Part shown: in pieces, positions 1 through 64,000 of the stretch | Layout: every line of letters starts with the position of its first letter | How positions within the stretch are numbered: the stretch's first letter is position 1 | From: Sphingobacteriaceae bacterium | GTDB taxonomy: Bacteria; Bacteroidota; Bacteroidia; B-17B0; Aurantibacillaceae | Length of the DNA stretch: 64,000 nucleotides | Reading direction: 5' to 3' | NCBI GenBank assembly: GCA_002319075.1 | Contig: NVQB01000001.1 | Coordinates: forward strand, 1,984,001 to 2,048,000 | Translations under genes and position numbers: made by a program | Notes under the pieces: model-generated | Database searches by the model: none | Told to the model about the DNA's origin: nothing | What the model saw: only the letters and a program-made list of their open reading frames with translations

Positions 1-104
1 ACACATTGCAATTAGATGTTAAAGCTCTTGCAACAGGTGTTTACAATGTTGTAATCGATTCAGAACAAGGATCTACTGTAAAAAAATTAACTGTATCTAA
101 ATAA
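1..104 (+). CDS. C-terminal end of a T9SS-secreted protein (partial)
   Basis: The reading frame starting at base 3 is open from the window edge to the TAA at 102-104 and encodes 33 residues. It contains the GVYNV strand and ends KKLTVSK, which is the pattern of the last strands of a type A T9SS C-terminal sorting domain (a G-x-Y strand, then a basic K-K-L-x-V tail). Such domains direct proteins through the type IX secretion system to the cell surface. The function of the upstream body cannot be seen because it lies outside the window. A good rho-independent terminator follows at 140-175. Confidence 0.75.
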   Translation, partial: TLQLDVKALATGVYNVVIDSEQGSTVKKLTVSK

Positions 105-139
105 ATCCGCAGGGATTTTTTTCAGTAATTTTTCTTATA

Positions 140-175
140 AACCCCGTCATGGTAAATCTGTGGCGGGGTTTTGTT
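140..175 (+). terminator. Rho-independent terminator
   Basis: The 7-bp stem aaccccg (140-146) / cggggtt (164-170) is followed by a T-rich stretch. It sits just after the T9SS tail gene that ends at 104, so it most likely terminates that transcript and separates it from the transaldolase gene at 241. Confidence 0.75.
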
Positions 176-240
176 GTTTAAAATCAATACCATTTAATTC
201 ATTTTTTTTTAGTTTCTTTACAGCTTAATTTAATACGAAT

Positions 241-1251
241 ATGGAATTATACTTAGACTCAGCCAATTTAAAAGAAATTGAAGAAGGTTTTAAATTGGGC
301 TTTTTAAACGGCTTAACCACAACCCCAACCTTTATGCAAAAGGAAGGAATTACGGATATTGACGGAACAATTGTAAAATTAAGCAAGATTGTGCCTGTGC
401 TCCAAATCGAAGCATTAGGAAACACTGCTGAGGAAGTATTAGCGGAAGCTGAGCGTCAGTTAGCTCTTGGATTAGATCCTACAAAAACAGTTTTTAAAAT
501 TCCGGTTTCTTTAGAAGGTGTTAGAGCTTGTAAATTATTAAGAGATAAAGGGTACCTGGTAAACGTGCATTTGGTGTATACGTTGCAACAAGCTTATATG
601 GCTATGCAAGCGGGTGCTACTTATGTTTGTCCATTAGTTGGGCGTTTACAGGATCAGGGTCACGATGCTTTAACGCTGGTTGAGCAATGTGTTGACGCTG
701 TAGAAATTTACGGGTACGATACAAAAATCATGTTCTCTTCGGTGAGACATGCAGAACACGTGAGAAATGCCATCAACATTGGCGTTCATACAATCACAGT
801 TCCCCTAAAAGTACTAAAGCAATTAACGGAGAATAATTTCACTACTTTAGGAACGGATCAGTTTATTGCTGATACCCGTTTGATGATGGTGCGTGTGAAA
901 GAAGCGATGAACGGCGTAAATCCAATCGTTGCAGAAGAAACTAATATTACTGATGCTTTGGTTAAAATGACTGAATTCAATTTTGGTGCTATTACCGTTG
1001 TAAAAAAAGACGGTAGCATTAAAGGAGTATTTACAGATGGTTCTTTACGTAAATTGTTACAGGAAAAAGGTCACGGCATTTTAAGCAAAAAATTAAGTGA
1101 CGTTGAATTCCGCGAACCAATTACAATTGATGGAGGTGTATTGTTGAATGACGCAAGTGTTTTATTTAAAAAGACTTCTGTTGATACCATTGTGGTGACT
1201 GAAAACGGTAAACCAGTTGGGATGTTGGATATTCAGGATTTGAAATCTTAG
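241..1251 (+). CDS. Transaldolase/fructose-6-phosphate aldolase-like domain fused to a CBS-domain pair
   Basis: Residues 1-220 follow the small-transaldolase (FSA/TalC) fold. D6 is present, the Schiff-base lysine is K86 in FKIPVS, Q55 matches the FSA glutamine, and R135 and S166 match active-site positions. Two positions differ from E. coli FsaA as I recall it: the TTNP asparagine is threonine (T28 in TTTP), and the tyrosine before R135 is leucine (L132). Residues about 228-333 form two CBS repeats, like the C-terminal pair of arabinose-5-phosphate isomerases (KdsD/KpsF), so an aldolase replaces the SIS domain here. The next gene is a KdsC-like phosphatase. This suggests a sugar-phosphate (ketose or ulosonate) pathway for a surface glycan, with the CBS pair sensing a nucleotide. 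Family assignment is firm. Substrate and pathway are inference. Confidence 0.85.
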   Translation: MELYLDSANLKEIEEGFKLGFLNGLTTTPTFMQKEGITDIDGTIVKLSKIVPVLQIEALGNTAEEVLAEAERQLALGLDPTKTVFKIPVSLEGVRACKLLRDKGYLVNVHLVYTLQQAYMAMQAGATYVCPLVGRLQDQGHDALTLVEQCVDAVEIYGYDTKIMFSSVRHAEHVRNAINIGVHTITVPLKVLKQLTENNFTTLGTDQFIADTRLMMVRVKEAMNGVNPIVAEETNITDALVKMTEFNFGAITVVKKDGSIKGVFTDGSLRKLLQEKGHGILSKKLSDVEFREPITIDGGVLLNDASVLFKKTSVDTIVVTENGKPVGMLDIQDLKS

Positions 1252-1284
1252 TCTCGACTACGCTCGACTTGACATTCGACTACG

Positions 1285-1404
1285 CTCGACTTGACATTGC
1301 TAACACACGAGCTGGCTCAAAAGAGTCTTTACTCTTTTGCCCTGCTCGACTTGACATTGCTAACACACGAGCTGGCTCAAAAGAGTCTTTACTCTTTTAC
1401 CCTG
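1285..1404. repeat. Two tandem 60-bp units, each with a perfect hairpin
   Basis: Bases 1285-1344 and 1345-1404 are nearly identical at a 60-bp offset; the only differences noticed are one base after the hairpin and one in the tgctcgac/tgcttgac end. Each unit carries AAAAGAGT-cttt-ACTCTTTT (1319-1338 and 1379-1398), framed by gctggctc on the left and ccctgctcgacttgacatt on the right. Partial copies of the tcgac-ttgacatt flank lie at 1252-1284 and 1405-1440. There is no T-run after the stems, so they do not look like ordinary terminators. A related element with a different stem sequence lies at 25224-25287. Confidence 0.8.
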
Positions 1405-1445
1405 CTTGACTTGACATTCGACCAAGCTCGAACTGACACTTAATT

Positions 1446-1488
1446 AAAACCTGGGCAGCAGATATGCCCAGGTTTTTAGTTTTTTTTT
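1446..1488 (+). terminator. Strong rho-independent terminator directly upstream of the HAD gene
   Basis: The 12-bp stem aaaacctgggca (1446-1457) / tgcccaggtttt (1465-1476) has a 7-nt loop and is followed by a run of T to 1488. It ends only 10 bases before the ATG at 1499. It could end the transaldolase transcript or act as an attenuator in the leader of the phosphatase gene. Confidence 0.8.
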
Positions 1489-1498
1489 AAAAAGTTTT

Positions 1499-2221
1499 AT
1501 GACAGAACCTGAGAATTTATATGGCGTTATTGGTGGAAGATTTATTACTTCAGCCGATGAAATGAGAATCAAACTCGAAAAGATAAAAGCTTTTGTTTTT
1601 GACTGGGATGGCGTTTATAATAACGGAGAAAAACAATCTTCCGGAGGAAGCAATTTCAGCGAGGTTGACAGCATGGGACAAAACCTACTGCGTTTTTCCT
1701 ATTATCTCAAAAATAAAAAACTTCCGTTTACTGCTATTATCAGTGGGGAAAAAAACGATACAGCTTTCTATTTCAGCGAAAGAGAATGTTTGAATTATTC
1801 TTTATTTAAAGTGCCTCACAAACGCGCGGCTCTTGACCTGCTTTGTGAAAAAGAAAATTTAAAGCCGGAAGAGATCGCCTATTTTTTCGATGATGTGCTC
1901 GATATTCCCATTGCAGAAGTTTGTGGAATAAGAATGATGGTAAATCAGAAGGCCAATCCTCTTTTTGCGCAGTATTGTATTAAACACAAATTAGTAGATT
2001 ACCTGAGTGCCTCTGCTGGTGGCTCATTCGCGGTGCGGGAAATGACGGAGCTTTTAATTGGTCTTAATGGAAATTATGACGAGGTAATGACCGGGAGAAA
2101 AAATAATTCGGTGGAGTATCAGAATTATATTCAAGCGAGAAAAAAAGTGAAACCGGATTACTATACCTTAAATGCGGACGAATTAGTGAAGGTAGATTCA
2201 CCGAACAATTTAACCACATAG
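1499..2221 (+). CDS. HAD-family phosphatase, KdsC-like (3-deoxy-ulosonate-8-phosphate phosphatase type)
   Basis: The HAD nucleophile motif FDWDGV (D35, D37) is followed by the serine of motif II in IISGEK, a basic segment KVPHKR and an acidic motif FFDDVLD. There is no large cap domain. This is the compact C0-type layout of Kdo-8-phosphate phosphatases and the phosphatase part of sialic acid synthesis enzymes. Length is 240 residues, with an N-terminal extension (GGRFITSADE) before the usual start and a hydrophilic C-terminal extension. The in-frame ATG at 1562 would give a more typical KdsC start, but the extension looks conserved in character, so 1499 is kept. It probably acts in the cytosol on a phosphorylated sugar acid or ketose made with help from the adjacent transaldolase-CBS protein. 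That coupling is inference. Confidence 0.8.
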   Translation: MTEPENLYGVIGGRFITSADEMRIKLEKIKAFVFDWDGVYNNGEKQSSGGSNFSEVDSMGQNLLRFSYYLKNKKLPFTAIISGEKNDTAFYFSERECLNYSLFKVPHKRAALDLLCEKENLKPEEIAYFFDDVLDIPIAEVCGIRMMVNQKANPLFAQYCIKHKLVDYLSASAGGSFAVREMTELLIGLNGNYDEVMTGRKNNSVEYQNYIQARKKVKPDYYTLNADELVKVDSPNNLTT

Positions 2222-2240
2222 AGACATAGAAAAACATCCT
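2214..2240. repeat. 9-bp-phased intergenic repeat (ccacataga type)
   Basis: The units ccacataga / gacatagaa / aaacatcct follow one another at a 9-bp period, starting inside the stop region of the HAD gene. Comparable 9-bp phased tracts with other unit sequences occur at 5874, 26625, 41694, 42241, 43763 and 43827. The rest of the gap to 2393 shows only a weak bulged hairpin (catcctgat/atcggatg) without a T-run. Confidence 0.5.
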
Positions 2241-2393
2241 GATTGAGATCGGATGCCCTAGAAAACATGCAAGCCTTCAAAAGTTACACATAGCAATAAA
2301 AGCTTTGTTTTTATTGAAGCTCTAAAGTTTAACTTACATCCAGTCCTCCGTTTTCAACTTGGTAAAAGTGATTTTATTAAATAGTTCAGTTAT

Positions 2394-2918
2394 ATGGAAG
2401 AATTAAAATACCCTATCGGACACTTCAAAGCCCTGGATGATTATTCCCATGAAGATCTAGAAAATTATATCTCTATTATTGAGAGTTTTCCTAAACGCCT
2501 GAAACTCGAAGTAGAGAATCTCACAAATTCCCAGTTAGATGTGCCTTATCGTCCGGATGGCTGGAGCGTGATACAAGTTGTGAATCACTGTGCTGACAGT
2601 CATATGAACGCTTTGATTCGCGTTAAAATGGCACTTACGGAGGAAACTCCGATTATAAAACCTTACAGGCAGGAATTGTGGGCAGAGTTGGCGGATGGAT
2701 CTATGCCAATTCATTTTTCTTTAAACATTTTGGAAGGTGTTCATGCGCGCTGGGCAAAAATTTTAAGATCGCTTGATGAAAAACAATGGAAACGCGGATT
2801 TATTCATCCTGAAAAAGGAAAAGAACTAAGTTTGAAAGAGGCCGCTGCGTCTTACGCCTGGCATTGCCAGCATCACCTGGCGCATATTACCAATCTTAAG
2901 AAGCGCATGTTGTGGTGA
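2394..2918 (+). CDS. DinB/YfiT-family metal-dependent protein (bacillithiol-transferase-like fold)
   Basis: The 174-residue protein matches the YfiT/DinB four-helix-bundle family in length and pattern. It has the PDGWS-x-x-Q-VVNH motif with H65, and a C-terminal WHCQHHLAH with H160 and H164, which correspond to the three metal-binding histidines known for Bacillus YfiT. Family members are putative metal-dependent hydrolases or thiol transferases acting in the cytosol. The true substrate here is unknown. The gene stands alone between short intergenic regions, on the same strand as its neighbours. Confidence 0.85.
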   Translation: MEELKYPIGHFKALDDYSHEDLENYISIIESFPKRLKLEVENLTNSQLDVPYRPDGWSVIQVVNHCADSHMNALIRVKMALTEETPIIKPYRQELWAELADGSMPIHFSLNILEGVHARWAKILRSLDEKQWKRGFIHPEKGKELSLKEAAASYAWHCQHHLAHITNLKKRMLW

Positions 2919-3030
2919 AAATTGCACGGCTATAAAAAATGAACTGACCAATTTACGCTATCAGCATAATTCCGTTCAAAAGCTATAGTACGATCCAAAA
3001 GCCCCATTTTTAAAATTTCTATAAACTCCG

Positions 3031-3038
3031 TATCTTTG
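3031..3038 (+). promoter_or_regulatory. Bacteroidota -7 box (tatctttg)
   Basis: Exact match to TAnnTTTG. It ends 7 bases before the ATG at 3046, so transcription would begin at or a few bases before the start codon, implying a leaderless or nearly leaderless mRNA. No clear -33 TTTG is visible. Confidence 0.5.
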
Positions 3039-3045
3039 CAGCCGC

Positions 3046-3948
3046 ATGGACGACTTTAGTGAAGCGGTAATTTTAAAATTTGCGATCCCGATTTATACGC
3101 TTATAATTGGCTTCGAGATTTTTTACAGTTACTGGCATGAAAAAAAATATTATTCTACCAAAGGAACTATCGCCAATGTTTACCTGAGCATGCTTAATGG
3201 TGGTCTCGACCTTTTGGTTCGTGCGGCCGGTCTCGCTGTACTTTGGTTCTTCTACCAGTTTAAGTTTGTTCAGATAGATAAACATTTACACCCCGTCTTT
3301 TATTGGACGGCACTGCTCGTTGGACAAGACTTTTTGTTTTATTGGCTGCATCGTGTAGATCATTATTGCCGCTTGTTCTGGGCTATCCACGTAACACATC
3401 ATTCTTCTGAAGAATTTAATTTTACAGTTGGTTTCCGTTCTTCTGTTTTTCAACCGCTTTACCGCTTTATTTATTTTATCCCGCTATCCTTCCTGGGATT
3501 TAATCCTTTAGATGTTTTATTGATGTATGCCATCACACAAATTTTTGGTATTTTGATTCATACAAAAACAGTTGGCAAACTTGGTCCACTCGAATGGATC
3601 ATGTCTACACCCTCGCACCACCGGGTACACCATGCCAGCAACGTACGTTATTTAGATAAAAACATGGGCATGGTCTTTATTATCTGGGACAGGCTATTTG
3701 GTACTTTTGAAGAAGAAAAAGAAGAAGTGGTATATGGCCTTACCAGCAACTTAAAATCTTACCATCCCATTAATATGGTTTTTCACGAATGGCGTAATAT
3801 TTGGAACGACCTTAGAAGAAAGAAAGCTCCTCTTAAAGCAAAATTTATGTATGTCTTTGGCCCCCCGGGCTGGAGTCATGACGGAAGTACAAAGACCAGC
3901 GCACAGCTTCGTGCAGAACTTAAATTGAAAGACTCCAAGAATGGCTAA
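3046..3948 (+). CDS. Sterol desaturase / fatty acid hydroxylase superfamily membrane enzyme
   Basis: This is a 300-residue multi-pass membrane protein with the di-iron histidine clusters of the family in order: HRVDH, HVTHH and, near residue 200, SHHRVHHASN. It ends in a hydrophilic cytosolic tail. Family enzymes use an oxo-bridged di-iron centre to hydroxylate or desaturate lipid chains in the membrane; the substrate (fatty acyl, sphingoid, carotenoid or other) cannot be told from sequence. The helicase gene starts 8 bases before this gene ends, so the two are translationally coupled. A TATCTTTG box sits just upstream. Confidence 0.88.
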   Translation: MDDFSEAVILKFAIPIYTLIIGFEIFYSYWHEKKYYSTKGTIANVYLSMLNGGLDLLVRAAGLAVLWFFYQFKFVQIDKHLHPVFYWTALLVGQDFLFYWLHRVDHYCRLFWAIHVTHHSSEEFNFTVGFRSSVFQPLYRFIYFIPLSFLGFNPLDVLLMYAITQIFGILIHTKTVGKLGPLEWIMSTPSHHRVHHASNVRYLDKNMGMVFIIWDRLFGTFEEEKEEVVYGLTSNLKSYHPINMVFHEWRNIWNDLRRKKAPLKAKFMYVFGPPGWSHDGSTKTSAQLRAELKLKDSKNG

Positions 3949-5866
3949 ACTCACGGCCGTTGAGCGTTTAAAGCACGTTAAAGACTTATTAAAAATTGAA
4001 CGCGACGAAGATTACCGTCTTTATAAAGAACTATTTCTACGTGTTAATTTAGAACAGAGAAAAAAAAATGGTGTTACCTGGTATCCGGTAAAAATAAATA
4101 GTGAAGAACTTGGTTCCGGAGATCTATTGCATTTAGAAATTGAACGGACTTCGCAAATTGACAAAGCACATCAATTCAGTTCTGGAAAAAATGTAAGTCT
4201 TTTTAGTAATTACCAGGAAGAGACCCATGAAATTACGGGTACGATAAAATCTGTTTCGAAAAACAGTTTAAAGTTGATCATACATGCGGATGAGCTTCCC
4301 GACTGGTGTTACGAAGGTAAGCTGGGGTTAAATATCCAGTTTGACGACAATAGTTACAACGAAATGCAGCGCGCCTTAGATCAGGTAATTGATGCTAAAT
4401 ATAACCGTGTAGCAGAACTTCGCGAAATGATTGAAGGAGAAATTCCCCTTTCATTTGAAAAAATAAATGAGGACATATTAATTCCACAATTAAATCTTTC
4501 TCAAAACAGAGCGGTACGTCATGTGATGAGCGTGAACGCTATTGGCGTAGTGCATGGTCCGCCTGGTACGGGGAAAACAACAAGTTTGGTACAAGCCATT
4601 CGTTTGACTTTACAAAGTGAAAAACAAGTTTTGGTTTGTGCGCCAACAAATGCGGCGGTGGATGTATTGACAGAAAAACTCGTAGAGTTAGGAATTGACG
4701 TGCTGCGTCTCGGGCACCCTGCTCGTATGGCCGAGGAACTACTGAACAGTAGCATGGATGGAAAAATAGCTTCCTCTCCTTATTACAAAGACATAAAAAA
4801 TTTGCGCCGTAATGCTGAAGAATACTTCAGAATGGCGGGAAAATATAAACGCACTTTCGGTAAAGAAGAAGCCCAACAGCGGACTGCTTATTATACCGAA
4901 GCAAAAAACTGTATTAAAGAAGCGCGGTTGCTTGAAGACTTTATTGTAGACGAACTTTTTAAAACCTCGCAGGTAATTTGTTGTACCCCGGTAACCAGCA
5001 CACACAGGGCTTTGGCGAAAAAACGTTTTAATACTTTGTTTTTTGACGAAGCTTCGCAAGCTTTAGAACCAATGGTTTGGATTCCTCTTTTAAAATGTAA
5101 ACGTTTGATTTTATCTGGAGATCATTTTCAATTACCTCCCGTAGTAAAAAGTATGGAGGCAAAACGCGGCGGACTCGATCAAACACTTTTAGATCGCTGT
5201 ATAGAATTTAAAGAAGCGGTGGTGCTTTTAAACCGTCAGTACCGCATGAATTCGGCTATTATGGGATTCAGCAATCACTACTTTTACAAAAATGAGTTGA
5301 TAGCCGATGAAACCGTTGCCACACATGTGCTTGTAAATGACGACTCTTACCTTGGTAAAAGTATTGAGTTTATTGATACGGCGGGCTGCAGTTTTGATGA
5401 GATCCAAAATCCGGAAACATTAAGTTACTGGAATCCAAAAGAAGGCGAGATTTTATTTAAACATTTGCAACAATTGCTTTTAGATTATTCTACTCACGCA
5501 GATTTACCTGCGCTGGAAATAGGCGTTATTTCTCCCTACAAAGAGCAGCGAGAATGGTTAAAAGAAAATATATCAGATCTGGATTTAGAAAGAAGTAAAC
5601 TTCAAAATCTGAGTGTAAAAACCATTGATGGGTTCCAGGGCGAAGAACGTGATGTTATTTATATCAGTCTTGTTAGAAGTAACGAAAAACATGAAATTGG
5701 ATTTTTAAATGATCTGAGAAGAATGAATGTTGCTATTACCCGCGCTAAGAAAAAATTAGTGGTGATTGGAGACAGTGCTACGATTGGTTCCAGTGATTTT
5801 TATCAACAGTTTTTAGAGTACTGTGAGAAGAACGGTATGTATAGAACGGCCTGGGAGTGGGCCTAG
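3941..5866 (+). CDS. SF1 superfamily Upf1-like DNA/RNA helicase (IGHMBP2/DNA2-NAM7 type)
   Basis: The 641-residue protein has all SF1B motifs: Q-motif LNLSQNRAV, Walker A GPPGTGKTT (206-214), DEAS (369-372), LSGDHFQLPP, NRQYRM, TIDGFQGEE and NVAITRAKKKL. The first 180 residues form the accessory N-terminal region seen in IGHMBP2/SMUBP-2-like proteins. It should unwind nucleic acid with ATP in the cytosol. Bacterial members are poorly characterised and may work on RNA or on R-loops. The start codon overlaps the end of the hydroxylase gene by 8 bases, a conserved-looking operon arrangement with no obvious functional link. Confidence 0.9.
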   Translation: MAKLTAVERLKHVKDLLKIERDEDYRLYKELFLRVNLEQRKKNGVTWYPVKINSEELGSGDLLHLEIERTSQIDKAHQFSSGKNVSLFSNYQEETHEITGTIKSVSKNSLKLIIHADELPDWCYEGKLGLNIQFDDNSYNEMQRALDQVIDAKYNRVAELREMIEGEIPLSFEKINEDILIPQLNLSQNRAVRHVMSVNAIGVVHGPPGTGKTTSLVQAIRLTLQSEKQVLVCAPTNAAVDVLTEKLVELGIDVLRLGHPARMAEELLNSSMDGKIASSPYYKDIKNLRRNAEEYFRMAGKYKRTFGKEEAQQRTAYYTEAKNCIKEARLLEDFIVDELFKTSQVICCTPVTSTHRALAKKRFNTLFFDEASQALEPMVWIPLLKCKRLILSGDHFQLPPVVKSMEAKRGGLDQTLLDRCIEFKEAVVLLNRQYRMNSAIMGFSNHYFYKNELIADETVATHVLVNDDSYLGKSIEFIDTAGCSFDEIQNPETLSYWNPKEGEILFKHLQQLLLDYSTHADLPALEIGVISPYKEQREWLKENISDLDLERSKLQNLSVKTIDGFQGEERDVIYISLVRSNEKHEIGFLNDLRRMNVAITRAKKKLVVIGDSATIGSSDFYQQFLEYCEKNGMYRTAWEWA

Positions 5867-5873
5867 AATATTT

Positions 5874-5900
5874 CGCGCAAAGAGGCAGAGTACGCAAAGG
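5874..5900. repeat. 9-bp-phased intergenic repeat (cgcaaagg type)
   Basis: Three consecutive 9-mers, cgcgcaaag / aggcagagt / acgcaaagg, lie in the gap between two convergent genes. The period matches the tracts at 2214, 26625 and 41694, but the unit differs. Confidence 0.5.
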
Positions 5901-5920
5901 TTTTTATAGTTACAATGCGA

Positions 5921-7585
5921 TCATCCTTCCTTAAACACTCTGTTTAGGCGCTTCAATAAAAGCATCATAATCAAAAACGCAAACATCAATAGAGCAAAAT
6001 TTAGCCAGAAGTAATTTGCTTTGTCATCAAACTTATCCCAGTTTTTTGCAAGAACGCCACTTAATTTATTTCCGATCGAGGTTGCGAGTTGCCAGCCTCC
6101 CATCATCAATGCGGTAAGGCGTAAAGGAGCAAGTTTTGATACCATCGATAATCCCATAGGACTGAGCAGCAATTCGCCAACCGTTATAACTCCATAGCTG
6201 GCTACAAGCCACCAGGCGCTGGCCTTATCCATACCGTTATTTGTATGATAAACAGCAAACACCATAACCAAAGTAGAGAGTGCACTAATCAATAAACCAT
6301 AAGCAATTTTTGTAGCTGTAGTTGGTTCCATCTTTTTTCTCCGTAGAAAAGCAAAGAAGGCAATGATTAAAGGCGTTAGTACAACTACGAAAAAGGGATT
6401 TATCGATTGAAATATTTCGGTGTTCACCAGATTTACGGAACCACCTTCCGATGGTATTTTTTCAGGTGCACTGTTCTTGAAATAGAGCGGATAGTCGATA
6501 CACTTCACGGGTTTTCCTGTCTCGTCTTTTATTTTTCTAAACTGTTCGTCTACTTGATTTACTTCCTCATTTCGGGCCACAAGTGTTTCAGAGAAGCCAA
6601 GATCCTTTGTAATGGCTGTTATCTGTTTAGGGCTTTCTCTTTCTGTATAATACTCAGCATAAGTAGTTAATGCAGTTCCATTTTGTTTAAAAATAGCCCA
6701 GAATAAAATTACGATAATAAAAATAGTAAACATTGTTCCGAGCGGTTTGCGTTCTTCTGCTGTGGCTTTCTTGTAAATAGATGAATAAAAATAAATCACA
6801 GGGATACAAAACATAAAAAAAGCATCGGTACTTTGACTTCCCATAATTGTAAAGATCTTACCTTCTTTACCCCAAATAGCATTAGGAATAACCCACCCAA
6901 TAACTGCAAACAGAACACCCACACACAGGACTTTTACGAACTGCATTAAAAACGGTTTATCTTCCGGCTTTGGTTCTTTGCGTACATCAACATGTTTATA
7001 ATGTTTCATACCTGCCCAAAAGGTGATAACGCCGATAAACATTCCAATTCCTGCTGTAATAAACGCGCCGTGCCAACCTATTTTGTTTCGCATAATGGCG
7101 GCCACAAAATTGCAGATTAACGCACCCACATTAATACCCATATAAAAAATATTGTAACCGGTGTCCTTATTATCACGGTAACGTGGATCATTATAAAGAT
7201 TTCCGAGTAGCGTTGCAATATTGGGTTTAAAGAAACCGTTGCCCACAACCATCACCGCAAGAGAAGTAAAAAACGCCCATTTCTCCGGGATAGCAAGCAT
7301 ACAATAACCTATACCCATCAATATTCCTCCAAGTGTTACTGAAAACCGGTATCCGAGTTTTAAATCGGCGAGGAGCCCGCCCATAAAAGGCGTAAGATAG
7401 GCCAATGCAATAAAAGTTCCGAAGATGTCAGAAGCTGTTGATCTTTCCCAACCCATGCCGCCATTTTTTCCATCAGCAGTCATGTAAAGGAAAAAGATCC
7501 CTATCATTAAATAATAGCCAAAACGTTCCCAGAATTCTGTGAATACTAAAAAGAAAAGTCCCCTGGGATATTTTGATTCTGCCAT
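5921..7585 (-). CDS. Proton-dependent oligopeptide transporter (POT/PTR2 family MFS)
   Basis: This is a 554-residue multi-pass protein with the POT signature TEFWERFGYY near its N terminus (the ExxERFxYY proton-coupling motif), the conserved NIFYMGINVGAL stretch and a long extramembrane loop of about 90 residues before the last helices. It imports di- and tripeptides using the proton gradient across the inner membrane. The in-frame GTG at 7606 would add seven residues; the ATG at 7585 (MAESKYPRG) fits the family better. The gene is followed on the same strand only by the gap to the convergent helicase gene. Confidence 0.9.
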   Translation of the reverse strand: MAESKYPRGLFFLVFTEFWERFGYYLMIGIFFLYMTADGKNGGMGWERSTASDIFGTFIALAYLTPFMGGLLADLKLGYRFSVTLGGILMGIGYCMLAIPEKWAFFTSLAVMVVGNGFFKPNIATLLGNLYNDPRYRDNKDTGYNIFYMGINVGALICNFVAAIMRNKIGWHGAFITAGIGMFIGVITFWAGMKHYKHVDVRKEPKPEDKPFLMQFVKVLCVGVLFAVIGWVIPNAIWGKEGKIFTIMGSQSTDAFFMFCIPVIYFYSSIYKKATAEERKPLGTMFTIFIIVILFWAIFKQNGTALTTYAEYYTERESPKQITAITKDLGFSETLVARNEEVNQVDEQFRKIKDETGKPVKCIDYPLYFKNSAPEKIPSEGGSVNLVNTEIFQSINPFFVVVLTPLIIAFFAFLRRKKMEPTTATKIAYGLLISALSTLVMVFAVYHTNNGMDKASAWWLVASYGVITVGELLLSPMGLSMVSKLAPLRLTALMMGGWQLATSIGNKLSGVLAKNWDKFDDKANYFWLNFALLMFAFLIMMLLLKRLNRVFKEG

Positions 7586-7673
7586 GCTAAGAAATTTAAT
7601 TATCACTACTACTCTAAAATTTTGAGGTTTTCGCGACCTACAAAATTCCAGGAAAGAAAATGGATGTTAAGTA

Positions 7674-8192
7674 TTACGAACCGGATTGAATAAAAGTATT
7701 GTTATTTTTTTTGTTCATGTATTTTATATTAGCCACATACATGCCAATAAAGACAAGGTCTATCACCACCATAAAAATTGTTCCACCGTAAGACTTTTCT
7801 TTTTCGAGACCAATATCAGTTGAAAAGAAATTAGTAGCAAGCTCAGCAATGGCATAAATTATTACGCCTATTTTTTCGAGACGCCACATCATAATTACGC
7901 CGATTAAAGAAAAAACATTTGCTATAAGTGAATAAAGACAAGCCATCCCTATTCCATGAAAAAAAGTATAAGGGTCTATCTCAGCCATTTCAGGACTGCT
8001 TGCAGCTATCTGCGGCCATATTTTATCAATAGTTGCGTCATCCATAGCCAGACAAACAGTGCCGATAGCGCTTACAAGTATCATGAGTCCGCATGCCACG
8101 AAAGATAGAATGCAAAGAATTTTCAAAAATTCAGGGCGTTGAGCAATAGGTTCTGAGGGCATTTGAAAGTTTTCGTCAATTGTGTTTTCCAT
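7674..8192 (-). CDS. Small multi-pass membrane protein of unknown function
   Basis: The 172-residue protein has an acidic N terminus and about four hydrophobic segments (roughly residues 25-48, 80-105, 108-122 and 138-157), with the loop FFHGIGMA before the second. No catalytic motif is visible. It lies on the same strand upstream of the peptide transporter gene, with about 90 bases between them. It resembles generic hypothetical membrane proteins of Bacteroidota. I do not recognise a family. Confidence 0.6.
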   Translation of the reverse strand: MENTIDENFQMPSEPIAQRPEFLKILCILSFVACGLMILVSAIGTVCLAMDDATIDKIWPQIAASSPEMAEIDPYTFFHGIGMACLYSLIANVFSLIGVIMMWRLEKIGVIIYAIAELATNFFSTDIGLEKEKSYGGTIFMVVIDLVFIGMYVANIKYMNKKNNNTFIQSGS

Positions 8193-8302
8193 AAGTTTAT
8201 TTTTTAGACAGGTAAAAATGCTAATAAAAAAATGGATAAACTAATAAGTAAGATCGATTTTACATCATCGCACAAAATGTATGGTGAATGGTAAAAAATA
8301 AA

Positions 8303-8325
8303 AAGGACCAGAAAAACTGGTCCTT
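8303..8325 (-). terminator. Rho-independent terminator for the DUF4389 gene
   Basis: The 9-bp stem aaggaccag/ctggtcctt has a 5-nt loop. Read on the minus strand, it follows the stop codon at 8341 and is succeeded by a T-rich run (tttttattttttacc). Confidence 0.75.
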
Positions 8326-8340
8326 CACTATTTAAACAAA

Positions 8341-8952
8341 TTATGGTTTACCAGAAAATGGCGGGTACTTATCTGTAAGAAAAGACAAGTAGATATTTAC
8401 GCGGGTTGCCCATCTCAGGGTGCCAACAGAAAAATCATACAGACCTTTAGGATATTTGCCCGTTATAAGTACGGCCCACCAGGCTATAAAAGCCACAAAA
8501 ATAGTGGCAATGCCACGAAAAAATAAACAGATGCCGTGAGGAATCAGCACATAAATAAATTGAAAAAACAGACGAAGCAATAGAAGGCCCTGATCTAATT
8601 TTTGTGGATAAGCAATAGTTACATTGACCTTATCGTCTTGTGCACTCAGTCCAAAAGCCGGATAGCCGTCGGCCAAATTCAGTAATCTTGCCTGGAGTCT
8701 TGTTGTCCACCTTATCAAGGACACCTGGAAATCAAAAAAAGAACGAGGATACTGGCCTGTGAATAGAACGGCCCACCAGGCAATGAAGCCAAGTACTGCC
8801 GAGCCAATACCAATAAAGAACAAAAGAAATCCGTGCGGAATCATAATGAAAAGCTGTCCGAACAGAGTACGCAGAATCAATTGCCCCCTTGAATAATTGT
8901 CCTGATGAACAATATCGAAAGCAAAACTGGGTTGTGTAGTTGTTTCTTCCAT
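8341..8952 (-). CDS. Duplicated DUF4389 membrane protein
   Basis: The 203-residue protein consists of two tandem copies of a DUF4389-like unit. Each copy has an IPHG...FF hydrophobic segment, then AWWAVL[FI]TG[QK]YP, then a [FL]xDF-x-V-x-x-[IL]RW helix (AWWAVLFTGQYP in the first, AWWAVLITGKYP in the second), and ends near a YPPF/YPAF motif. Members of DUF4389 are inner-membrane proteins with no assigned role. The internal duplication is directly visible. A strong terminator follows, so the gene is probably monocistronic. Confidence 0.8.
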   Translation of the reverse strand: MEETTTQPSFAFDIVHQDNYSRGQLILRTLFGQLFIMIPHGFLLFFIGIGSAVLGFIAWWAVLFTGQYPRSFFDFQVSLIRWTTRLQARLLNLADGYPAFGLSAQDDKVNVTIAYPQKLDQGLLLLRLFFQFIYVLIPHGICLFFRGIATIFVAFIAWWAVLITGKYPKGLYDFSVGTLRWATRVNIYLSFLTDKYPPFSGKP

Positions 8953-9039
8953 TTTGTTTAGATTTTATAAGATTAATATCTCTTGAAAATAGAATTCAGA
9001 AACCAGATTGTCAATTAAAAGTTGTAAACAGAAACCTTT

Positions 9040-10758
9040 CTAAAATTGCTTCCATCTTTCAAAAGCTTCATTTTCTTTTGCATCTTTTAATTTTAACACA
9101 GGATTAAAAAACCAGGAAGTTTCTTTTTTATCTTTTAGTAAGGAAATAGTTTTCAATTGCTCGGCCGAATTTACAGTAAGCGTTAGTTCTTCGGTTGACA
9201 TAAAATACTGCAGCCAGTGATTTAAATTATTTTTCAGCATCATGCCATTAACAGCAAGGATCTCATCGCCGGCGAAAAGACCCGCTTTCCAGGCTGGAGA
9301 ATAAGGAAAAACAAGACTTATCTTGCTGAAAAAACCACTATCAATAGCTTTAAATCCAAAAGTATGTTCATGAACATTCGAATTATTTTGTTTTGTAAAA
9401 TCAATTCCTAAATAGTCGAAGCATTCTTTTAAAGGACTTTCAAAATCACCTGGCGTGTAAACATAAGTTTTAAAAAACTCTCTGAAGTCTTTTCCACTAA
9501 CTTCGTTTACAAGGTCAATAATAGTTTGTTCGGTATATCCAATCGCTTTTTTTCCGAAACGGTCGTAGAGCAAAACACAAACATCACGGAGCGATCTTTG
9601 GTTCTCTGTTGCCTGCATGATCTTAACGTCCAGCATAAAAGCCACTAAGTTTCCTTCGTCGTAAATATTTGTTTTACGGTATGGTGCACCCGGAACGTAG
9701 CCATCGAGCCAGGTTTCCCAGCTGCTATGGGCTACGCTTAAATTGAAACGGCCGGCGTTGTGAAAATGTTTTACAAGACGCTCCTGAAGTGTATTAAAAT
9801 ACTGTTGTGTAGAAAAGACCGAAGAACTTAATAAAAGTTTGTCGCCATAATAGGTCGTAAACCCTTCGTAGACATAGCCCGTGCGCGAATAATTTTCTTT
9901 TGTATAATCGTAAGGCTGCATTTCGATGGGACGAATTGTTTTGATATTCCAGGTATGAAATAATTCGTGACAACTCACTCCTAAAATATCTTCATAAGTT
10001 GCCCCCGAATTGATCGCATAGCCCGGACCAATTGCTATTACCGTGTTTTTCTTATGTTCGACACCATGATAGAATTTGAAAGGTAAAACCTGGAATAAAA
10101 AATGATATTCGTCGTACGGAAAATCATTCCAGAATTCAATTTGTTTTTTTGTGAAAGCTTCAAAGTCTGTTTTTATCTTTTTGAAGTCAGGTTGGCATTC
10201 TCCGTTAAAATGAACAAAAAATTTAATTCCGTTTACTGTATAGCTATCCGTTTTAATATCTGCCGAAGCTATAAAAGGTGAATCTACCAGCTCATCGTAA
10301 TTTGCCGCGATCAAAGTGCTTTTTTCAGTTTTTAAAGAGCAGGCGATGCTATAAGTTTCTGGAACTTGCAGCTCTACTTTATGCTCCTCTTGTGTTCGTC
10401 CTACAACATACATGCAGCAGTGAACAGGATTTACATAAAGTTGCGAGCCATCTGCATAACATGCGCCGGCATTTAATTCGGCTGCGTAATAACTATAAGT
10501 AATCTTTACACGTTTGCTTTCACCAATTTCAACTTCCCAAAGATCTTTATTCAGCTTGGTGTATTCGAGCACTTCATTTTTTTCGTTAAACATATCCACG
10601 CGCTTTACATTCTTTGCAAAGTTACCAAGTTCGTAGCGACCCGGACGCCATGCCGGCAGTTGGAGTTGCAGCTTGCCGGAGCCTGGATTTTCGACAATCA
10701 TGTCGATATAAATGTAATGCGAAGAAGGATTTTTCTGGTAAAAAGAATAGTGGATCAT
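9040..10758 (-). CDS. M61-family (glycyl) aminopeptidase with PDZ domain
   Basis: The 572-residue protein carries the zinc-binding HELFH (264-268) and the downstream glutamate E298 in YEGFTTYY, the gluzincin arrangement of family M61. The N-terminal 180 residues are the beta-sandwich of M61 enzymes, and residues about 460-545 form a PDZ domain with the binding loop near GFKAID and AGDEILAVNG. No signal peptide is visible, so it is predicted to be cytosolic, though relatives may be exported. It removes N-terminal residues, classically glycine or alanine, from peptides. The gene is divergent from the TPR gene at 10807, with a 48-bp gap for both promoters. Confidence 0.88.
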   Translation of the reverse strand: MIHYSFYQKNPSSHYIYIDMIVENPGSGKLQLQLPAWRPGRYELGNFAKNVKRVDMFNEKNEVLEYTKLNKDLWEVEIGESKRVKITYSYYAAELNAGACYADGSQLYVNPVHCCMYVVGRTQEEHKVELQVPETYSIACSLKTEKSTLIAANYDELVDSPFIASADIKTDSYTVNGIKFFVHFNGECQPDFKKIKTDFEAFTKKQIEFWNDFPYDEYHFLFQVLPFKFYHGVEHKKNTVIAIGPGYAINSGATYEDILGVSCHELFHTWNIKTIRPIEMQPYDYTKENYSRTGYVYEGFTTYYGDKLLLSSSVFSTQQYFNTLQERLVKHFHNAGRFNLSVAHSSWETWLDGYVPGAPYRKTNIYDEGNLVAFMLDVKIMQATENQRSLRDVCVLLYDRFGKKAIGYTEQTIIDLVNEVSGKDFREFFKTYVYTPGDFESPLKECFDYLGIDFTKQNNSNVHEHTFGFKAIDSGFFSKISLVFPYSPAWKAGLFAGDEILAVNGMMLKNNLNHWLQYFMSTEELTLTVNSAEQLKTISLLKDKKETSWFFNPVLKLKDAKENEAFERWKQF

Positions 10759-10784
10759 TGTTTCAATAATAAGTCTTAAAATTA

Positions 10785-10792
10785 TACATTTG
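10785..10792 (+). promoter_or_regulatory. Bacteroidota -7 box (tacatttg)
   Basis: A TAnnTTTG match 14 bases before the ATG of the TPR gene at 10807, in the divergent intergenic region. Confidence 0.4.
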
Positions 10793-10806
10793 ATGGAAAT
10801 AAGAAG

Positions 10807-11895
10807 ATGCGCTTAACCTTTTTTTTATTAGTTATTTCTAATCTGTTACGTTCCCAGGAAAGTGATACCCTATTGACGCGTATTTTGTTGCTGCAAAACG
10901 ACACTGAAAAAGTGAACCAACTCTACAAACAAGGTTTTGCTCTACGTAATAGTGATCCTCAACTTGCTTTTTATTACGCCAATATGTGCGAAGAGCAGGC
11001 TCACATATCAGAATCTAAAAAACACCTTGCCAAAAGTTATAATTTGTTGGGAATTTTATTTTATAAGAAAGGAGATTTTACAAAAGCATTGGCCTACCAT
11101 CAAAAAGCACTCTCTATCCGCACGGAAACCAAAGATAAAAGTGCTATGGCCCTGAGTTACACAAATCTTGGAAATATCTATACCGACTTACAATTGTTTG
11201 AACGAGCAGAAGCTTCTTATCTAAAAGCACTGGAAATTTTTCGCGAAACAGGTGATGAGAAAAGAGCTGCAGACTGCCTGATAAATCTTGGCGTTTTAAA
11301 ACAAACTACAAAACAAAATGACGCAGCATTTGAAAATTACGCGCTAGCTTTAAAAATGGCCGAAAGGCTGAATGATTATGAGATGCGATCTCTCTGCCTG
11401 AACAATATGGCACAGGTTTTTTTTGATAAAGGCAATTATGAAAAATCTATAGCCTACAATGAAGACGCTTTGAAGATTCGCAATATGATGGATAATAATG
11501 TGGAAGTAGCAGACAGTTATTTAAATCTGGCTTCCAATTATATTCGCCTGAGAAATCCCGAAAAAGCAAAAGAAAATTTGGACACGGCCTATGCCATTAG
11601 TGCTCACTATGAGTATTACCAAGCTATGCAGACAGCCTTTAAAATTTATTCAGAGTATTATTCTGAATTAAAAAATTATGAGGCCGCCTATAGCTGGTTA
11701 AAAAAATACGAACTAAGTAAAGACAGTGTCATGGCCCAGCAAAGCTCCCGCGAGGCAGCTTTCGATTTTGATCTTCCTGAAAGTATAGAGCACGTTTATA
11801 CACCACAAAAACAATTACATAATCTCTGGCTCCTTATAGTTTGTTTTATTTTAGTAATTTTTATTCCCTTATTTTTTATAAGATTCAAGCGATGA
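10807..11895 (+). CDS. Secreted/anchored TPR-repeat protein without effector domain
   Basis: A signal-like N terminus (MRLTFFLLVISNLLRSQ) precedes about six tetratricopeptide repeats (residues about 75-300, with motifs such as YNLLGILFYKKGDFTKAL and SYTNLGNIY). A single C-terminal transmembrane helix (about 342-359) ends in a short basic tail, RFKR. This is the sensor half of Bacteroidota TPR-type histidine kinases or LuxR-like regulators, but the protein stops right after the membrane helix, so no kinase or DNA-binding domain is present. It may work with a partner. Its stop overlaps the ATG of the SUI1-like gene (ATGA). Confidence 0.8.
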   Translation: MRLTFFLLVISNLLRSQESDTLLTRILLLQNDTEKVNQLYKQGFALRNSDPQLAFYYANMCEEQAHISESKKHLAKSYNLLGILFYKKGDFTKALAYHQKALSIRTETKDKSAMALSYTNLGNIYTDLQLFERAEASYLKALEIFRETGDEKRAADCLINLGVLKQTTKQNDAAFENYALALKMAERLNDYEMRSLCLNNMAQVFFDKGNYEKSIAYNEDALKIRNMMDNNVEVADSYLNLASNYIRLRNPEKAKENLDTAYAISAHYEYYQAMQTAFKIYSEYYSELKNYEAAYSWLKKYELSKDSVMAQQSSREAAFDFDLPESIEHVYTPQKQLHNLWLLIVCFILVIFIPLFFIRFKR

Positions 11896-12227
11896 GCAAA
11901 AAAGAAAAAAGCGGTGGACTTGTGTACTCTACAAATCCGAATTTTAAACCCGAAGATGATCTTGAAGAAGAAATTGTTATGAAACCCGGTGAACAACACT
12001 TAAAAGTATATCTTGATCGTTTAGGCGGCGGCAAGCTCTTAACGAGGATCACGGGCTTTACCGGTAAAACCGGCGATATAGAAACGCTTGGAAAATTATT
12101 GAAACAAAAATGTGGTGTTGGAGGTTCGGTTAAGGAACGCGAAATTCTCATACAAGGAGAACATCGTGATAAAGTTATTCTATTGCTTTTAAAAGAAGGC
12201 TACAAAGCTAAGAAGGCGGGAGGGTAA
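11892..12227 (+). CDS. SUI1/eIF1-like translation factor (YciH family)
   Basis: The 111-residue protein has a basic N terminus, MSKKEKSGGLVYST, and the SUI1 fold motifs GGGKLLTRITGF and CGVGGSVKE-x-EI-x-IQGEH. This is the bacterial YciH family, related to eukaryotic eIF1, which affects start-codon selection fidelity. The frame is open further upstream, but the ATG at 11892 gives the canonical MSKKEKSGGLVYST start and overlaps the TGA of the TPR gene (ATGA), so translation is likely coupled. Confidence 0.9.
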   Translation: MSKKEKSGGLVYSTNPNFKPEDDLEEEIVMKPGEQHLKVYLDRLGGGKLLTRITGFTGKTGDIETLGKLLKQKCGVGGSVKEREILIQGEHRDKVILLLLKEGYKAKKAGG

Positions 12228-12281
12228 ATAACCGACTGATATACTGTATAAAAAGGTCACTCTAAACCTAAGAGATAAAGA

Positions 12282-13139
12282 TTATTCTTTCACAACCTTC
12301 GCCAGATAATTATGTTTAGCCGTTTTAAATTTCAATGTGTAAACGCCTACTGCAAAATTGGTGAGGTTAATTTGATTCCGTTCAGGCGAAATTGTTTCAG
12401 TGGAAAGCTCCTGCCCAAAACTATTCATGACTATAAGAGTTCCTTCTTCGTTGGTGTTAATTAAATAGAGACCGTTAGAGGGATTCGGAAAAACCTTTAG
12501 TTTCTGGGCGCTTAAATTAAACTCCGATAGCCCATCTGGTATGCCGTACGACTGGCCGCAGCGGTTACTTCCTTTACGGTACCATTCCAGGCGGGTTTCA
12601 AAACCAGAGGGATTGGGATAAGCTGCGGTTAAAGACAAAGTATGCTCAAAGACACCGATTCCCTCAATTACCCTATAGAATAATGTGGGAGGTTCAAAAC
12701 AGTTACTATCGCTGGTTGCAAAGTCTAAAAAAGCATCGTGCTCGAATATTCCGCAATTATTTATGTAGCTGGTATCGACACGCTGTCCGCAAGAGCCGGA
12801 AGTAAATTGAAAGTTAAGAGCAGAAGCCGATAGATCTGTTACCGCAAAAGCTGAATTGTAGGAATTAATTACCGGACCACACGGGTAACAGGTATAATTA
12901 GCTACTACGTCATGAACTGTATAATAAACAGTATCCATATTCGTAGAAAAATTTTTACCGGTAAAAATCCGGTAAGTCCACGATGGGGGAGGTTGTGGGT
13001 TGGGACTGGCCATGAATTGTTGATAGGAAGTTACAATGGTGTCGCCCACATTATAATTATACACCGAACCATTCGTAAAATTTTGTGAGTGATTCGAAAA
13101 AAAAGCAAAAAGAAAAAACAAACTATAAAAATGTTTCAT
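12282..13139 (-). CDS. T9SS-secreted protein of unknown function
   Basis: A hydrophobic signal peptide (MKHFYSLFFLFAFFSN) starts at the ATG at 13139; the earlier ATG at 13166 would add nine residues. The middle part is beta-rich with several cysteines (YTCYPCGP, SGSCGQRVD), and an aromatic FYRVIEGIGVFEH segment precedes the C-terminal domain. The last 75 residues form a type A sorting domain (KVFPNPSNG..., MNSFGQEL, GVYTLKF). The mature protein is expected on the surface or released. The stable core does not match a family I recognise. Confidence 0.75.
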   Translation of the reverse strand: MKHFYSLFFLFAFFSNHSQNFTNGSVYNYNVGDTIVTSYQQFMASPNPQPPPSWTYRIFTGKNFSTNMDTVYYTVHDVVANYTCYPCGPVINSYNSAFAVTDLSASALNFQFTSGSCGQRVDTSYINNCGIFEHDAFLDFATSDSNCFEPPTLFYRVIEGIGVFEHTLSLTAAYPNPSGFETRLEWYRKGSNRCGQSYGIPDGLSEFNLSAQKLKVFPNPSNGLYLINTNEEGTLIVMNSFGQELSTETISPERNQINLTNFAVGVYTLKFKTAKHNYLAKVVKE

Positions 13140-13208
13140 GCTTATGGGTTTTAAGCGGAGATTCATATAAAGGTAAAAAAAATCACAAAGTGAAATGTTA
13201 AAAGCAAA

Positions 13209-13231
13209 AAAGCCGGCTACTCGCCGGCTTT
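13209..13231 (-). terminator. Rho-independent terminator for the peroxiredoxin gene
   Basis: The stem aaagccggc/gccggcttt (13209-13217 and 13223-13231) has a 5-nt loop. On the minus strand it lies just downstream of the stop at 13253 and is followed by TTTGCTTTT. Confidence 0.85.
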
Positions 13232-13252
13232 CAAATTATAAGAGTTTCATTC

Positions 13253-13885
13253 TTAGTTTTTGCTTAAGTACTCAGCAACACCTGCGTGAGTGTCTTTTAA
13301 ACCTTCTTTACCTTTAGTCCAGTTTGCAGGACAAACTTCACCGTTTTCTTCAAAAAATTGTAAAGCGTCTACCATACGTAACACTTCGTCTACATTACGA
13401 CCTAATGGAAGATCGTTAATTAACTGGTGACGTACCACGCCTTCTTTGTCGATTAAGAATAATCCACGGAATGCGATCATTGGTCCTGTTGCGATCAACT
13501 CACCATCTTCGTTTACATCGTAGTCACCCGAAAGCGTGCCATAATTTAACGCGATTGTTTTTGTTGTATCAGCGATGATGGGATAAGTGATCCCTTTAAT
13601 TCCACCCGCTTTTTTTTCCATTTGTAACCAACCCCAGTGACTTTCTTCTGTATCTGTACTTGCAGCTACAACCGCGCAATTACGGCTTTCGAACTCATTC
13701 AATTTTTCCTGGAACGCGTGTAATTCTGTTGGACATACAAACGTAAAATCCTTTGGATAGAAGAAAAATACAACATGTTTTTTTCCTAAATATTGATCCA
13801 ATGAGAAATCTTCAACCATTTCTCCACCTTTAACTACTGCACCTGTTCTGAATGACGGCGCTTTTTTACCTACTAAACTTGCCAT
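13253..13885 (-). CDS. Typical 2-Cys peroxiredoxin (AhpC/Prx1 family)
   Basis: The 210-residue thioredoxin-fold protein carries the peroxidatic cysteine C51 in DFTFVCPTE and the resolving cysteine C185 in GEVCPANW. It reduces hydrogen peroxide and organic peroxides in the cytosol, using a thioredoxin-like donor, and usually forms a decamer of dimers. It is transcribed divergently from the second peroxiredoxin gene at 13998. A TACTTTTG box on the minus strand lies at 13927-13934, and a strong terminator follows the gene. Confidence 0.93.
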   Translation of the reverse strand: MASLVGKKAPSFRTGAVVKGGEMVEDFSLDQYLGKKHVVFFFYPKDFTFVCPTELHAFQEKLNEFESRNCAVVAASTDTEESHWGWLQMEKKAGGIKGITYPIIADTTKTIALNYGTLSGDYDVNEDGELIATGPMIAFRGLFLIDKEGVVRHQLINDLPLGRNVDEVLRMVDALQFFEENGEVCPANWTKGKEGLKDTHAGVAEYLSKN

Positions 13886-13926
13886 ATATTTATTTTAAAT
13901 TGTTTTTAATTGGTTTAAATCGTGTG

Positions 13927-13934
13927 CAAAAGTA
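13927..13934 (-). promoter_or_regulatory. Bacteroidota -7 box for the AhpC-like gene
   Basis: Read on the minus strand this is TACTTTTG, an exact TAnnTTTG match, about 41 bases upstream of the start codon at 13885. Confidence 0.45.
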
Positions 13935-13961
13935 TAAATTAGTTTTTAAATGATTTTAAAG

Positions 13962-13969
13962 TAATTTTG
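13962..13969 (+). promoter_or_regulatory. Bacteroidota -7 box for the BCP/AhpE-like gene
   Basis: TAATTTTG matches TAnnTTTG and lies 28 bases before the ATG at 13998. With the minus-strand box at 13927 it makes a compact divergent promoter region for two peroxidases. Confidence 0.45.
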
Positions 13970-13997
13970 AAGAAAACCTCACTTAACAAATATTAGT

Positions 13998-14468
13998 ATG
14001 AGTACTGAAATCGGCGCAAAAGCCCCTGAATTTAAGCTGTTTAACACAGAAAAAAAAGAAATTAGTCTTTCCGAACAAAAAGGAAAGAATGTTGTGCTAT
14101 TGTTTTTTCCCCTGGCCTTTACAAGTGTTTGTACGGCTGAGCTTTGCAGTATACGCGACAATTACGCCATGTATAATGGTTTAAACGCTGTGGTATTTGG
14201 TATTTCCACAGATTCTCTGTTTAGTCTAGGGAAATTTAAAGAAGAACAAAAGTTAAATTTTGATTTGCTCAGCGACTATAATAAAGACGTATCTACCGCT
14301 TACAACAGTCTTTACGAACAATTCGGATTCGGCATGAAAGGGGTTAGTAAGCGCGCTGCCTTCGTTATTGATAAAGAAGGAAATTTAAAATACTCTGAAG
14401 TTCTTGAAGATGCCGGAAAACAACCAAATTTTGAAGCCATTAACGCGACTTTAAAATCTCTGAACTAG
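13998..14468 (+). CDS. BCP/AhpE-type peroxiredoxin
   Basis: The 156-residue thioredoxin-fold protein has the peroxidatic cysteine C45 in TSVCTAELC and a second cysteine at C50, the same spacing as the C45/C50 pair of E. coli Bcp. It should detoxify peroxides in the cytosol; the five-residue cysteine spacing favours an atypical, intramolecular 2-Cys mechanism. It is divergent from the 2-Cys peroxiredoxin gene, so both may answer to the same peroxide stress. Its TAG stop overlaps the GTG start of rnhB by one base. Confidence 0.9.
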   Translation: MSTEIGAKAPEFKLFNTEKKEISLSEQKGKNVVLLFFPLAFTSVCTAELCSIRDNYAMYNGLNAVVFGISTDSLFSLGKFKEEQKLNFDLLSDYNKDVSTAYNSLYEQFGFGMKGVSKRAAFVIDKEGNLKYSEVLEDAGKQPNFEAINATLKSLN

Positions 14469-15082
14469 TGCTTAAAAGATTCTTTTTAAATAACACAAGT
14501 ATTGAAGCAGGCTGCGACGAGGCCGGCCGGGGCTGCCTGGCCGGACCCGTATATGCCGCTGCTGTTATTTTACCAAAGAATTACAAAAACAAATGGTTGA
14601 ACGACAGCAAACAATTGAGTGATGCTGACCGTTACGAACTGCGTCCCGAGATTGAAGAAAAAGCTCTGGCTCATGCGGTAGGTGTGGTATCGCACATCGA
14701 AATAGACCAAATAAACATTCTTAATGCCTCCTTCCTGGCTATGCACAGGGCAATTGATCAGTTGAAAATTATTCCTGAATTGTTATTGATTGACGGTAAT
14801 CGTTTTAACCGTTACAAAGAAATAGAGCACAAATGCATTATTGAAGGTGACGCAAAATTCATGAGCATAGCGGCCGCCAGTATTCTTGCAAAAACATACC
14901 GCGATGACTTTATGAAAGAAGCCGCTATAAAACATCCGCATTATTCCTGGCATACCAATATGGGTTACGCAACCAAAAAACACCGCGCTGCCATCAAAGA
15001 ACACGGCCCCTGCGAATTGCACCGCATGAGTTTTACCCTCTTGCCGTCGCAGCTTGACCTGGAATTAGAGTACCTGGATTAA
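14468..15082 (+). CDS. rnhB: Ribonuclease HII
   Basis: The 204-residue protein has the RNase HII catalytic carboxylates in their usual motifs: D17 and E18 in CDEAGRG, D109 in LLIDGNRF and D128 in IEGDAKFMSIAAASILAK. The enzyme removes ribonucleotides misincorporated into DNA and RNA primers, using a divalent metal. Translation starts from GTG, which overlaps the TAG of the upstream peroxiredoxin gene by one base (TAGTG), so the two genes are cotranslated. Confidence 0.95.
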   Translation: MLKRFFLNNTSIEAGCDEAGRGCLAGPVYAAAVILPKNYKNKWLNDSKQLSDADRYELRPEIEEKALAHAVGVVSHIEIDQINILNASFLAMHRAIDQLKIIPELLLIDGNRFNRYKEIEHKCIIEGDAKFMSIAAASILAKTYRDDFMKEAAIKHPHYSWHTNMGYATKKHRAAIKEHGPCELHRMSFTLLPSQLDLELEYLD

Positions 15083-15166
15083 TACCCAGCTCTACGAACA
15101 GAACCTTATTAATAAGTCCCCATTACATTCGTTTCAACATTCTACATTAATGGCTACTTTTAACTA

Positions 15167-17770
15167 GTGTCGCGTTTTAAAACAATTGCTTTCTGGATCT
15201 TCGTTGTCCTTGCCCTGGGTACGGGCATATATGCCTATTTTAATCTAAAGAACAACAAGAAACCTCAGCTGGAAGCGCTTTCTGTGATTCCTGACGAGTG
15301 TTTGTTTTATCTGAACACCAAAGATTTTTTTGAGCTTAATAAAAAGGTCAATTCTCAGAGTTTGATAGCCGATAAATTAAAGCTCTTTGGAGAAGTCGAT
15401 CTTATTTGCACAAGCCTCGCCAGTTTTGACTCACTTTGTACTGCCGATGAAGATATACAGGAGATCATAAAAGATAACATCATTCATCTTGCAGGCTACA
15501 AAGAAAAAAATGGTTGGCTCGCCGCTTTTAACATCAAACAATTTGGAAAACAAGACGCTATTGCCGGACATCTTGCCGGCATTTTAAAAGCCACAAAAAG
15601 TAAAGCAAATATTTATTCCTTTAAGCTCAATGCGCTACTTCTTTATTTTAATTTGAATGAAGGAGTAGCAACCATTTCCAACAGGCAGGAACTGATTATT
15701 TACTCATTGGATTCGAAAAGAAAAAAACTTCATACAAATCCTGATTTTGTTCAATTCAAAAACACACTAGACGAAACCAGTTTGCTCACTATCTATCTTG
15801 ATCATGCAAGATATGCGGAAAGCAATTCAGCATCTCATTTAAACCTGGCATACGCCTGCAAAAAAGGATATTCGGCCGGAGCTATTGATTTTCAACCCTC
15901 CCAAATAAAAGTGAACGGGTATATAGAACCAGGAGAAGATGAATTGCTGGCACTATTTCGCGAGCAAAAGCCTCAGAATACTGCTGATGCTCTTGCCCTC
16001 CTTCCACAAAACAGTCGCTTCTTTAAAGCCTTTGGATTTAGCTCTTACCAGGATTTAAAGGACGGTTTTCCGCTTACACGCGTGCATATAAAATATTGGA
16101 TGAAAGCTAATGAGCGCGGACTTTACAATGTAGAAAATGATTTCAACAGCAATCTCATCAATCACATAGTTGAATTCGAAACAAATTACCCTCAGGCCAA
16201 ATTTATTTCGGTACAGGTAAACGATACCCTGAAGGCTCTGGAAAACCTCAAATTTATGAGCGACTCGGTTTTGAAAAAAGATTCTCTGGTTGTCTTCCGA
16301 TTAAACGACAGCATTGACAATCCGTTGCGTCTCTTTGTAGCTTTATCTACAAACAACACAAATTATGCGGTAGTTTATCAATCGCACATCTTCTTTGCAG
16401 ATAAAAGCGAAGAGTTATTTCAATTGATCAAAGATTTAAAAAATGGCAATCTGCTTTCAGCGAACGAAAGCTTTGCAGGCTATAAAAACCAGAATTTCCC
16501 TGAGGATTTTAATTATCTTCTCTATACTTCTCCAAACCAGATGCCTGAAGAGATTCCGGCTTTCTTTAACTTTACAACTACTTCCGGTGAAAACCCTTTT
16601 TCTAATTTCAAACACTTTTCTTTTTCGGTGAATGGAAATGCTAAAACTTTAAAATTTCGTCTTCATTTAATGAATGAACCCGAAAATCACAGTAAAGAGC
16701 AAAATGTTTTATGGACACTTAACCTGGATGCATCTTCAGGAGCACCTGCCAGTGGTTTTGTAAATCATATCACCGGCGAAAATGAAATCGTTGTTCAGGA
16801 TGATAATAACGTCTTGTATCTCGTTAATGCAAAAGGCACCGTATTATGGAAGAAGCAACTCAGTGAAAAAATTCTTTCCATGATTTATACCGTTGACATT
16901 TACAAAAAAAATAAATTTCAATTATTATTTAATACCAGAAATTATTTGCACCTCATCGATCGCAATGGGAATTATGTAGAGCAATACCCTGTTAAACTCC
17001 CTGCTGAAGCAAGCGCTCCACTGAGCCTTTTCGATTACGATAACAATAAGGATTACCGCTTATTCATCGCCTGTAAAAACAGCAACATTTACAATTATTC
17101 GATACATGGTATGCCGCAGGATAAATTTGCGACCGTTAAAACGGATGATGAAGTCACTCTCCCTGTTCAGTACGTCAAAGTAGGCGCGAGTGACTACCTT
17201 GTAGCATTAGATAAGGAAGGGAAAATATACACCTTCAGTCGCAAAGGTGCTGGCCGTATCGGACTGAGAAACCGAGCGATTTCGAACTGTACTGCTTTTT
17301 ATGTGGATCCCGGAAATTCTGTTAGTTCAACTTTCCTGGTTTATTTAGACGACAAAAGTGGCTTGCTGAATAAAATATCGTTTGAAGACAAAAAAGAAAT
17401 TGTGCGTTTACATTCAGACCTGGAAAATGCCGACATCAGGTTTAGCCTTGTGGATGAAAATAGAAGTATGGATTTGCTTATCACTAAAAACAACTTTGTA
17501 CAAGCTTACAACTTTTCAGGAAATCTTATTGTTGAAAAAAGTTCAGAAGCACCACTTGGTAAATCCGGCTTCTATAGCGATGAAAGTCATTCTATATTCT
17601 ACACTTTGTACGAAGACAAAACGGCTTTGACCATTTTTGACCAGGTAAATTCAACAAAAAAAACAGTAAAAGCCACAGCACTTCCATTGGTAAGCAATCT
17701 TTTTAAGGACAATAAAAAATACCTGATCGTTACAAATGGTAACCAATTGAGTTGTGTTCTGCTCAATTAG
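15167..17770 (+). CDS. Membrane-anchored protein with C-terminal beta-propeller, function unknown
   Basis: The 867-residue protein starts from a GTG. An N-terminal membrane anchor (residues about 7-25) is followed by a large extracytoplasmic part that begins VIPDECLFYLNTKD, like DUF3352-type proteins. From about residue 515 to the end there are repeated beta-propeller blades resembling PQQ/WD-type repeats (for example DNNVLYLVNAKGTVLWKK and HLIDRNGNYVEQYPVKL). No catalytic motif is visible. It probably projects from the inner membrane into the periplasm. Its 3' end overlaps the convergent peroxidase gene by four bases. Confidence 0.7.
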   Translation: MSRFKTIAFWIFVVLALGTGIYAYFNLKNNKKPQLEALSVIPDECLFYLNTKDFFELNKKVNSQSLIADKLKLFGEVDLICTSLASFDSLCTADEDIQEIIKDNIIHLAGYKEKNGWLAAFNIKQFGKQDAIAGHLAGILKATKSKANIYSFKLNALLLYFNLNEGVATISNRQELIIYSLDSKRKKLHTNPDFVQFKNTLDETSLLTIYLDHARYAESNSASHLNLAYACKKGYSAGAIDFQPSQIKVNGYIEPGEDELLALFREQKPQNTADALALLPQNSRFFKAFGFSSYQDLKDGFPLTRVHIKYWMKANERGLYNVENDFNSNLINHIVEFETNYPQAKFISVQVNDTLKALENLKFMSDSVLKKDSLVVFRLNDSIDNPLRLFVALSTNNTNYAVVYQSHIFFADKSEELFQLIKDLKNGNLLSANESFAGYKNQNFPEDFNYLLYTSPNQMPEEIPAFFNFTTTSGENPFSNFKHFSFSVNGNAKTLKFRLHLMNEPENHSKEQNVLWTLNLDASSGAPASGFVNHITGENEIVVQDDNNVLYLVNAKGTVLWKKQLSEKILSMIYTVDIYKKNKFQLLFNTRNYLHLIDRNGNYVEQYPVKLPAEASAPLSLFDYDNNKDYRLFIACKNSNIYNYSIHGMPQDKFATVKTDDEVTLPVQYVKVGASDYLVALDKEGKIYTFSRKGAGRIGLRNRAISNCTAFYVDPGNSVSSTFLVYLDDKSGLLNKISFEDKKEIVRLHSDLENADIRFSLVDENRSMDLLITKNNFVQAYNFSGNLIVEKSSEAPLGKSGFYSDESHSIFYTLYEDKTALTIFDQVNSTKKTVKATALPLVSNLFKDNKKYLIVTNGNQLSCVLLN

Positions 17771-19758
17771 TACTCACCGCCAATTTTTCTTTTATTAAAT
17801 TCTTTATTCTTAAAAGAAGGCAGCTTTTTAGGGGCGCCCTGCAAACCAGTGGTATCGCTCAAAGTGAGAAGGAATGACTTTATATCGTGTAATTCTTTCT
17901 TTGACAAACCCAAAGAATCGAAAGGTAAAGTTTGATTCTCAACTTTTAGTCCAACACCCGCTCCACCGCCGCGGTTATAAAAAACTAATACAGAGTCTAA
18001 ATTGTCATACACGCCATTGTGCATGTAAGGTGCTGTGTAAGCAATGTTTCTTAGTGTGGGTGTTTTAAATGCATGGTCATGAATTATAGAGGAAGTGACT
18101 GTTTTTCTTCCAGGGTCTGAATCAAGGTTTTTATTGTCCTGCTTTTCAGGAGTTCCAATGACTTCAAACTCATTATCGTTGTACATGGGCGGAACAGTTC
18201 CATTAAAGAGTGGAAAAAAATGACAAGAACCGCAGAGTGCCTTGCCGGCAAATAAATTATATCCGTTTATTTCTTCTTTGTTTAGTTGTGATCTATCTCC
18301 ACGTAAATACTTATCGAATTTACTATTGTGGGAATCCAATGTCTTGATAAATTCAGATAAACATTTTAACACTGCATAGGTAGTAATTACTGTGTCAGGA
18401 GTGCCCCGGAAGGCCGATGAAAAAAGTGTTTTATATTCTTCGCTCTGGGCAAGTTTATAAAGGACTTCTTTTTCATCACTGTTCATTTCATGCACATTCT
18501 TAAACACAGCGTTGGCTTGCTCTTCCAAATTAAAAAGTCTGCCATCGTGAAAAAATAATTTCTGATAGGCTGCGTTAATTAAAGTTGGAACATTCCGCGT
18601 AAGTTTTCCCGACTGATCAAAGGTCATGCTCTTATCCTGCCCATCTGTAAATCCTTTGTTATCCTGGTGACATGAAGCACATGCTCTTTTATTATTCCCG
18701 GATAAAATAGGATCGAAAAATAAAAGCTTTCCCAAAGCAGCCTGACTTTTTAAATCAGATGAATCGGTAATGTAGACAGAAAAATACTGTTTGTTTATAC
18801 TTTCAGGTTCAAAAAAAGAGGCAAGCTTAAGATTGACAGCGTAGTACAAGTCAGACTTTTCTGTTTTAAGGGCCGCGAAAAAAAATACAAGATCCCTGTA
18901 AAGTGGATTTAATTGTTCGGTAGTTAATTTTAGACGGTCAAAACTGTCTGAATCTTTATGCTTAAGCAATGCCTTCCTGCAAGAGCCGAGTGTATGTTTC
19001 AGCTTTGAGAACAATTTTTTCGTTTCCGAATCCGAAGTCTCACTGTAAGTAGAAATTATTTTTTCTATTCCATCCAGTGCATAAGAACATTCTACATTAC
19101 TTTCTTTATTAATAGTGCAGTCGTACCCGTTCATGGTTAAACACATAATGCGTATAACCTGTAGCTTTAAAGCGTCCTGAATTTTAGGCCTCTCGATACG
19201 AATAGTAGAATAATACTCTTTCAAAACGCTAAGCTTTGCTATGAGGAGACTGTATTCCCTTTCCAGAACTTCAAAATCTGTTTTACCGGCGTCAAACAAG
19301 TTCTCTTCAATAACCTGAAAACCCTGCGGCGGAAAAGGTTTTCCGCTTATTTCCATTTCGATTTTTGGCACAAGCGGTCCATTAATATAAAATTTAGAAT
19401 CGAAAGGTGAATAATATTCTGTGAAAAATTCAATCTGTTTGTAATAGCTTCGTGCCGCGTGATAATGACCGATAAGCTTTTTGCTTCTTTTTGATTTGGA
19501 TTGCTCCGTTCTGAGAACATCTGCAGAAGCACCTAATTCAGAAATTATTCCCGAGAGATTTTTGAGTACTAATACACGACAAAATTCCTCCGTGTTGGCG
19601 GAGGAATTTTGTTTTGTAAACGAAATTATAAAAGGCGATAAAACAAGGATAACAAGGCAAGTAAAGATAAATCTTCGATAAGACTTTACTTTGGTTAACC
19701 TTCTATAGGTATCTCTATTCAATGATAATCTTCCCTCTTTCAAGAATTTGAGATCCAT
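17767..19758 (-). CDS. Dihaem cytochrome c peroxidase/MauG-family protein with long helical N-terminal domain
   Basis: Two CXXCH haem sites are present, CASCH (360-364) and CGSCH (509-513), together with the conserved FDPILS, FHDGR and a likely haem-ligand methionine in PYMHNGVYDNL. Residues about 29-47 form a membrane anchor, and residues 60-320 are an additional, mainly helical region not found in minimal dihaem peroxidases. It acts in the periplasm, reducing peroxide or oxidising a protein or small-molecule partner. The ATG at 19758 lies inside the upstream phosphatase gene (44-bp overlap); an in-frame TTG at 19722, preceded by gaggga, is an alternative start. The overlap suggests coexpression with that phosphatase. 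Confidence 0.85.
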   Translation of the reverse strand: MDLKFLKEGRLSLNRDTYRRLTKVKSYRRFIFTCLVILVLSPFIISFTKQNSSANTEEFCRVLVLKNLSGIISELGASADVLRTEQSKSKRSKKLIGHYHAARSYYKQIEFFTEYYSPFDSKFYINGPLVPKIEMEISGKPFPPQGFQVIEENLFDAGKTDFEVLEREYSLLIAKLSVLKEYYSTIRIERPKIQDALKLQVIRIMCLTMNGYDCTINKESNVECSYALDGIEKIISTYSETSDSETKKLFSKLKHTLGSCRKALLKHKDSDSFDRLKLTTEQLNPLYRDLVFFFAALKTEKSDLYYAVNLKLASFFEPESINKQYFSVYITDSSDLKSQAALGKLLFFDPILSGNNKRACASCHQDNKGFTDGQDKSMTFDQSGKLTRNVPTLINAAYQKLFFHDGRLFNLEEQANAVFKNVHEMNSDEKEVLYKLAQSEEYKTLFSSAFRGTPDTVITTYAVLKCLSEFIKTLDSHNSKFDKYLRGDRSQLNKEEINGYNLFAGKALCGSCHFFPLFNGTVPPMYNDNEFEVIGTPEKQDNKNLDSDPGRKTVTSSIIHDHAFKTPTLRNIAYTAPYMHNGVYDNLDSVLVFYNRGGGAGVGLKVENQTLPFDSLGLSKKELHDIKSFLLTLSDTTGLQGAPKKLPSFKNKEFNKRKIGGEY

Positions 19759-22700
19759 TCAAAATCACATAAAAATAAATGCCTTTAATTTGGTTCAACG
19801 CGATATGCGTTGTTCCTTTATCTAATTTGGCTGAATACACGCGCTCGCCCAACGCATTAAAAATATCCGCATTAAAGTTCCCCTGCGTATTCAGTTCTAT
19901 GTTAAACGCCCCCTTGTTAGGGTTCGGATAAATTAAAGTTTGGATGTTTGAGTTGATCTTTTCAACTGCCGTACACTCACTTACATTCTGAACGATGCTG
20001 GTTGAAGCCGAGCAGTTGTCCGGGCTCTTTCCCGTAACGCTGTAGGTTGTATTAACAAGCGGGGAAACAACAATACTATTTGACGTCGCATTCGTATTCC
20101 ACATGTAAGCAGATGCACCTGTTACTGTAAGCGTAGCACTTTCACCCGCACAAATTAAGGTGGCGTTTGATAAAGTAGCAAGAACCGGTAGCGCGTTAAC
20201 CGTAAAACTTGTAACCGCTACATTTGAACAACCGTTTGCATCCGTTCCTGTTACGGTATAGTTTATACCTGCAGACGGAGAACTAACCAGGGTGGCAGTA
20301 GCTATTGCATTACTCCATAAATAAGTTGTTGCGCCATTGGCTATTAAGGTTGTGGTTTCTCCGGCACATAAAGACATGTTTCCAGACAAAGTTACGACCG
20401 GAATCGCGTTCACAGCAATAATTTTCATTTCTGTATCCACACAACCGTTAGCATCTGTACCGGTAACCGTATAAGTAGTTCCGGAGGTTGGATTAACAGA
20501 AATACTAGACGTAGTAGCATTTGTATTCCATACGTAACTTGCAGCACCACCAGCACTTAAAGTTAAAGCAGAGCCTAAGCAAACAGCATTATTTCCTGAG
20601 ATTGTGACTTGTGGTAAGACATTGACACTTATTGTTTTTAAAGCGACATTTTGACAACCGTTAGCATCTGTACCGGTTAAAGTATAAGTGCTGTTTGTAA
20701 CCGGACTGACAGAAATAACGGAAGTACTTGCAGCTGTATTCCACGAATACGTAGTAGCTCCAAAGGCTGTTAAGTTTACTGATTGCCCTATACATATTGC
20801 TGAACTTCCCGAAACAGATACTGTTGGTAATGGATTTACCGTTACCGATTGAGTCAGTGTATTCTGACATCCATTCACATCCGTTGCTGTTACAGTGTAA
20901 ACTGCAGTGGTTGATGGTGCGAAAGGAACACCATTGGTAATTCCAGCATTCCAGCTATACGATGTCGCTCCCGAAGCAGTTATTGAGATGGACGCTCCGT
21001 TACAGACCATAGCAGTGGAAGGAGAACTTACCACAGACAACGCAGGCAATGCATTCACAACAATAGCCACTGTAGCGGTATTCTCACAACCGTTAGCATC
21101 CGTACCAGTTAGCGTGTAGTTTGAATTTGCGTTCAGTGTAAAAGTTGATCCGTTAATAATGCTGCCTGTCCAGCTATAGGAAGAAGCTCCAGCCCCATTT
21201 AAACTCAGCGTTCCACCTGAACAGATGATTCCGGATGTTGGTGTAGTGATCACACTCACCGAAGGCAGGGCATTTACAACCAGTGTGCTGATACTTGATG
21301 CGATACATCCGTTCAAATCTGTTCCTGTTACAGTATAAGTTGCAGATAGGGTAGGATTCACCACCACGAGGCTTGTTGTAGCTCCTGAATTCCAAACATA
21401 CGAATTTGCACCACTTGCCGTTAAACTAGCTGATTGATTTATACATATTGCCGTTGCATTTGCAGATGAAAGAACTACGGGGTTAGCATTTACAGAAATG
21501 GTTTTAGTGATAGCCAATCCAGGGCCATAAGTATTTTCCGCGATTAATGATACAGTATAAATACCAGCCGTGCCAAAAGTAATACTTGGATTCTGAGCAC
21601 CAGAAGAGCTTATAAGCACGCCGGCTGAAGGGCTCACTGACCAAGTCCAAACCGAAGTATTGTTTGTGGAAAGATTGGAGAATGAAATTGGTGCTGATAT
21701 ACAATAAGGAGCAGTTGCAGTAAAATCAACAGCGGGAAGGACTTTTAATTTAAAAGTATCTGCCACACAACTGTTAGGATCCTTCACCCAAAACGTTGCA
21801 TCCGATAAAGCACTCACTGTATTTGTTTTTGCAGTTGAATTATCATCCCATGTAAATGCACCTGGCCAAGAGGCTTGAAGTGTTGCCACCTGTGCAGGTA
21901 GAACCGTATAATTTTTAACGGCATTTACATCTTTGTAAATTGTGAATTTGTCACGCACTACTCCATCAGCGCATAACCATTTTAAATCCAAACGATTTCC
22001 TTCAATGTCCATTACTAAAGAGCCGCCGTTAGTTGAATTTGAATAGTGCATAGCATCATGGGGGAAAGATCCTTGTTGCCCTCCTAATTGACCGGATGAC
22101 CCGGAAAGTACATACACTGTTCCTGTAGCGTGATTTACAGAGTCTTTGGTGTAAGGACAAGAATTTGAACTACCATCGTACAATGCCGAAGATTGACTTA
22201 GATTATGAACGGAGGCGGTGAAAGTTGACTCTGCCCCGTAATGCCCTTGCATTAATTTTGAGCGTTCGTAATCGTGACTGTGTCCGCACAAAATTAAATC
22301 TACTTTGTAACGTTCTAAAATGCGGATAAATTTTTGACGAATAGCTACGAGATCGCTTTCTGTATCAGAGTTGTGAGATCCCATAGTATATGGAGGATGG
22401 TGCCAGTAAGCTACGATCCATTTTTTTGTATTTGCAGCAAGGTCTGCTTTTAGCCACACAGCTTGAGCTCCTGTAGTATCGTACATTTTATTTCCCGCTA
22501 CAGTACCATAAGAATCTAGTGCAATAAAATGGATGTTGCCATAGTCGTATGAATAATAAGCTTTAGTTCCTGAAGCAACTCCTCCGGCTTCTGCAGCAGT
22601 AGGCACATTAAAAATAGAAAAATAAGGAGTAGTGGAGGAAGTTACAGCGCCATTGTTGTAATCATGATTACCCGGCACCGGCCAAAGCACTTTATTCTTC

Positions 22701-24304
22701 ATTACATCATTCTGATAAATAGTAAAAAACTCCGCGTTGAATTGCGGGTCGCTCCCGCTGCTATAAGCGTTGTCACCAAGCGTTAACCAACCATCTACCA
22801 TGCGGTTACCGTTGTAGTTTTTAAACTGATTTTTTACGTTCACCTGATTGGTCGAAGCGTTGCCGCAATCACCAATTACCCAGAAACGGTATTTACCCTC
22901 AGCACCAGGAGTGGGAGAAGTTAAAAAATAATTATTGGTATCGCCTTGAATAACAAAAGAGGTAGTACCAATGCTGTAAAAATATTTTGTGTATGCGGAA
23001 AGACTTCCTATCGAAACTTCATGAGAAACAACCGGACTCGTATTTGATATAACTGAGGTTAAACTTGCGGCACTTGTTCCGTACATTACTTTTGTATCGC
23101 AGGCAGAACTGGTCTCCCAGCGAATTTTCATAGAGTTTTGCGTTCCAATCTGTAAATAGGGTCCTTTTACGATTGTAGGTGAGGGCACTGCAACAGAGCT
23201 TGTGTTCGCTACAAGTTCCATTTCAAAAGTTGCATCGGAGCTTGTTCCGTCACGGTTATGTAATTCGGTAGCGATCCAGTTTGTTCCTGCAGAAAAGGTG
23301 TTTGCCGGCACGGTTGTAGTAATTACAGTTTGGCCATCGTCTGATACAGCAGTGGATGCCCAGGTTGTATAGTTGACGGCCCCTGTGGGCATATTGCTCC
23401 GGAATGCTTCCGTTCCGTTCACATACACGATGATCCCGTCGTCGCGTTTATAATTAAATGTGTAAGCGGTATACCCTGTTACGCTCGCTAGAGAAATTGA
23501 TTTTCGGAAATACTGTGTAATATATTTGTTGGTGCAGGTTGGCGTGGCAACCACGGTGCCACAGGCATTTACCAGGGTGGCTTCATCGTTCTCTCCAAAA
23601 CCGAACTGTGCCGTACCGGTTGGCCAGGCCAGGTCGTTAAATGCCGGTGCAGACCAGCTAGTTCCCTGATCGGTACCGTCGTCCATATATTTCCAGGTGG
23701 TGGCAGCAGGGAACAGTGTTACATTCACCGGCACCGTAAGCGTGGCCGGAGCTCCACCTATAAGGTTTAATTCAAAAGTCTCGTCAGAACTGTTCAATGC
23801 ATTCTGGTGAACTTCCACTGCTATTACATTTGTTCCTGAAGAAAAAGTGCTTGCTGAAACCGTTCTCGTGCGTACCGTCTGTCCGTCATCTGAAGTGCCT
23901 GTAGATAAGGTGGTATAATTCACTGCGCCCGTCGCCATGTTGTCTCTGAATGCTTCCGTTCCGTTAACATACACGACAAAACCATCGTCTACCTTATAAT
24001 TAAATGTAAACAGAGAATAAGTCCCTGCGGGTACAGTAAATGTTTTACGGAAGTAATGTGTTACGTATTTATTGCTGGCGCTTGGTCCATAGGAAAGAAC
24101 TGTTGCTTCGTCGCTCTCCCCATAACCTAATTGCGCTGTACCAGTAGCCCAGGCAAGGTCATTAAATCCCGGCGCGTACCAACTCGTTCCCTGGTCAGTG
24201 CCATCATCCAGGTACTTCCATGTTGTGTTAGTCGGGAATATGGATACCTGTGCCGAGAACACGCAGGTTAAAAATAAAAAGAGGAGTGTAAGATTTTTTT
24301 TCAT
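19715..24304 (-). CDS. Large T9SS-secreted purple-acid-phosphatase-like metallophosphoesterase
   Basis: The 1529-residue protein begins with a signal peptide (MKKNLTLLFLFLTCVFSAQ). Two copies of a beta-sandwich domain follow (residues about 20-185 and 195-370, each with TTWKY-[LM]-DDGTDQGTSW). Then come a fibronectin-like segment and a purple acid phosphatase domain with the metal motifs GDCGN, GDNAY, GNHDY, HHPPY and CGHSHDYER. Its tail has a PKD-like domain, then seven related modules of about 75-80 residues (A-x-GA-x-x-Y-x-WN ... GTDANGC) and a type A sorting domain. It should hydrolyse phosphate esters at the cell surface, possibly scavenging phosphate. The MauG-like gene overlaps its 3' end. 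Confidence 0.9.
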   Translation of the reverse strand: MKKNLTLLFLFLTCVFSAQVSIFPTNTTWKYLDDGTDQGTSWYAPGFNDLAWATGTAQLGYGESDEATVLSYGPSASNKYVTHYFRKTFTVPAGTYSLFTFNYKVDDGFVVYVNGTEAFRDNMATGAVNYTTLSTGTSDDGQTVRTRTVSASTFSSGTNVIAVEVHQNALNSSDETFELNLIGGAPATLTVPVNVTLFPAATTWKYMDDGTDQGTSWSAPAFNDLAWPTGTAQFGFGENDEATLVNACGTVVATPTCTNKYITQYFRKSISLASVTGYTAYTFNYKRDDGIIVYVNGTEAFRSNMPTGAVNYTTWASTAVSDDGQTVITTTVPANTFSAGTNWIATELHNRDGTSSDATFEMELVANTSSVAVPSPTIVKGPYLQIGTQNSMKIRWETSSACDTKVMYGTSAASLTSVISNTSPVVSHEVSIGSLSAYTKYFYSIGTTSFVIQGDTNNYFLTSPTPGAEGKYRFWVIGDCGNASTNQVNVKNQFKNYNGNRMVDGWLTLGDNAYSSGSDPQFNAEFFTIYQNDVMKNKVLWPVPGNHDYNNGAVTSSTTPYFSIFNVPTAAEAGGVASGTKAYYSYDYGNIHFIALDSYGTVAGNKMYDTTGAQAVWLKADLAANTKKWIVAYWHHPPYTMGSHNSDTESDLVAIRQKFIRILERYKVDLILCGHSHDYERSKLMQGHYGAESTFTASVHNLSQSSALYDGSSNSCPYTKDSVNHATGTVYVLSGSSGQLGGQQGSFPHDAMHYSNSTNGGSLVMDIEGNRLDLKWLCADGVVRDKFTIYKDVNAVKNYTVLPAQVATLQASWPGAFTWDDNSTAKTNTVSALSDATFWVKDPNSCVADTFKLKVLPAVDFTATAPYCISAPISFSNLSTNNTSVWTWSVSPSAGVLISSSGAQNPSITFGTAGIYTVSLIAENTYGPGLAITKTISVNANPVVLSSANATAICINQSASLTASGANSYVWNSGATTSLVVVNPTLSATYTVTGTDLNGCIASSISTLVVNALPSVSVITTPTSGIICSGGTLSLNGAGASSYSWTGSIINGSTFTLNANSNYTLTGTDANGCENTATVAIVVNALPALSVVSSPSTAMVCNGASISITASGATSYSWNAGITNGVPFAPSTTAVYTVTATDVNGCQNTLTQSVTVNPLPTVSVSGSSAICIGQSVNLTAFGATTYSWNTAASTSVISVSPVTNSTYTLTGTDANGCQNVALKTISVNVLPQVTISGNNAVCLGSALTLSAGGAASYVWNTNATTSSISVNPTSGTTYTVTGTDANGCVDTEMKIIAVNAIPVVTLSGNMSLCAGETTTLIANGATTYLWSNAIATATLVSSPSAGINYTVTGTDANGCSNVAVTSFTVNALPVLATLSNATLICAGESATLTVTGASAYMWNTNATSNSIVVSPLVNTTYSVTGKSPDNCSASTSIVQNVSECTAVEKINSNIQTLIYPNPNKGAFNIELNTQGNFNADIFNALGERVYSAKLDKGTTHIALNQIKGIYFYVILNGSQILERGKIIIE
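19970..21500 (-). repeat. Tandem coding repeats: seven adhesin-like modules
   Basis: About 225-240 bases per unit encode modules that start near VNALP/VNPLP, contain an early cysteine (CxG), a SYxWN strand and end in GTDANGC. Unit copies differ at many positions, so this is an old expansion and not a recent duplication. Single or few copies of the same module occur in the proteins at 33433 and 59403. Confidence 0.75.
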
Positions 24305-24536
24305 GATGCTTTGTTTAGCGAGCCAAAATTACTCTTAGAAAAAGAGGGCGTTGCATGAATTATCTTATGCTTATGTTATTAAAACATCGCTGAACAAGCG
24401 TTAATGTTACGCGAAAATTAAGGTCAGGTGCGAAATGTAAATTCCTGTGCAGAATGGGAGCTTTTTTCTACACTTGTTGGTATCAGTGAGTTTCACGCAC
24501 AACTATTATTTTTATATTTAATAAAATTTAAACAGA

Positions 24537-24833
24537 ATGAAAACTGCTTCCCTGCTTGCTTTAATGATCTTAGGTTTGAGCTCCTGCAAAAAGAGCTACT
24601 CCTGCGAATGTGTTACGACAGAAACAACGGGGCGTAGAGGATTTGTATCTACTTCCACTTACAAAAATACTGAGACGCCTTATGATCAAAAAATGACGAA
24701 ATCTCAGGCGCAAGCCGCCTGCCAGCATGAAGAAGAAGCTATTCAATCTTCTTATACAAATTGGTGGACAGAAAATGGCACTACTTCTGACCCGAGCGTT
24801 AGTGTAAGTACATCGTGTGACCTGACCAAATAA
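24537..24833 (+). CDS. Small cysteine-containing lipoprotein (copy 1)
   Basis: The 98-residue protein has a lipoprotein signal, MKTASLLALMILGLSSCKK, with the lipobox cysteine in LSSC. The mature part holds a CxC pair (SCECVTT), a KMTKSQAQAACQHEEEAI helix and a final TSCDLTK. The neighbouring gene at 24845 encodes a clear paralogue with the same cysteine pattern. It is probably attached to the outer membrane. Function unknown. The upstream gap from 24305 shows only AT-rich sequence with no clear promoter box. Confidence 0.8.
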   Translation: MKTASLLALMILGLSSCKKSYSCECVTTETTGRRGFVSTSTYKNTETPYDQKMTKSQAQAACQHEEEAIQSSYTNWWTENGTTSDPSVSVSTSCDLTK

Positions 24834-24844
24834 CTCTTTGAAAA

Positions 24845-25126
24845 ATGAAAAAAATTATCACGTTACTGGTATTCGCCAGCCCTGGATTGATCTCCTGCAA
24901 AAAAACATATGTGTGCGAATGCACGACTAGCTCTAATTACACAGGCACAACGGATTATAATAAATCAAGCGCGAAAACTTACGGTAGTAAAATGACGAAA
25001 AAGCAAGCCACAGCCGCGTGTGATCATGAAGCAGAATCTATTGAATCTACTTTCGAAAATTCTTTTTCTGAAAATGGAACTGCAGCAACGAATGCCACGG
25101 TTATGACGAGTTGTGAGTTGAAGTAA
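24845..25126 (+). CDS. Small cysteine-containing lipoprotein (copy 2, paralogue)
   Basis: The 93-residue lipoprotein (lipobox LISC) lies 11 bases after copy 1. It shares the same plan: CKK[ST]Y-x-CEC at the start, an MTKKQATAACDHEAESIES helix, the NG motif SENGT and a terminal TSCELK. The two genes are a tandem duplication whose products keep the four mature cysteines plus the lipid-anchored one, which suggests two conserved disulfides or a metal site. Function unknown. Confidence 0.8.
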   Translation: MKKIITLLVFASPGLISCKKTYVCECTTSSNYTGTTDYNKSSAKTYGSKMTKKQATAACDHEAESIESTFENSFSENGTAATNATVMTSCELK

Positions 25127-25223
25127 CCAGTATCGCTTGCTCAGCCGCAGGTGTCTCGTAATGAATTCAGTTACTACTTTTAGATCAATGTCAGTTCGAA
25201 TGCAGCGGTAGGAAAGGTTTATG

Positions 25224-25287
25224 CACTTCTCGACTAAGCACAAGCTGGCCTCAACATCCACTGGATGTTGATCCTGCTCGAAGTGAC
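25224..25287. repeat. Hairpin element related to the 1285-1404 repeat but with a different stem
   Basis: The core CAACATCC-act-GGATGTTG hairpin (within 25252-25270) is flanked by acaagctggcctcaa on the left and atcctgctcgaagtgaca on the right, closely matching the flanks of the 60-bp repeat at 1285 (acgagctggctcaa ... ccctgctcgacttgaca). The outer arms cacttctcga (25224) and tcgaagtg (25278) also pair imperfectly. The stem sequences themselves are unrelated. The remainder of the 25127-25395 gap shows nothing else recognisable. Confidence 0.65.
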
Positions 25288-25395
25288 AGGGTACAGCTAC
25301 CGTTAAGTTGATAAAAGGGTTGTAAGTTGGAAAAGGACAAAAGAGCTGCGTTTTTTTGAGCCAGTTTGCGCAGCAGGTTTAAAGAAGCCGAGAAC

Positions 25396-26598
25396 CTAAT
25401 ACTCAAAGGTACCGAACTCCGATTTTATGGTAACGTGTTTGCCTTCGCCTTTTTCAACGCGACCAATAATTTTTGCTTCTACATTAAAGCTGTGGCTGAT
25501 GGCCATTATTTTTTCGGCAAACATTTCGTCTACATATAATTCCATGCGGTGTCCCATGTTGAATACCTTGTACATTTCTTTATAGTCAGTGTGACTTTGT
25601 TCGTGGATGGTTTTGAATAAAGGCGGAACATCAAAAAGATTATCTTTTATGATATGAAGTCCATCGTTTATAAAGTGAAGTACTTTGGTTTGAGCCCCAC
25701 CACTGCAATGCACGATGCCGTCGATATTTGCTCCCATTTCAGAAATGATTTTTTTGATGATGGGTCCATAGGTGCGTGTTGGTGAGAGCACCAATTTTGC
25801 AGCGTCTACTTTTTCTGTTATATTTTTACCGTGTTCGTCGGAATAAGAAACCTCCACTTTGTCCTGTAAGTTTAAACCACCGGTGTAAACAACACTTTCA
25901 GGCAAATTAGGATCAAAGCTCTCAGGATATTTTTTTGCAAGAGTTTTTCCAAATACGTCGTGACGTGCGCTGGTTAAGCCATTGCTTCCCATTCCCCCGT
26001 TGTACTCTTTTTCATAGGATGCTTTTCCGTAACTGCTCAAACCAACAATCACATTTCCTTCCTTGATCTTATGATTGGAGATCACTTTGTCACGCTCCAT
26101 GCGACACATCACTGTGCTGTCGACAATTATAGTTCTTACCAAATCACCTACGTCAGCAGTTTCGCCACCAGTAGAGTGAATGGAAATTCCATTGTCACGT
26201 AAATTTTGTAAGACTTCTTCCGTACCATTTATGATGGCGGAAATAACATCTCCGGGAATTAAATTTTTATTTCTGCCAATGGTTGAAGAAAGTACGATAT
26301 TTTCTGTAGCACCAACGCAAATTAAATCGTCCACATTCATGATCACGGCATCTTGTGCAATACCACGCCAAACGCTTAAATCGCCGGTCTCTTTCCAGTA
26401 CATATAAGCTAAAGCAGATTTTGTTCCTGCTCCATCGGCATGCATTACCAGGCAATGTTTTTCACTGCCACTTAAAAGATCAGGAACTATTTTGCAAAAA
26501 GCCTTTGGAAAAAGGCCCTTATCTAAGTTTGCAATAGCTGCATGCACATCTTCTTTGCCGGCAGAAACGCCTCGTAATTGGTATTTATTGTCGCTCAT
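25396..26598 (-). CDS. purM: Phosphoribosylformylglycinamidine cyclo-ligase (AIR synthase), Bacteroidota type
   Basis: The 400-residue protein has the PurM fold signatures: HADGAGTKSALAYMY and QDAVIMNVDDLICVGA near the N terminus, the glycine-rich HSTGGETADVGD, and GLSSYGKASYEKEYNGGMGSNG. The C-terminal half carries NMGHRMELYV, matching the FNMGxGM region of PurM. It converts FGAM to AIR with ATP, the fifth step of purine synthesis, in the cytosol. It is longer than the roughly 345 residues of E. coli PurM, as is usual in this phylum. It is divergent from mqnA. Confidence 0.92.
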   Translation of the reverse strand: MSDNKYQLRGVSAGKEDVHAAIANLDKGLFPKAFCKIVPDLLSGSEKHCLVMHADGAGTKSALAYMYWKETGDLSVWRGIAQDAVIMNVDDLICVGATENIVLSSTIGRNKNLIPGDVISAIINGTEEVLQNLRDNGISIHSTGGETADVGDLVRTIIVDSTVMCRMERDKVISNHKIKEGNVIVGLSSYGKASYEKEYNGGMGSNGLTSARHDVFGKTLAKKYPESFDPNLPESVVYTGGLNLQDKVEVSYSDEHGKNITEKVDAAKLVLSPTRTYGPIIKKIISEMGANIDGIVHCSGGAQTKVLHFINDGLHIIKDNLFDVPPLFKTIHEQSHTDYKEMYKVFNMGHRMELYVDEMFAEKIMAISHSFNVEAKIIGRVEKGEGKHVTIKSEFGTFEY

Positions 26599-26624
26599 AA
26601 ATTCGGGACAAAGATACGGTTTTT

Positions 26625-26687
26625 ACCACAGAGAAAAAGAGATTTTTGAGATTCGCTGCGGGGTTTTTGCCACAGATTGCGCAGATT
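26625..26687. repeat. Seven consecutive 9-mers in phase (intergenic 9-bp repeat)
   Basis: From 26625 the sequence reads in 9-base steps: accacagag, aaaaagaga, tttttgaga, ttcgctgcg, gggtttttg, ccacagatt, gcgcagatt. The related units keep the same phase over 63 bases. It lies in the 193-bp gap between the divergent purM and mqnA genes. Confidence 0.6.
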
Positions 26688-26771
26688 GTAAAGTGCTAAA
26701 TGATTCTGGCCACAATAGACACTCCCAGAGCGTAAGATCCCGTGCCCATCTATTTACTCATTCAAAAACTG

Positions 26772-26779
26772 TATTTTTG
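26772..26779 (+). promoter_or_regulatory. Bacteroidota -7 box for mqnA (tatttttg)
   Basis: A TAnnTTTG match 12 bases before the ATG at 26792, implying a leader of only a few bases. Confidence 0.5.
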
Positions 26780-26791
26780 TTGCTCGTTATT

Positions 26792-27547
26792 ATGACAGAA
26801 AAATTCAGAGTTTCCATTGTAAATTACACCAACACACTTCCCTTTAAATGGGCTTTAAAAAGAAGTGATTTTCTTAAGAGCATCGATTTGCAGGAAGACA
26901 TTCCCAGCATTTGCGCTCAGAAACTAAAATACAAACAGGTGGATATTGCTTTGGTGCCTGTTGCTCTTTTGCCAGAGCTGGACCAGTACCATATTGAAAC
27001 GGATTATTGTATTGGTGCCAATGGGAAAGTAGATAGCGTAAAACTATACAGCGCTGTACCGTTGGAGCAAATTAAAACGGTGACGCTTGATTATCAATCT
27101 AAGTCTTCGATCACACTTATAAAAGTGCTTCTTAAATTTTTCTGGAAACATCCGGTTACGTTTCTCGAAGCAAAACCCGGATTTGAAAATGACATTCAAG
27201 ACACAAATGCTGCGGTAATTATTGGGGACCGGACTTTTGGTCTGCAGGGAAAACACGCCTACGAATTTGATCTTGCTGAAGAGTGGAAAAAATTTACAGG
27301 ATTACCTTTTGTTTTCGCTGCCTGGGTAAGCACTGAAAAACTTCCGGCAGATTTTATTGCAAACTTTAACGCCGTTTTAAAAGAAGGCATGGATCATGTT
27401 GCGCAAGCGGTGGAAGAAGATTACAACGTGAAAAGTCTTTCAAAAGAAGATACGGTTGTTTACCTGACAAAACGTATAGATTATAAGCTTGATGCCGACA
27501 AGCGCAAAGCTTTAAATTTATTCCTGGATTATATAAAACAGCTCTAA
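26792..27547 (+). CDS. mqnA: Chorismate dehydratase (futalosine menaquinone pathway)
   Basis: The 251-residue protein has the MqnA pattern: VNYTNTLPF at the N terminus, DIALVPVALLPEL, a DYQSKSSITL stretch, AVIIGDRT and GLPFVFAAWV. MqnA dehydrates chorismate to 3-enolpyruvylbenzoate, the first step of the futalosine route to menaquinone, so this organism probably makes its respiratory quinone this way. The frame is open 300 bases further upstream through the 9-bp repeat, but that extension has no protein-like features and the ATG at 26792 is preceded by a good -7 box. Confidence 0.9.
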   Translation: MTEKFRVSIVNYTNTLPFKWALKRSDFLKSIDLQEDIPSICAQKLKYKQVDIALVPVALLPELDQYHIETDYCIGANGKVDSVKLYSAVPLEQIKTVTLDYQSKSSITLIKVLLKFFWKHPVTFLEAKPGFENDIQDTNAAVIIGDRTFGLQGKHAYEFDLAEEWKKFTGLPFVFAAWVSTEKLPADFIANFNAVLKEGMDHVAQAVEEDYNVKSLSKEDTVVYLTKRIDYKLDADKRKALNLFLDYIKQL

Positions 27548-27554
27548 AACATTC

Positions 27555-27587
27555 TTGTTGAATCGCTGTGTTTTTTTTCTATCTTCG
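27555..27587 (+). promoter_or_regulatory. Putative promoter (ttgttg, 19 nt, tatcttcg)
   Basis: A TTG-containing -33 element at 27555-27560 and a near-consensus -7 box tatcttcg at 27580-27587 are spaced by 19 nt, ahead of the start codon at 27604. Confidence 0.45.
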
Positions 27588-27603
27588 ATTAAATCATCAT
27601 AAA

Positions 27604-29958
27604 ATGCTCAGGTCGAAAAAGAATCTATTTCTGTTTTTCATTTTTTTAAATGCGTTTGCATTTGCTCAAACAAAAGTTATTCCTTACCAGGAGTTACCCA
27701 CTTCGTCAGGCGCAAGCAGCGGCTCTGGTATTTTTTTCAGCGCTGCCATGAACCCTACTTTTGTGACCATTACTTTTGAAGGTCCTGCTAACAGGTGGAT
27801 TGCCCTGGGACTTGGCACCGCGATGTATACAACGGATGTCATTGTTTATTCTAACGGGCAATTAGCATCAACACATGCTTTGGGTTGGAGAGATTATTTC
27901 AACACTTCACATAACGGATCAGGTGTCACACTCGACGCTTCGCAGGACTGGACGATAGTTTCGACGAATACCGTTTCTTCGCAACGCACCGTTACGGCTA
28001 CACGTTCATTAACAACCGGCGATGCGAATGATATCGCCATAAGTTACACAGCATCAGCCCTTGACCTTGTTTGGGCAGCAGGGGCAACAGCTGATTATAC
28101 GATCGCTTACCACGGCAGTAGTAACAGAGCCTCAGGAATATCTCTTCCATGGCAAAGTATGCCCACCGCTTCTTTCTCCGCACTCTCAACAACGGTTTGT
28201 GCGGGCTCGGCCGTTTCTTTCTCAAATCAGTCACAAGGTGGACAAACTACTTACACCTGGAACTTTGGTTCGGGTAACCCTGCCACATCAACACTTACAA
28301 ATCCTTCGATAACTTATACAAATCCGGGCACTTATTCTGTTTCACTCATAACAAGCAATGCTGTAGGAACGGCCACTTATGTGCAGACCAATTATATCAG
28401 CGTTACAGCAAGCGTTGCCCCTGCCTTAAGTATTTCGCAGATCTCGGGAAACAATCCGATCTGCGCAGGGAGTCCGGCCACTTTTAGCGCAACCGCTATT
28501 AACGGCGGCACTTCCCCGGTATATCAATGGAAAGTTAACGGAACAAATGTGGGTACAAATACTTCCACGTTTAGCTCAACCAGCCTCAGCAATGGCGCAG
28601 TTGTTTCCTGTATTCTAACCTCTAACTTCACTTGTGCAACTCCTTCCACAGCAACCAGTAGTGCTATTACCATGACGGTAAATTCAACGGCCGCTGCAAG
28701 TGTTTCAATTACTCAGAACTCCGGAACAAATCCTATGTGTGTAGGAGTATTCGCTGGATTTACCGCTACAACAACAAATGAAGGTTCCAATCCAATCTTT
28801 CATTGGCAAATAAACGGAATAACAACGGTTACGACTGCTGGCAGTATAGGTTTTTCGACGTCATCACTTATTAATGGGGACGTGGTCAGTTGCATTCTCT
28901 ATTCAAGTAATTCCTGCGCAAGTAACACAGCAGCGACCAGTTCCGGCATTACCATGACCGTTAGTTCCGTGCTTGTTCCATCAATAGCTATCAGCATGAC
29001 ATCGGGCAGCAATCCAATGTGCACAGGCGCTCCGGCAACTTTTTCAGCCAACTATGCTAATGGCGGAATGAATCCGATTTTTCAATGGCATTTAAACACA
29101 ATGATTACCGGCGGTAACTCCCCTACACTTTCTTTACCAGGCCCCTTTTCCGGCACGGTTGATTGCTCGATGTATTCAAGCTCTCCTTGTGCAAGCGCAA
29201 CACTTATTACCAGCCCGGCACTTAATATGACTATTCATGCAACACCGGTTACCACCGTATCCCCAATGGGAGTAGTTGCACTTTGCACGGGTACGCATTT
29301 TTTAGCTATTGGATCCGCTTCAACAAACGTTCTATGGTCTAATGGCGTCACCACCCAAACTATACTGATAAATCAACCCGGAACGTATGGATTTACACAA
29401 ACTGTAAATGGTTGCTCCGGCGTATCTCCTGTATTTACCGTAGTTTCAGTGGTTCAACCCACAGTATCTCTTTTTATACCACAGCTCATTTGTAAAGATT
29501 CACCAACATTAGCATTACAAGGACAACCGTCCGGCGGCTTCTATTTAGGATCAGGTGTTACGGGTAATGTGCTCGATCCTTCGTTAATTGGGAACGGACC
29601 TTCTTTTGTTTTGTATATGTACGCAGAACTTTTTGGTGGCACACCCGCATGTGTCGATACTGCTATGGCATATTTCAGTATTTCAGATTGCGCAGGCGTC
29701 ACCGAAAATAACAATTCGCAGAATCTGATTTCTGTTTACCCTAATCCTTCACATGGAGAATTTGTTTTACAGTCTGCTTTTCAGAAAATAAAAACTGTTC
29801 ATGTTTATGATATAAGCGGAAAACAAATCTTTGCAAAGACAGATTTATCTGCAAACACCGCTATTATTGATCTTAAAGAGTTCAAACAAGGCGTCTATTT
29901 AGTTGAACTTCAACTGGAATCTCAGGTAGTGAGAACCCGCATTTATAAAACAGACTAA
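27604..29958 (+). CDS. T9SS-secreted protein with DOMON-like and PKD domains
   Basis: The 784-residue protein has a signal peptide (NLFLFFIFLNAFAFAQ). Residues about 35-185 resemble a DOMON domain: RWIALGLG, a TTDVIVYSNGQ strand, a TRSLTTGDANDIAIS segment and a final YHGSSNRAS, the layout of haem- or sugar-binding DOMON proteins. A PKD domain (about 195-270, TYTWNFGSGNPAT) and three immunoglobulin-like repeats (ISQISGNNPIC, ITQNSGTNPMC, ISMTSGSNPMC) follow, then a type A sorting domain (SVYPNPSHGEFV). It is expected on the cell surface. The DOMON call is from pattern only; a haem or carbohydrate ligand is inference. An ankyrin gene follows 5 bases later. Confidence 0.8.
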   Translation: MLRSKKNLFLFFIFLNAFAFAQTKVIPYQELPTSSGASSGSGIFFSAAMNPTFVTITFEGPANRWIALGLGTAMYTTDVIVYSNGQLASTHALGWRDYFNTSHNGSGVTLDASQDWTIVSTNTVSSQRTVTATRSLTTGDANDIAISYTASALDLVWAAGATADYTIAYHGSSNRASGISLPWQSMPTASFSALSTTVCAGSAVSFSNQSQGGQTTYTWNFGSGNPATSTLTNPSITYTNPGTYSVSLITSNAVGTATYVQTNYISVTASVAPALSISQISGNNPICAGSPATFSATAINGGTSPVYQWKVNGTNVGTNTSTFSSTSLSNGAVVSCILTSNFTCATPSTATSSAITMTVNSTAAASVSITQNSGTNPMCVGVFAGFTATTTNEGSNPIFHWQINGITTVTTAGSIGFSTSSLINGDVVSCILYSSNSCASNTAATSSGITMTVSSVLVPSIAISMTSGSNPMCTGAPATFSANYANGGMNPIFQWHLNTMITGGNSPTLSLPGPFSGTVDCSMYSSSPCASATLITSPALNMTIHATPVTTVSPMGVVALCTGTHFLAIGSASTNVLWSNGVTTQTILINQPGTYGFTQTVNGCSGVSPVFTVVSVVQPTVSLFIPQLICKDSPTLALQGQPSGGFYLGSGVTGNVLDPSLIGNGPSFVLYMYAELFGGTPACVDTAMAYFSISDCAGVTENNNSQNLISVYPNPSHGEFVLQSAFQKIKTVHVYDISGKQIFAKTDLSANTAIIDLKEFKQGVYLVELQLESQVVRTRIYKTD

Positions 29959-29963
29959 GTTTT

Positions 29964-30485
29964 ATGATTCGGAAATTATATACTTTTTGTTTGATTTTTC
30001 TTTTATCTGGTCCCGCTGTTTTTGCACAGGATATTTTTGATGCTGCCCGAAAAGGTGATATCCAAAGAACCGAAGCGCTTTTAAAACTCAATCCTGATAC
30101 TATTAACAAAAAGAACGCAGCAGGATTTACGCCATTAATCCTGGGAGCTTATCGCAATCAACTAAAATTTGTTGAATTTTTACTGTCGCACAAGGTGAAC
30201 GTGAATGAAGATTCTCCAGAAGGTCCCGCCTTATTGGGTGCCTGCTACAAAGGAAGCGTTGAAATCACGGAATTACTGCTCAGAAATGGCGCTAATGCAA
30301 ACGCTACTAACAGTCATGGTACTACCGCACTCATTTACGCGGCCATGTCCAATAATAGTACGTTGGTTAAGTTGTTATTAGCTAACGGAGCTAAAAAAAA
30401 TCTTGCAGAAAAATCGGGTAAGACTGCCCTTAGCTACGCGAAAATAAATGAATCTGCTGAATTGATAAAGCTATTATCAGAGTGA
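29964..30485 (+). CDS. Exported ankyrin-repeat protein
   Basis: A signal peptide (LYTFCLIFLLSGPAVFAQ) precedes four ankyrin repeats spanning about residues 22-170 (AAGFTPLILGAYRNQ, GPALLGACYKGSVEI, HGTTALIYAAMSNN, SGKTALSYAKINES). The 173-residue product would be periplasmic and bind another protein. Its start lies 5 bases after the DOMON gene, so they are probably cotranscribed. The last 9 bases overlap the convergent lipid kinase gene. Confidence 0.85.
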   Translation: MIRKLYTFCLIFLLSGPAVFAQDIFDAARKGDIQRTEALLKLNPDTINKKNAAGFTPLILGAYRNQLKFVEFLLSHKVNVNEDSPEGPALLGACYKGSVEITELLLRNGANANATNSHGTTALIYAAMSNNSTLVKLLLANGAKKNLAEKSGKTALSYAKINESAELIKLLSE

Positions 30486-31376
30486 TTGACTTTTTTTATA
30501 GTTTTCTCCAACAATGGCGTTAAGTGTTTGTTTTTTATTTTCAAAAACCACCTCTCTGTCGGTGAATTCAGGATCTCCGTCAAAATGGATGCAGTCTTTT
30601 TCATCGCGCGTTATCTTAACCTTATCGGTTACATAAGTTTCTATGTGTTTACTAAGATGCGCTTTTTTCATTAAGATCTTAGCCATCAAACCGAATACCT
30701 GCAATGCATTAAATGGCTTCAGAATGGCAATATGAAACAATCCATCTTCCATGTTAGCTTGAGGGGCTATGTAAAAATCATTTCCATACTGCCCGGCATT
30801 GGCCACGGTAATCAGGAAAGCTTTACGCTCTATTTTTTGTCCGTTAAACTCCAGAGTATATTTCTTCGCCCGGTATTTGAATAATTCTCTGAACGTAATT
30901 TTTATGTAGCCTTGAAGTCCTCGCTTTGTCATGGCCGCGAAAAGATTTCCGATATGGGCATCGAAACCAATACCGCTGGTGCAGAAAAATGGAATCCCAT
31001 TTACAACACCGTTATCCATGCGTGTTATTTTTCCTTGTGCAATTTGCCTGATTACTTCCTCAATCTTCATGGATAATCCCAATGAACGTGCGAGTCCGTT
31101 ACCAGAGCCAATCGGCACGATTCCCAGAGTAATGTCAGTACCTAAGATTGTTTTTGCTACGTAGTTTACAGTTCCGTCACCACCCACGGCAATAGCATCT
31201 GTGTAACCTTCTGTTTTAAGAAGTCCGGCAATTTCTTCAAAATGATCTTTGTCTTTCCAGATAACTACCTGGTAATAAATATTCGCCGGAAATTCTTTTC
31301 GTATTTCTTCAATGATGCGGTCCGAAACACGTTTTCCAGCATTCGGATTCACAATAAACAATATTTTACGGGGCAT
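30477..31376 (-). CDS. Diacylglycerol-kinase-family lipid kinase (YegS/DgkB type)
   Basis: The 299-residue protein has FIVNPNAGK at the N terminus and the nucleotide-binding GGDGTVN motif (65-71), followed by PIGSGNGLARSL and a beta-rich C-terminal domain with an acidic metal-site segment (HFDGDPEF). Family enzymes phosphorylate diacylglycerol, sphingoid bases or undecaprenol-type lipids at the inner membrane. The frame also opens at 31418, but the ATG at 31376 gives the canonical MPRKILFIVNPNAGK start, one base after the stop of the upstream glycosyltransferase. It is the last gene of a three-gene operon. Confidence 0.88.
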   Translation of the reverse strand: MPRKILFIVNPNAGKRVSDRIIEEIRKEFPANIYYQVVIWKDKDHFEEIAGLLKTEGYTDAIAVGGDGTVNYVAKTILGTDITLGIVPIGSGNGLARSLGLSMKIEEVIRQIAQGKITRMDNGVVNGIPFFCTSGIGFDAHIGNLFAAMTKRGLQGYIKITFRELFKYRAKKYTLEFNGQKIERKAFLITVANAGQYGNDFYIAPQANMEDGLFHIAILKPFNALQVFGLMAKILMKKAHLSKHIETYVTDKVKITRDEKDCIHFDGDPEFTDREVVFENKKQTLNAIVGENYKKSQSL

Positions 31377-31377
31377 A

Positions 31378-32466
31378 CTAGACGCTGATGATTTCGTTAT
31401 AGATTCTGTGTTTTGCATTCGCTACCCAATTTTTAAACCATGGATTTGATCCGTCAAATGTAGTAGAAAAATTGGCAAGTTTGCTTAAATCGAAACTATC
31501 TGAAAATATTCCTGCGCCTGCTTTGTAGGCATCACGCGAGTTACAAAATTGTTCAAAATGTCCATGAATTGGAACCATCAAAACCGGCTTGCCTAAATAC
31601 ATGGCTTCGCAAACACTTTCAAATCCAGCAGTGCTGGCAAGTCCCTTACTTTTACTCATCATTTCCAAAAATAATTTGTCGTTGATGGCGTGTAAAAAAA
31701 GTTTTTCTTTATCAAACTCGTAACTGGCGTTTATTTTTTCGGGTTGATCTGTAAAGCAATGCAGTGTAATCTCTGGATTTTTCCTATGCCAGCTTAACAC
31801 TTCTTCAAAATAACCACTATTAACAAGGTACACCAGGTAAAAATCGTCGCGCTTGGTCTGAAGTTCGAATATCTCCTTGCGTAACAGAGGCGGCACTATA
31901 ACTACTTCTTCATTGTTGGTGTGAATTTTATAAAAAGAAAGTCCCAGATTTTTGGAAGATCCTTTCGAGGTCATACGCGTAAAGAACTTAATAGCAGCTC
32001 TGTCAAGCCAATGGCCTTCGGGGAATTCGAAGTCGGGATGAAAATAAATATACTGGTGTCCTACACAAATTAATTTTGCCTGTGGCTTGTAGAAACGGTA
32101 ATACAAGCCGATCAACAAATCAAAAAAGTTGATCACCACATCCGGCTGATGCTCCTTCATTAATGCATCTATCGCTTTTAAACTATTCCGGAACGTTTTC
32201 AGTTTTCCAAAATTATGAATAACCGACTTAGTGATGTTTATACTTTTATTGTTTTTATCGCATACAAAATTGGGACTTTGTAATTGAATAATGGGACATT
32301 TTATCTTATCAAAGAAAAATTGCGGCACGTCTCTGTTGCCCGAAGAACCAAGAATAACGGCGCATACAGTATGTCCTTCTTCAATGAGAAGATCATACAT
32401 GCTTAATGTTTGGGTCATATGACCGCGACCTTCACCCTGTACGGATAAAATATACTTTTTAGACAT
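31378..32466 (-). CDS. GT-B-fold glycosyltransferase (MJ1255/VC2487-like)
   Basis: The 362-residue protein starts MSKKYILSVQGEGRGHMTQ, the glycine-rich first loop of MurG/MGT-like glycosyltransferases, and ends with the sugar-nucleotide-binding region GLASTAGFESVCEAMYLGKPVLMVP, close to the MJ1255/VC2487 family. It would transfer a sugar from a nucleotide donor to a lipid or glycan acceptor on the cytosolic side of the membrane. It starts one base after the stop of the LpxH-like gene and stops one base before the lipid kinase start, so all three are one operon. Confidence 0.82.
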   Translation of the reverse strand: MSKKYILSVQGEGRGHMTQTLSMYDLLIEEGHTVCAVILGSSGNRDVPQFFFDKIKCPIIQLQSPNFVCDKNNKSINITKSVIHNFGKLKTFRNSLKAIDALMKEHQPDVVINFFDLLIGLYYRFYKPQAKLICVGHQYIYFHPDFEFPEGHWLDRAAIKFFTRMTSKGSSKNLGLSFYKIHTNNEEVVIVPPLLRKEIFELQTKRDDFYLVYLVNSGYFEEVLSWHRKNPEITLHCFTDQPEKINASYEFDKEKLFLHAINDKLFLEMMSKSKGLASTAGFESVCEAMYLGKPVLMVPIHGHFEQFCNSRDAYKAGAGIFSDSFDLSKLANFSTTFDGSNPWFKNWVANAKHRIYNEIISV

Positions 32467-32467
32467 A

Positions 32468-33307
32468 TTATTGGGTATTAATGGTTACACCTTTTGGCAA
32501 AATCTCATTGATGGAAGGAGATTCTGTTTTGGCTTCATTTTTAGCCGCTTCTTTTTCCGCCAACGTATTCAGAAATTCCTGGTAATAAATAATTTTCCAG
32601 TTGCCTTCATTGTCTTCTACAAGAGCTGTAAGGCTTTCTACCCAATCGCCCGAATTAAGGTATTCAATACCATTTATTTCTTTAATCGCCGGTTGATGAA
32701 TGTGTCCGCAGATAATACCATGACATTTGCGTGCTTTGGCCACCTTCACTAATTCGTTTTCGTAATCGGAAATAAAAGAAACAGCTGATTTTACTTTTGC
32801 TTTTACAATTTGAGACAACGAATAATAAGGCATACCGCGCTTTTCACGGTAGGCGTTATAATGACGGTTTAACCACAACAAAAAAGTATATCCAACGTCG
32901 CCTAACTTGGCAATCCATTTTAGTTTAGAAGTAATACTGTCGAAAAGATCGCCGTGTGTTACGAAATATTTTTTCTGAACACCGTAGTGAACGTAGTACT
33001 TACGTATAGAGAAATTTCCAATACGCAAAGGCATAATCTCTTCCAGGAAATCATCATGATTTCCCCTCAGGTAAATGATCTTACATTTGTTTTTAGACGT
33101 TAAGCTAATAATGTGCTTAAAGAAATTGCTGTGTTGTTTCGTCCATTTGCCACTCTTGCGCAATTGCCAGCCATCGATGATGTCTCCGTTTAAAATCAGA
33201 GTCTCACATTTGTGGTGCTTTAAGAAATGAACAACTTCCTTCGCTTTACTGGCTTTGATTCCCAGGTGAATATCTGAAAGGACAATAGTTTTGTAAAAGG
33301 TCTTCAT
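32468..33307 (-). CDS. LpxH-like calcineurin-fold metallophosphoesterase
   Basis: The 279-residue protein carries the metallophosphoesterase motifs DIHLG (D12, H14), GDIIDG (D42), GNHDD (83-87), THGD (H118) and GHIHQP near residue 205. This is the order seen in UDP-2,3-diacylglucosamine hydrolases (LpxH) and their paralogues. It is longer than E. coli LpxH, with a C-terminal extension. As the first gene of an operon with a glycosyltransferase and a lipid kinase, it may hydrolyse a pyrophosphate or phosphate in envelope lipid synthesis. Whether it is the true LpxH of this organism cannot be told here. Confidence 0.85.
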   Translation of the reverse strand: MKTFYKTIVLSDIHLGIKASKAKEVVHFLKHHKCETLILNGDIIDGWQLRKSGKWTKQHSNFFKHIISLTSKNKCKIIYLRGNHDDFLEEIMPLRIGNFSIRKYYVHYGVQKKYFVTHGDLFDSITSKLKWIAKLGDVGYTFLLWLNRHYNAYREKRGMPYYSLSQIVKAKVKSAVSFISDYENELVKVAKARKCHGIICGHIHQPAIKEINGIEYLNSGDWVESLTALVEDNEGNWKIIYYQEFLNTLAEKEAAKNEAKTESPSINEILPKGVTINTQ

Positions 33308-33373
33308 TAAGAGAGTTTTACAAATTTGGCTTTATCTTATAACCTTATCATGAAGAGATAATTAATTCTGAAT

Positions 33374-33406
33374 TAAAAAAACCCGCATGTATGTTACACG
33401 CGGGTT
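33374..33406 (-). terminator. Rho-independent terminator for the choice-of-anchor I gene
   Basis: The stem aacccgc/gcgggtt, extended by a paired tgt/aca, is followed on the minus strand by seven T residues. It lies just downstream of the stop at 33433. Confidence 0.85.
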
Positions 33407-33432
33407 AAGTAAAACAAGGCTAGGTTAAGAGC

Positions 33433-36400
33433 TTATTCCACAATTATTTTCTTGAGGCTTTGTTTAGTGCCTGAAGTTATTTGAACGAAATAAATTCCGT
33501 TTGAAAGTTTAGAAATATTCAAAGCTGAAGTAGCAGTATAGTTCCTCTCTTCCATAACCACGGCTCCAAGAGCATTGATGATTTTTACGCCAACTGTAGT
33601 TTCACCTGGAAACGAAATACTTAATTCGGTAGTTGCAGGATTTGGATAAATCGTGTAAACCTCATTAAGATTTTTTTCTGATAAAGAAGTACATTCTGAA
33701 ACGCTTTGAGTAATTACTGTTTTAGCTGAACAATTTTGTGCGTTTGATCCGGTAATTGTATAAACAGTGGTTGCCATAGGATTAACAGAGATAGAAGAAC
33801 TTGTAGAACCAGTATTCCATTGGTAGCTTGAGCCACCAACTGCTGTTAAAACAACATTTTCTCCAGAACAAACAAGCGTAGAAGAACTGCTTGCAGTAAT
33901 AACCGGAACCGGATTTACGGTAACTGTTTTTGTTAATGTAGTTGAACAGCTATAAACGTTTGTGCCAGTTACAGCATAAGTTGCAGTAGTTGCTGGTGTT
34001 AAAGTGATAGCTGAACCCGTAGCACCTGTGCTCCATGAATATGAATTTGCACCAGTTCCAGTTAAAGTAGAAGTTTCTCCTATACAAAGAGTTTCCGGAA
34101 TAGCATAAAGATTAAGCGCTGGTAAAGGATTTACAACAAATTGTTTGACAAGCGTGCCTGAACAACTGTTGCTACCTACTCCGCTTAATGTATAAGAACC
34201 AGATGCAGAAGGCGTGTAAGTGATTACCGAGGTTGAAGCAGCAGAATTAAATGAATAAGTAAGCGCTCCTGAAACTGTTTGTGTGATGCTTCCACCCAAA
34301 CAAACCGCAGTTGGTCCGCTCACAGTTAATGTCGGCGTAGGGTTAACTGTTACCGATTGAATGATTGAATTGGCTGCGCAATTTGTTCCACCGGTAATAG
34401 CCACCGCATAATTTCCTGTTGAGTTAGCTAAAATTGTGTTTGAAGTAGCTGAAGCAATTGGCGTTCCGTTTTTTAACCACTGGTAAGTAACAGCAGTTGA
34501 AGCTGGCACGCTTAAAACCGGGGCACTGTTAGCACAAGCTCCAACTGTAGCACCAGCAACACTTAAAGAAGTAGAAAGCGGTGAAGTACAGCCAGGTATT
34601 CCCCAGATACTTAAAGTACTGCTTACCTCGTTTGCTGCGATAACAATGTGCTGACCATTAGGACTGTCTGTTTGTTTGATAAAGATAATTCCTTCAGCAC
34701 CAAGATCAGGACCGTTAGAAGGAAGGCTTCTGTTATTTACATACCTCACAAAAGTAGGAGCCGCCGGATTAGTAACATCATACACCATAACACCACCAAC
34801 ACGTTCTAAAGCTATAAAAGCATAAATATTAGATCCGATTACACCAATAGTTACACCTTCAGGTTCAGGGCCTTTATCATCGCTTCTGTCTTTTCTTGTG
34901 GCATTAGAGTTACTTGCATTAAATAAAACAGAGAAAGAGCTGGCAGCAGTGATTTGTTCTAAATCATCTTTGCTATCATACACCTGAACACCAGTGCTGG
35001 CATCCCAGATAGAAAAAGAACGGGAACCTAAAGAATAGATGGTATCAATATCACCATCGTTATCTGTATCTCCATTTTTATTTGTAACAGTTAATCTGCC
35101 TAATGCATAATTATTTTTTAATTCTGCGCCATAAGGGAATTTTGTTGGGTCAAGAGTTAAACCAGAAACACGTGATTCTTCTGAGAAACCACTGTAGGAA
35201 CGTGAATCGCCTTCGTTAGCAGAAATAATATAAGCATTACCTCCAACAGTGTAAGAAGCAATGGCATCTGGCATATAAAATCCTTTAACAGGAAAATTCG
35301 CAATATTTATTCCTTTCGTTACGTTCGAAGCATCGTAACCGTTATTAAGCAGATTATGATTTTTTGTTCCTAATGCTTTTAAGTAATTGATGGAGTTAGT
35401 TGAAAGATTGATTTCTACAAGCGCGTTATTCTCCTGTAAACCAACCCATGCTTTTGAATCATCAGGTGATACAGTAATATATTCCGGTTCAAAATCTTTT
35501 GCGGCATTAGCGTTTAATCCGAAGATACGGATGCTTTGAGCCCTTAAAGTGGCTTCTTGTCCATTATAAACAGTAAAAGTTACGTGAGCCACATTGGTTT
35601 GACTTAATGTTGAAACCCCACCAGAAATATCCACTATACTTATTGAACCATCAGGATCATTTGTATAAGCTGCGTTTGGTTCACCTTCATTAGCCGTTAA
35701 TACTTTTGTCCCTGCGTGATTAAACGTGATCATGTCGGGCATCATTCCTACTTTAACTTTGTTTTGGTAAACACCATTAATGTTGAAGAAAACAACGCTT
35801 CCTGAATCTTGAGGATTTGTATTTTCAATAGCGCAAGCCACAATGCCATTTTTTACAGCTACTGAATTAATGTTTCCATAAGTAGTAATAGGTACCGAGT
35901 ACAATAAAACCGGGCTGGAAGGATTTACAAAATTGATGATATCTAGTTTCCCACCAATACTGTTCGCGATAAACAAACGTTGTGAAGCTGGGTCGTGAGC
36001 CACAATTTCAGCAGAGTTTACTCCCGATGCTCCGTTTGAAAAACTTGACAGTAAATTCAATGATAAAGTGTTTGAAGCTTGTGGCGCAGTTTTGTCGTCG
36101 TCACCAATATAAAAAGCGAACTGACTGGTAGCTCCCGGATTTGCATTTTGTCCGTTAGCTAATCTTAATATAATATATTCTGAACTTTCAAGTGCAGCAT
36201 CGTTTGTTAAGCTTAAGGTAATAGCTGCTGTAGAACCCACCGTAGCGTTAGCAGCGAAAGTAGCCGTTCCGATAGTTAAACTGTAATCAGCGCCCGAAGC
36301 GCTTGATAGAGGAGAAGCAGTAACAGAAATTGCCGAAGAAAATGTGCTTGTTGTTGTTAATCTAACAATAACGTTTGCCAAACCTGCTGTTTCTACAACA

Positions 36401-37068
36401 GTGGTGTCATTCGTTACAAAAGAAATAACAGCAGGGGGTAAAGTGCTACCACCGGTTACTGTTACATCGTCAATTTTAATGTTAGACCCCGTTCCTGTTC
36501 TATCAAATTTCCATCTTATGTACAATGCAGCCTGATTACTTGCTCCTGCAGGAAGTGTTAAACCAGATCCTGAAACCAGACCCCAACTGCCAGCTGCAGG
36601 TTCTGTAAAAATGATATCCGTATAAGTGATATTATCTGTGCTCCATGCAAGTGTATAAGTTGCATTAGCACTATAGCTTGCAGATGATCTTCTCATCCCA
36701 AAAGAAAGTGTTACATTAGAGTAATTGGTCGTGCTTAACAATAAAACGGCTTCTGACGTTCCAATAGGGGATGACGTTTGTACGTTACCCGCTGTGTTTG
36801 TAAAAGTTACAGAGTTACCCTCCCCTAAATATGCATCCCCCGAAAAACCTGTGTAGCCCGAGCCCGGGTTGTTGATACTAATATTCATGGCTGCTCCGGT
36901 AAATGTCCAGCCTGTTGGATTAACATTGGCAATTGTTCCAAAAGTGGTTGAATACAAAGTTGTTTGAGCAAGCGCAGTATTTATAAAACCGCAGATTGTA
37001 AAAAACACAATCGCTGCCATGGCGAGTTTCGAAGTGAAGGAAGTTTTAGTTAGGTCTGTTTTTTTCAT
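33433..37068 (-). CDS. T9SS-secreted choice-of-anchor I protein
   Basis: The 1211-residue protein starts at the ATG at 37068 with a signal peptide (residues about 16-36, ending NTALAQ); the frame opens 13 codons earlier. It has an N-terminal jelly-roll-like domain (residues about 40-215) and a Calx-beta-like domain (about 217-330, TTSTFSSAISVTASPLS). These are followed by a large choice-of-anchor I beta-propeller (about 340-855, with AEIVAHDPASQRLFIAN, TANEGEPNAAY and GPEPEGVTIG) and about four Ig-like modules of the same family as in the purple acid phosphatase. The C terminus is a type A sorting domain. Choice-of-anchor I proteins are extracellular, some with phytase- or phosphatase-like propellers. 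Its activity is unknown. Confidence 0.88.
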   Translation of the reverse strand: MKKTDLTKTSFTSKLAMAAIVFFTICGFINTALAQTTLYSTTFGTIANVNPTGWTFTGAAMNISINNPGSGYTGFSGDAYLGEGNSVTFTNTAGNVQTSSPIGTSEAVLLLSTTNYSNVTLSFGMRRSSASYSANATYTLAWSTDNITYTDIIFTEPAAGSWGLVSGSGLTLPAGASNQAALYIRWKFDRTGTGSNIKIDDVTVTGGSTLPPAVISFVTNDTTVVETAGLANVIVRLTTTSTFSSAISVTASPLSSASGADYSLTIGTATFAANATVGSTAAITLSLTNDAALESSEYIILRLANGQNANPGATSQFAFYIGDDDKTAPQASNTLSLNLLSSFSNGASGVNSAEIVAHDPASQRLFIANSIGGKLDIINFVNPSSPVLLYSVPITTYGNINSVAVKNGIVACAIENTNPQDSGSVVFFNINGVYQNKVKVGMMPDMITFNHAGTKVLTANEGEPNAAYTNDPDGSISIVDISGGVSTLSQTNVAHVTFTVYNGQEATLRAQSIRIFGLNANAAKDFEPEYITVSPDDSKAWVGLQENNALVEINLSTNSINYLKALGTKNHNLLNNGYDASNVTKGINIANFPVKGFYMPDAIASYTVGGNAYIISANEGDSRSYSGFSEESRVSGLTLDPTKFPYGAELKNNYALGRLTVTNKNGDTDNDGDIDTIYSLGSRSFSIWDASTGVQVYDSKDDLEQITAASSFSVLFNASNSNATRKDRSDDKGPEPEGVTIGVIGSNIYAFIALERVGGVMVYDVTNPAAPTFVRYVNNRSLPSNGPDLGAEGIIFIKQTDSPNGQHIVIAANEVSSTLSIWGIPGCTSPLSTSLSVAGATVGACANSAPVLSVPASTAVTYQWLKNGTPIASATSNTILANSTGNYAVAITGGTNCAANSIIQSVTVNPTPTLTVSGPTAVCLGGSITQTVSGALTYSFNSAASTSVITYTPSASGSYTLSGVGSNSCSGTLVKQFVVNPLPALNLYAIPETLCIGETSTLTGTGANSYSWSTGATGSAITLTPATTATYAVTGTNVYSCSTTLTKTVTVNPVPVITASSSSTLVCSGENVVLTAVGGSSYQWNTGSTSSSISVNPMATTVYTITGSNAQNCSAKTVITQSVSECTSLSEKNLNEVYTIYPNPATTELSISFPGETTVGVKIINALGAVVMEERNYTATSALNISKLSNGIYFVQITSGTKQSLKKIIVE

Positions 37069-37250
37069 AGTTTGATTTAATTGTCTTATTAATGTGCAAA
37101 GAAGCAACTCTTCATTTAGGCTAAGATTTTTTTAAGATTACCGATCGGTAAAGTTTTATCCTCAAATGTTACCCAAGAGTTAGCACACCATCCGTTTTTG
37201 TTTATGATATATTTACATGCTCATGTTACAAATCACTGAAATTGGCCTTT

Positions 37251-37278
37251 TTTGACCAGTTTAATATTATTATCTTTG
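37251..37278 (+). promoter_or_regulatory. Putative promoter of the aldehyde dehydrogenase gene
   Basis: A TTTG at 37251-37254 and an exact tatctttg at 37271-37278 are separated by 16 nt. The boxes overlap the spurious upstream part of the reading frame, which supports the ATG at 37297 as the start. Confidence 0.5.
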
Positions 37279-37296
37279 GCGCTTAAATTAAATGGT

Positions 37297-38823
37297 ATGC
37301 AAAGCACATTAAAAGCCCTAGGTATTAAAGAAATAAATGATGGTTGCTCAACAGGACAAAACTGGTTCGCCGGTGGCGATCTTCTTGAGTCGTATAGTCC
37401 GGTAGACGGAAAATTAATTGCTAAAGTAAAAACGGCTACAAAAGAAGATTATCAAAAAGTAGTAAAAACCGCAGCTGAAGCTTTTACTTATTGGAGAACA
37501 ATTCCTGCACCAAAACGTGGAGAAATTGTGCGCCAGTTTGGCGATAAATTACGCGCGAAAAAAGCGGATCTCGGAAAATTGGTTTCTTATGAAATGGGAA
37601 AATCACTACAGGAAGGTTTGGGCGAAGTACAAGAGATGATAGACATTTGTGATTTTGCAGTAGGTCAAGCGCGCATGTTATACGGAACACAATTTCACAG
37701 TGAACGTCCGAAACACCGTATGATGGAACAATGGCATCCACTTGGAATTGTTGGAATTATTTCTGCTTTTAATTTTCCGGTGGCAGTGTGGAGCTGGAAT
37801 ACAGCTCTGGCGTGGATCTGTGGCGACGTTTGTATCTGGAAATCTTCTGAAAAAACGCCTTTGTGCGCAGTAGCTTGTCAGAATATCTGGAATGAAGTGG
37901 CTAAAGAAAATAAACTTCCGGAAGGAATTTCAAATATCATTAATGGTGATCATCAGATTGGAGCGCTTATGACAGAAGATACGCGCTTGCCTTTGATCTC
38001 TGCAACGGGTTCTACGCGTATGGGAAAAATTGTAGGAACTAAAGTGGCTGAACGTTTTGGAAAAAGTATTTTAGAGTTGGGTGGAAATAATGCCATCATC
38101 ATTACAGAAAACGCAGACCTTCACATGACCATCGTAGGCGCAGTTTTCGGAGCGGTGGGCACAGCAGGACAACGCTGTACTTCTACACGCCGTTTAATTA
38201 TTCATGAAAACGTTTACGATAAAGTAAAAGAAAGTCTGGTAAAAGCCTACGGACAATTAAAAATCGGCGATCCCCTGGATGAGAAAAATCATGTGGGTCC
38301 CTTGATCGATAAAGACGCCGTTAAAAATTACCAGAGCGCTTTAGAAAGCATCATTTCTGAAGGCGGTAAAATTATTGTAGAGGGTGGTGTATTAGAAGGA
38401 AAAGGCTACGAGAGCGGGTGTTATGTAAAACCTGCCATTGCAGAAGCTAAGAATGATATGGCAATTGTGCAACATGAAACATTTGCACCGATTTTATATC
38501 TGATAAAATACAAAACATTAGACGAAGCCATTGCCTATCAAAATGGTGTTCCGCAAGGTTTGTCAAGTGCTATCATGACAACCAATATGCGTGAAGCAGA
38601 ATTATTTTTAAGCGCAACGGGAAGTGATTGTGGTATTGCAAACGTTAACATTGGCACAAGCGGTGCTGAAATCGGTGGAGCGTTTGGCGGTGAAAAAGAA
38701 ACCGGTGGTGGTCGCGAAAGTGGCTCCGATGCCTGGAAAGCCTATATGCGCAGACAAACCAATACTTTGAACTGGGGTGACACTTTGCCTTTAGCACAAG
38801 GAATTAAATTTGACCTGGGCTAA
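37297..38823 (+). CDS. amaB: Alpha-aminoadipic semialdehyde dehydrogenase (ALDH7/antiquitin family)
   Basis: The 508-residue ALDH has the antiquitin-type C terminus GGGRESGSDAWKAYMRRQ, a catalytic cysteine C294 in GQRCTSTRR and the glutamate in LELGGNN. ALDH7 enzymes oxidise alpha-aminoadipate semialdehyde (lysine catabolism) with NAD and also detoxify other aldehydes. The open frame starts at a TTG at 37252, but the ATG at 37297 is the better start because a TATCTTTG box overlaps the earlier stretch. A terminator with a TTCG loop follows. Confidence 0.9.
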   Translation: MQSTLKALGIKEINDGCSTGQNWFAGGDLLESYSPVDGKLIAKVKTATKEDYQKVVKTAAEAFTYWRTIPAPKRGEIVRQFGDKLRAKKADLGKLVSYEMGKSLQEGLGEVQEMIDICDFAVGQARMLYGTQFHSERPKHRMMEQWHPLGIVGIISAFNFPVAVWSWNTALAWICGDVCIWKSSEKTPLCAVACQNIWNEVAKENKLPEGISNIINGDHQIGALMTEDTRLPLISATGSTRMGKIVGTKVAERFGKSILELGGNNAIIITENADLHMTIVGAVFGAVGTAGQRCTSTRRLIIHENVYDKVKESLVKAYGQLKIGDPLDEKNHVGPLIDKDAVKNYQSALESIISEGGKIIVEGGVLEGKGYESGCYVKPAIAEAKNDMAIVQHETFAPILYLIKYKTLDEAIAYQNGVPQGLSSAIMTTNMREAELFLSATGSDCGIANVNIGTSGAEIGGAFGGEKETGGGRESGSDAWKAYMRRQTNTLNWGDTLPLAQGIKFDLG

Positions 38824-38842
38824 TAAATCTCAACTCTACTAC

Positions 38843-38869
38843 AAGGGCAGCTTCGGTTGCCCTTTTTTT
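38843..38869 (+). terminator. Rho-independent terminator with TTCG tetraloop
   Basis: The stem aagggcagc (38843-38851) / gttgccctt (38856-38864) encloses ttcg and is followed by seven T residues. It terminates the ALDH7 gene. Confidence 0.9.
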
Positions 38870-38947
38870 ATAGATCTAAACTATTTAAGCGCTATCCCAT
38901 AAAATCTACTCTTTAAACATTAAGCGCTCCAAAAGCAAAGTTTAATC

Positions 38948-39051
38948 ATAAGGCGCTGCAAAGTAACGCCCGACAGCCAAAACAAGTTAATCACAAAAAC
39001 AGCTCTTACCATTTAGCATTTAATCTTGCATGTGATATATCGGCGCCTTAT
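38948..39051. repeat. 9-bp inverted repeat bounding a 104-bp intergenic stretch
   Basis: Bases ataaggcgc (38948-38956) and gcgccttat (39043-39051) are perfect reverse complements. The stretch between them carries no recognisable gene. The arms are too far apart for a terminator, so this may be a small non-autonomous element or chance. Confidence 0.3.
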
Positions 39052-39078
39052 AGCGAAAAAAAGTGCCAGTTAAGAGCT

Positions 39079-39086
39079 TATCTTTG
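39079..39086 (+). promoter_or_regulatory. Bacteroidota -7 box (tatctttg) upstream of a small ORF
   Basis: Exact TAnnTTTG match, 25 bases before the ATG at 39112; an aaggat sequence just before that ATG could serve as ribosome binding site. Confidence 0.45.
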
Positions 39087-39111
39087 ACTAAGAATCACTA
39101 AAATAAGGATC

Positions 39112-39258
39112 ATGAAAATCCGGAAAAGTTACATCTCACAAACAGGTAAGGAATTCGCAGTAATATCAGACAAAGGAATGTTGGTCGTTAAAGTTTCTTT
39201 AATTTTTTCCGGGCTTGTTTTCAGCGTATGCTGTGTTCAGCTTCTTTTCGCTTTTTAA
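39112..39258 (+). CDS. Small predicted membrane protein (48 residues)
   Basis: The reading frame ATG-TAA encodes 48 residues: a basic, polar N terminus (MKIRKSYISQTGKEF) and one hydrophobic helix (residues about 24-48, VVKVSLIFSGLVFSVCC...). It is preceded by a TATCTTTG box at 39079-39086 and an aaggat sequence. It resembles single-pass small membrane proteins. No family is recognised, so it may also be a chance frame; the promoter and the clean membrane helix favour a real gene. Confidence 0.45.
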   Translation: MKIRKSYISQTGKEFAVISDKGMLVVKVSLIFSGLVFSVCCVQLLFAF

Positions 39259-39347
39259 AATACATGAAAAAATATAGGGAATTCCAGGGAACGAATAAAT
39301 TGTTTGATCCTCAACTTCCGCATCGCCTCTTATAATACTACTTTAGC

Positions 39348-40610
39348 TCAATTCTTTTCCATTACTACGTTTTCTTCCTTAAACGGATTTCTCGGAATCC
39401 ACTCTGCCGGTTGTAGAAAAGAAATAAAGGGTTTTTGAATAATTCTTGAAATAGTGTTTTGTGGTTTTATATAACAGATCAGATTTTCTGCTTTTGCACC
39501 CACAGTTGTTTTAATCTCGGCAGCTGTTCGCCCCAGATTAATTTTTGTTTGTTTGTGCTTGATACCTTCGCTGATCATCAGGTATAAAATATTCTGATAA
39601 AGATCAAATTGATGGTTTAAGGAATAATCAAAACCTATGTAATGCGCCTCTAAAGAATTATCTTCCATTACAAAGCTACTCGCAAAAGCCACCAGAGCAC
39701 CTTCGTGAAAAAAACCTGTAACCGTAAAGGTTTCAGGATAAATAGCTTTTACACTTGAAAAATAATCTTCGGGTAATTTTATTAATTTGAATTTTGCATT
39801 GGCGAAAATCTCCCCATAAAGCCTGTACATTTCTTTCTCTTGCTTTTTTATTTCCTCCGCATTTAATTCGCGAATTTCTAACGAAGCGGCATTTTTAAAA
39901 ATAGACCTAGCACGGTTTCTGTATTTTTTTGAAAAAAGTTCAATGTATTCCGCAATAGAATGAATGTTTGAAGGAATATCCACAATCATATTAGGCTCCA
40001 CAAAAAACTGCGAATATTTCTCTGAAGCGAATAAAGAGTCGGGCTCTAAAGCTTTTTCGAAATCTTTTAGAAGAATAGCGGAAATCGTTCCTCTTAATTT
40101 TTCTTCTTTAGACACTAAGTCTGTGATCTCTAAAAGTAATTCGTTTGCCGTTTCTTCTTTTAATGTTTTAGAGAACCGAAATCCATATTCACCACTGTTT
40201 AAATTATTGCCACAAGTAAACAAGCGTAAAAGCACCTCGTTTTTATTTTTATCAATGTAACGCTCGAATAAATTCATCCTTTTGGATTTCAGATTCTCAA
40301 CCTGTTGATCCATGATGTCTCCAAAAACTTCTGCTTTAAAATCTGCGATCTGGAAATAAATAACGCCGCAAGGTTTTTTATGCTGGTAAACGATTGCGTA
40401 ACGGCAGGTTAGCTTAGTATGGCCGCTGCGTTCTACAATTTTTAAATACTCTTTTTCAAGAAAAGTCGTTTTTTTTAAAGTAATAGCTTCCCAATCCGCA
40501 ACAGGGATAACATCGGCGCTTTCCATCAAAGAAAACGAAAACTCCTCATTTATTTTCCGGAAAGGTAAAAAGCGTTTTTTTGAAGAAACCGGCTTGCAAA
40601 AGCTAAACAT
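39348..40610 (-). CDS. GNAT/FemAB-like acyltransferase superfamily protein
   Basis: The 420-residue protein lacks a signal peptide. Its C-terminal half has an acetyltransferase-like pattern (FFHEGALVAFASSFVM, EAHYIGFDYSLN, ILYLMISEGIKHKQTKINLGRT) as found in FemAB/Acetyltransf_6-like proteins, and the N-terminal half looks like a degenerate copy of the same fold. It may transfer an acyl or aminoacyl group to a cell envelope component or small molecule. The substrate is not evident, and the neighbours (ALDH7 and deoC genes) give no clue. Confidence 0.65.
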   Translation of the reverse strand: MFSFCKPVSSKKRFLPFRKINEEFSFSLMESADVIPVADWEAITLKKTTFLEKEYLKIVERSGHTKLTCRYAIVYQHKKPCGVIYFQIADFKAEVFGDIMDQQVENLKSKRMNLFERYIDKNKNEVLLRLFTCGNNLNSGEYGFRFSKTLKEETANELLLEITDLVSKEEKLRGTISAILLKDFEKALEPDSLFASEKYSQFFVEPNMIVDIPSNIHSIAEYIELFSKKYRNRARSIFKNAASLEIRELNAEEIKKQEKEMYRLYGEIFANAKFKLIKLPEDYFSSVKAIYPETFTVTGFFHEGALVAFASSFVMEDNSLEAHYIGFDYSLNHQFDLYQNILYLMISEGIKHKQTKINLGRTAAEIKTTVGAKAENLICYIKPQNTISRIIQKPFISFLQPAEWIPRNPFKEENVVMEKN

Positions 40611-40769
40611 AGTGGGTTAAATTTACTAATTATAATGCGGTAATTTAAAGGCCGGGTCTATTAAAAAAGTCTAAATAAACAACGCAATACTATACGAAAC
40701 CTGAGGGTTTTCAGATCTTGCAGGCTAATAAATCCTTTGCTATCGCCACTTGAAACTTGCAAAAAGAAG

Positions 40770-40777
40770 TATCTTTA
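40770..40777 (+). promoter_or_regulatory. Near-consensus -7 box of deoC (tatcttta)
   Basis: This is a TAnnTTTG variant ending 5 bases before the ATG at 40783, with a TTG 17 bases upstream of it (40750-40752). The transcript would be leaderless or nearly so. Confidence 0.4.
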
Positions 40778-40782
40778 ATTTA

Positions 40783-41679
40783 ATGAATCCTGATTTTAAA
40801 CAAACAATTGCTATTGATCAACTTGGCGTAGAAGAGCGGGTAGCACGCTTAAACACGCGCAGCTTAAAAAAAGAATCAAAAACGGCTGCTTTAAAGCTGG
40901 CCCTGAACATGATAGATCTTACTACCCTGGAAGGAAAAGATACCGAAGGAAAAATAAAGCAACTGTGTTACAAAGCCTTGCATCTTGCCGACGATCTTAC
41001 GGATGTTCCAACGGTTGCCGCAATTTGTGTTTATCCCAATCATGTTAAGACCGCCAAAACAGCATTATCGGGAAGTTCTGTAAAAGTGGCGTCTGTCGCA
41101 ACAGCTTTTCCCAGTGGCAACTCTAGCCTGGAAGTTAAACTCTCAGATACCAAATTTGCTGTTGAAGAAGGAGCAGATGAGATAGACATGGTGATAAGCC
41201 GCGGGCAATTTTTAAAAGGGAATTACAGTTTTGTTTTTGACGAAATTGCTGCGATCAAAGAAACCTGCGGAAAAGCCAGATTAAAAGTCATTTTAGAAAC
41301 AGGAGAACTTTCTACGTTAGAGAACGTCAGGAAAGCAAGCGACATCGCGATGTACGCCGGTGCCGACTTTATCAAAACTTCTACCGGGAAAATTCAACCG
41401 GCAGCAACCATGCCGGTAACCTTGATCATGCTGGAAGCGATAAAAGACTTTCATTACAAAACCAATAAAGTAATAGGAATGAAACCAGCCGGCGGAATTT
41501 CCACCGCAAAAAACGCACTCCAGTACCTGGTGATGGTAAATGAAACCCTGGGTGAAGCCTGGCTGACGAATGAGTATTTTAGATTTGGGGCCAGTGGTTT
41601 GGCCAATGATATTCTACTTCAGTTAGGGAAGGAGAAATATGGGGCTTATTATAGTAAGGATTATTTGAGTGTGGACTAG
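40783..41679 (+). CDS. deoC: Deoxyribose-phosphate aldolase
   Basis: The 298-residue TIM-barrel aldolase has the Schiff-base lysine K198 in DFIKTSTGK, the second lysine K234 in GMKPAGGI and the acidic D136 in EIDMV. It splits 2-deoxyribose-5-phosphate into glyceraldehyde-3-phosphate and acetaldehyde during deoxynucleoside breakdown. The frame opens at 40750, but the ATG at 40783 fits the family and the -7 box at 40770. An aldehyde dehydrogenase gene lies downstream after a broken GxxExxY gene, and it could oxidise the acetaldehyde formed. Confidence 0.92.
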   Translation: MNPDFKQTIAIDQLGVEERVARLNTRSLKKESKTAALKLALNMIDLTTLEGKDTEGKIKQLCYKALHLADDLTDVPTVAAICVYPNHVKTAKTALSGSSVKVASVATAFPSGNSSLEVKLSDTKFAVEEGADEIDMVISRGQFLKGNYSFVFDEIAAIKETCGKARLKVILETGELSTLENVRKASDIAMYAGADFIKTSTGKIQPAATMPVTLIMLEAIKDFHYKTNKVIGMKPAGGISTAKNALQYLVMVNETLGEAWLTNEYFRFGASGLANDILLQLGKEKYGAYYSKDYLSVD

Positions 41680-41693
41680 CTAAAATGACTCTG

Positions 41694-41720
41694 ACGCAGA
41701 TTTCGCTGATTACGCAGATA
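41694..41720 (+). repeat. 9-bp-phased repeat, forward orientation (acgcagatt type)
   Basis: Three adjacent 9-mers, acgcagatt / tcgctgatt / acgcagata, sit between deoC and the GxxExxY pseudogene. The same unit appears in reverse at 42241-42267 on the other side of the pseudogene. Confidence 0.7.
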
Positions 41721-41780
41721 ACTTCTAAACTAATACGCTAAAAATTTAACGCACATCTAACCAATAAATTAGACTAAAAG

Positions 41781-42181
41781 ATGGATTACACTATCGAAGA
41801 ATTTGAGGAAAATATACTGAGTGATTATACAACAGATTATGGCTCTGCTGAAATAAATGACTTGACTTACAGGATCATTGGCGCAGCCATGGAAGTTCAC
41901 AATGTTTTAGGCAAAGGATTCTCTGAAGCTCTTTATCAAGATTGTTTGTCTCTGGAACTAAGAAATAGAAAGATTAGCTTTGAGAAAGAAAAAAAATTCG
42001 AGATTGTATATAAAGGAGTGTAGATTTCCCATTACTATTTTGGTGATTTTATAGTTGAAAATAAAGTTGTACTGGAAATAAAAGCACATAGCTCTTTAAT
42101 GGACGATCATGCAAGATAGGATTACTTGTAAACTTTGGAGAAAATATTTTAAAATATAAACGAATCATTTTAAGTAAATAA
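41781..42181 (+). pseudogene. Broken GxxExxY-family PD-(D/E)XK nuclease-like gene
   Basis: The first 80 residues (from ATG 41781) show the GxxExxY motif in GKGFSEALYQD. A TAG at 42021-42023 interrupts the frame after VYKGV. The same frame continues with HYYFGDFIVENKVVLEIKAH, which holds the D...ExK catalytic signature of PD-(D/E)XK folds. After DDHA the homologous end (KIGLLVNFGENILKYKR) continues in another frame to the TAA at 42179-42181; the segment that normally links the two (about nine residues) is missing. One nonsense change and one small deletion therefore inactivate it. The family is thought to be nuclease-like, with unknown role. It sits between deoC and an aldehyde dehydrogenase gene. 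Confidence 0.85.
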
Positions 42182-42200
42182 AATTTCAGCTTTACAGGTC

Positions 42201-42267
42201 AATCTGCGAAATTTAATGCCGAAGGCATCTAGTTTTTTGAGACCAGCGTAATCTGTGCAATCTGCGT
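42201..42267 (-). repeat. 9-bp-phased repeats, reverse orientation
   Basis: On the minus strand, bases 42267-42241 read acgcagatt / gcacagatt / acgctggtc, and 42209-42201 read tcgcagatt. Between them lies a small hairpin atgcc-gaa-ggcat (42216-42228). These units are inverted relative to the tract at 41694-41720, so the pseudogene is framed by opposite copies. Confidence 0.65.
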
Positions 42268-42272
42268 AAAAT

Positions 42273-43757
42273 ATGGCAACAAAACTTTCCAAAACGAAAT
42301 CTGTGGCAAAAAAATCATCCGCGTTTACCGCACCATACGCCGCCGCGGTAGAATCCCAAGACCACATAAACATCGCCACCCGTTACGATCTCTTCATCAA
42401 CGGTAAATTCGTGAAACCAACCGGCAAAAATTATTTCGCCACATACAACCCTGCCACTGGCGAAAAGCTCTCTGAGATTGCCCGGGCGAATGAGACAGAT
42501 GTTGATCTTGCCGTATCAGCTGCACGCACTGCATATGAAAAAGTATGGAAAAAAATGCCATCAAAAGAACGTGCTAAATATATTTTTAGAATTGCACGGG
42601 TTATACAAGAGCGGGCCCGCGAACTTTCTGTTATTGAAACACTTGATGGCGGTAAACCGATCCGTGAAAGTCGCGACTTTGATATTCCCTCTGCAGCGAA
42701 TCATTTTTTCTATTATGCTGGCTGGGCCGATAAATTAAATTATGCCTTTCCTAACCGCATACCAAAATCATTAGGAGTGGTCGCTCAAATCATTCCATGG
42801 AATTTTCCTTTGTTAATGGCAGCCTGGAAAATAGCGCCAGCATTGGCTACCGGAAACACTGTTGTCTTAAAGCCAGCCGAAAACACTTCATTAACAGCCC
42901 TTAAACTGGCTGAGATCATTCGCGACTGCGGTCTCCCACCGGGTGTTGTAAACATTATTACCGGCTTAGGAGACACTGGTTCGGCCATGGTAAACCATCC
43001 TGATGTAAACAAAATCGCCTTCACCGGGAGCACAGAAGTTGGAAAATCAATTCAGAAATCTGTAGCCGGTACCAGTAAAAAACTGACTTTAGAATTAGGT
43101 GGAAAAGCAGCGAACATTATTTTCGATGATGCCCCCATAAATCAGGCTGTTGAAGGAATTATAAATGGCATCTTTTTTAACCAGGGCCATGTATGCTGTG
43201 CGGGCTCGCGCTTATTTGTGCAGGAAAACATTGCTGAAGAAGTCATTCGGAAATTAAAAGAAAGGATGAAAACTTTAATCGTGGGCGATCCCATGGACAA
43301 GAACACCGACATTGGCGCTATAAACAACAAAGAACAATTAGATAAAATAAACCACTACCTAAAAACTGGAAAAGAAGAAGGACTTGAAATTTATCAACCA
43401 GATTGCATTCTTCCAGCCAACGGAAATTTTTGCAAACCCACTTTATTTTTAAATGTTGCTCAGAGCAACCGTGTTTCGCAGGAAGAAATTTTTGGACCGG
43501 TTTTAGCGATACAAACTTTCAGAACTATTGAAGAAGTAATTGAAAAAGCAAACGGTATACCTTACGGACTAAGCGCAGGAGTTTGGACAGACAAAGGCTC
43601 CAAAGCATTTAACCTCAGTACAAAATTACGGGCTGGTGTTGTATGGGCAAACACCTATAATAAATTTGATCCAACTTCCCCTTTTGGGGGCTACAAAGAA
43701 AGCGGCTTTGGACGCGAAGGCGGATTGCACGGATTAATGGCTTATCTGACTTTTTAA
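42273..43757 (+). CDS. Aldehyde dehydrogenase (NAD(P)-dependent ALDH superfamily)
   Basis: The 494-residue ALDH has PWNFPLLMAAWKIAPALATGN, the glutamate in LELGGK, the catalytic cysteine region NQGHVCCAGSR and EEIFGPV near the C terminus. An N-terminal extension of about 35 residues, rich in lysine and serine, precedes the core domain. It oxidises an aldehyde to the acid, and the nearby deoC gene suggests acetaldehyde. Many relatives occur as deoC-ALDH-ALDH clusters; here only one ALDH is adjacent. Substrate is inference. Confidence 0.87.
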   Translation: MATKLSKTKSVAKKSSAFTAPYAAAVESQDHINIATRYDLFINGKFVKPTGKNYFATYNPATGEKLSEIARANETDVDLAVSAARTAYEKVWKKMPSKERAKYIFRIARVIQERARELSVIETLDGGKPIRESRDFDIPSAANHFFYYAGWADKLNYAFPNRIPKSLGVVAQIIPWNFPLLMAAWKIAPALATGNTVVLKPAENTSLTALKLAEIIRDCGLPPGVVNIITGLGDTGSAMVNHPDVNKIAFTGSTEVGKSIQKSVAGTSKKLTLELGGKAANIIFDDAPINQAVEGIINGIFFNQGHVCCAGSRLFVQENIAEEVIRKLKERMKTLIVGDPMDKNTDIGAINNKEQLDKINHYLKTGKEEGLEIYQPDCILPANGNFCKPTLFLNVAQSNRVSQEEIFGPVLAIQTFRTIEEVIEKANGIPYGLSAGVWTDKGSKAFNLSTKLRAGVVWANTYNKFDPTSPFGGYKESGFGREGGLHGLMAYLTF

Positions 43758-43762
43758 GTTTG

Positions 43763-43853
43763 ACAGAGATTGTGCTGATCATACAGATGTGTTAATACAG
43801 CTTCAGTATCCTTGATTTTTTAACTCGCACAGATCAGCGAAATTCTTGTAACC
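43763..43853. repeat. Paired 9-bp-phased repeats in opposite orientation
   Basis: Bases 43763-43789 read acagagatt / gtgctgatc / atacagatg. Bases 43827-43853 read gcacagatc / agcgaaatt / cttgtaacc, which on the minus strand contain tttcgctga and tctgtgcga. The two tracts face each other in the 106-bp gap between the ALDH gene and the convergent sensor gene. Confidence 0.55.
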
Positions 43854-43863
43854 TGCACCCGGA

Positions 43864-46800
43864 TCAGATTCGCACACCGATCACTAAAACATCATCTACC
43901 TGGTCCAGATCCCCTTTCCAGTTCGTGTAAACACGCTTTAGATTTTCTTCCTGCCTAACCAAATCCATTTCGGAAATGGAGACCACTATTTTCTTAAAGT
44001 TCTTCAGCATTAATTTTTTTCCTTTCTCGCCACCGAATTGGTCTGCGTACCCATCCGAGAATAGGTAAAACATATCTCCGATCTTTAATTCGATTTCGGT
44101 TTCATTAAATTCTTTTTCATTCCCGTAACTAAATCCTCCAATAGCGAGCTTGGTAGCTGTGTATTCCAAAATTTGTTTCTCCCTCACAAAAAGCAAGGGA
44201 CGCATAGCCCCGGCGTAAATTAATTTACCATTGTTTGTATCTACACAGCATAAACAAACATCCATTCCATCCCGCGTTGCATCCTCTGTGTGTTGTTTTA
44301 GCGCTTGTTTTACTTCCTTATCCAGTTCTTTTAAAATGTCTTTAGGACGTGCCACTTTTCTCTCCAGCACAACTTTATTTAAAAGCGTTGTTCCTATCAT
44401 CGACATCAGGGCACCCGGAACGCCGTGTCCTGTGCAATCTGCCACCACAATAAATTTTAAGTGTCCAAGTTCCGCCATCCAATAAAAATCGCCGCTGACA
44501 ATATCTCTGGGTTGATATAAAACAAAAACATTTTCCTGATAATCTTTTAAAATTTTTTTCTCAGGTAACAAGGCATCCTGAATTCTTTTTGCATAAGTGA
44601 TGCTATCCCTGATTTCGGCATTTTGTTCTTCGATTCTAATATTACTCTTCTCTACTACTTCCTTTTCTGCCCGAAGCTCTTTCGTTTTTTCTTTAACCAG
44701 CTCCTCTAATTTGTTTTTCGCTTCAATAAGTTTCTTTGTTCTTACCCGAATAATTAAGTAGATAATACCGATTAAAAACAGAAAACTAACACTCCAAAAA
44801 AACGGATGTTTCCAGAAAGGACTGGAAATGCTAAAGCTGTAAAGCGCCACTTCACCTGAAGAAAATCCTTCAGCGTTATAAGCTATCACTTTAAAAATAT
44901 ACGTTCCTTCTCCCAATTTCGAAAACTCCGCTCTTCGACCCCTGCTTAGCTCCGACCAATTTTCGTCGCGGCCTTCCAGCTTATATTTAAAAAGAATATT
45001 CTCAGAATTTTTCAAACCAAGCGCTGAAAATTCTATAGCGAAGTGATAACTTCCATACGTAAATGTTTTATTTTGTTCTTGACTATTTAAAACGGAATCC
45101 TGTGCGCTTACACTCACGAGGTAAGGAAGGGCTAATTTATCCTTAACATCCACTGAACTAAAATGTACAAGGCCTTTATTTGTTCCAAAATAAAGATCGC
45201 CAGTGGCATTTTTAAAAAAAGAATTTGAATTGAACATGAATTGTTCATCAGTACCAAATTTTATTTCACGAAGCGCCTTTTCTTTTGTATAATACTTGTA
45301 GAGATGATAACGTTGTAAGATCCATACATTGTTATCATTATCGCAAACCAGACCATAGATAAACTTAGATTCCAGGTCGTCATTCAACCCAAATGGCTGA
45401 AGGGTTTTATCCTGCATCACGTACAACCCATCGCCGTTCGTGCCGATATAAAGCTCTCCATTTTTTCCTTCCGCCAGACTATTAAAGTCTGCTATCAAAC
45501 CAAGATCTTTAGTATCGATCTCAAATAATTGTTTACCCTCTGAATAACTGAAAGAAGTAGTGTGCGTTGCATAAAAAACCTTGCCAGATTTCGCGCGCAG
45601 TGAATAATAAACATTGTTATGAAGCAATGTTGTTTCAACAGAAAAGTGATCCTGAAGGATTGCATTTTTATAAGTGTAAACACCTTCCAGGTTCGTGGTG
45701 ACAACTACTTCAGTGCCATCTCCTGTGATAGAATTCACACCAATATTTTTAATGGAGCTGAACTCAAATTTAAAAGTGCCTTGATCCTCGGGGCTAATTA
45801 TGAAGAGCCCCTTGTTTTCCGTACCGATCCAGATATAAACGCCATCGAAATACAGTGCGCTTACTTTACCAATCTTAAACTGCTTCAATTCTGAAATACG
45901 GTCAATAAAGTTACCTGCCGCATCATAAACCAATACGCCATTTTCTGTACCATAATAATTTTTACCCTTTCCATCACGAGTTATCGAAAATACAGATTCA
46001 TCTAAAGGTAAAAATCTGTAATCATTTTTTGTAATACGGTATAAACCTTTTCCTGTGGTAGCTACCCAGACATTTTTTTCATCGTCCTGAAAAAAAGAAC
46101 GGCCTGCCGCTAAAAACGCTGTTTGATTAAATAGATAGTCTGTTCCCTGTTTAATATCGTGCAGACCCAGGCGCTCGTTTGTTGTTGAACTGTAGAGGCT
46201 CTGCTCCTCCTCATCCACAAAGAAAGCCGCGATCTCAGTAGGATTTTCTTTTTTTAATTCTGATAAGCTACTGTTCTTACTAATCTCAGCCCTTTCATCG
46301 AACTCTAATTCGTAAACCGATGATCTCTCTGTTAAAATATAGAAAGTGTTATTTTTAGTTTTACTTTTTTGAACGGACTTAATTCCTTCATTCAAAAATT
46401 TAATTTTAGTAGCATTACTTCCTGCCTTCATTAAAAACAATCCTTCACTCGTGGCAGCTAATACATTTTCTTTATTATCTAACAACGCAATGTCATTTAC
46501 CTGGTACTCTTCTGTGCCCTCTATGTGCGTAAAAATGTCGCCACGTTTTACAAAAATGCCATTACCCAGGGTGTTGAGATAAATATTTCCGCTAAATTCA
46601 GCAACAAGAATTTTCGTGATCGAACTTTTGCCGTCAAATTTTGTAGAGTCCAGTTTATTGCTTCCTGATTTGCTGGACACCAGTTTTCCGCCAGAAGTTC
46701 CGAACCAAAGGGTTCCATTTTTTTGAATGGCGGATGCGTAGATAAGATCACTTCCCAAAAATTTTGTATCGATTGGAGCGAACAGTTGCCCGTCGAATTT

Positions 46801-46977
46801 CGAAAGTCCTTTACCATGTGCAATCCATAAAAAACCCTTCTGATCTTGTTGTATCGTGTAAACATAGGGATCAGGGAGTCCCTGGTCTTTCGAAAATAAA
46901 CGGGTAGAATAGTTTTGCGAAATGGAAGAACCGATAAAATAAAAAAGAAGGGCAACTAAATTTATTCCCCTGCTCAT
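43864..46977 (-). CDS. Propeller/Y_Y_Y sensor with SpoIIE-type phosphatase output
   Basis: The 1037-residue protein has a signal peptide followed by two-component-regulator-type propeller blades (for example QDQKGFLWIAHGKGLSKFDG and DNDNNVWILQR) and a Y_Y_Y immunoglobulin-like domain (about 650-720). A transmembrane helix (about 725-743) and a coiled coil (about 748-795) lead to a SpoIIE/PP2C phosphatase domain (about 820-1037) with D847 in ADCTGHG and DGYADQFGG. It senses an extracytoplasmic signal and dephosphorylates a cytosolic protein, perhaps an anti-sigma-factor antagonist. It starts one base after the stop of the upstream unknown gene, so they form an operon. Confidence 0.88.
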   Translation of the reverse strand: MSRGINLVALLFYFIGSSISQNYSTRLFSKDQGLPDPYVYTIQQDQKGFLWIAHGKGLSKFDGQLFAPIDTKFLGSDLIYASAIQKNGTLWFGTSGGKLVSSKSGSNKLDSTKFDGKSSITKILVAEFSGNIYLNTLGNGIFVKRGDIFTHIEGTEEYQVNDIALLDNKENVLAATSEGLFLMKAGSNATKIKFLNEGIKSVQKSKTKNNTFYILTERSSVYELEFDERAEISKNSSLSELKKENPTEIAAFFVDEEEQSLYSSTTNERLGLHDIKQGTDYLFNQTAFLAAGRSFFQDDEKNVWVATTGKGLYRITKNDYRFLPLDESVFSITRDGKGKNYYGTENGVLVYDAAGNFIDRISELKQFKIGKVSALYFDGVYIWIGTENKGLFIISPEDQGTFKFEFSSIKNIGVNSITGDGTEVVVTTNLEGVYTYKNAILQDHFSVETTLLHNNVYYSLRAKSGKVFYATHTTSFSYSEGKQLFEIDTKDLGLIADFNSLAEGKNGELYIGTNGDGLYVMQDKTLQPFGLNDDLESKFIYGLVCDNDNNVWILQRYHLYKYYTKEKALREIKFGTDEQFMFNSNSFFKNATGDLYFGTNKGLVHFSSVDVKDKLALPYLVSVSAQDSVLNSQEQNKTFTYGSYHFAIEFSALGLKNSENILFKYKLEGRDENWSELSRGRRAEFSKLGEGTYIFKVIAYNAEGFSSGEVALYSFSISSPFWKHPFFWSVSFLFLIGIIYLIIRVRTKKLIEAKNKLEELVKEKTKELRAEKEVVEKSNIRIEEQNAEIRDSITYAKRIQDALLPEKKILKDYQENVFVLYQPRDIVSGDFYWMAELGHLKFIVVADCTGHGVPGALMSMIGTTLLNKVVLERKVARPKDILKELDKEVKQALKQHTEDATRDGMDVCLCCVDTNNGKLIYAGAMRPLLFVREKQILEYTATKLAIGGFSYGNEKEFNETEIELKIGDMFYLFSDGYADQFGGEKGKKLMLKNFKKIVVSISEMDLVRQEENLKRVYTNWKGDLDQVDDVLVIGVRI

Positions 46978-46978
46978 C

Positions 46979-47959
46979 TTATTTGTCCTTTGGCGTTTTT
47001 GAGACTTTTACTTTGTAATTATATCTTGGTACGCCACCAAGCGGCGCCGCAAAGAAAGGTACCGGAACGTCGTATTCGTTAGTAATATAAAGTACCAGGT
47101 CGTTTGTATAATCCCCTTTCTTTACAATTTGTAAATCGAGACATTTATTTTTTTCACCATCTACGATAGCTTCACTTGCCATGCTCCACTCATTGTTATC
47201 AGAGATCGCCACAGGATGTCCGTTTTTTACGGAAGAATACAATTTAACCTGTCCATCATTGTCAAAATCAAAACTGCGGATCTTAAATCCCGTGATTAAA
47301 TTATCTGCAAAAGGATAAACGTGCGCGATAGAATTCACCACAGACTGCAACCTCACACTATATTCATAAGCGAATGCATTAGCGCCTTCTACTGCGATAT
47401 TTTCTGTGTTCCTGACGCTTAGAAATAGTTTATATCCATTACCATCATTGCCTTTTAACCCATCTATAACCACTTTAAAAACATAACTGTCAAAATCATT
47501 TACAAACTCGCCTTGTTGGGGATTAAAAGGTCCCATGCTGATCCACTTACCATCGGTTGCAGCATCGCTCCCAAAAATTTTCGAATCCATAAGAATTCCG
47601 CTCTTGTAATTACCAATTGGGTTTACGCCGCGCGCATCTTTATCATAATAAGCATCTTTGCCACCGTAAATGGAGTATTTAATTTTAGTATCCCATCCTT
47701 CCTTTATTTCATCCAGTTCGCCAAAGGTTTCAGGATCAAAAATACGAATATAGAAGGGCGTGGTCTGACTCTTCGGAATGGAGAAAAAAACCGTTTGTGA
47801 AAAATCATCGTCACCCCATGAGTGATCGCCATTAATACCAAAGGTTACAAGGCAACTCATATTTTCCTGCGCAGATGGCACTTGTTGCGCAAAAGAAATT
47901 CGCTGGAAAAACATTCCAAGAATAAAATAGAGAACAACCTGCGTTTTATTTGGCGCCAT
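46979..47959 (-). CDS. Secreted protein of unknown function (sensor operon)
   Basis: The 326-residue protein has an N-terminal signal (VVLYFILGMFFQRISFAQ) and a beta-rich body with motifs such as FYIRIFDPETFGE, YSIYGGKDAYY, and DFDSYVFKVVIDGL. The cysteine content is low and no catalytic signature is visible. It starts inside the upstream PKD gene (14-bp overlap) and ends one base before the SpoIIE sensor, so it is likely an accessory periplasmic partner. I do not recognise the family. Confidence 0.75.
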   Translation of the reverse strand: MAPNKTQVVLYFILGMFFQRISFAQQVPSAQENMSCLVTFGINGDHSWGDDDFSQTVFFSIPKSQTTPFYIRIFDPETFGELDEIKEGWDTKIKYSIYGGKDAYYDKDARGVNPIGNYKSGILMDSKIFGSDAATDGKWISMGPFNPQQGEFVNDFDSYVFKVVIDGLKGNDGNGYKLFLSVRNTENIAVEGANAFAYEYSVRLQSVVNSIAHVYPFADNLITGFKIRSFDFDNDGQVKLYSSVKNGHPVAISDNNEWSMASEAIVDGEKNKCLDLQIVKKGDYTNDLVLYITNEYDVPVPFFAAPLGGVPRYNYKVKVSKTPKDK

Positions 47960-48968
47960 TTAATGAGTCTGAAAATGTTTTACTTGGCATTTCGTAGTTC
48001 TCTACGATAGCAATTTTTTTATTCGCTGAAAAAAGTTCGCGTTTACCGGTAATTTTATTTTTCGCTATAACCACCAATCTTACCTGGTAATCGCGGCCGT
48101 TATTGTATTTATATTTTACTTTTTTACCGCTGCTTATATCACCGTTATTGTCCATATCCCAGAGATAATCTAAAATATCGTATCCGGGTAGTTGGGTTTC
48201 GCTTGCATCAAAGTCTACATAAAAATAACGTTTCGCCGTTTTCGGCGCCTTAAATTTTACCGGTAATTTTTCAAGATCTATTACAAGCATTGTATCTCTT
48301 TGCCTGATCAAACCAGTTGTTTTATCGGTGATATTTAATACAACTTTGTGCAAACCTTCTTGCTCAAAACAATGTTCAATGTTTAACCCTTCGGCGCTCG
48401 TGCCATCGTCAAATTCCCAGTTATAAAACATAGGCGCCGCAAGAGTGTCCAAAGATGCAGCCGCGTCAATGGTCACACATTTATAATTCGAGTCCAGATC
48501 AAAAGAACGTACATACGCCGAAGAATCGGCATACAGCGTGTAGGTTTCCAGAATGTCTTTTGCTGCGGCATCCTGGGTGATATCGGATAATTTTTGATAG
48601 AGTTTTAAAGCTAGTTTTATTTTACCACTCTCTTTACTACTCTTAGCATAGTTTGTAAACTGTGGAATGTTCTCATAAATACTATCACGAAAATACTCCG
48701 CGTAATATCTTTGCGCCGGTATATAATTTTCATTTAAAAAATTCGCGTCTGCTAACTTTAAAAGCACCGTGCGATCTTTTTTCTTCTCGTACAGTTTATC
48801 GTAGATGGGAATTGCTTCACCATACCGTTTCTCTTCAAACAATTTATCTGCCTTAGCAAGAACTTCCTTCTGAGAAAAACTTAACACTCCGTAAAAACAT
48901 AAAACAGAAGAAAGCAGAGCTTTCTTTAACGAATCAGAAAAATAAGAATGTAGTTTGTGTATGCGCAT
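47946..48968 (-). CDS. TPR- and PKD-domain exported protein (sensor operon)
   Basis: The 340-residue protein begins at the ATG at 48968 (a TTG at 48977 extends it by three residues). The signal region is followed by TPR-like helices (residues about 30-150, KADKLFEEKRYGEAIPIYDKLYE), then two PKD-like beta-sandwiches (FYNWEFDDGTSAEG and YLWDMDNNGDIS). It resembles the TPR-PKD proteins of Bacteroidota gliding and sorting complexes but lacks an OmpA peptidoglycan-binding domain. First gene of the operon with the unknown protein and the SpoIIE sensor. Confidence 0.78.
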   Translation of the reverse strand: MRIHKLHSYFSDSLKKALLSSVLCFYGVLSFSQKEVLAKADKLFEEKRYGEAIPIYDKLYEKKKDRTVLLKLADANFLNENYIPAQRYYAEYFRDSIYENIPQFTNYAKSSKESGKIKLALKLYQKLSDITQDAAAKDILETYTLYADSSAYVRSFDLDSNYKCVTIDAAASLDTLAAPMFYNWEFDDGTSAEGLNIEHCFEQEGLHKVVLNITDKTTGLIRQRDTMLVIDLEKLPVKFKAPKTAKRYFYVDFDASETQLPGYDILDYLWDMDNNGDISSGKKVKYKYNNGRDYQVRLVVIAKNKITGKRELFSANKKIAIVENYEMPSKTFSDSLNGAK

Positions 48969-49097
48969 AGCTAACAACTGTTGTCAAATGTATTCAAAAC
49001 CCTCAAGTAATCAAAATTAATACCTTTCCTCCTGCTCATTTAGACGTTTAAAAGAAGGCTTTAACCTCAAAAAAATTAAGTATTTTTACAAGGATCT

Positions 49098-50978
49098 ATG
49101 TACGGCATATTCAAACTTTTCTGGCAATATAATTTACCCCGCTGGTCGATATTGTTTATTGATACACTTATATGTGCCTTTGCATTGAGTCTTGCTTTTG
49201 TTATTCGTTTCGATTTTGCAAGTATTCCTGAAAATGATGCACGCAACCTGCCTTACGATTTTATTGTGGTATTGGGAGTGCGCCTGAGTTCCTTTGCTAT
49301 TTCAAAAACCTATAAAGGGGTTGTTCGTTATACAAGTACACGCGACACCATTCGTATTTTCTCAGTAGTGGTAATTGGAAGTTTGTTGATTTTTGCTTTA
49401 AACATCATTTCTCACTCGGTGCTGGGTTACCGTTTTATCCCCAATTCAGTTCTTATCATCGACGCCTTAGTTTCTTTATTCCTGATGATTAGTTCGCGCC
49501 TTGCCGTAAAAGCTTTATACTTTGAAATTAAAAATCCGGCGCGCGAAAAAATGAATGTTATTATTTACGGCGCCGGAGAATCTGGAATTATTACCAAACG
49601 CACACTCGATCGCGATGCTGCAATCAAATACAAAGTGGTTGGTTTTATAGATGACGATGAGAAAAAGCATGGTCGCAGCATGGAAGGGGTTTTTGTTTAC
49701 GGACAAAATAAACTGGAAGAACTGATAAAAGCGAACGAGGTAGAATTCGTAATTATTTCCATTCAAAAAATCTCGATCAAAAAGAAAAATCACATCACGG
49801 ATATTTGTCTTGAAAATAACGTGCGTGTGTTAAATGTGCCACCTGCTGCCAAATGGATAAACGGTGAATTAAGTTTTAACCAGATTAAAAGTATTCGCAT
49901 TGAAGATCTTTTAGAACGGGAACCAATTAAGTTAGACACAGATAAAATTCAATCGGAACTCAAAAACAAAGTGATTCTTATTACCGGCGCCGCGGGTAGC
50001 ATTGGCAGTGAGCTGGCGAGACAGTGTTCGAAATTTAATCCTAAGAAGATTTATTTGCTCGATCAGTCTGAAAGTCCTTTACACGAACTGGACCTTGAAT
50101 TTTCTGATAAATTGGTCAAACCTCCTTATGAAGTAATTATGGCAGATGTGCGTAATTACGACCGGATGAAAAACGTCTTCACCACTTTTCAGCCACAGAT
50201 AGTTTTTCATGCCGCCGCATACAAACACGTGCCTATGATGGAGAATAATCCCTCCGAATCTATTCTCACAAATGTTTTAGGCACCAAAGTGCTAGCCGAT
50301 CTTGCTCACGAACATAAAGTAGAACGTTTTGTTTTTGTTAGTACCGACAAAGCCGTAAATCCAACAAATGTTATGGGCGCCAGCAAAAGGATAGCTGAAA
50401 TATACATTCAAAGCCTTGGAAAAAATTCTGGCACTAAATTTATCACCACCCGTTTTGGAAATGTTCTGGGCTCTAATGGTTCGGTGATTCCACGTTTTAA
50501 AAAACAAATTGAACAGGGCGGACCAATTACCATAACTCATCCGGAAATAACCCGCTACTTTATGACCATTCCTGAAGCGAGTCAACTCGTACTGGAAGCT
50601 GCTGCTATGGGTAAAGGTGGAGAAATTTTTGTTTTTGATATGGGCGACTCTATTAAAATTGTAGACCTTGCCCGTAAAATGATTTTGCTGGTTGGCATGA
50701 AGGAAGGTAAAGACATTAGTATTGTTTATACAGGATTAAGACCGGGAGAAAAACTTTACGAAGAACTATTGGCCAACAACGAAAACACACTTCCCACGCA
50801 TCACTCGCAGATCCTTATTGGCAAGGTGCGCGAATACGAATACAATGATGTGAAAGTGATTATACAGGAGTTGATCAAATCTTTTGATACACAAAACAAC
50901 GAACTCATAGTGCAACGCATGAAAGATCTTGTACCCGAATACATCAGCAATAATTCCATTTTCCAAAAATTAGATTAA
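49098..50978 (+). CDS. Membrane-anchored FlaA1/CapD-type nucleoside-diphosphate-sugar 4,6-dehydratase
   Basis: The 626-residue protein has four N-terminal membrane helices (about 15-135) and a first Rossmann-like domain with IYGAGESG (156-163). The catalytic SDR domain that follows carries TGAAGSIGSE (296-305), STDKAVNPTN and MGASK, where methionine replaces the usual tyrosine, as in PglF/FlaA1-type dehydratases. It converts UDP-GlcNAc-type sugars to 4-keto-6-deoxy products for O-antigen, capsule or glycoprotein glycans at the inner membrane. The stop overlaps the ATG of the phosphatase gene by one base. Confidence 0.9.
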   Translation: MYGIFKLFWQYNLPRWSILFIDTLICAFALSLAFVIRFDFASIPENDARNLPYDFIVVLGVRLSSFAISKTYKGVVRYTSTRDTIRIFSVVVIGSLLIFALNIISHSVLGYRFIPNSVLIIDALVSLFLMISSRLAVKALYFEIKNPAREKMNVIIYGAGESGIITKRTLDRDAAIKYKVVGFIDDDEKKHGRSMEGVFVYGQNKLEELIKANEVEFVIISIQKISIKKKNHITDICLENNVRVLNVPPAAKWINGELSFNQIKSIRIEDLLEREPIKLDTDKIQSELKNKVILITGAAGSIGSELARQCSKFNPKKIYLLDQSESPLHELDLEFSDKLVKPPYEVIMADVRNYDRMKNVFTTFQPQIVFHAAAYKHVPMMENNPSESILTNVLGTKVLADLAHEHKVERFVFVSTDKAVNPTNVMGASKRIAEIYIQSLGKNSGTKFITTRFGNVLGSNGSVIPRFKKQIEQGGPITITHPEITRYFMTIPEASQLVLEAAAMGKGGEIFVFDMGDSIKIVDLARKMILLVGMKEGKDISIVYTGLRPGEKLYEELLANNENTLPTHHSQILIGKVREYEYNDVKVIIQELIKSFDTQNNELIVQRMKDLVPEYISNNSIFQKLD

Positions 50979-52636
50979 TGAAGACGAAATTTTTAGTTCT
51001 TAGCATGATTATTTTTTTGCTAAGTAGTACGCATGCACTGGCACAGGTTAATAAAACAACTGGCACTGGCGGATCGCTTACAAAACCTAAACTGGTTGTT
51101 GGTATCGTTGTAGACCAAATGCGTAATGATTATTTATACAGGTATTGGAACCGCTATGGAAATGGTGGTTTTAAAAGACTTGTAAACGAAGGTTACCATT
51201 TCAAAAATGCGCATTACAACTATGTTCCAACTTATACAGGTCCGGGACACAGCAGTATCTACACAGGTGCTACTCCCCGCGCGCATGGTATTATTGGCAA
51301 CGATTGGTACATAAAAGCGAACGGAAAATCTACTTACTGTTGCGAAGACACGGCTGTGCAAACCATTGGATCTTCCAGTAAGAATGGAAAAATGTCTCCC
51401 CAAAATCAATTGAGTTCCACTATTGGTGATGAGATGAAAATGAGCAGCAATCAAAAAGCAAAAGTATTTGCAGTTTCTTTAAAGGACAGAAGCTCTATTC
51501 TTCCTGCCGGGCACGCCGCTAACGGAGCCTTCTGGTTTGATGACGCTACCGGAGATTTTATTTCGTCAAGCTGGTATATGAAAGAATTACCCCAATGGCT
51601 GCAGGCATTCAATGCAAAAAAACTCACCAAAACTTATTTAGAAAAAGGATGGAACACCGTGTATCCTATTTCCACATATACTAATTCCATAGAAGACTAT
51701 AACCGCTACGAAGGTTCGCCTGTAAAGGATTCAGCGATCTTTCCCTATCAGTACAACAAACAAATTTTAAAAAACGGCTGGGGCGTAATTAAAGGCATGC
51801 CAGCCGGAAATACTTTAACGAAAGACCTCGCTATTGCATGTCTTGTAAACGAAAAATTAGGTAAGGGTTCTGAAACCGATATGCTTTGTATTAGTTTTTC
51901 GAGTACCGATTATGTAGGACATTATTTTGGTTTGCGCGCTATTGAAACGGAAGACGTTTACCTTCAGCTGGACAAAGATTTAGAAGAACTGCTGAATGCT
52001 TTAGATAAAGAACTTGGAAAAAACAATTACACCATTTTCTTAACTGCCGACCACGGTGGTGCAGATGTTCCTAATGAATTATTGGATAATAAAATTCCTG
52101 CGGGTTATATCAGGGAAAAACAAGTTATTAAAGAACTTAAGAATTTTTTAAGAACAAACTATGCCGATACTTTGTTATTTGCCGGTATGAGCAACGAACA
52201 AATCTTTTTAAACGATCAAAGAATTTACGACTTTAAATTAAACAAGCTGGAAATTGAAGAACGCATTTGCGCTTTCCTGGTAAGGCTACCCGGAATTGCA
52301 GAAGCCTATTCCTCCTCCTCTCTAAAAAATGCTGCTTATGATAAAAACGACTTCCGCGCGCTGCTGCAAAATGGATTCAATCATAAACTAAGCGGCAACA
52401 TAGCACTTATTTATCAGCCCGGCTGGATGGATCATGGCGATAAAGGCACGAGCCATGGCACTTCCTACAATTACGACACACACATTCCAATTATCTTTTA
52501 TGGAAACGGAATTAAAAAAGGAGAGAGTTTCAATTACGTCACCATCACACAAATTGCTCCAAGCGTTTGTGAACTTTTAAAAATAAACCAACCTAATTCA
52601 ACCGTTGCCGAACCACTCAATGGGTATTTTAGATGA
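50978..52636 (+). CDS. pafA: PafA-type alkaline phosphatase
   Basis: The 552-residue protein has a signal peptide (MKTKFLVLSMIIFLLSSTHALAQ) and all PafA hallmarks: DQMRNDY, the nucleophile T87 in TYTGPGH, N108 in GNDWY, K169 and R171 in LKDRSSI, DYVGH, ADHGG, and DHGDKGTSHGTSY near the C terminus. PafA enzymes are phosphate-insensitive periplasmic monoesterases that use zinc and release phosphate from many small molecules. The gene overlaps the dehydratase gene by one base and the next hydrolase gene by four (ATGA), indicating an operon. Confidence 0.93.
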   Translation: MKTKFLVLSMIIFLLSSTHALAQVNKTTGTGGSLTKPKLVVGIVVDQMRNDYLYRYWNRYGNGGFKRLVNEGYHFKNAHYNYVPTYTGPGHSSIYTGATPRAHGIIGNDWYIKANGKSTYCCEDTAVQTIGSSSKNGKMSPQNQLSSTIGDEMKMSSNQKAKVFAVSLKDRSSILPAGHAANGAFWFDDATGDFISSSWYMKELPQWLQAFNAKKLTKTYLEKGWNTVYPISTYTNSIEDYNRYEGSPVKDSAIFPYQYNKQILKNGWGVIKGMPAGNTLTKDLAIACLVNEKLGKGSETDMLCISFSSTDYVGHYFGLRAIETEDVYLQLDKDLEELLNALDKELGKNNYTIFLTADHGGADVPNELLDNKIPAGYIREKQVIKELKNFLRTNYADTLLFAGMSNEQIFLNDQRIYDFKLNKLEIEERICAFLVRLPGIAEAYSSSSLKNAAYDKNDFRALLQNGFNHKLSGNIALIYQPGWMDHGDKGTSHGTSYNYDTHIPIIFYGNGIKKGESFNYVTITQIAPSVCELLKINQPNSTVAEPLNGYFR

Positions 52637-53835
52637 TTAAAAAAGGCTTAACATTGTTTTTTACTCTTTGGTTGTTTCAATCCTGTCACGTAGGGAGATT
52701 TTTTCTTTACAACATGGCGGATGTTCGCGACTATAAAAAATTTCCCAAAACCGAACTGCATAAGTCCGCAACACCTTTCTTTTTTAAAGATGTAAGTCAA
52801 CTCAACTTCGCGAAGCTTCCAAAAACAGTGAAAGGCAAACGCAAAACCATTTCTTTTGAAAATGCTGTTAAGAAGACAGGAACCGTTGCCTTTATTGTGA
52901 TCCGTAACGACAGTATTCTTTACCAATGGTATCGTCCGGGCAAACAACGATCAGACATCACTACTACTTTCTCCATGTCAAAATCTTTTATTTCAGCTTT
53001 AGTAGGTATCGCGATTGATGAAGGCTATATTAAAAGCGTAAATGATCCCATCACCAATTACCTCGATTTTCTCGATAAAAACGATCCAATAGGTTTTGAT
53101 AAAGTGACTATACAAAATGTTTTGGACATGCGCTCCGGAATTCATTTCGGAGAAAATTATTTTAATCCCTTTGGTGACATTGCAAAATATTATTATGGCA
53201 ACCACCTTAAAAAATACCTCAAGCATTTAAGAATGGAAACTGAGCCCGGCAAAAAATTCAAATACATTAGCCTGAACACCCAACTGCTCGGTTTAATCCT
53301 CGAAAAAGCCACAGGAAAATCACTCACCACTTACTTGCAGGAAAAACTATGGGACCCCTTAGGAATGGAGTTTGATGCCAGCTGGAGCATTGACAGTAAA
53401 AAAAATAAAACCGAAAAAGCTTTTTGTTGCATTAACGGAAGAGCCATTGATTATGCCAAACTCGGCAGACTGTATATAAACAAAGGAAAATGGAACGGTA
53501 AAACACTCCTCTCTGAAAACTGGATTCGCGAAACCACTACATTCACCCAACGAAAAAATAATTTTGTTTACTCGAACCATTGGTGGCATACAAGAGATTA
53601 TCTTCTTTCCCAGGACAGTGTTAAGATTAAACAACCCTACTACATTGATCCCTATGCCAATGTACCAAACTCTTACATCGTAAAACCCTCCGGAGATTTT
53701 TTTGCCCAGGGACTTTTTGGCCAATACCTTTACGTTTATCCCGAAAAAAATATAATCATTGTACGCGTTGCTAAGCGCGAAGGCTGGAAAGTTTTATGGC
53801 CTGAATTGTTTAAAGAGATTGCACGGAGGAATTAA
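52633..53835 (+). CDS. Beta-lactamase/6-aminohexanoate-hydrolase-like serine hydrolase lipoprotein
   Basis: The 400-residue protein carries a lipoprotein signal with the lipobox cysteine in LFQSCHVG, the SxxK motif S114-M-S-K117 in FSMSKSFISALVG and a KYISLNTQLLG region where the Y-x-N motif is expected. The C-terminal part has the final beta-strand segment of class C-like hydrolases (FGQYLYVYPEKNIIIVRVA). It is probably attached to the outer membrane facing the periplasm, acting on amides or peptidoglycan-related compounds; the substrate is unknown. The gene overlaps the convergent AsmA gene by four bases. Confidence 0.85.
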   Translation: MIKKGLTLFFTLWLFQSCHVGRFFLYNMADVRDYKKFPKTELHKSATPFFFKDVSQLNFAKLPKTVKGKRKTISFENAVKKTGTVAFIVIRNDSILYQWYRPGKQRSDITTTFSMSKSFISALVGIAIDEGYIKSVNDPITNYLDFLDKNDPIGFDKVTIQNVLDMRSGIHFGENYFNPFGDIAKYYYGNHLKKYLKHLRMETEPGKKFKYISLNTQLLGLILEKATGKSLTTYLQEKLWDPLGMEFDASWSIDSKKNKTEKAFCCINGRAIDYAKLGRLYINKGKWNGKTLLSENWIRETTTFTQRKNNFVYSNHWWHTRDYLLSQDSVKIKQPYYIDPYANVPNSYIVKPSGDFFAQGLFGQYLYVYPEKNIIIVRVAKREGWKVLWPELFKEIARRN

Positions 53836-56240
53836 GAAAATTTCTTCGTCTGATCTTTATGCCCAAAACTCAGTTTCATCTTCTTACTTGGCCCAGAAAA
53901 ATTTAATTTCACTCCTTTCGTATTTTCAGCACTTTCTCCCGAGCTCTTAGGAATGTAATTTTTACCACGTTTTTTTAAATTACTCCAGGGAATTAAAAGA
54001 TTCATGTTCGATTCACCTTTAAAATTATAAAGTCCGTCAACAACATAGAGATTCAGGATATTTGAGCCAATTTCCAGCTCTTCAATCTGCATTTCGTAAC
54101 CCCTGAGTTTAAAGGTCTCAACAAGCTCGGTAAATTCTACATCATTAAAGTCGCGGTTGCGGAATAAAAAATTAGAAAGACTTTGCACCGGCTCGTAATT
54201 TATCAAATGGCCATTCACCAATTTTAATTTCACATCACCGGCCATGGTCTCAGGCTTTAAATTCATTTTTTCATCCAGGTCTGTTTTAAATTTCGCTTCT
54301 ACAGTCATGTTCCCTTTTAAATTAGAACTTACAATTGCTTCCTGCCCGAAATTCTCAAACTGTTCAAATAACTTGGTTACGTTTACATTCTGAATAGTCA
54401 TATCTGCATTTACCTTTTCAAAATTTTGTACAGATGCTTTTGCAACTATTTTTCCATCGCAGGTATTAATCGAGGCGGATTTAATATTCAAAGCGTTGCC
54501 TCTGTACGAAAGATCCACGTTAGCATTACTGCCTTCAATTTTCCGAAAAATTAATTTCTTCGCAAATAAGTTGATGTTGAATTCGAAATGGCCCTGCGAA
54601 ATTTTACTTGCAGAGGCACTTGTACTTTCTTTTGTAGTTTTATCTTTTTCAGGAGCTGGTGTGTCTGATTTTACAAAAAGAGGATTGAGGTCTAGTTTTT
54701 CTGTTCTCGCCGAAGCCTCTGCCTTAAAACCTTTACTGAGTCCAAACAAATAAGGCACAAAACCTTCTGCTTTTCCCTTCACAAGGGCATCAGCAATATC
54801 TGTCTTCACCCGAAGATTATCGAATTGCAGATCGCGGTTATTTAAACTTGCATTTCCATTTAGCGTATAAACATATGCCCGATCTAATTCTTTATAACTC
54901 AGATTTTTAAAAGTTAAGTAAGCTGTTAAACTCATGGGGCTTTGTAAAAACTGCGCTTTATTAAGCATGTCGGTTGGGCCGCTATAGTGAAGCTTAGCCG
55001 TAGCCGATCCTTTTAAAACAAGATCTTTAGAAACTTCGTAAGGAATTTTATTAGCCTCGATCAAAAGATCGGCTTCAATCGCGATATCTGGTTTTGTAAG
55101 GTTATTAACCTTCACAGTAGCTTTAAAAGGAAAATCATAAACCTTGCCTTTAAGCGGTTCAAACACGATAGACGCGTGTTCCATATCTCCACGCTGACCA
55201 GTAGAATCAAGGCTCCGGATTTTACCGGTAAAAAACACTCCGGAGTAAGGTATTTTGCTATGCCCTATAGCCAGATCACAGTTCTCTCCAATAACTTCCG
55301 CCAGAATAACGGGATCTTCTTTCTTACCAAGATTAACAACCAATAAAATTTTTGCATCTATAGGTCTTTTAACTTCAAAATTGGAAAGGACCTTTTTAAT
55401 TTTTGGCGTTAAGAGCTCTGCTACTTTTTCCACTTTTAATTTTTCGCCCTTAATTTGCAAAGCGAGTCTTTGATTTTCTCCTAAATTTATAAGGGAAGTA
55501 AGATAATAAGTCTGGTCTTCAATTTCTGCTTGCGAAGATGGAAGTATACACATTGTTTTACGATCAAAAATATAATTGATATCGAGATCAAGAATAGCCC
55601 GTTTTTGTTTAAGAAAAGCTCCGTTTTTTTCATTGAATAAAAGTTCCTCTACCACAGACTTCCCCCGCAGAGTAGCCTCTACCCCATCCGAGTACTGTTT
55701 TAAGCGAATAGCCATTTCTTTAAAATCTATGGCTATGTTCTGTTTCTTCTCTTTATTTTTAAAAGCAAATTTTACATGCTCCAGCGAAATCTTGTTTACT
55801 TCAAAACTAATTCCTGTGTGCTTGGCAGTATCATGAGGTTGTTTTTTAAATTCGAAATTGCGTGTTCCATCTTCATTTCTTTGAAGCAAAATTTCCGCGT
55901 CACTCATAGAAATATATTTCACAACAAATTGTTTGTGAAACATTTTCTCCATGTTAAACGACAACGAAAGGGAACCTGCTTTTAAAATCGGCTCACTTTT
56001 TCCATTTAACTCGCTGGCTATATAAATATCTTTTAACTGCATGGAAGCATGCGGCCAATTATCAAAAAAGGTAACGCGAATGTCGGCTACTTTTAAATCC
56101 AGTCCATAATTCACTTTAAGATTTTCAATCAATAAAGCATTGAGTTCTTTCTTGTAAAAAGTAATCGTGACAAAAATTGCTGCACCTGTGAGAAAGAGCA
56201 AGATAAACAGCCCTATAAAAAAACGTTTAATATATTTCAT
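53832..56240 (-). CDS. AsmA-family inner-membrane-anchored protein
   Basis: The 802-residue protein has one N-terminal membrane helix (about 5-28) and a long periplasmic part. The first segment (KELNALLIENLKVNYGLDLKVADI) and the final region (LVNGHLINYEPVQSLSNFLF, VDGLYNFKGESNMNLLIPW) are typical for AsmA proteins. Such proteins form long beta-groove bridges implicated in phospholipid transport and outer-membrane homeostasis. A serine/alanine-rich insert near residue 540 may be a flexible linker. Monocistronic by position. Confidence 0.85.
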   Translation of the reverse strand: MKYIKRFFIGLFILLFLTGAAIFVTITFYKKELNALLIENLKVNYGLDLKVADIRVTFFDNWPHASMQLKDIYIASELNGKSEPILKAGSLSLSFNMEKMFHKQFVVKYISMSDAEILLQRNEDGTRNFEFKKQPHDTAKHTGISFEVNKISLEHVKFAFKNKEKKQNIAIDFKEMAIRLKQYSDGVEATLRGKSVVEELLFNEKNGAFLKQKRAILDLDINYIFDRKTMCILPSSQAEIEDQTYYLTSLINLGENQRLALQIKGEKLKVEKVAELLTPKIKKVLSNFEVKRPIDAKILLVVNLGKKEDPVILAEVIGENCDLAIGHSKIPYSGVFFTGKIRSLDSTGQRGDMEHASIVFEPLKGKVYDFPFKATVKVNNLTKPDIAIEADLLIEANKIPYEVSKDLVLKGSATAKLHYSGPTDMLNKAQFLQSPMSLTAYLTFKNLSYKELDRAYVYTLNGNASLNNRDLQFDNLRVKTDIADALVKGKAEGFVPYLFGLSKGFKAEASARTEKLDLNPLFVKSDTPAPEKDKTTKESTSASASKISQGHFEFNINLFAKKLIFRKIEGSNANVDLSYRGNALNIKSASINTCDGKIVAKASVQNFEKVNADMTIQNVNVTKLFEQFENFGQEAIVSSNLKGNMTVEAKFKTDLDEKMNLKPETMAGDVKLKLVNGHLINYEPVQSLSNFLFRNRDFNDVEFTELVETFKLRGYEMQIEELEIGSNILNLYVVDGLYNFKGESNMNLLIPWSNLKKRGKNYIPKSSGESAENTKGVKLNFSGPSKKMKLSFGHKDQTKKFS

Positions 56241-56255
56241 TGATATCCTTAAACT

Positions 56256-56371
56256 GCAAATCTCATGCTACGTGCATGTATTGCTAATGTAAGACATTTT
56301 CGGTTGAACAGCCCGGTTTTAGTCGCCTACGGACCTTATTTTGTCGAATTGTTTGCAGGCATGAGATTTGC
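56256..56371. repeat. 116-bp stretch bounded by 13-bp perfect inverted repeats
   Basis: gcaaatctcatgc (56256-56268) and gcatgagatttgc (56359-56371) are perfect reverse complements in the gap between two minus-strand genes. The inner sequence has no ORF. The arms resemble terminal inverted repeats of a MITE-like element, but no flanking target duplication is visible. Confidence 0.45.
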
Positions 56372-56417
56372 GATTGCACAACTTTGAAAGACAAATGAGC
56401 AATGTGTTTCTCACAGA

Positions 56418-57341
56418 TTAATTGCTAATTGTTGCCAGGAGTATGCGGATTCCGAAAGTAGAGCGGGGCATTTCCGGGTACTTACCTATAACAAAATCGC
56501 TAAGCCGGTAGTCGTAAAAAAACAAAAAAGGATAATAGCCTACATTTACGAAAGCTCTAAAATCTGTAAACTGGTGTATTCCCCAGGCTTGTATAATTTT
56601 ATTGCCCTCATAATTCCCTCTGTAACGAAAATATAAGGGGAAATTATAAATTGCTCCTACCTCAGCGATAAAACCCGGAGGCGAAGTTTTGCTTTTTTGA
56701 TTCCTGCTGCAAAGCCTTACTTTATAATCAAGATGGGCGTTGAGATAGTGATAGGCCTCCTCCGTTTTTTTGTAAGAAACCGGGGCTGCAATAAACGAGG
56801 TGTCTCCAGCAATTTTAATGTAGTGATAATTAAAACCAAAGCCGAAGATACTCGCGAAATGCCGGTGTTTTATTTTCCAGGAGTGCAATCCCATTCCAAT
56901 CATAAAACCGCTTCGAAACACGCTATTCGGACTCTGAAGTCTTCCATTTTGGTACCCTAAATTAAACTCGCCATCTCCTGTTCTTCCACTCAAACTATCA
57001 GCCGAATCTCTTGTCTCCGATATATCCAGATCAACATACAAGCGGGTAATATCATTTGCAAAAACAGTTATTTCCCGTGAAAAAAACAGACGGTTTGAAT
57101 TTGTTTCGCGCACTTCCAACCTGTACTTCCCTTCTTCAATGCTATCCAGCTGCATTTCCTCCTGACAATCGTATGTTCTTGTGGCTACCACTGAGCTATC
57201 CGCATGATTATAAACTTTCATGGTGTAAGCGGCGCCTTCAAACCGCAGTTCATGAAAAATAATTAAAGTTCCTGTACTTTGAGCAACCGTGCGAAAAGAG
57301 ATAAAAATCAGTAGAAGGCTAAACAGATTTCTGAACGTCAT
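56418..57341 (-). CDS. Exported beta-rich protein of unknown function
   Basis: The 307-residue protein starts at the ATG at 57341, giving a signal peptide (FRNLFSLLLIFISFRTVAQ); the ATG at 57359 would add six residues. The N-terminal 100 residues form a carboxypeptidase-regulatory-like beta domain (GTLIIFHELRFEGAAYTMKVYN). The C-terminal part contains alternating aromatic strands (YHYLNAHLDYKVRLCS, YNFPLYFRYRGNYEGN) typical of an outer-membrane beta-barrel. An envelope role is likely. Family not recognised. Confidence 0.65.
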   Translation of the reverse strand: MTFRNLFSLLLIFISFRTVAQSTGTLIIFHELRFEGAAYTMKVYNHADSSVVATRTYDCQEEMQLDSIEEGKYRLEVRETNSNRLFFSREITVFANDITRLYVDLDISETRDSADSLSGRTGDGEFNLGYQNGRLQSPNSVFRSGFMIGMGLHSWKIKHRHFASIFGFGFNYHYIKIAGDTSFIAAPVSYKKTEEAYHYLNAHLDYKVRLCSRNQKSKTSPPGFIAEVGAIYNFPLYFRYRGNYEGNKIIQAWGIHQFTDFRAFVNVGYYPFLFFYDYRLSDFVIGKYPEMPRSTFGIRILLATISN

Positions 57342-57386
57342 GGGAATAGTTTGTAGCATTGAAACTACAAAATTTCCTTAAAACAT

Positions 57387-57917
57387 TTACGCTGTGTTTC
57401 TTTGGCTAAAGCTATAAAAAACACCTCCAAATAAACCAAGTAAACCTCCAAAATAACTGAAGTTGTGCATGGACCCAACCGCAATAAAATTTTCCTTATC
57501 CAGCAAGATATCCGGGAGCCACCAGTTTACCCCGCTTACAGAAAGAAAATACTTTCCATAAATAAAACCATTTATCCCAGTAAAAAAAGCTATGCCTGCC
57601 ACCAGCGCAAAAGATACCATGGTTACAGTAAGCATGCGCCTTGCATCTTTTTGTAACAGGCCAACTGCGGCCAAAATAATTCCAATAAGTGGACCCATCC
57701 ACCAGGTAGCCAGGAACCCTACAAAACACACATATAAACGTGGATGTGATAACACATAATCTTCACCATAGGCATACATACCAAATTGTATGAATTTGAA
57801 TTTGGTATAGTATTCAGGAGAGATGGTGTAGGTAAGTTGGTCGTGTAGAATGCCGTATAATCCTGCAATAAACACAGAGCAGAAAACAATCAACCCAAAG
57901 GCAAAAAATTTCTTCAT
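57387..57917 (-). CDS. Four-helix membrane protein of unknown function
   Basis: The 176-residue protein has four hydrophobic segments (about residues 5-25, 66-88, 98-116 and 150-168) and aromatic loops (QLTYTISPEYYTKFKFIQFG). No conserved catalytic residue is visible. It sits 45 bases downstream, on the minus strand, of the start of the beta-rich exported protein gene and just after the TonB-like gene, all on one strand. Probably an inner-membrane protein. Confidence 0.6.
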   Translation of the reverse strand: MKKFFAFGLIVFCSVFIAGLYGILHDQLTYTISPEYYTKFKFIQFGMYAYGEDYVLSHPRLYVCFVGFLATWWMGPLIGIILAAVGLLQKDARRMLTVTMVSFALVAGIAFFTGINGFIYGKYFLSVSGVNWWLPDILLDKENFIAVGSMHNFSYFGGLLGLFGGVFYSFSQRNTA

Positions 57918-57932
57918 TTTTAGAAAACAATT

Positions 57933-58676
57933 TTACTTTGGAAGCTCAAAAACAACCGGAATGGACTCATACTTGGGCAAAAGTTCGTCCCTGTACAAGC
58001 CTGGCATCCAGCGCGGCATGGTGCGAAGAACCCGAAGCGCTTCCGCATCTAAAAGTGGATGTACCGATTTTTGTATATATAAACTTTCAATAGCACCTTG
58101 CCTGTCTACCACTAAACCCACCTGCACCGTGCCGGAAATTTTGTTGCCTCTTGCTTCTGCGGGGTATTTAATGTTTTTTTTAATAAAAGCCATTAAAGCG
58201 TCCATGCCACCTATGTATTGTGGTTTTCGCGCATCATCGTCGTAACAAACAGTATCTTTTCCCGTCCATCCAAAGCATTGTTCAGAAAGTATTTCACTGT
58301 CATTATAGAAAATTTTCCTTTTTAAAATACCATTGGGAAAATAAGAAAGCATCTCTGAAACTTCAACATCTATGGTGGTAATGCGTTCGCCTACTTTTCC
58401 GTTCTGATAATAATAAACCTGGTTTTCCTTTTTGCTCCCGTCGGCTTTGTATTTATACTCAACACGTTTTAAGAGTTTGCCATTCATGAAGTAGGTCTCC
58501 ACACTTCCAGATTTCACCACAGTGTCTGGATTTGTTTTATAGATCGCATAAAAGGATGCTTTTGTGCTATCAACAAATTTTTTATTCCCGTCAAGAAAAT
58601 ATTTTAGATCCTTCTGTGCAGAAAGAAAAAAGAAATTAAAAAGTAAGAGGCAAAAAAGAAATAATCTAAGTTTCAT
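57933..58676 (-). CDS. TonB-like energy-transducer C-terminal domain protein
   Basis: The 247-residue protein has a signal peptide (LFLFCLLLFNFFFLSAQ) and a middle part with MORN-like repeats (ETYFMNGKLLKRVEY, VYYYQNGKVGER, LSYFPNGILKRK). The C-terminal TonB domain (about 155-245) has the IKYPAEARGNKISGTVQVGLVVDRQG core and a MPRWMPGLY end. In Bacteroidota such proteins lack the N-terminal membrane helix and may act with TonB receptors or alone in the periplasm. Role unproven. Confidence 0.8.
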   Translation of the reverse strand: MKLRLFLFCLLLFNFFFLSAQKDLKYFLDGNKKFVDSTKASFYAIYKTNPDTVVKSGSVETYFMNGKLLKRVEYKYKADGSKKENQVYYYQNGKVGERITTIDVEVSEMLSYFPNGILKRKIFYNDSEILSEQCFGWTGKDTVCYDDDARKPQYIGGMDALMAFIKKNIKYPAEARGNKISGTVQVGLVVDRQGAIESLYIQKSVHPLLDAEALRVLRTMPRWMPGLYRDELLPKYESIPVVFELPK

Positions 58677-58776
58677 AGCTTAATTAAAGATAGGAAAAAA
58701 CGGATAATTTTTTTCTCAGGGCTAGCGGCTTACAAGTTTTCCTTCACAAAAAATGCAAACAGAATTGCCAGGCTTT

Positions 58777-59235
58777 CTAAGATTCCATCACCTTCTTCAC
58801 CTGATTTTCTAAATCTTGGAGGTCTTTAAATCGTTCAAGAGAAATTGTTGCATTCAAATATTTAAGTTCTGTAACTAGATCCAGTAAAAGATCGTTAGGT
58901 TCTGCTTCAAAACCCAACATACTGCTATCGAAATTTATACCGGCAAGATAGCCGTCACCAGACATACCAACGCACCAGTTTTCTAAAAAATCTGTAAGCC
59001 CAATGCGTTTAATTTCAAATCCCTGCCATCCGCTTTGAATGCAGGATGTAGCCAACTCCGCTTCCGACCAAAAACAAATGAGGGGAATGGGGTTATCCTC
59101 TTCATCTTCGTAGTCATGAGAAGAAGAGGTGGCTAATCCATCAGCAGATTCTAAAGCAAACAAGGATTTGGTCTCGCAGACCTTTTTAACAAAGCGTTCG
59201 TAACGAAGTTTTAGCAGTAAATGATCTTCGATCAT
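58777..59235 (-). CDS. DUF2750-like protein
   Basis: The 152-residue cytosolic protein resembles DUF2750: a helix starting RYERFVKKVCETKSLFALES, a tract PIPLICFWSEAELATSC, the strand FEIKRIGLTDFLENWC, and a GISF-like strand with a C-terminal helix. DUF2750 proteins are of unknown function and are scattered in many bacteria. The gene stands alone with no operon partner. Confidence 0.6.
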   Translation of the reverse strand: MIEDHLLLKLRYERFVKKVCETKSLFALESADGLATSSSHDYEDEEDNPIPLICFWSEAELATSCIQSGWQGFEIKRIGLTDFLENWCVGMSGDGYLAGINFDSSMLGFEAEPNDLLLDLVTELKYLNATISLERFKDLQDLENQVKKVMES

Positions 59236-59402
59236 AGAAAAAGGTAGTTTTTAAGCCACTAAAATACGCAGGAGATTTTAATATTTGTATGGCGACTTAA
59301 AATTAAACCACTTAATCAGTAAAACAAACCACTCTCACAAAACCTCTGGCGAAATCATTTTTTAGATGCTTATATTTATACTAACCTAAAAAACCCAAAA
59401 CC

Positions 59403-62315
59403 ATGCATATATTTACCCGCCTTACTTTGTGTTTTGTATTTTCTACACTGCTTACCGAAGCACAAGCCCAAAACATCTTTGAACCAGAACACCCAAAGTC
59501 TGACATCAAGTTTAAAGAGAATAAGGGCCAGGTTTATGACCAGTTCTATAAAGCACGTCCGGATATTCTTTATTACGGACTAACAGGTCAATTCAGTTTT
59601 CATCTTAAAAAAAATGGCATTTCTTACCAGCTTGAAAAGATAGAGGAATGGAAAACAGAAACACCGGTGTATCTCGCTTCTGCATATAAAAAAGAAAGGC
59701 GTGAGGCTTCCTCAATAAGCTTCTACCGCTTGGATATAGATTGGTTAAATGTAAATCCGGATGCTGAGATCGTTCAGGGAGAAAGGCTTCCCGGAGTAGA
59801 AAATTATTACAATGAAACTTCACCAGAAGGCGCGTTACAGGTTAAGAATTACAGTGCACTTCTTTACAAAAATCTTTATCCCGGCATAGATTTAAAATGG
59901 TTTGGAACAAGTGAAGGATTAAAATATGAATACTATGTCGCCACGGGCAGTGATTATAAACAAATTCAACTTCAGTACGCCGGTGCGGAAAAAATTTATC
60001 TCTCGCCAAAGGGAGAATTAATTATCAAAACACCCCTGGGTGAACTGGTAGAGCAAAAACCTTATGTGACACAAAACGCTAAAAAATTAGAAGCGAACTG
60101 GTTAGTGAAAGACAATGTAATTTCTTTTGATATCAAAAATTATAATTCAAACTTGCCGCTTGTTATCGATCCGCTTATTCGCCTTTGGGGAACATACTAC
60201 GGTGGTGCTGGCAACGATTATATCAATTCACTTGCAAGCGATAACCTGGGTAATACCTACCTGGGTGGTGAAGTTAAGTCTACAAGTAACCTGGCTACCT
60301 CTGGCGCCCATCAAAGCACTTTTGGTGGAACCATCGGTTACTGGGGTGACGCTTTTGTTTCTAAATTCAATCCTAATGGAGTTTTACAATGGGCTACCTA
60401 TTATGGTGGTGCACAGTCTGATTTTGCAAATAGCATAACGGTGGATGCTAATGGTAATGTTTACATGACCGGTGGCACCTCTACAACAAATTCTGCGGTA
60501 ATGGCTACACCAGGAGCACACCAGAGCGTCGCTCCCTCATTTACCGTTCCCGGGCCTGTAAACGACGCTTTCCTGGTAAAATTTAATTCTTCAGGAGTAA
60601 GGCAATGGGGTACTTATTATGGAGGAACAAATTATGAATGGGCCTATGGGGTTGCTGTGAATACAACGGGCGACATTGCCATTGTAGGAACAACCAAATC
60701 GACCAACAGTGGAACCATAGCAACACCGGGCTCTCACCAATCTTCTTTCGCAGGAGGCTTAACCGACGGATTTATTGCAAAGTTTGACGCGTCTGGTACC
60801 AGGCTTTGGGGAACCTATTTCGGAGGATCGAGCGGTCAGGATGACGTGCTGTATTGTAATTTTGATGCTGGCGGAAACATTTATATTAACGGAGGTACAC
60901 CCTCCACTAACAGCATTGCAACCTCCGGTGCCCATCAAACTACTTACGGAGGTGGTTCACAAGATGGTTTCCTGGCAAAGTTCACTGCGAGCGGGCAATT
61001 GCTTTGGGGAACATATTATGGTGGTGCCGGCACCGATAATCTTTTCTTAAGCGCCATTGATGCTAATGGAGATATCTATTTAGCAGGAACAACCAGTACA
61101 AGTCTCAGCGGTGTTGTTGCTACTGCATCCTCTCATCAACCGGCTTATGGAGGAAATACGGATGGACTGCTTGTAAAATTTAATTCTGCGGGAGTCAGAC
61201 AGTGGGCCACGTACTATGGTGGTTTGGGAAACGATTATGCTGCAGGTCCTTCCATCGATCCCATGGGAGATATTTACATATCCGGCGGAACGTCTACAAG
61301 TTCGGGAACAGCGATTGCCAGCTCCTGTGCCTACCAGGAAAATTTTAAAGGAGGAAGTAGCGACGCTTACCTGGCAAAATTTAATGCTAACGGTTCGCGC
61401 ATCTGGGGTACTTATTTTGGTAGTATTTACACAGATGATGGCGGTATGTGTGCTGCAGACATTCATAACAATATTTACATTACCGGTGCCACACTCGCAA
61501 ATTCAGGAACAGTTATGGCGACAAGCGGTGCGCATCAAACTACTTTTGGCGGACAAACAGATACCTACCTCCAAAAATTTAATGGATGCACCCCCGGTAA
61601 TGCACTCAACATGACCCCTGTTTCAAACTTACTGGTTTGTCCTGGTACTACTGCTACATTAAGTGCCACTTGCGGAAACTGGTACAGTACTTTGAGTGGC
61701 ACTACCAGCCTGTTTACCGGGTCAGATTTTACCACGGGAATCATTAGCTCAGACTCCACTTTTTATGTGGAAGATTTTAGCTGCGGCTCTATATCTGGTC
61801 CGCGCACGGCTATTAGCTTAACGCTTAGTTCTTCTCCTACAGTAAGCTTGATAAATAGTAATCCCGTTGCTTGTGTTCAGGAAAGCGTGGTTATCTCTGC
61901 TTCAGGAGCTTCTACTTATTCTTGGATAAATACATCAGCAACTACTTCGTCCATCTCCTTCTATGTGCTTTTACAAACCACATACACCGTTATTGGAACG
62001 GGGGCTAACGGTTGTCAAAATACCGCAACGCTTACCGTTGTACCGAATTTATGTCTTGGAACAAATGAATTGGCTGATCAAAATGCACAGTTAACCGTAT
62101 ATCCAAATCCTGCTAAGGGCCAAGTAACTATTCGCTCAGCCAGTGAAGTAAATTTAATTCTTGTAAATGAACTCGGACAGGCGATACGATACATATCACT
62201 CAACACAACTCAGGCCTTTGAAGCTACATTAACAGATTTACCTAATGGTATTTATTTTCTGAAAAATGAGAGAGACGGAACAATGTTGAATAAAAAAATT
62301 GTGGTGATGCATTAA
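59403..62315 (+). CDS. T9SS-secreted SBBP-repeat (DUF7948) protein
   Basis: The 970-residue protein has a signal peptide (LTLCFVFSTLLTEAQAQ) and an N-terminal DUF7948-like domain beginning FKENKGQVYDQF (residues about 35-255). Eight or so SBBP repeats follow (each WGTYYGGAGxDxxxx ... DAxGNxYxxGxTxS), forming a beta-propeller-like region (about 260-700). One Ig-like module of the family seen in the purple acid phosphatase (GASTYSW ... GTGANGCQNT) and a type A sorting domain (LTVYPNPAKGQV) end the protein. It is expected on the surface. Activity unknown. Confidence 0.88.
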   Translation: MHIFTRLTLCFVFSTLLTEAQAQNIFEPEHPKSDIKFKENKGQVYDQFYKARPDILYYGLTGQFSFHLKKNGISYQLEKIEEWKTETPVYLASAYKKERREASSISFYRLDIDWLNVNPDAEIVQGERLPGVENYYNETSPEGALQVKNYSALLYKNLYPGIDLKWFGTSEGLKYEYYVATGSDYKQIQLQYAGAEKIYLSPKGELIIKTPLGELVEQKPYVTQNAKKLEANWLVKDNVISFDIKNYNSNLPLVIDPLIRLWGTYYGGAGNDYINSLASDNLGNTYLGGEVKSTSNLATSGAHQSTFGGTIGYWGDAFVSKFNPNGVLQWATYYGGAQSDFANSITVDANGNVYMTGGTSTTNSAVMATPGAHQSVAPSFTVPGPVNDAFLVKFNSSGVRQWGTYYGGTNYEWAYGVAVNTTGDIAIVGTTKSTNSGTIATPGSHQSSFAGGLTDGFIAKFDASGTRLWGTYFGGSSGQDDVLYCNFDAGGNIYINGGTPSTNSIATSGAHQTTYGGGSQDGFLAKFTASGQLLWGTYYGGAGTDNLFLSAIDANGDIYLAGTTSTSLSGVVATASSHQPAYGGNTDGLLVKFNSAGVRQWATYYGGLGNDYAAGPSIDPMGDIYISGGTSTSSGTAIASSCAYQENFKGGSSDAYLAKFNANGSRIWGTYFGSIYTDDGGMCAADIHNNIYITGATLANSGTVMATSGAHQTTFGGQTDTYLQKFNGCTPGNALNMTPVSNLLVCPGTTATLSATCGNWYSTLSGTTSLFTGSDFTTGIISSDSTFYVEDFSCGSISGPRTAISLTLSSSPTVSLINSNPVACVQESVVISASGASTYSWINTSATTSSISFYVLLQTTYTVIGTGANGCQNTATLTVVPNLCLGTNELADQNAQLTVYPNPAKGQVTIRSASEVNLILVNELGQAIRYISLNTTQAFEATLTDLPNGIYFLKNERDGTMLNKKIVVMH

Positions 62316-62339
62316 GCACTCCCGATAATTTTTCTGATC

Positions 62340-62813
62340 TTATGATTCGTTGGTTTCTTCTGTATCTTCTTCTGCAGAAGTCATTGCCTCTTCACAGATT
62401 TTACCGCTGGAGTGAAAATGAACCGTCATGTCAATAGGCTGAATATTATCAAGCCTGTATTCGCCTCCAAGGATGGGAAGTTTTTTGTAACCGTAAACTT
62501 CGTTTTCTTTTAAGAGAATTTTTTTCTCTTGCAGTTCAATGTACAGGTCTGTAAGAAACCATTCTGCAATACTATCCTTATTGCCCAGCATGTTTTGAAA
62601 CTCTGTTAATGTTCTCGCTACTTTGGTGAGTTCGCCGGCACCACAGTCCAGCCAATTCACTTCGCTCTTCGGCCCCAAAAAAAAGATGTCTCCAAAAACG
62701 CTTACAAATAAAACATGTTTTTGTTCTGCAATAAGCCAGGTCCATGTAGAACAAATATCTTTCAGATCAATTTTTTCTCTGTCTTTTACCAGGTCGGAAA
62801 GTTGAAGTATCAT
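62340..62813 (-). CDS. Tdi1/DUF1851-family immunity-like protein
   Basis: The 157-residue protein matches the DUF1851 (T6SS immunity Tdi1) pattern: FGDIFFLGP, NWLDCGAGELTKVA and the highly typical GYKKLPILGGEYRLDN with DMTVHFHSSGKICEE at its C terminus. An acidic tail (EEDTEETNES) follows. Related proteins neutralise secreted DNase-type effectors, but no toxin gene is adjacent in the window, so this is an orphan or has another role. Confidence 0.75.
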   Translation of the reverse strand: MILQLSDLVKDREKIDLKDICSTWTWLIAEQKHVLFVSVFGDIFFLGPKSEVNWLDCGAGELTKVARTLTEFQNMLGNKDSIAEWFLTDLYIELQEKKILLKENEVYGYKKLPILGGEYRLDNIQPIDMTVHFHSSGKICEEAMTSAEEDTEETNES

Positions 62814-62929
62814 GCTAAAATGATTTTTAACGCGCAGTTTTTAAGCGTTGTAAAAATACAATTTTTGTTAGTCGGAATTGCTTTAATTCTGATGAATTAT
62901 TCGCGTTCGGGTTAATAGTAAACTTTTCT

Positions 62930-63340
62930 TCATTTAGTAAGCAGCAGATGATCCAACAAAACCAGCTCGTTAAATTTTATACCGATTACAATATCATCTT
63001 TATAACCTATAGCACTTAGAGTCATAAATTTTGTCTTTTCTATTCCCATTAATGACGCTTGTTTCCCGAAACAACTATCAGCCCTTGCTGCCGAATTTGT
63101 AGCGCTATCGTACAGATTTATGGACCCCGTTATTTTTCTAAGCCAGGTATCCAGTTCTAAGATTTTAGTCGGGTAATTTTTAACCGTGCTATCTTTGGAA
63201 TCAGACTTAGTTTTTAAAAGTGCCAGTCTCTCCTCTATTTCTGAATCAATATGCGCTCCTATTCCATCTTCTACTTTTGAATTGCTTGAGCAAGAGCAGA
63301 GCAGTCCACAAAAAATTAAAATTTTGAAAATCATTTTCAT
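62930..63340 (-). CDS. Small lipoprotein of unknown function
   Basis: The 136-residue protein has a lipoprotein signal MKMIFKILIFCGLLCSCSS with the cysteine in LLCSC. The mature part contains a charged helix (IDSEIEERLALLKTKSDSK) and a FNELVLLDHLLL end. It lies downstream of the partial propeller gene on the same strand. No family recognised. Confidence 0.65.
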   Translation of the reverse strand: MKMIFKILIFCGLLCSCSSNSKVEDGIGAHIDSEIEERLALLKTKSDSKDSTVKNYPTKILELDTWLRKITGSINLYDSATNSAARADSCFGKQASLMGIEKTKFMTLSAIGYKDDIVIGIKFNELVLLDHLLLTK

Positions 63341-63390
63341 AAGGTTTGGGTTTTATGCTGTTATAAACGAAGGTATAAATTTATCTGGGA

Positions 63391-64000
63391 TCATCTTTTT
63401 TCCATTCGTACAAGTCCTTGTCTTGTAGCCAAAATTAGGTTGCCGTTTTTATCAAATTCCATAGCTGCGATATGGGAAGTAAGAATTTGTGAATTTTGAT
63501 TATGATAGTTCTCCCATCCTTTATCTAAATCGAAGCGAATTAAACCAGCCCGATCTGTTGAAATCCAAAGGACCTTCTCATTTTTATCATATACTATATC
63601 ATTGGTGCCATTTACAGGTATTCCGCAATTATCTGTAGTAAATTGTTTGTAGGTGTTATCGGTATAAAGAACCGCTATCCCTTCGTCATGATTCAACTTA
63701 CCTTTTTCTTTAGGTCCAAATTGATATAAGGAAAAATAGATATTTCCTTTTTCATCTTCTGCCAGACCCATTATGCATTTGCCTTTTAAAACAGTTTCGG
63801 TAAATTCAAAATTTGTAGTCTTCCCATTCTCGTCAATCATTGCAGTGCCTGTAAAAGTTCCAATCCATATCCTGTTTTTAGAATCCCTTTTCGCAAATCC
63901 AACGCGGTTTGAAGGAAGTTCGCTGTTCGTTTTCGTATTGATTAAGGACCAATTTCCATTTTTATATATTGTCAGCCCTTGGCCGGAACAGAAAAAACCT
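63391..64000 (-). CDS. Two-component-regulator-type propeller protein (partial, runs off the window)
   Basis: The minus-strand frame is open from the edge at 64000 to the stop at 63391 (about 202 residues). An internal ATG at 63840 is not the likely start, because blade-like sequence (KNRIWIGTFTGTAMIDENGK) continues upstream. Blades with the NxLWIST/NLILAT pattern (NEKVLWISTDRAGLIRFD, DKNGNLILATRQGLVRME) identify the propeller family of Bacteroidota sensors. The output domain, if any, would not be at this C-terminal end, as the protein stops after the last blade. Confidence 0.8.
   Translation of the reverse strand, partial: GFFCSGQGLTIYKNGNWSLINTKTNSELPSNRVGFAKRDSKNRIWIGTFTGTAMIDENGKTTNFEFTETVLKGKCIMGLAEDEKGNIYFSLYQFGPKEKGKLNHDEGIAVLYTDNTYKQFTTDNCGIPVNGTNDIVYDKNEKVLWISTDRAGLIRFDLDKGWENYHNQNSQILTSHIAAMEFDKNGNLILATRQGLVRMEKR

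Follow-up and report, generated by a model that had tools for sequence, protein, structure and literature searches.

A decayed GxxExxY gene between inverted arrays of phased repeats in a Sphingobacteriaceae bacterium, and related arrays in other bacteria

The interval between deoC and the aldehyde dehydrogenase gene

The window (the whole stretch of 64,000 nucleotides that was analysed, from contig NVQB01000001.1 of a Sphingobacteriaceae bacterium) carries the remains of a small gene with a repeat tract on either side. The features of the interval and its two neighbours are the following.

40750..41679, + strand: left neighbour deoC (deoxyribose-phosphate aldolase), co-directional
41694..41720, + strand: left (gene-upstream) repeat tract of three 9-bp units, the middle one CGC-type; it starts at base 15 past the deoC stop codon
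41781..42023, + strand: 5' part of the GxxExxY (PDDEXK_3) gene, 80 codons and then TAG
42024..42181, + strand: decayed 3' part of the gene; the DFIVENKVVLEIKA region is still in frame, the C-terminal LLVNFGE region is in another frame (42116-42181 including the stop)
42201..42209, - strand: extra unit TCGCAGATT, inside the right tract
42241..42267, - strand: right (gene-downstream) repeat tract of three units, the middle one CAC-type, ending five bases before the next ORF
42273..43757, + strand: right neighbour, aldehyde dehydrogenase, co-directional

The units read ACGCAGATT TCGCTGATT ACGCAGATA in the left tract (+ strand, 41694-41720) and ACGCAGATT GCACAGATT ACGCTGGTC in the right tract (- strand, 42241-42267). 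In a repeat search, 41694-41715 and 42246-42267 came out as the arms of an inverted repeat of 22 nt with 86% complementarity. The unit scorer gave 38.8 for the left and 35.0 for the right tract, against a chance level of 0.1 tracts of at least 30 per window (mean of ten random windows from a second-order Markov model of the window). A chance origin of the tracts was ruled out by these random windows, by the count of a reversed pattern and by control ORFs. The extra unit at 42201..42209 is possibly the remnant of a doubled tract, of the kind seen in G367 and G371. A search of 41400-42600 against Rfam gave no match up to E 1.

The ORF at 41781-42023 matches the first half of the profiles TIGR04256 (63.4 bits, cut-off 35) and PF13366, PDDEXK_3 (62.1 bits, cut-off 22), and the window gene is thus itself a member of this family above the curated cut-offs. 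A premature TAG stands at 42021, same-frame homology runs on to about 42116, and the 3' end of the gene (IGLLVNFGENILKYKRIILSK) is shifted to another frame (42116-42178). With this TAG and the frame shift near 42116, a single intact frame with D...ExK is absent from the window copy. When read through, the copy gave 97.3 bits in the whole-genome search, with one TAG inside the match. Intact relatives are present at the same site (L241-L244). In the window genome the gene has been lost to mutation and the arrays are still recognisable.

The preliminary description of this DNA had named a decayed GxxExxY gene framed by inverted repeats, which is borne out by the profile matches, the TAG, the frame shift and the 22-nt inverted repeat. 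It had also placed tracts of acgcagatt-type 9-mers at the two ends; their positions and 9-bp phase hold, with exactly three units, and acgcagatt is only one variant of a much wider unit class. The 574-bp stretch 41694-42267 is best taken, with somewhat better than even confidence in the reading as a whole, as a decayed copy of a small gene-bearing element in which a GxxExxY gene lies between two inward-facing unit arrays.

Other repeats were also seen in the window. A weaker inward pair of AGATT-type tracts (scores 26.7 and 23.8) occupies 43763-43858, 6 bp past the aldehyde dehydrogenase ORF, and is probably a gene-less element in decay. At 26670-26687 there is a tract of two units, CCACAGATT GCGCAGATT, with no clear partner, and tandem repeats of 22 and 60 bp lie at 1253-1418.

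Arrays at GxxExxY genes of other genomes

The narrow, acgcagatt-type scorer found a tract at none of the 30 best-scoring GxxExxY loci of Bacteroidota, because other protein clades carry other unit variants. This apparent refutation was reversed by lag and inverted-flank tests, which revealed those variants. On either side of a GxxExxY gene there is usually an array of degenerate units, C[AG]CN[AG]A[GT], mostly 8-11 bp apart, and the two arrays are inverted and face inward. Once the unit was generalised in this way the proposed linkage of tracts to GxxExxY genes over other genes was recovered. Among 59 Bacteroidota loci the flanks match as an inverted repeat (score of at least 16) in 40, against 1 of 344 control positions; the matched flanks are arrays of CACAGAG, CACGAAG, CGCAAAG, CACTAAG, CACTAATT and other units. 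A second set, the named loci, was chosen by protein: from 577 relatives of one GxxExxY subgroup the best 80 were kept, and two of these were skipped for short flanks. The inverted flanks scored at least 16 in 62 of these 78 loci, against 10 of the 402 other ORFs compared within them, although at least five of the 62 matches are not visibly built of units (L127, L146, L159, L189, L199) and L163 and L180 are doubtful. Both comparisons support the repeat/nuclease unit suggested in the preliminary description. The phyla read for the 80 named loci are Bacteroidota, Planctomycetota, Chloroflexota, Pseudomonadota, Acidobacteriota, Verrucomicrobiota, Cyanobacteriota, Nitrospinota, Omnitrophota, Sumerlaeota and others. 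Direct-orientation flank matches are also commoner than in controls (25/78 of the named loci, from the best 80 of 577, vs 17/402), and the layout is therefore not always a simple pair.

Unit density was measured in 139 loci, a set in which L041 and L125 are identical in protein and tract (counted twice) and L059 and L063 nearly so. Within 100 bp upstream of the gene the unit C[AG]CN[AG]A[GT] reaches 19-21 per kb on the + (gene) strand, and within 50 bp downstream it reaches 36 per kb on the opposite strand (-), against a background of about 2 per kb farther away. Clusters of at least two strict units were found on both sides of the gene in 83 of the loci, on one side in 39 and on neither in 17; spacings of the strict unit are mainly 8 to 11 bp. 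Rfam searches of 14 other loci at gathering scores returned only a tRNA. The longest ORF of L198 (4854-5357) runs through the left array (HHRDTETQRE), so that annotated GxxExxY starts may be too long. In L226, L224 and L223 clusters of several tract pairs adjoin the GxxExxY gene, as if pairs multiply locally.

GxxExxY genes were found in 152 of 296 sampled genomes of the phylum, a survey from which the best-scoring loci alone were taken. They are present in 42 of the 44 genomes with at least four AGATT-type tracts and in 110 of the 252 others, an association that ignores phylogeny and uses tract counts made by hand. Tracts are present in two genomes in which GxxExxY was not matched (G355, G357). 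G158, likewise without a GxxExxY match, has tracts in regular tandem arrays, with a spacing of 131 bp on C9 and of about 187 bp on C5. With one GxxExxY query protein, no match was obtained in 50,697 phage records, and matches lay on 8 of 72,556 plasmid records.

The type of array follows the protein clade. This was examined on a tree of 83 proteins, built from few columns and weakly supported at many forks. There the final base of the unit (G or T) requires 3 changes against 9.6 when shuffled, unit base 2 requires 15 against 22.9, unit base 5 requires 14 against 23.1 and the spacing class 20 against 33.8; in each case none of 300 shuffles was as low. The result holds for the 34 Bacteroidota rows of this tree alone (at most 1 of 300 shuffles as low). 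In the same 83 loci the left arm scores 22.1 against its own right arm, 16.8 against the right arms of the three nearest proteins and 12.1 against random loci, and the own-arm match is higher than the nearest-protein match in 65. At the genome level, at least four AGATT tracts were counted in 13 of 19 genomes with a window-clade gene (a match of 100 bits or more) and in 20 of 62 without one (p 0.007, a weak test).

Gene-less pairs, and occupied and empty sites

GxxExxY was matched four times in the window's own genome. Three of these genes are intact, and an AGATT-type tract was found within 1.5 kb of none of the three; one of them (L001) sits between CACTAAG arrays. A 25-base tract pattern gave 50 matches in this genome and 0 when reversed. 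Neighbouring tracts within 700 bp form 15 pairs against 0.28 expected (48 merged hits, from 49/50), of which 8 are inward, 6 '++', 1 '--' and 0 outward. In the folds of five pairs, 106-179 bp long, the two arms are base-paired, and six pairs compared over their inner parts showed no clear likeness (local scores 8 to 17). Same-strand tract arrays recur about every 166 bp in L031 (3117652-3118235 of this genome) and about every 125 bp in L015 (5454023-5454299).

Inward pairs of 56-103 bp were present at 18 of 20 tract sites read in G336 and G372, sites chosen among the stronger pattern matches. The foot is GC, by eye, in all 36 arms of these 18 solo pairs, and C[AG]CAGATT follows it in 35; in gene-bearing loci the foot is mostly T-rich, e.g. 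TTAAC or TTCAC. The middle unit is CGC in one arm and CAC in the other in 18/18 pairs of G336 and G372 and in 14/16 of G353, some of the latter being the same loci. The asymmetry was seen in 7/13 pairs of G363 and 5/11 of six other genomes (read by eye, with one count per palindrome and without two shifted duplicates), which rules it out as a general rule for left and right ends. Among gene-bearing copies of the window clade the CGC arm is upstream in L004, L241, L242 and L320, and CGC stands on both sides in L243. Compensating changes that would keep the arms paired found no support, as the two outer units of the 18 solo pairs are less alike between own arms (12.83 of 16) than between reshuffled ones (13.68).

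Many solo pairs are common to close relatives. The site of the pair in L297 is empty in G349 and that of L304 is empty in G372, and the L295 site holds a different unit type in two related genomes (L348, L349). Many AGATT-type solo pairs occur in G336 and G353, which have no window-clade gene (best matches 69.5 and 82 bits), and G336 holds another GxxExxY gene, L315, with a CGCTGAT array. Pairs can therefore outlive the gene or be served by another GxxExxY protein, e.g. L315.

Occupied and empty versions of the same site, an alignment proposed in the preliminary description, were obtained at two places. At the first, the map site, with neighbours read as methionine aminopeptidase and methyltransferase, joined flanks were matched in 148 of 150 genomes of the genus of G170. 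Sites were hand-picked in 37 of the 150 genomes, one of them without an anchor; the 36 read comprise 13 empty, 17 occupied, 5 remnants and 1 with a 2-kb insert, proportions that are not frequencies. The anchors are 40-68 bp apart in empty and about 550-600 bp apart in occupied sites. Those occupied sites that were placed on a tree belong to two far-apart protein lineages with different array types. In L253 and L275 the same long palindrome (CCTGCAAGGTTTTCAAAACC...) lies beside the remnant right array and looks like another repeat family using the map site. The intact GxxExxY copies at the map site are under purifying selection: dN/dS is about 0.038 for type A and 0.049 for type B, over 15 pairs each, at dS above 1. 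Of type A, 7 of the 10 copies were used, one of which has a stop and was not paired, and of type B 6 of 6. A stop inside the GxxExxY match was found in 8 of 139 loci.

At the second place, the deoC site, 30 of the 76 genomes with deoC were read. Three loci are occupied (the window, G372 and G322), three have a tract only (one of them, L092, stops at a contig end), 20 are empty, and in 4 the neighbour is out of reach. Further occupied cases are G367, G343 and G308. The copies of the window, G372, G367 and G343 form one group (support 97/96), and those of G322 and G308 fall outside it. From this grouping the window copy looks like an old insertion of its genus, since broken. The sharing of sites among relatives suggests that most full elements and many solo pairs have been inherited in place.

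No fixed target-site duplication stands out at the junctions, and none is shared by most of the 82 loci compared, whose insertions are old. The best 3- and 4-mer matches, in 14 and 9 of the 82 loci, coincide with the TTAA(C) foot, and counts at least as high arose in 0.01 and 0.03 of reshuffled sets; 6- and 7-mers match in 3 and 2 (0.025 and 0.04 of reshuffled sets as high).

Protein fold, related systems and interpretation

In the aligned GxxExxY proteins the PD-(D/E)XK motif keeps its D, E and K. In the predicted model of a Tangfeifania homologue (mean pLDDT 96.3) the closest solved fold is SSO0001 (4ic1, Z 10.0 over 100 residues), which we take to be a Cas4, followed by 3ijm (Z 8.2); Hjc (1gef, Z 7.5) and restriction enzymes are lower matches within the chance range of the tool. 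The best Foldseek match had E 5e-3, the PDB gave no match by sequence up to E 1, and none of the solved structures or fold matches gives a function. GxxExxY proteins are predicted to share the fold of Cas4-type and Hjc PD-(D/E)XK nucleases but are shorter. An alignment of 59 sequences has only one invariant Cys, and therefore no Cas4-like four-cysteine cluster. In the openly accessible papers searched, GxxExxY is named in passing and neither a role nor a linked repeat for the family was found. Repeats of this kind were likewise not linked to GxxExxY there, including in the available parts of PMC3733652 and PMC12306157.

The closest parallel is REP/RAYT, in which, according to PMC8266576 and PMC3116915, an enzyme gene lies between repeats that are also scattered as inverted pairs. 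RAYTs are HUH enzymes, and a GTAG (or CGTC) tag marks the REPs. The present elements share with the REPtrons and REPINs of those accounts one small enzyme gene flanked by repeats, further copies of these repeats dispersed as hairpin-forming inward pairs, and repeat classes that go with particular enzymes. As in a REPtron, the repeats that flank the gene are found again as inverted pairs at other places in the genome. The enzyme here is a PD-(D/E)XK protein and not an HUH/Y1 transposase: the gene is PDDEXK_3 by profile, and the predicted fold of the homologue is nearest to PD-(D/E)XK nucleases. Each arm, too, is an array of 3-4 spaced 7-bp units, and the GTAG/CGTC foot tag is absent, the foot being GC in solo-pair arms and T-rich in gene-bearing loci. 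Since the enzyme is not HUH and this foot is lacking, the elements are not REPtrons. MITEs are gene-less, inverted-ended derivatives that occur beside a gene-bearing parent insertion sequence. The elements resemble them, and insertion sequences, in having terminal inverted repeats and gene-less inverted-ended forms beside a gene-bearing form, but no fixed target-site duplication was found, no known transposase is present, and the ends are phased unit arrays.

Arrays accompany GxxExxY genes generally, vary with the protein and occur as scattered gene-less inward pairs, and elements are present or absent at matching sites. The layout of gene and repeats across many bacterial groups suggests a widespread repeat-and-nuclease system that resembles REP/RAYT and is not built from it. 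The most probable explanation, held with somewhat better than even confidence, is a repeat/nuclease partnership that would work like the REP/RAYT "REPtrons" with an unrelated PD-(D/E)XK nuclease. The GxxExxY nuclease, probably an oligomer with one subunit per unit, would recognise its own arrays at both ends and would cut at the array ends. Such cutting may mobilise or maintain its own copy and, in trans, the gene-less pairs, and host repair would complete the insertion or loss. The process is likened to the presumed action of RAYT transposases on REPINs, with use of host transcription and host repair.

The arrays may instead be operators or RNA signals, through which GxxExxY would regulate itself and its neighbours by binding, or which would process or stop transcripts, the pairs having spread by recombination or selection and not by a nuclease. 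The position of the elements agrees with this. Neighbours are co-directional upstream in 34/41 and downstream in 34/40 of the named loci with both arrays (from the best 80 of 577), against 82/129 and 69/129 for gaps between other ORFs of the same loci, and the left array begins, with its outer unit, a median of 18 bp past the stop of the upstream neighbour (34 loci). The folding of the five short own-genome pairs and the purifying selection on the map-site gene point the same way. Empty sites that lack both arrays, dispersed pairs without a gene and the conserved nuclease active-site motif argue against it, and this explanation is considered unlikely. A homing-like process, slightly less likely still, would have the nuclease cut certain intergenic sites and host repair copy the element in, a few preferred sites being refilled by different GxxExxY lineages. 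It would account for the two far-apart lineages and the remnants at the map site, for the G322 and G308 copies outside the clade of the window copy, for the absence of a clear target duplication and for the other unit types at the L295 site. Solo pairs, however, lie at dozens of unrelated sites, and for these a homing-like process fails because copying by repair needs homologous flanks.

A last and very improbable explanation makes the arrays the termini of an ordinary insertion element that has GxxExxY as cargo and owes its movement to some other enzyme. Fixed inverted ends, gene-less derivatives and hosts that have tracts but no matching GxxExxY gene speak for such an element; yet the 550-600 bp or so between the anchors of occupied map sites are largely filled by the GxxExxY gene and its arrays, and, across loci from many phyla, the type of array goes with the clade of the GxxExxY protein.

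The partnership of arrays and nuclease, taken in its broadest form, is given an even chance: GxxExxY and its phased arrays would be a second, independent kind of bacterial repeat-and-nuclease partnership, spread over many phyla. Its PD-(D/E)XK nuclease would recognise, at both ends, an array code specific to its clade and would drive a population of hairpins like that of REPINs, with no HUH or DDE transposase involved. To our knowledge, the PD-(D/E)XK class of enzymes is not known to move DNA on its own, and REPIN-like populations would, if this is true, have arisen with an enzyme class of another kind. If the arrays are the substrate, a large orphan nuclease family would gain a testable function, and many unexplained intergenic repeats (of the CACAGAG, CACGAAG, CGCAAAG and CGCAGATT types) would get an owner. 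The paired arrays offer ready-made binding substrates, together with a prediction of which protein should bind which array.
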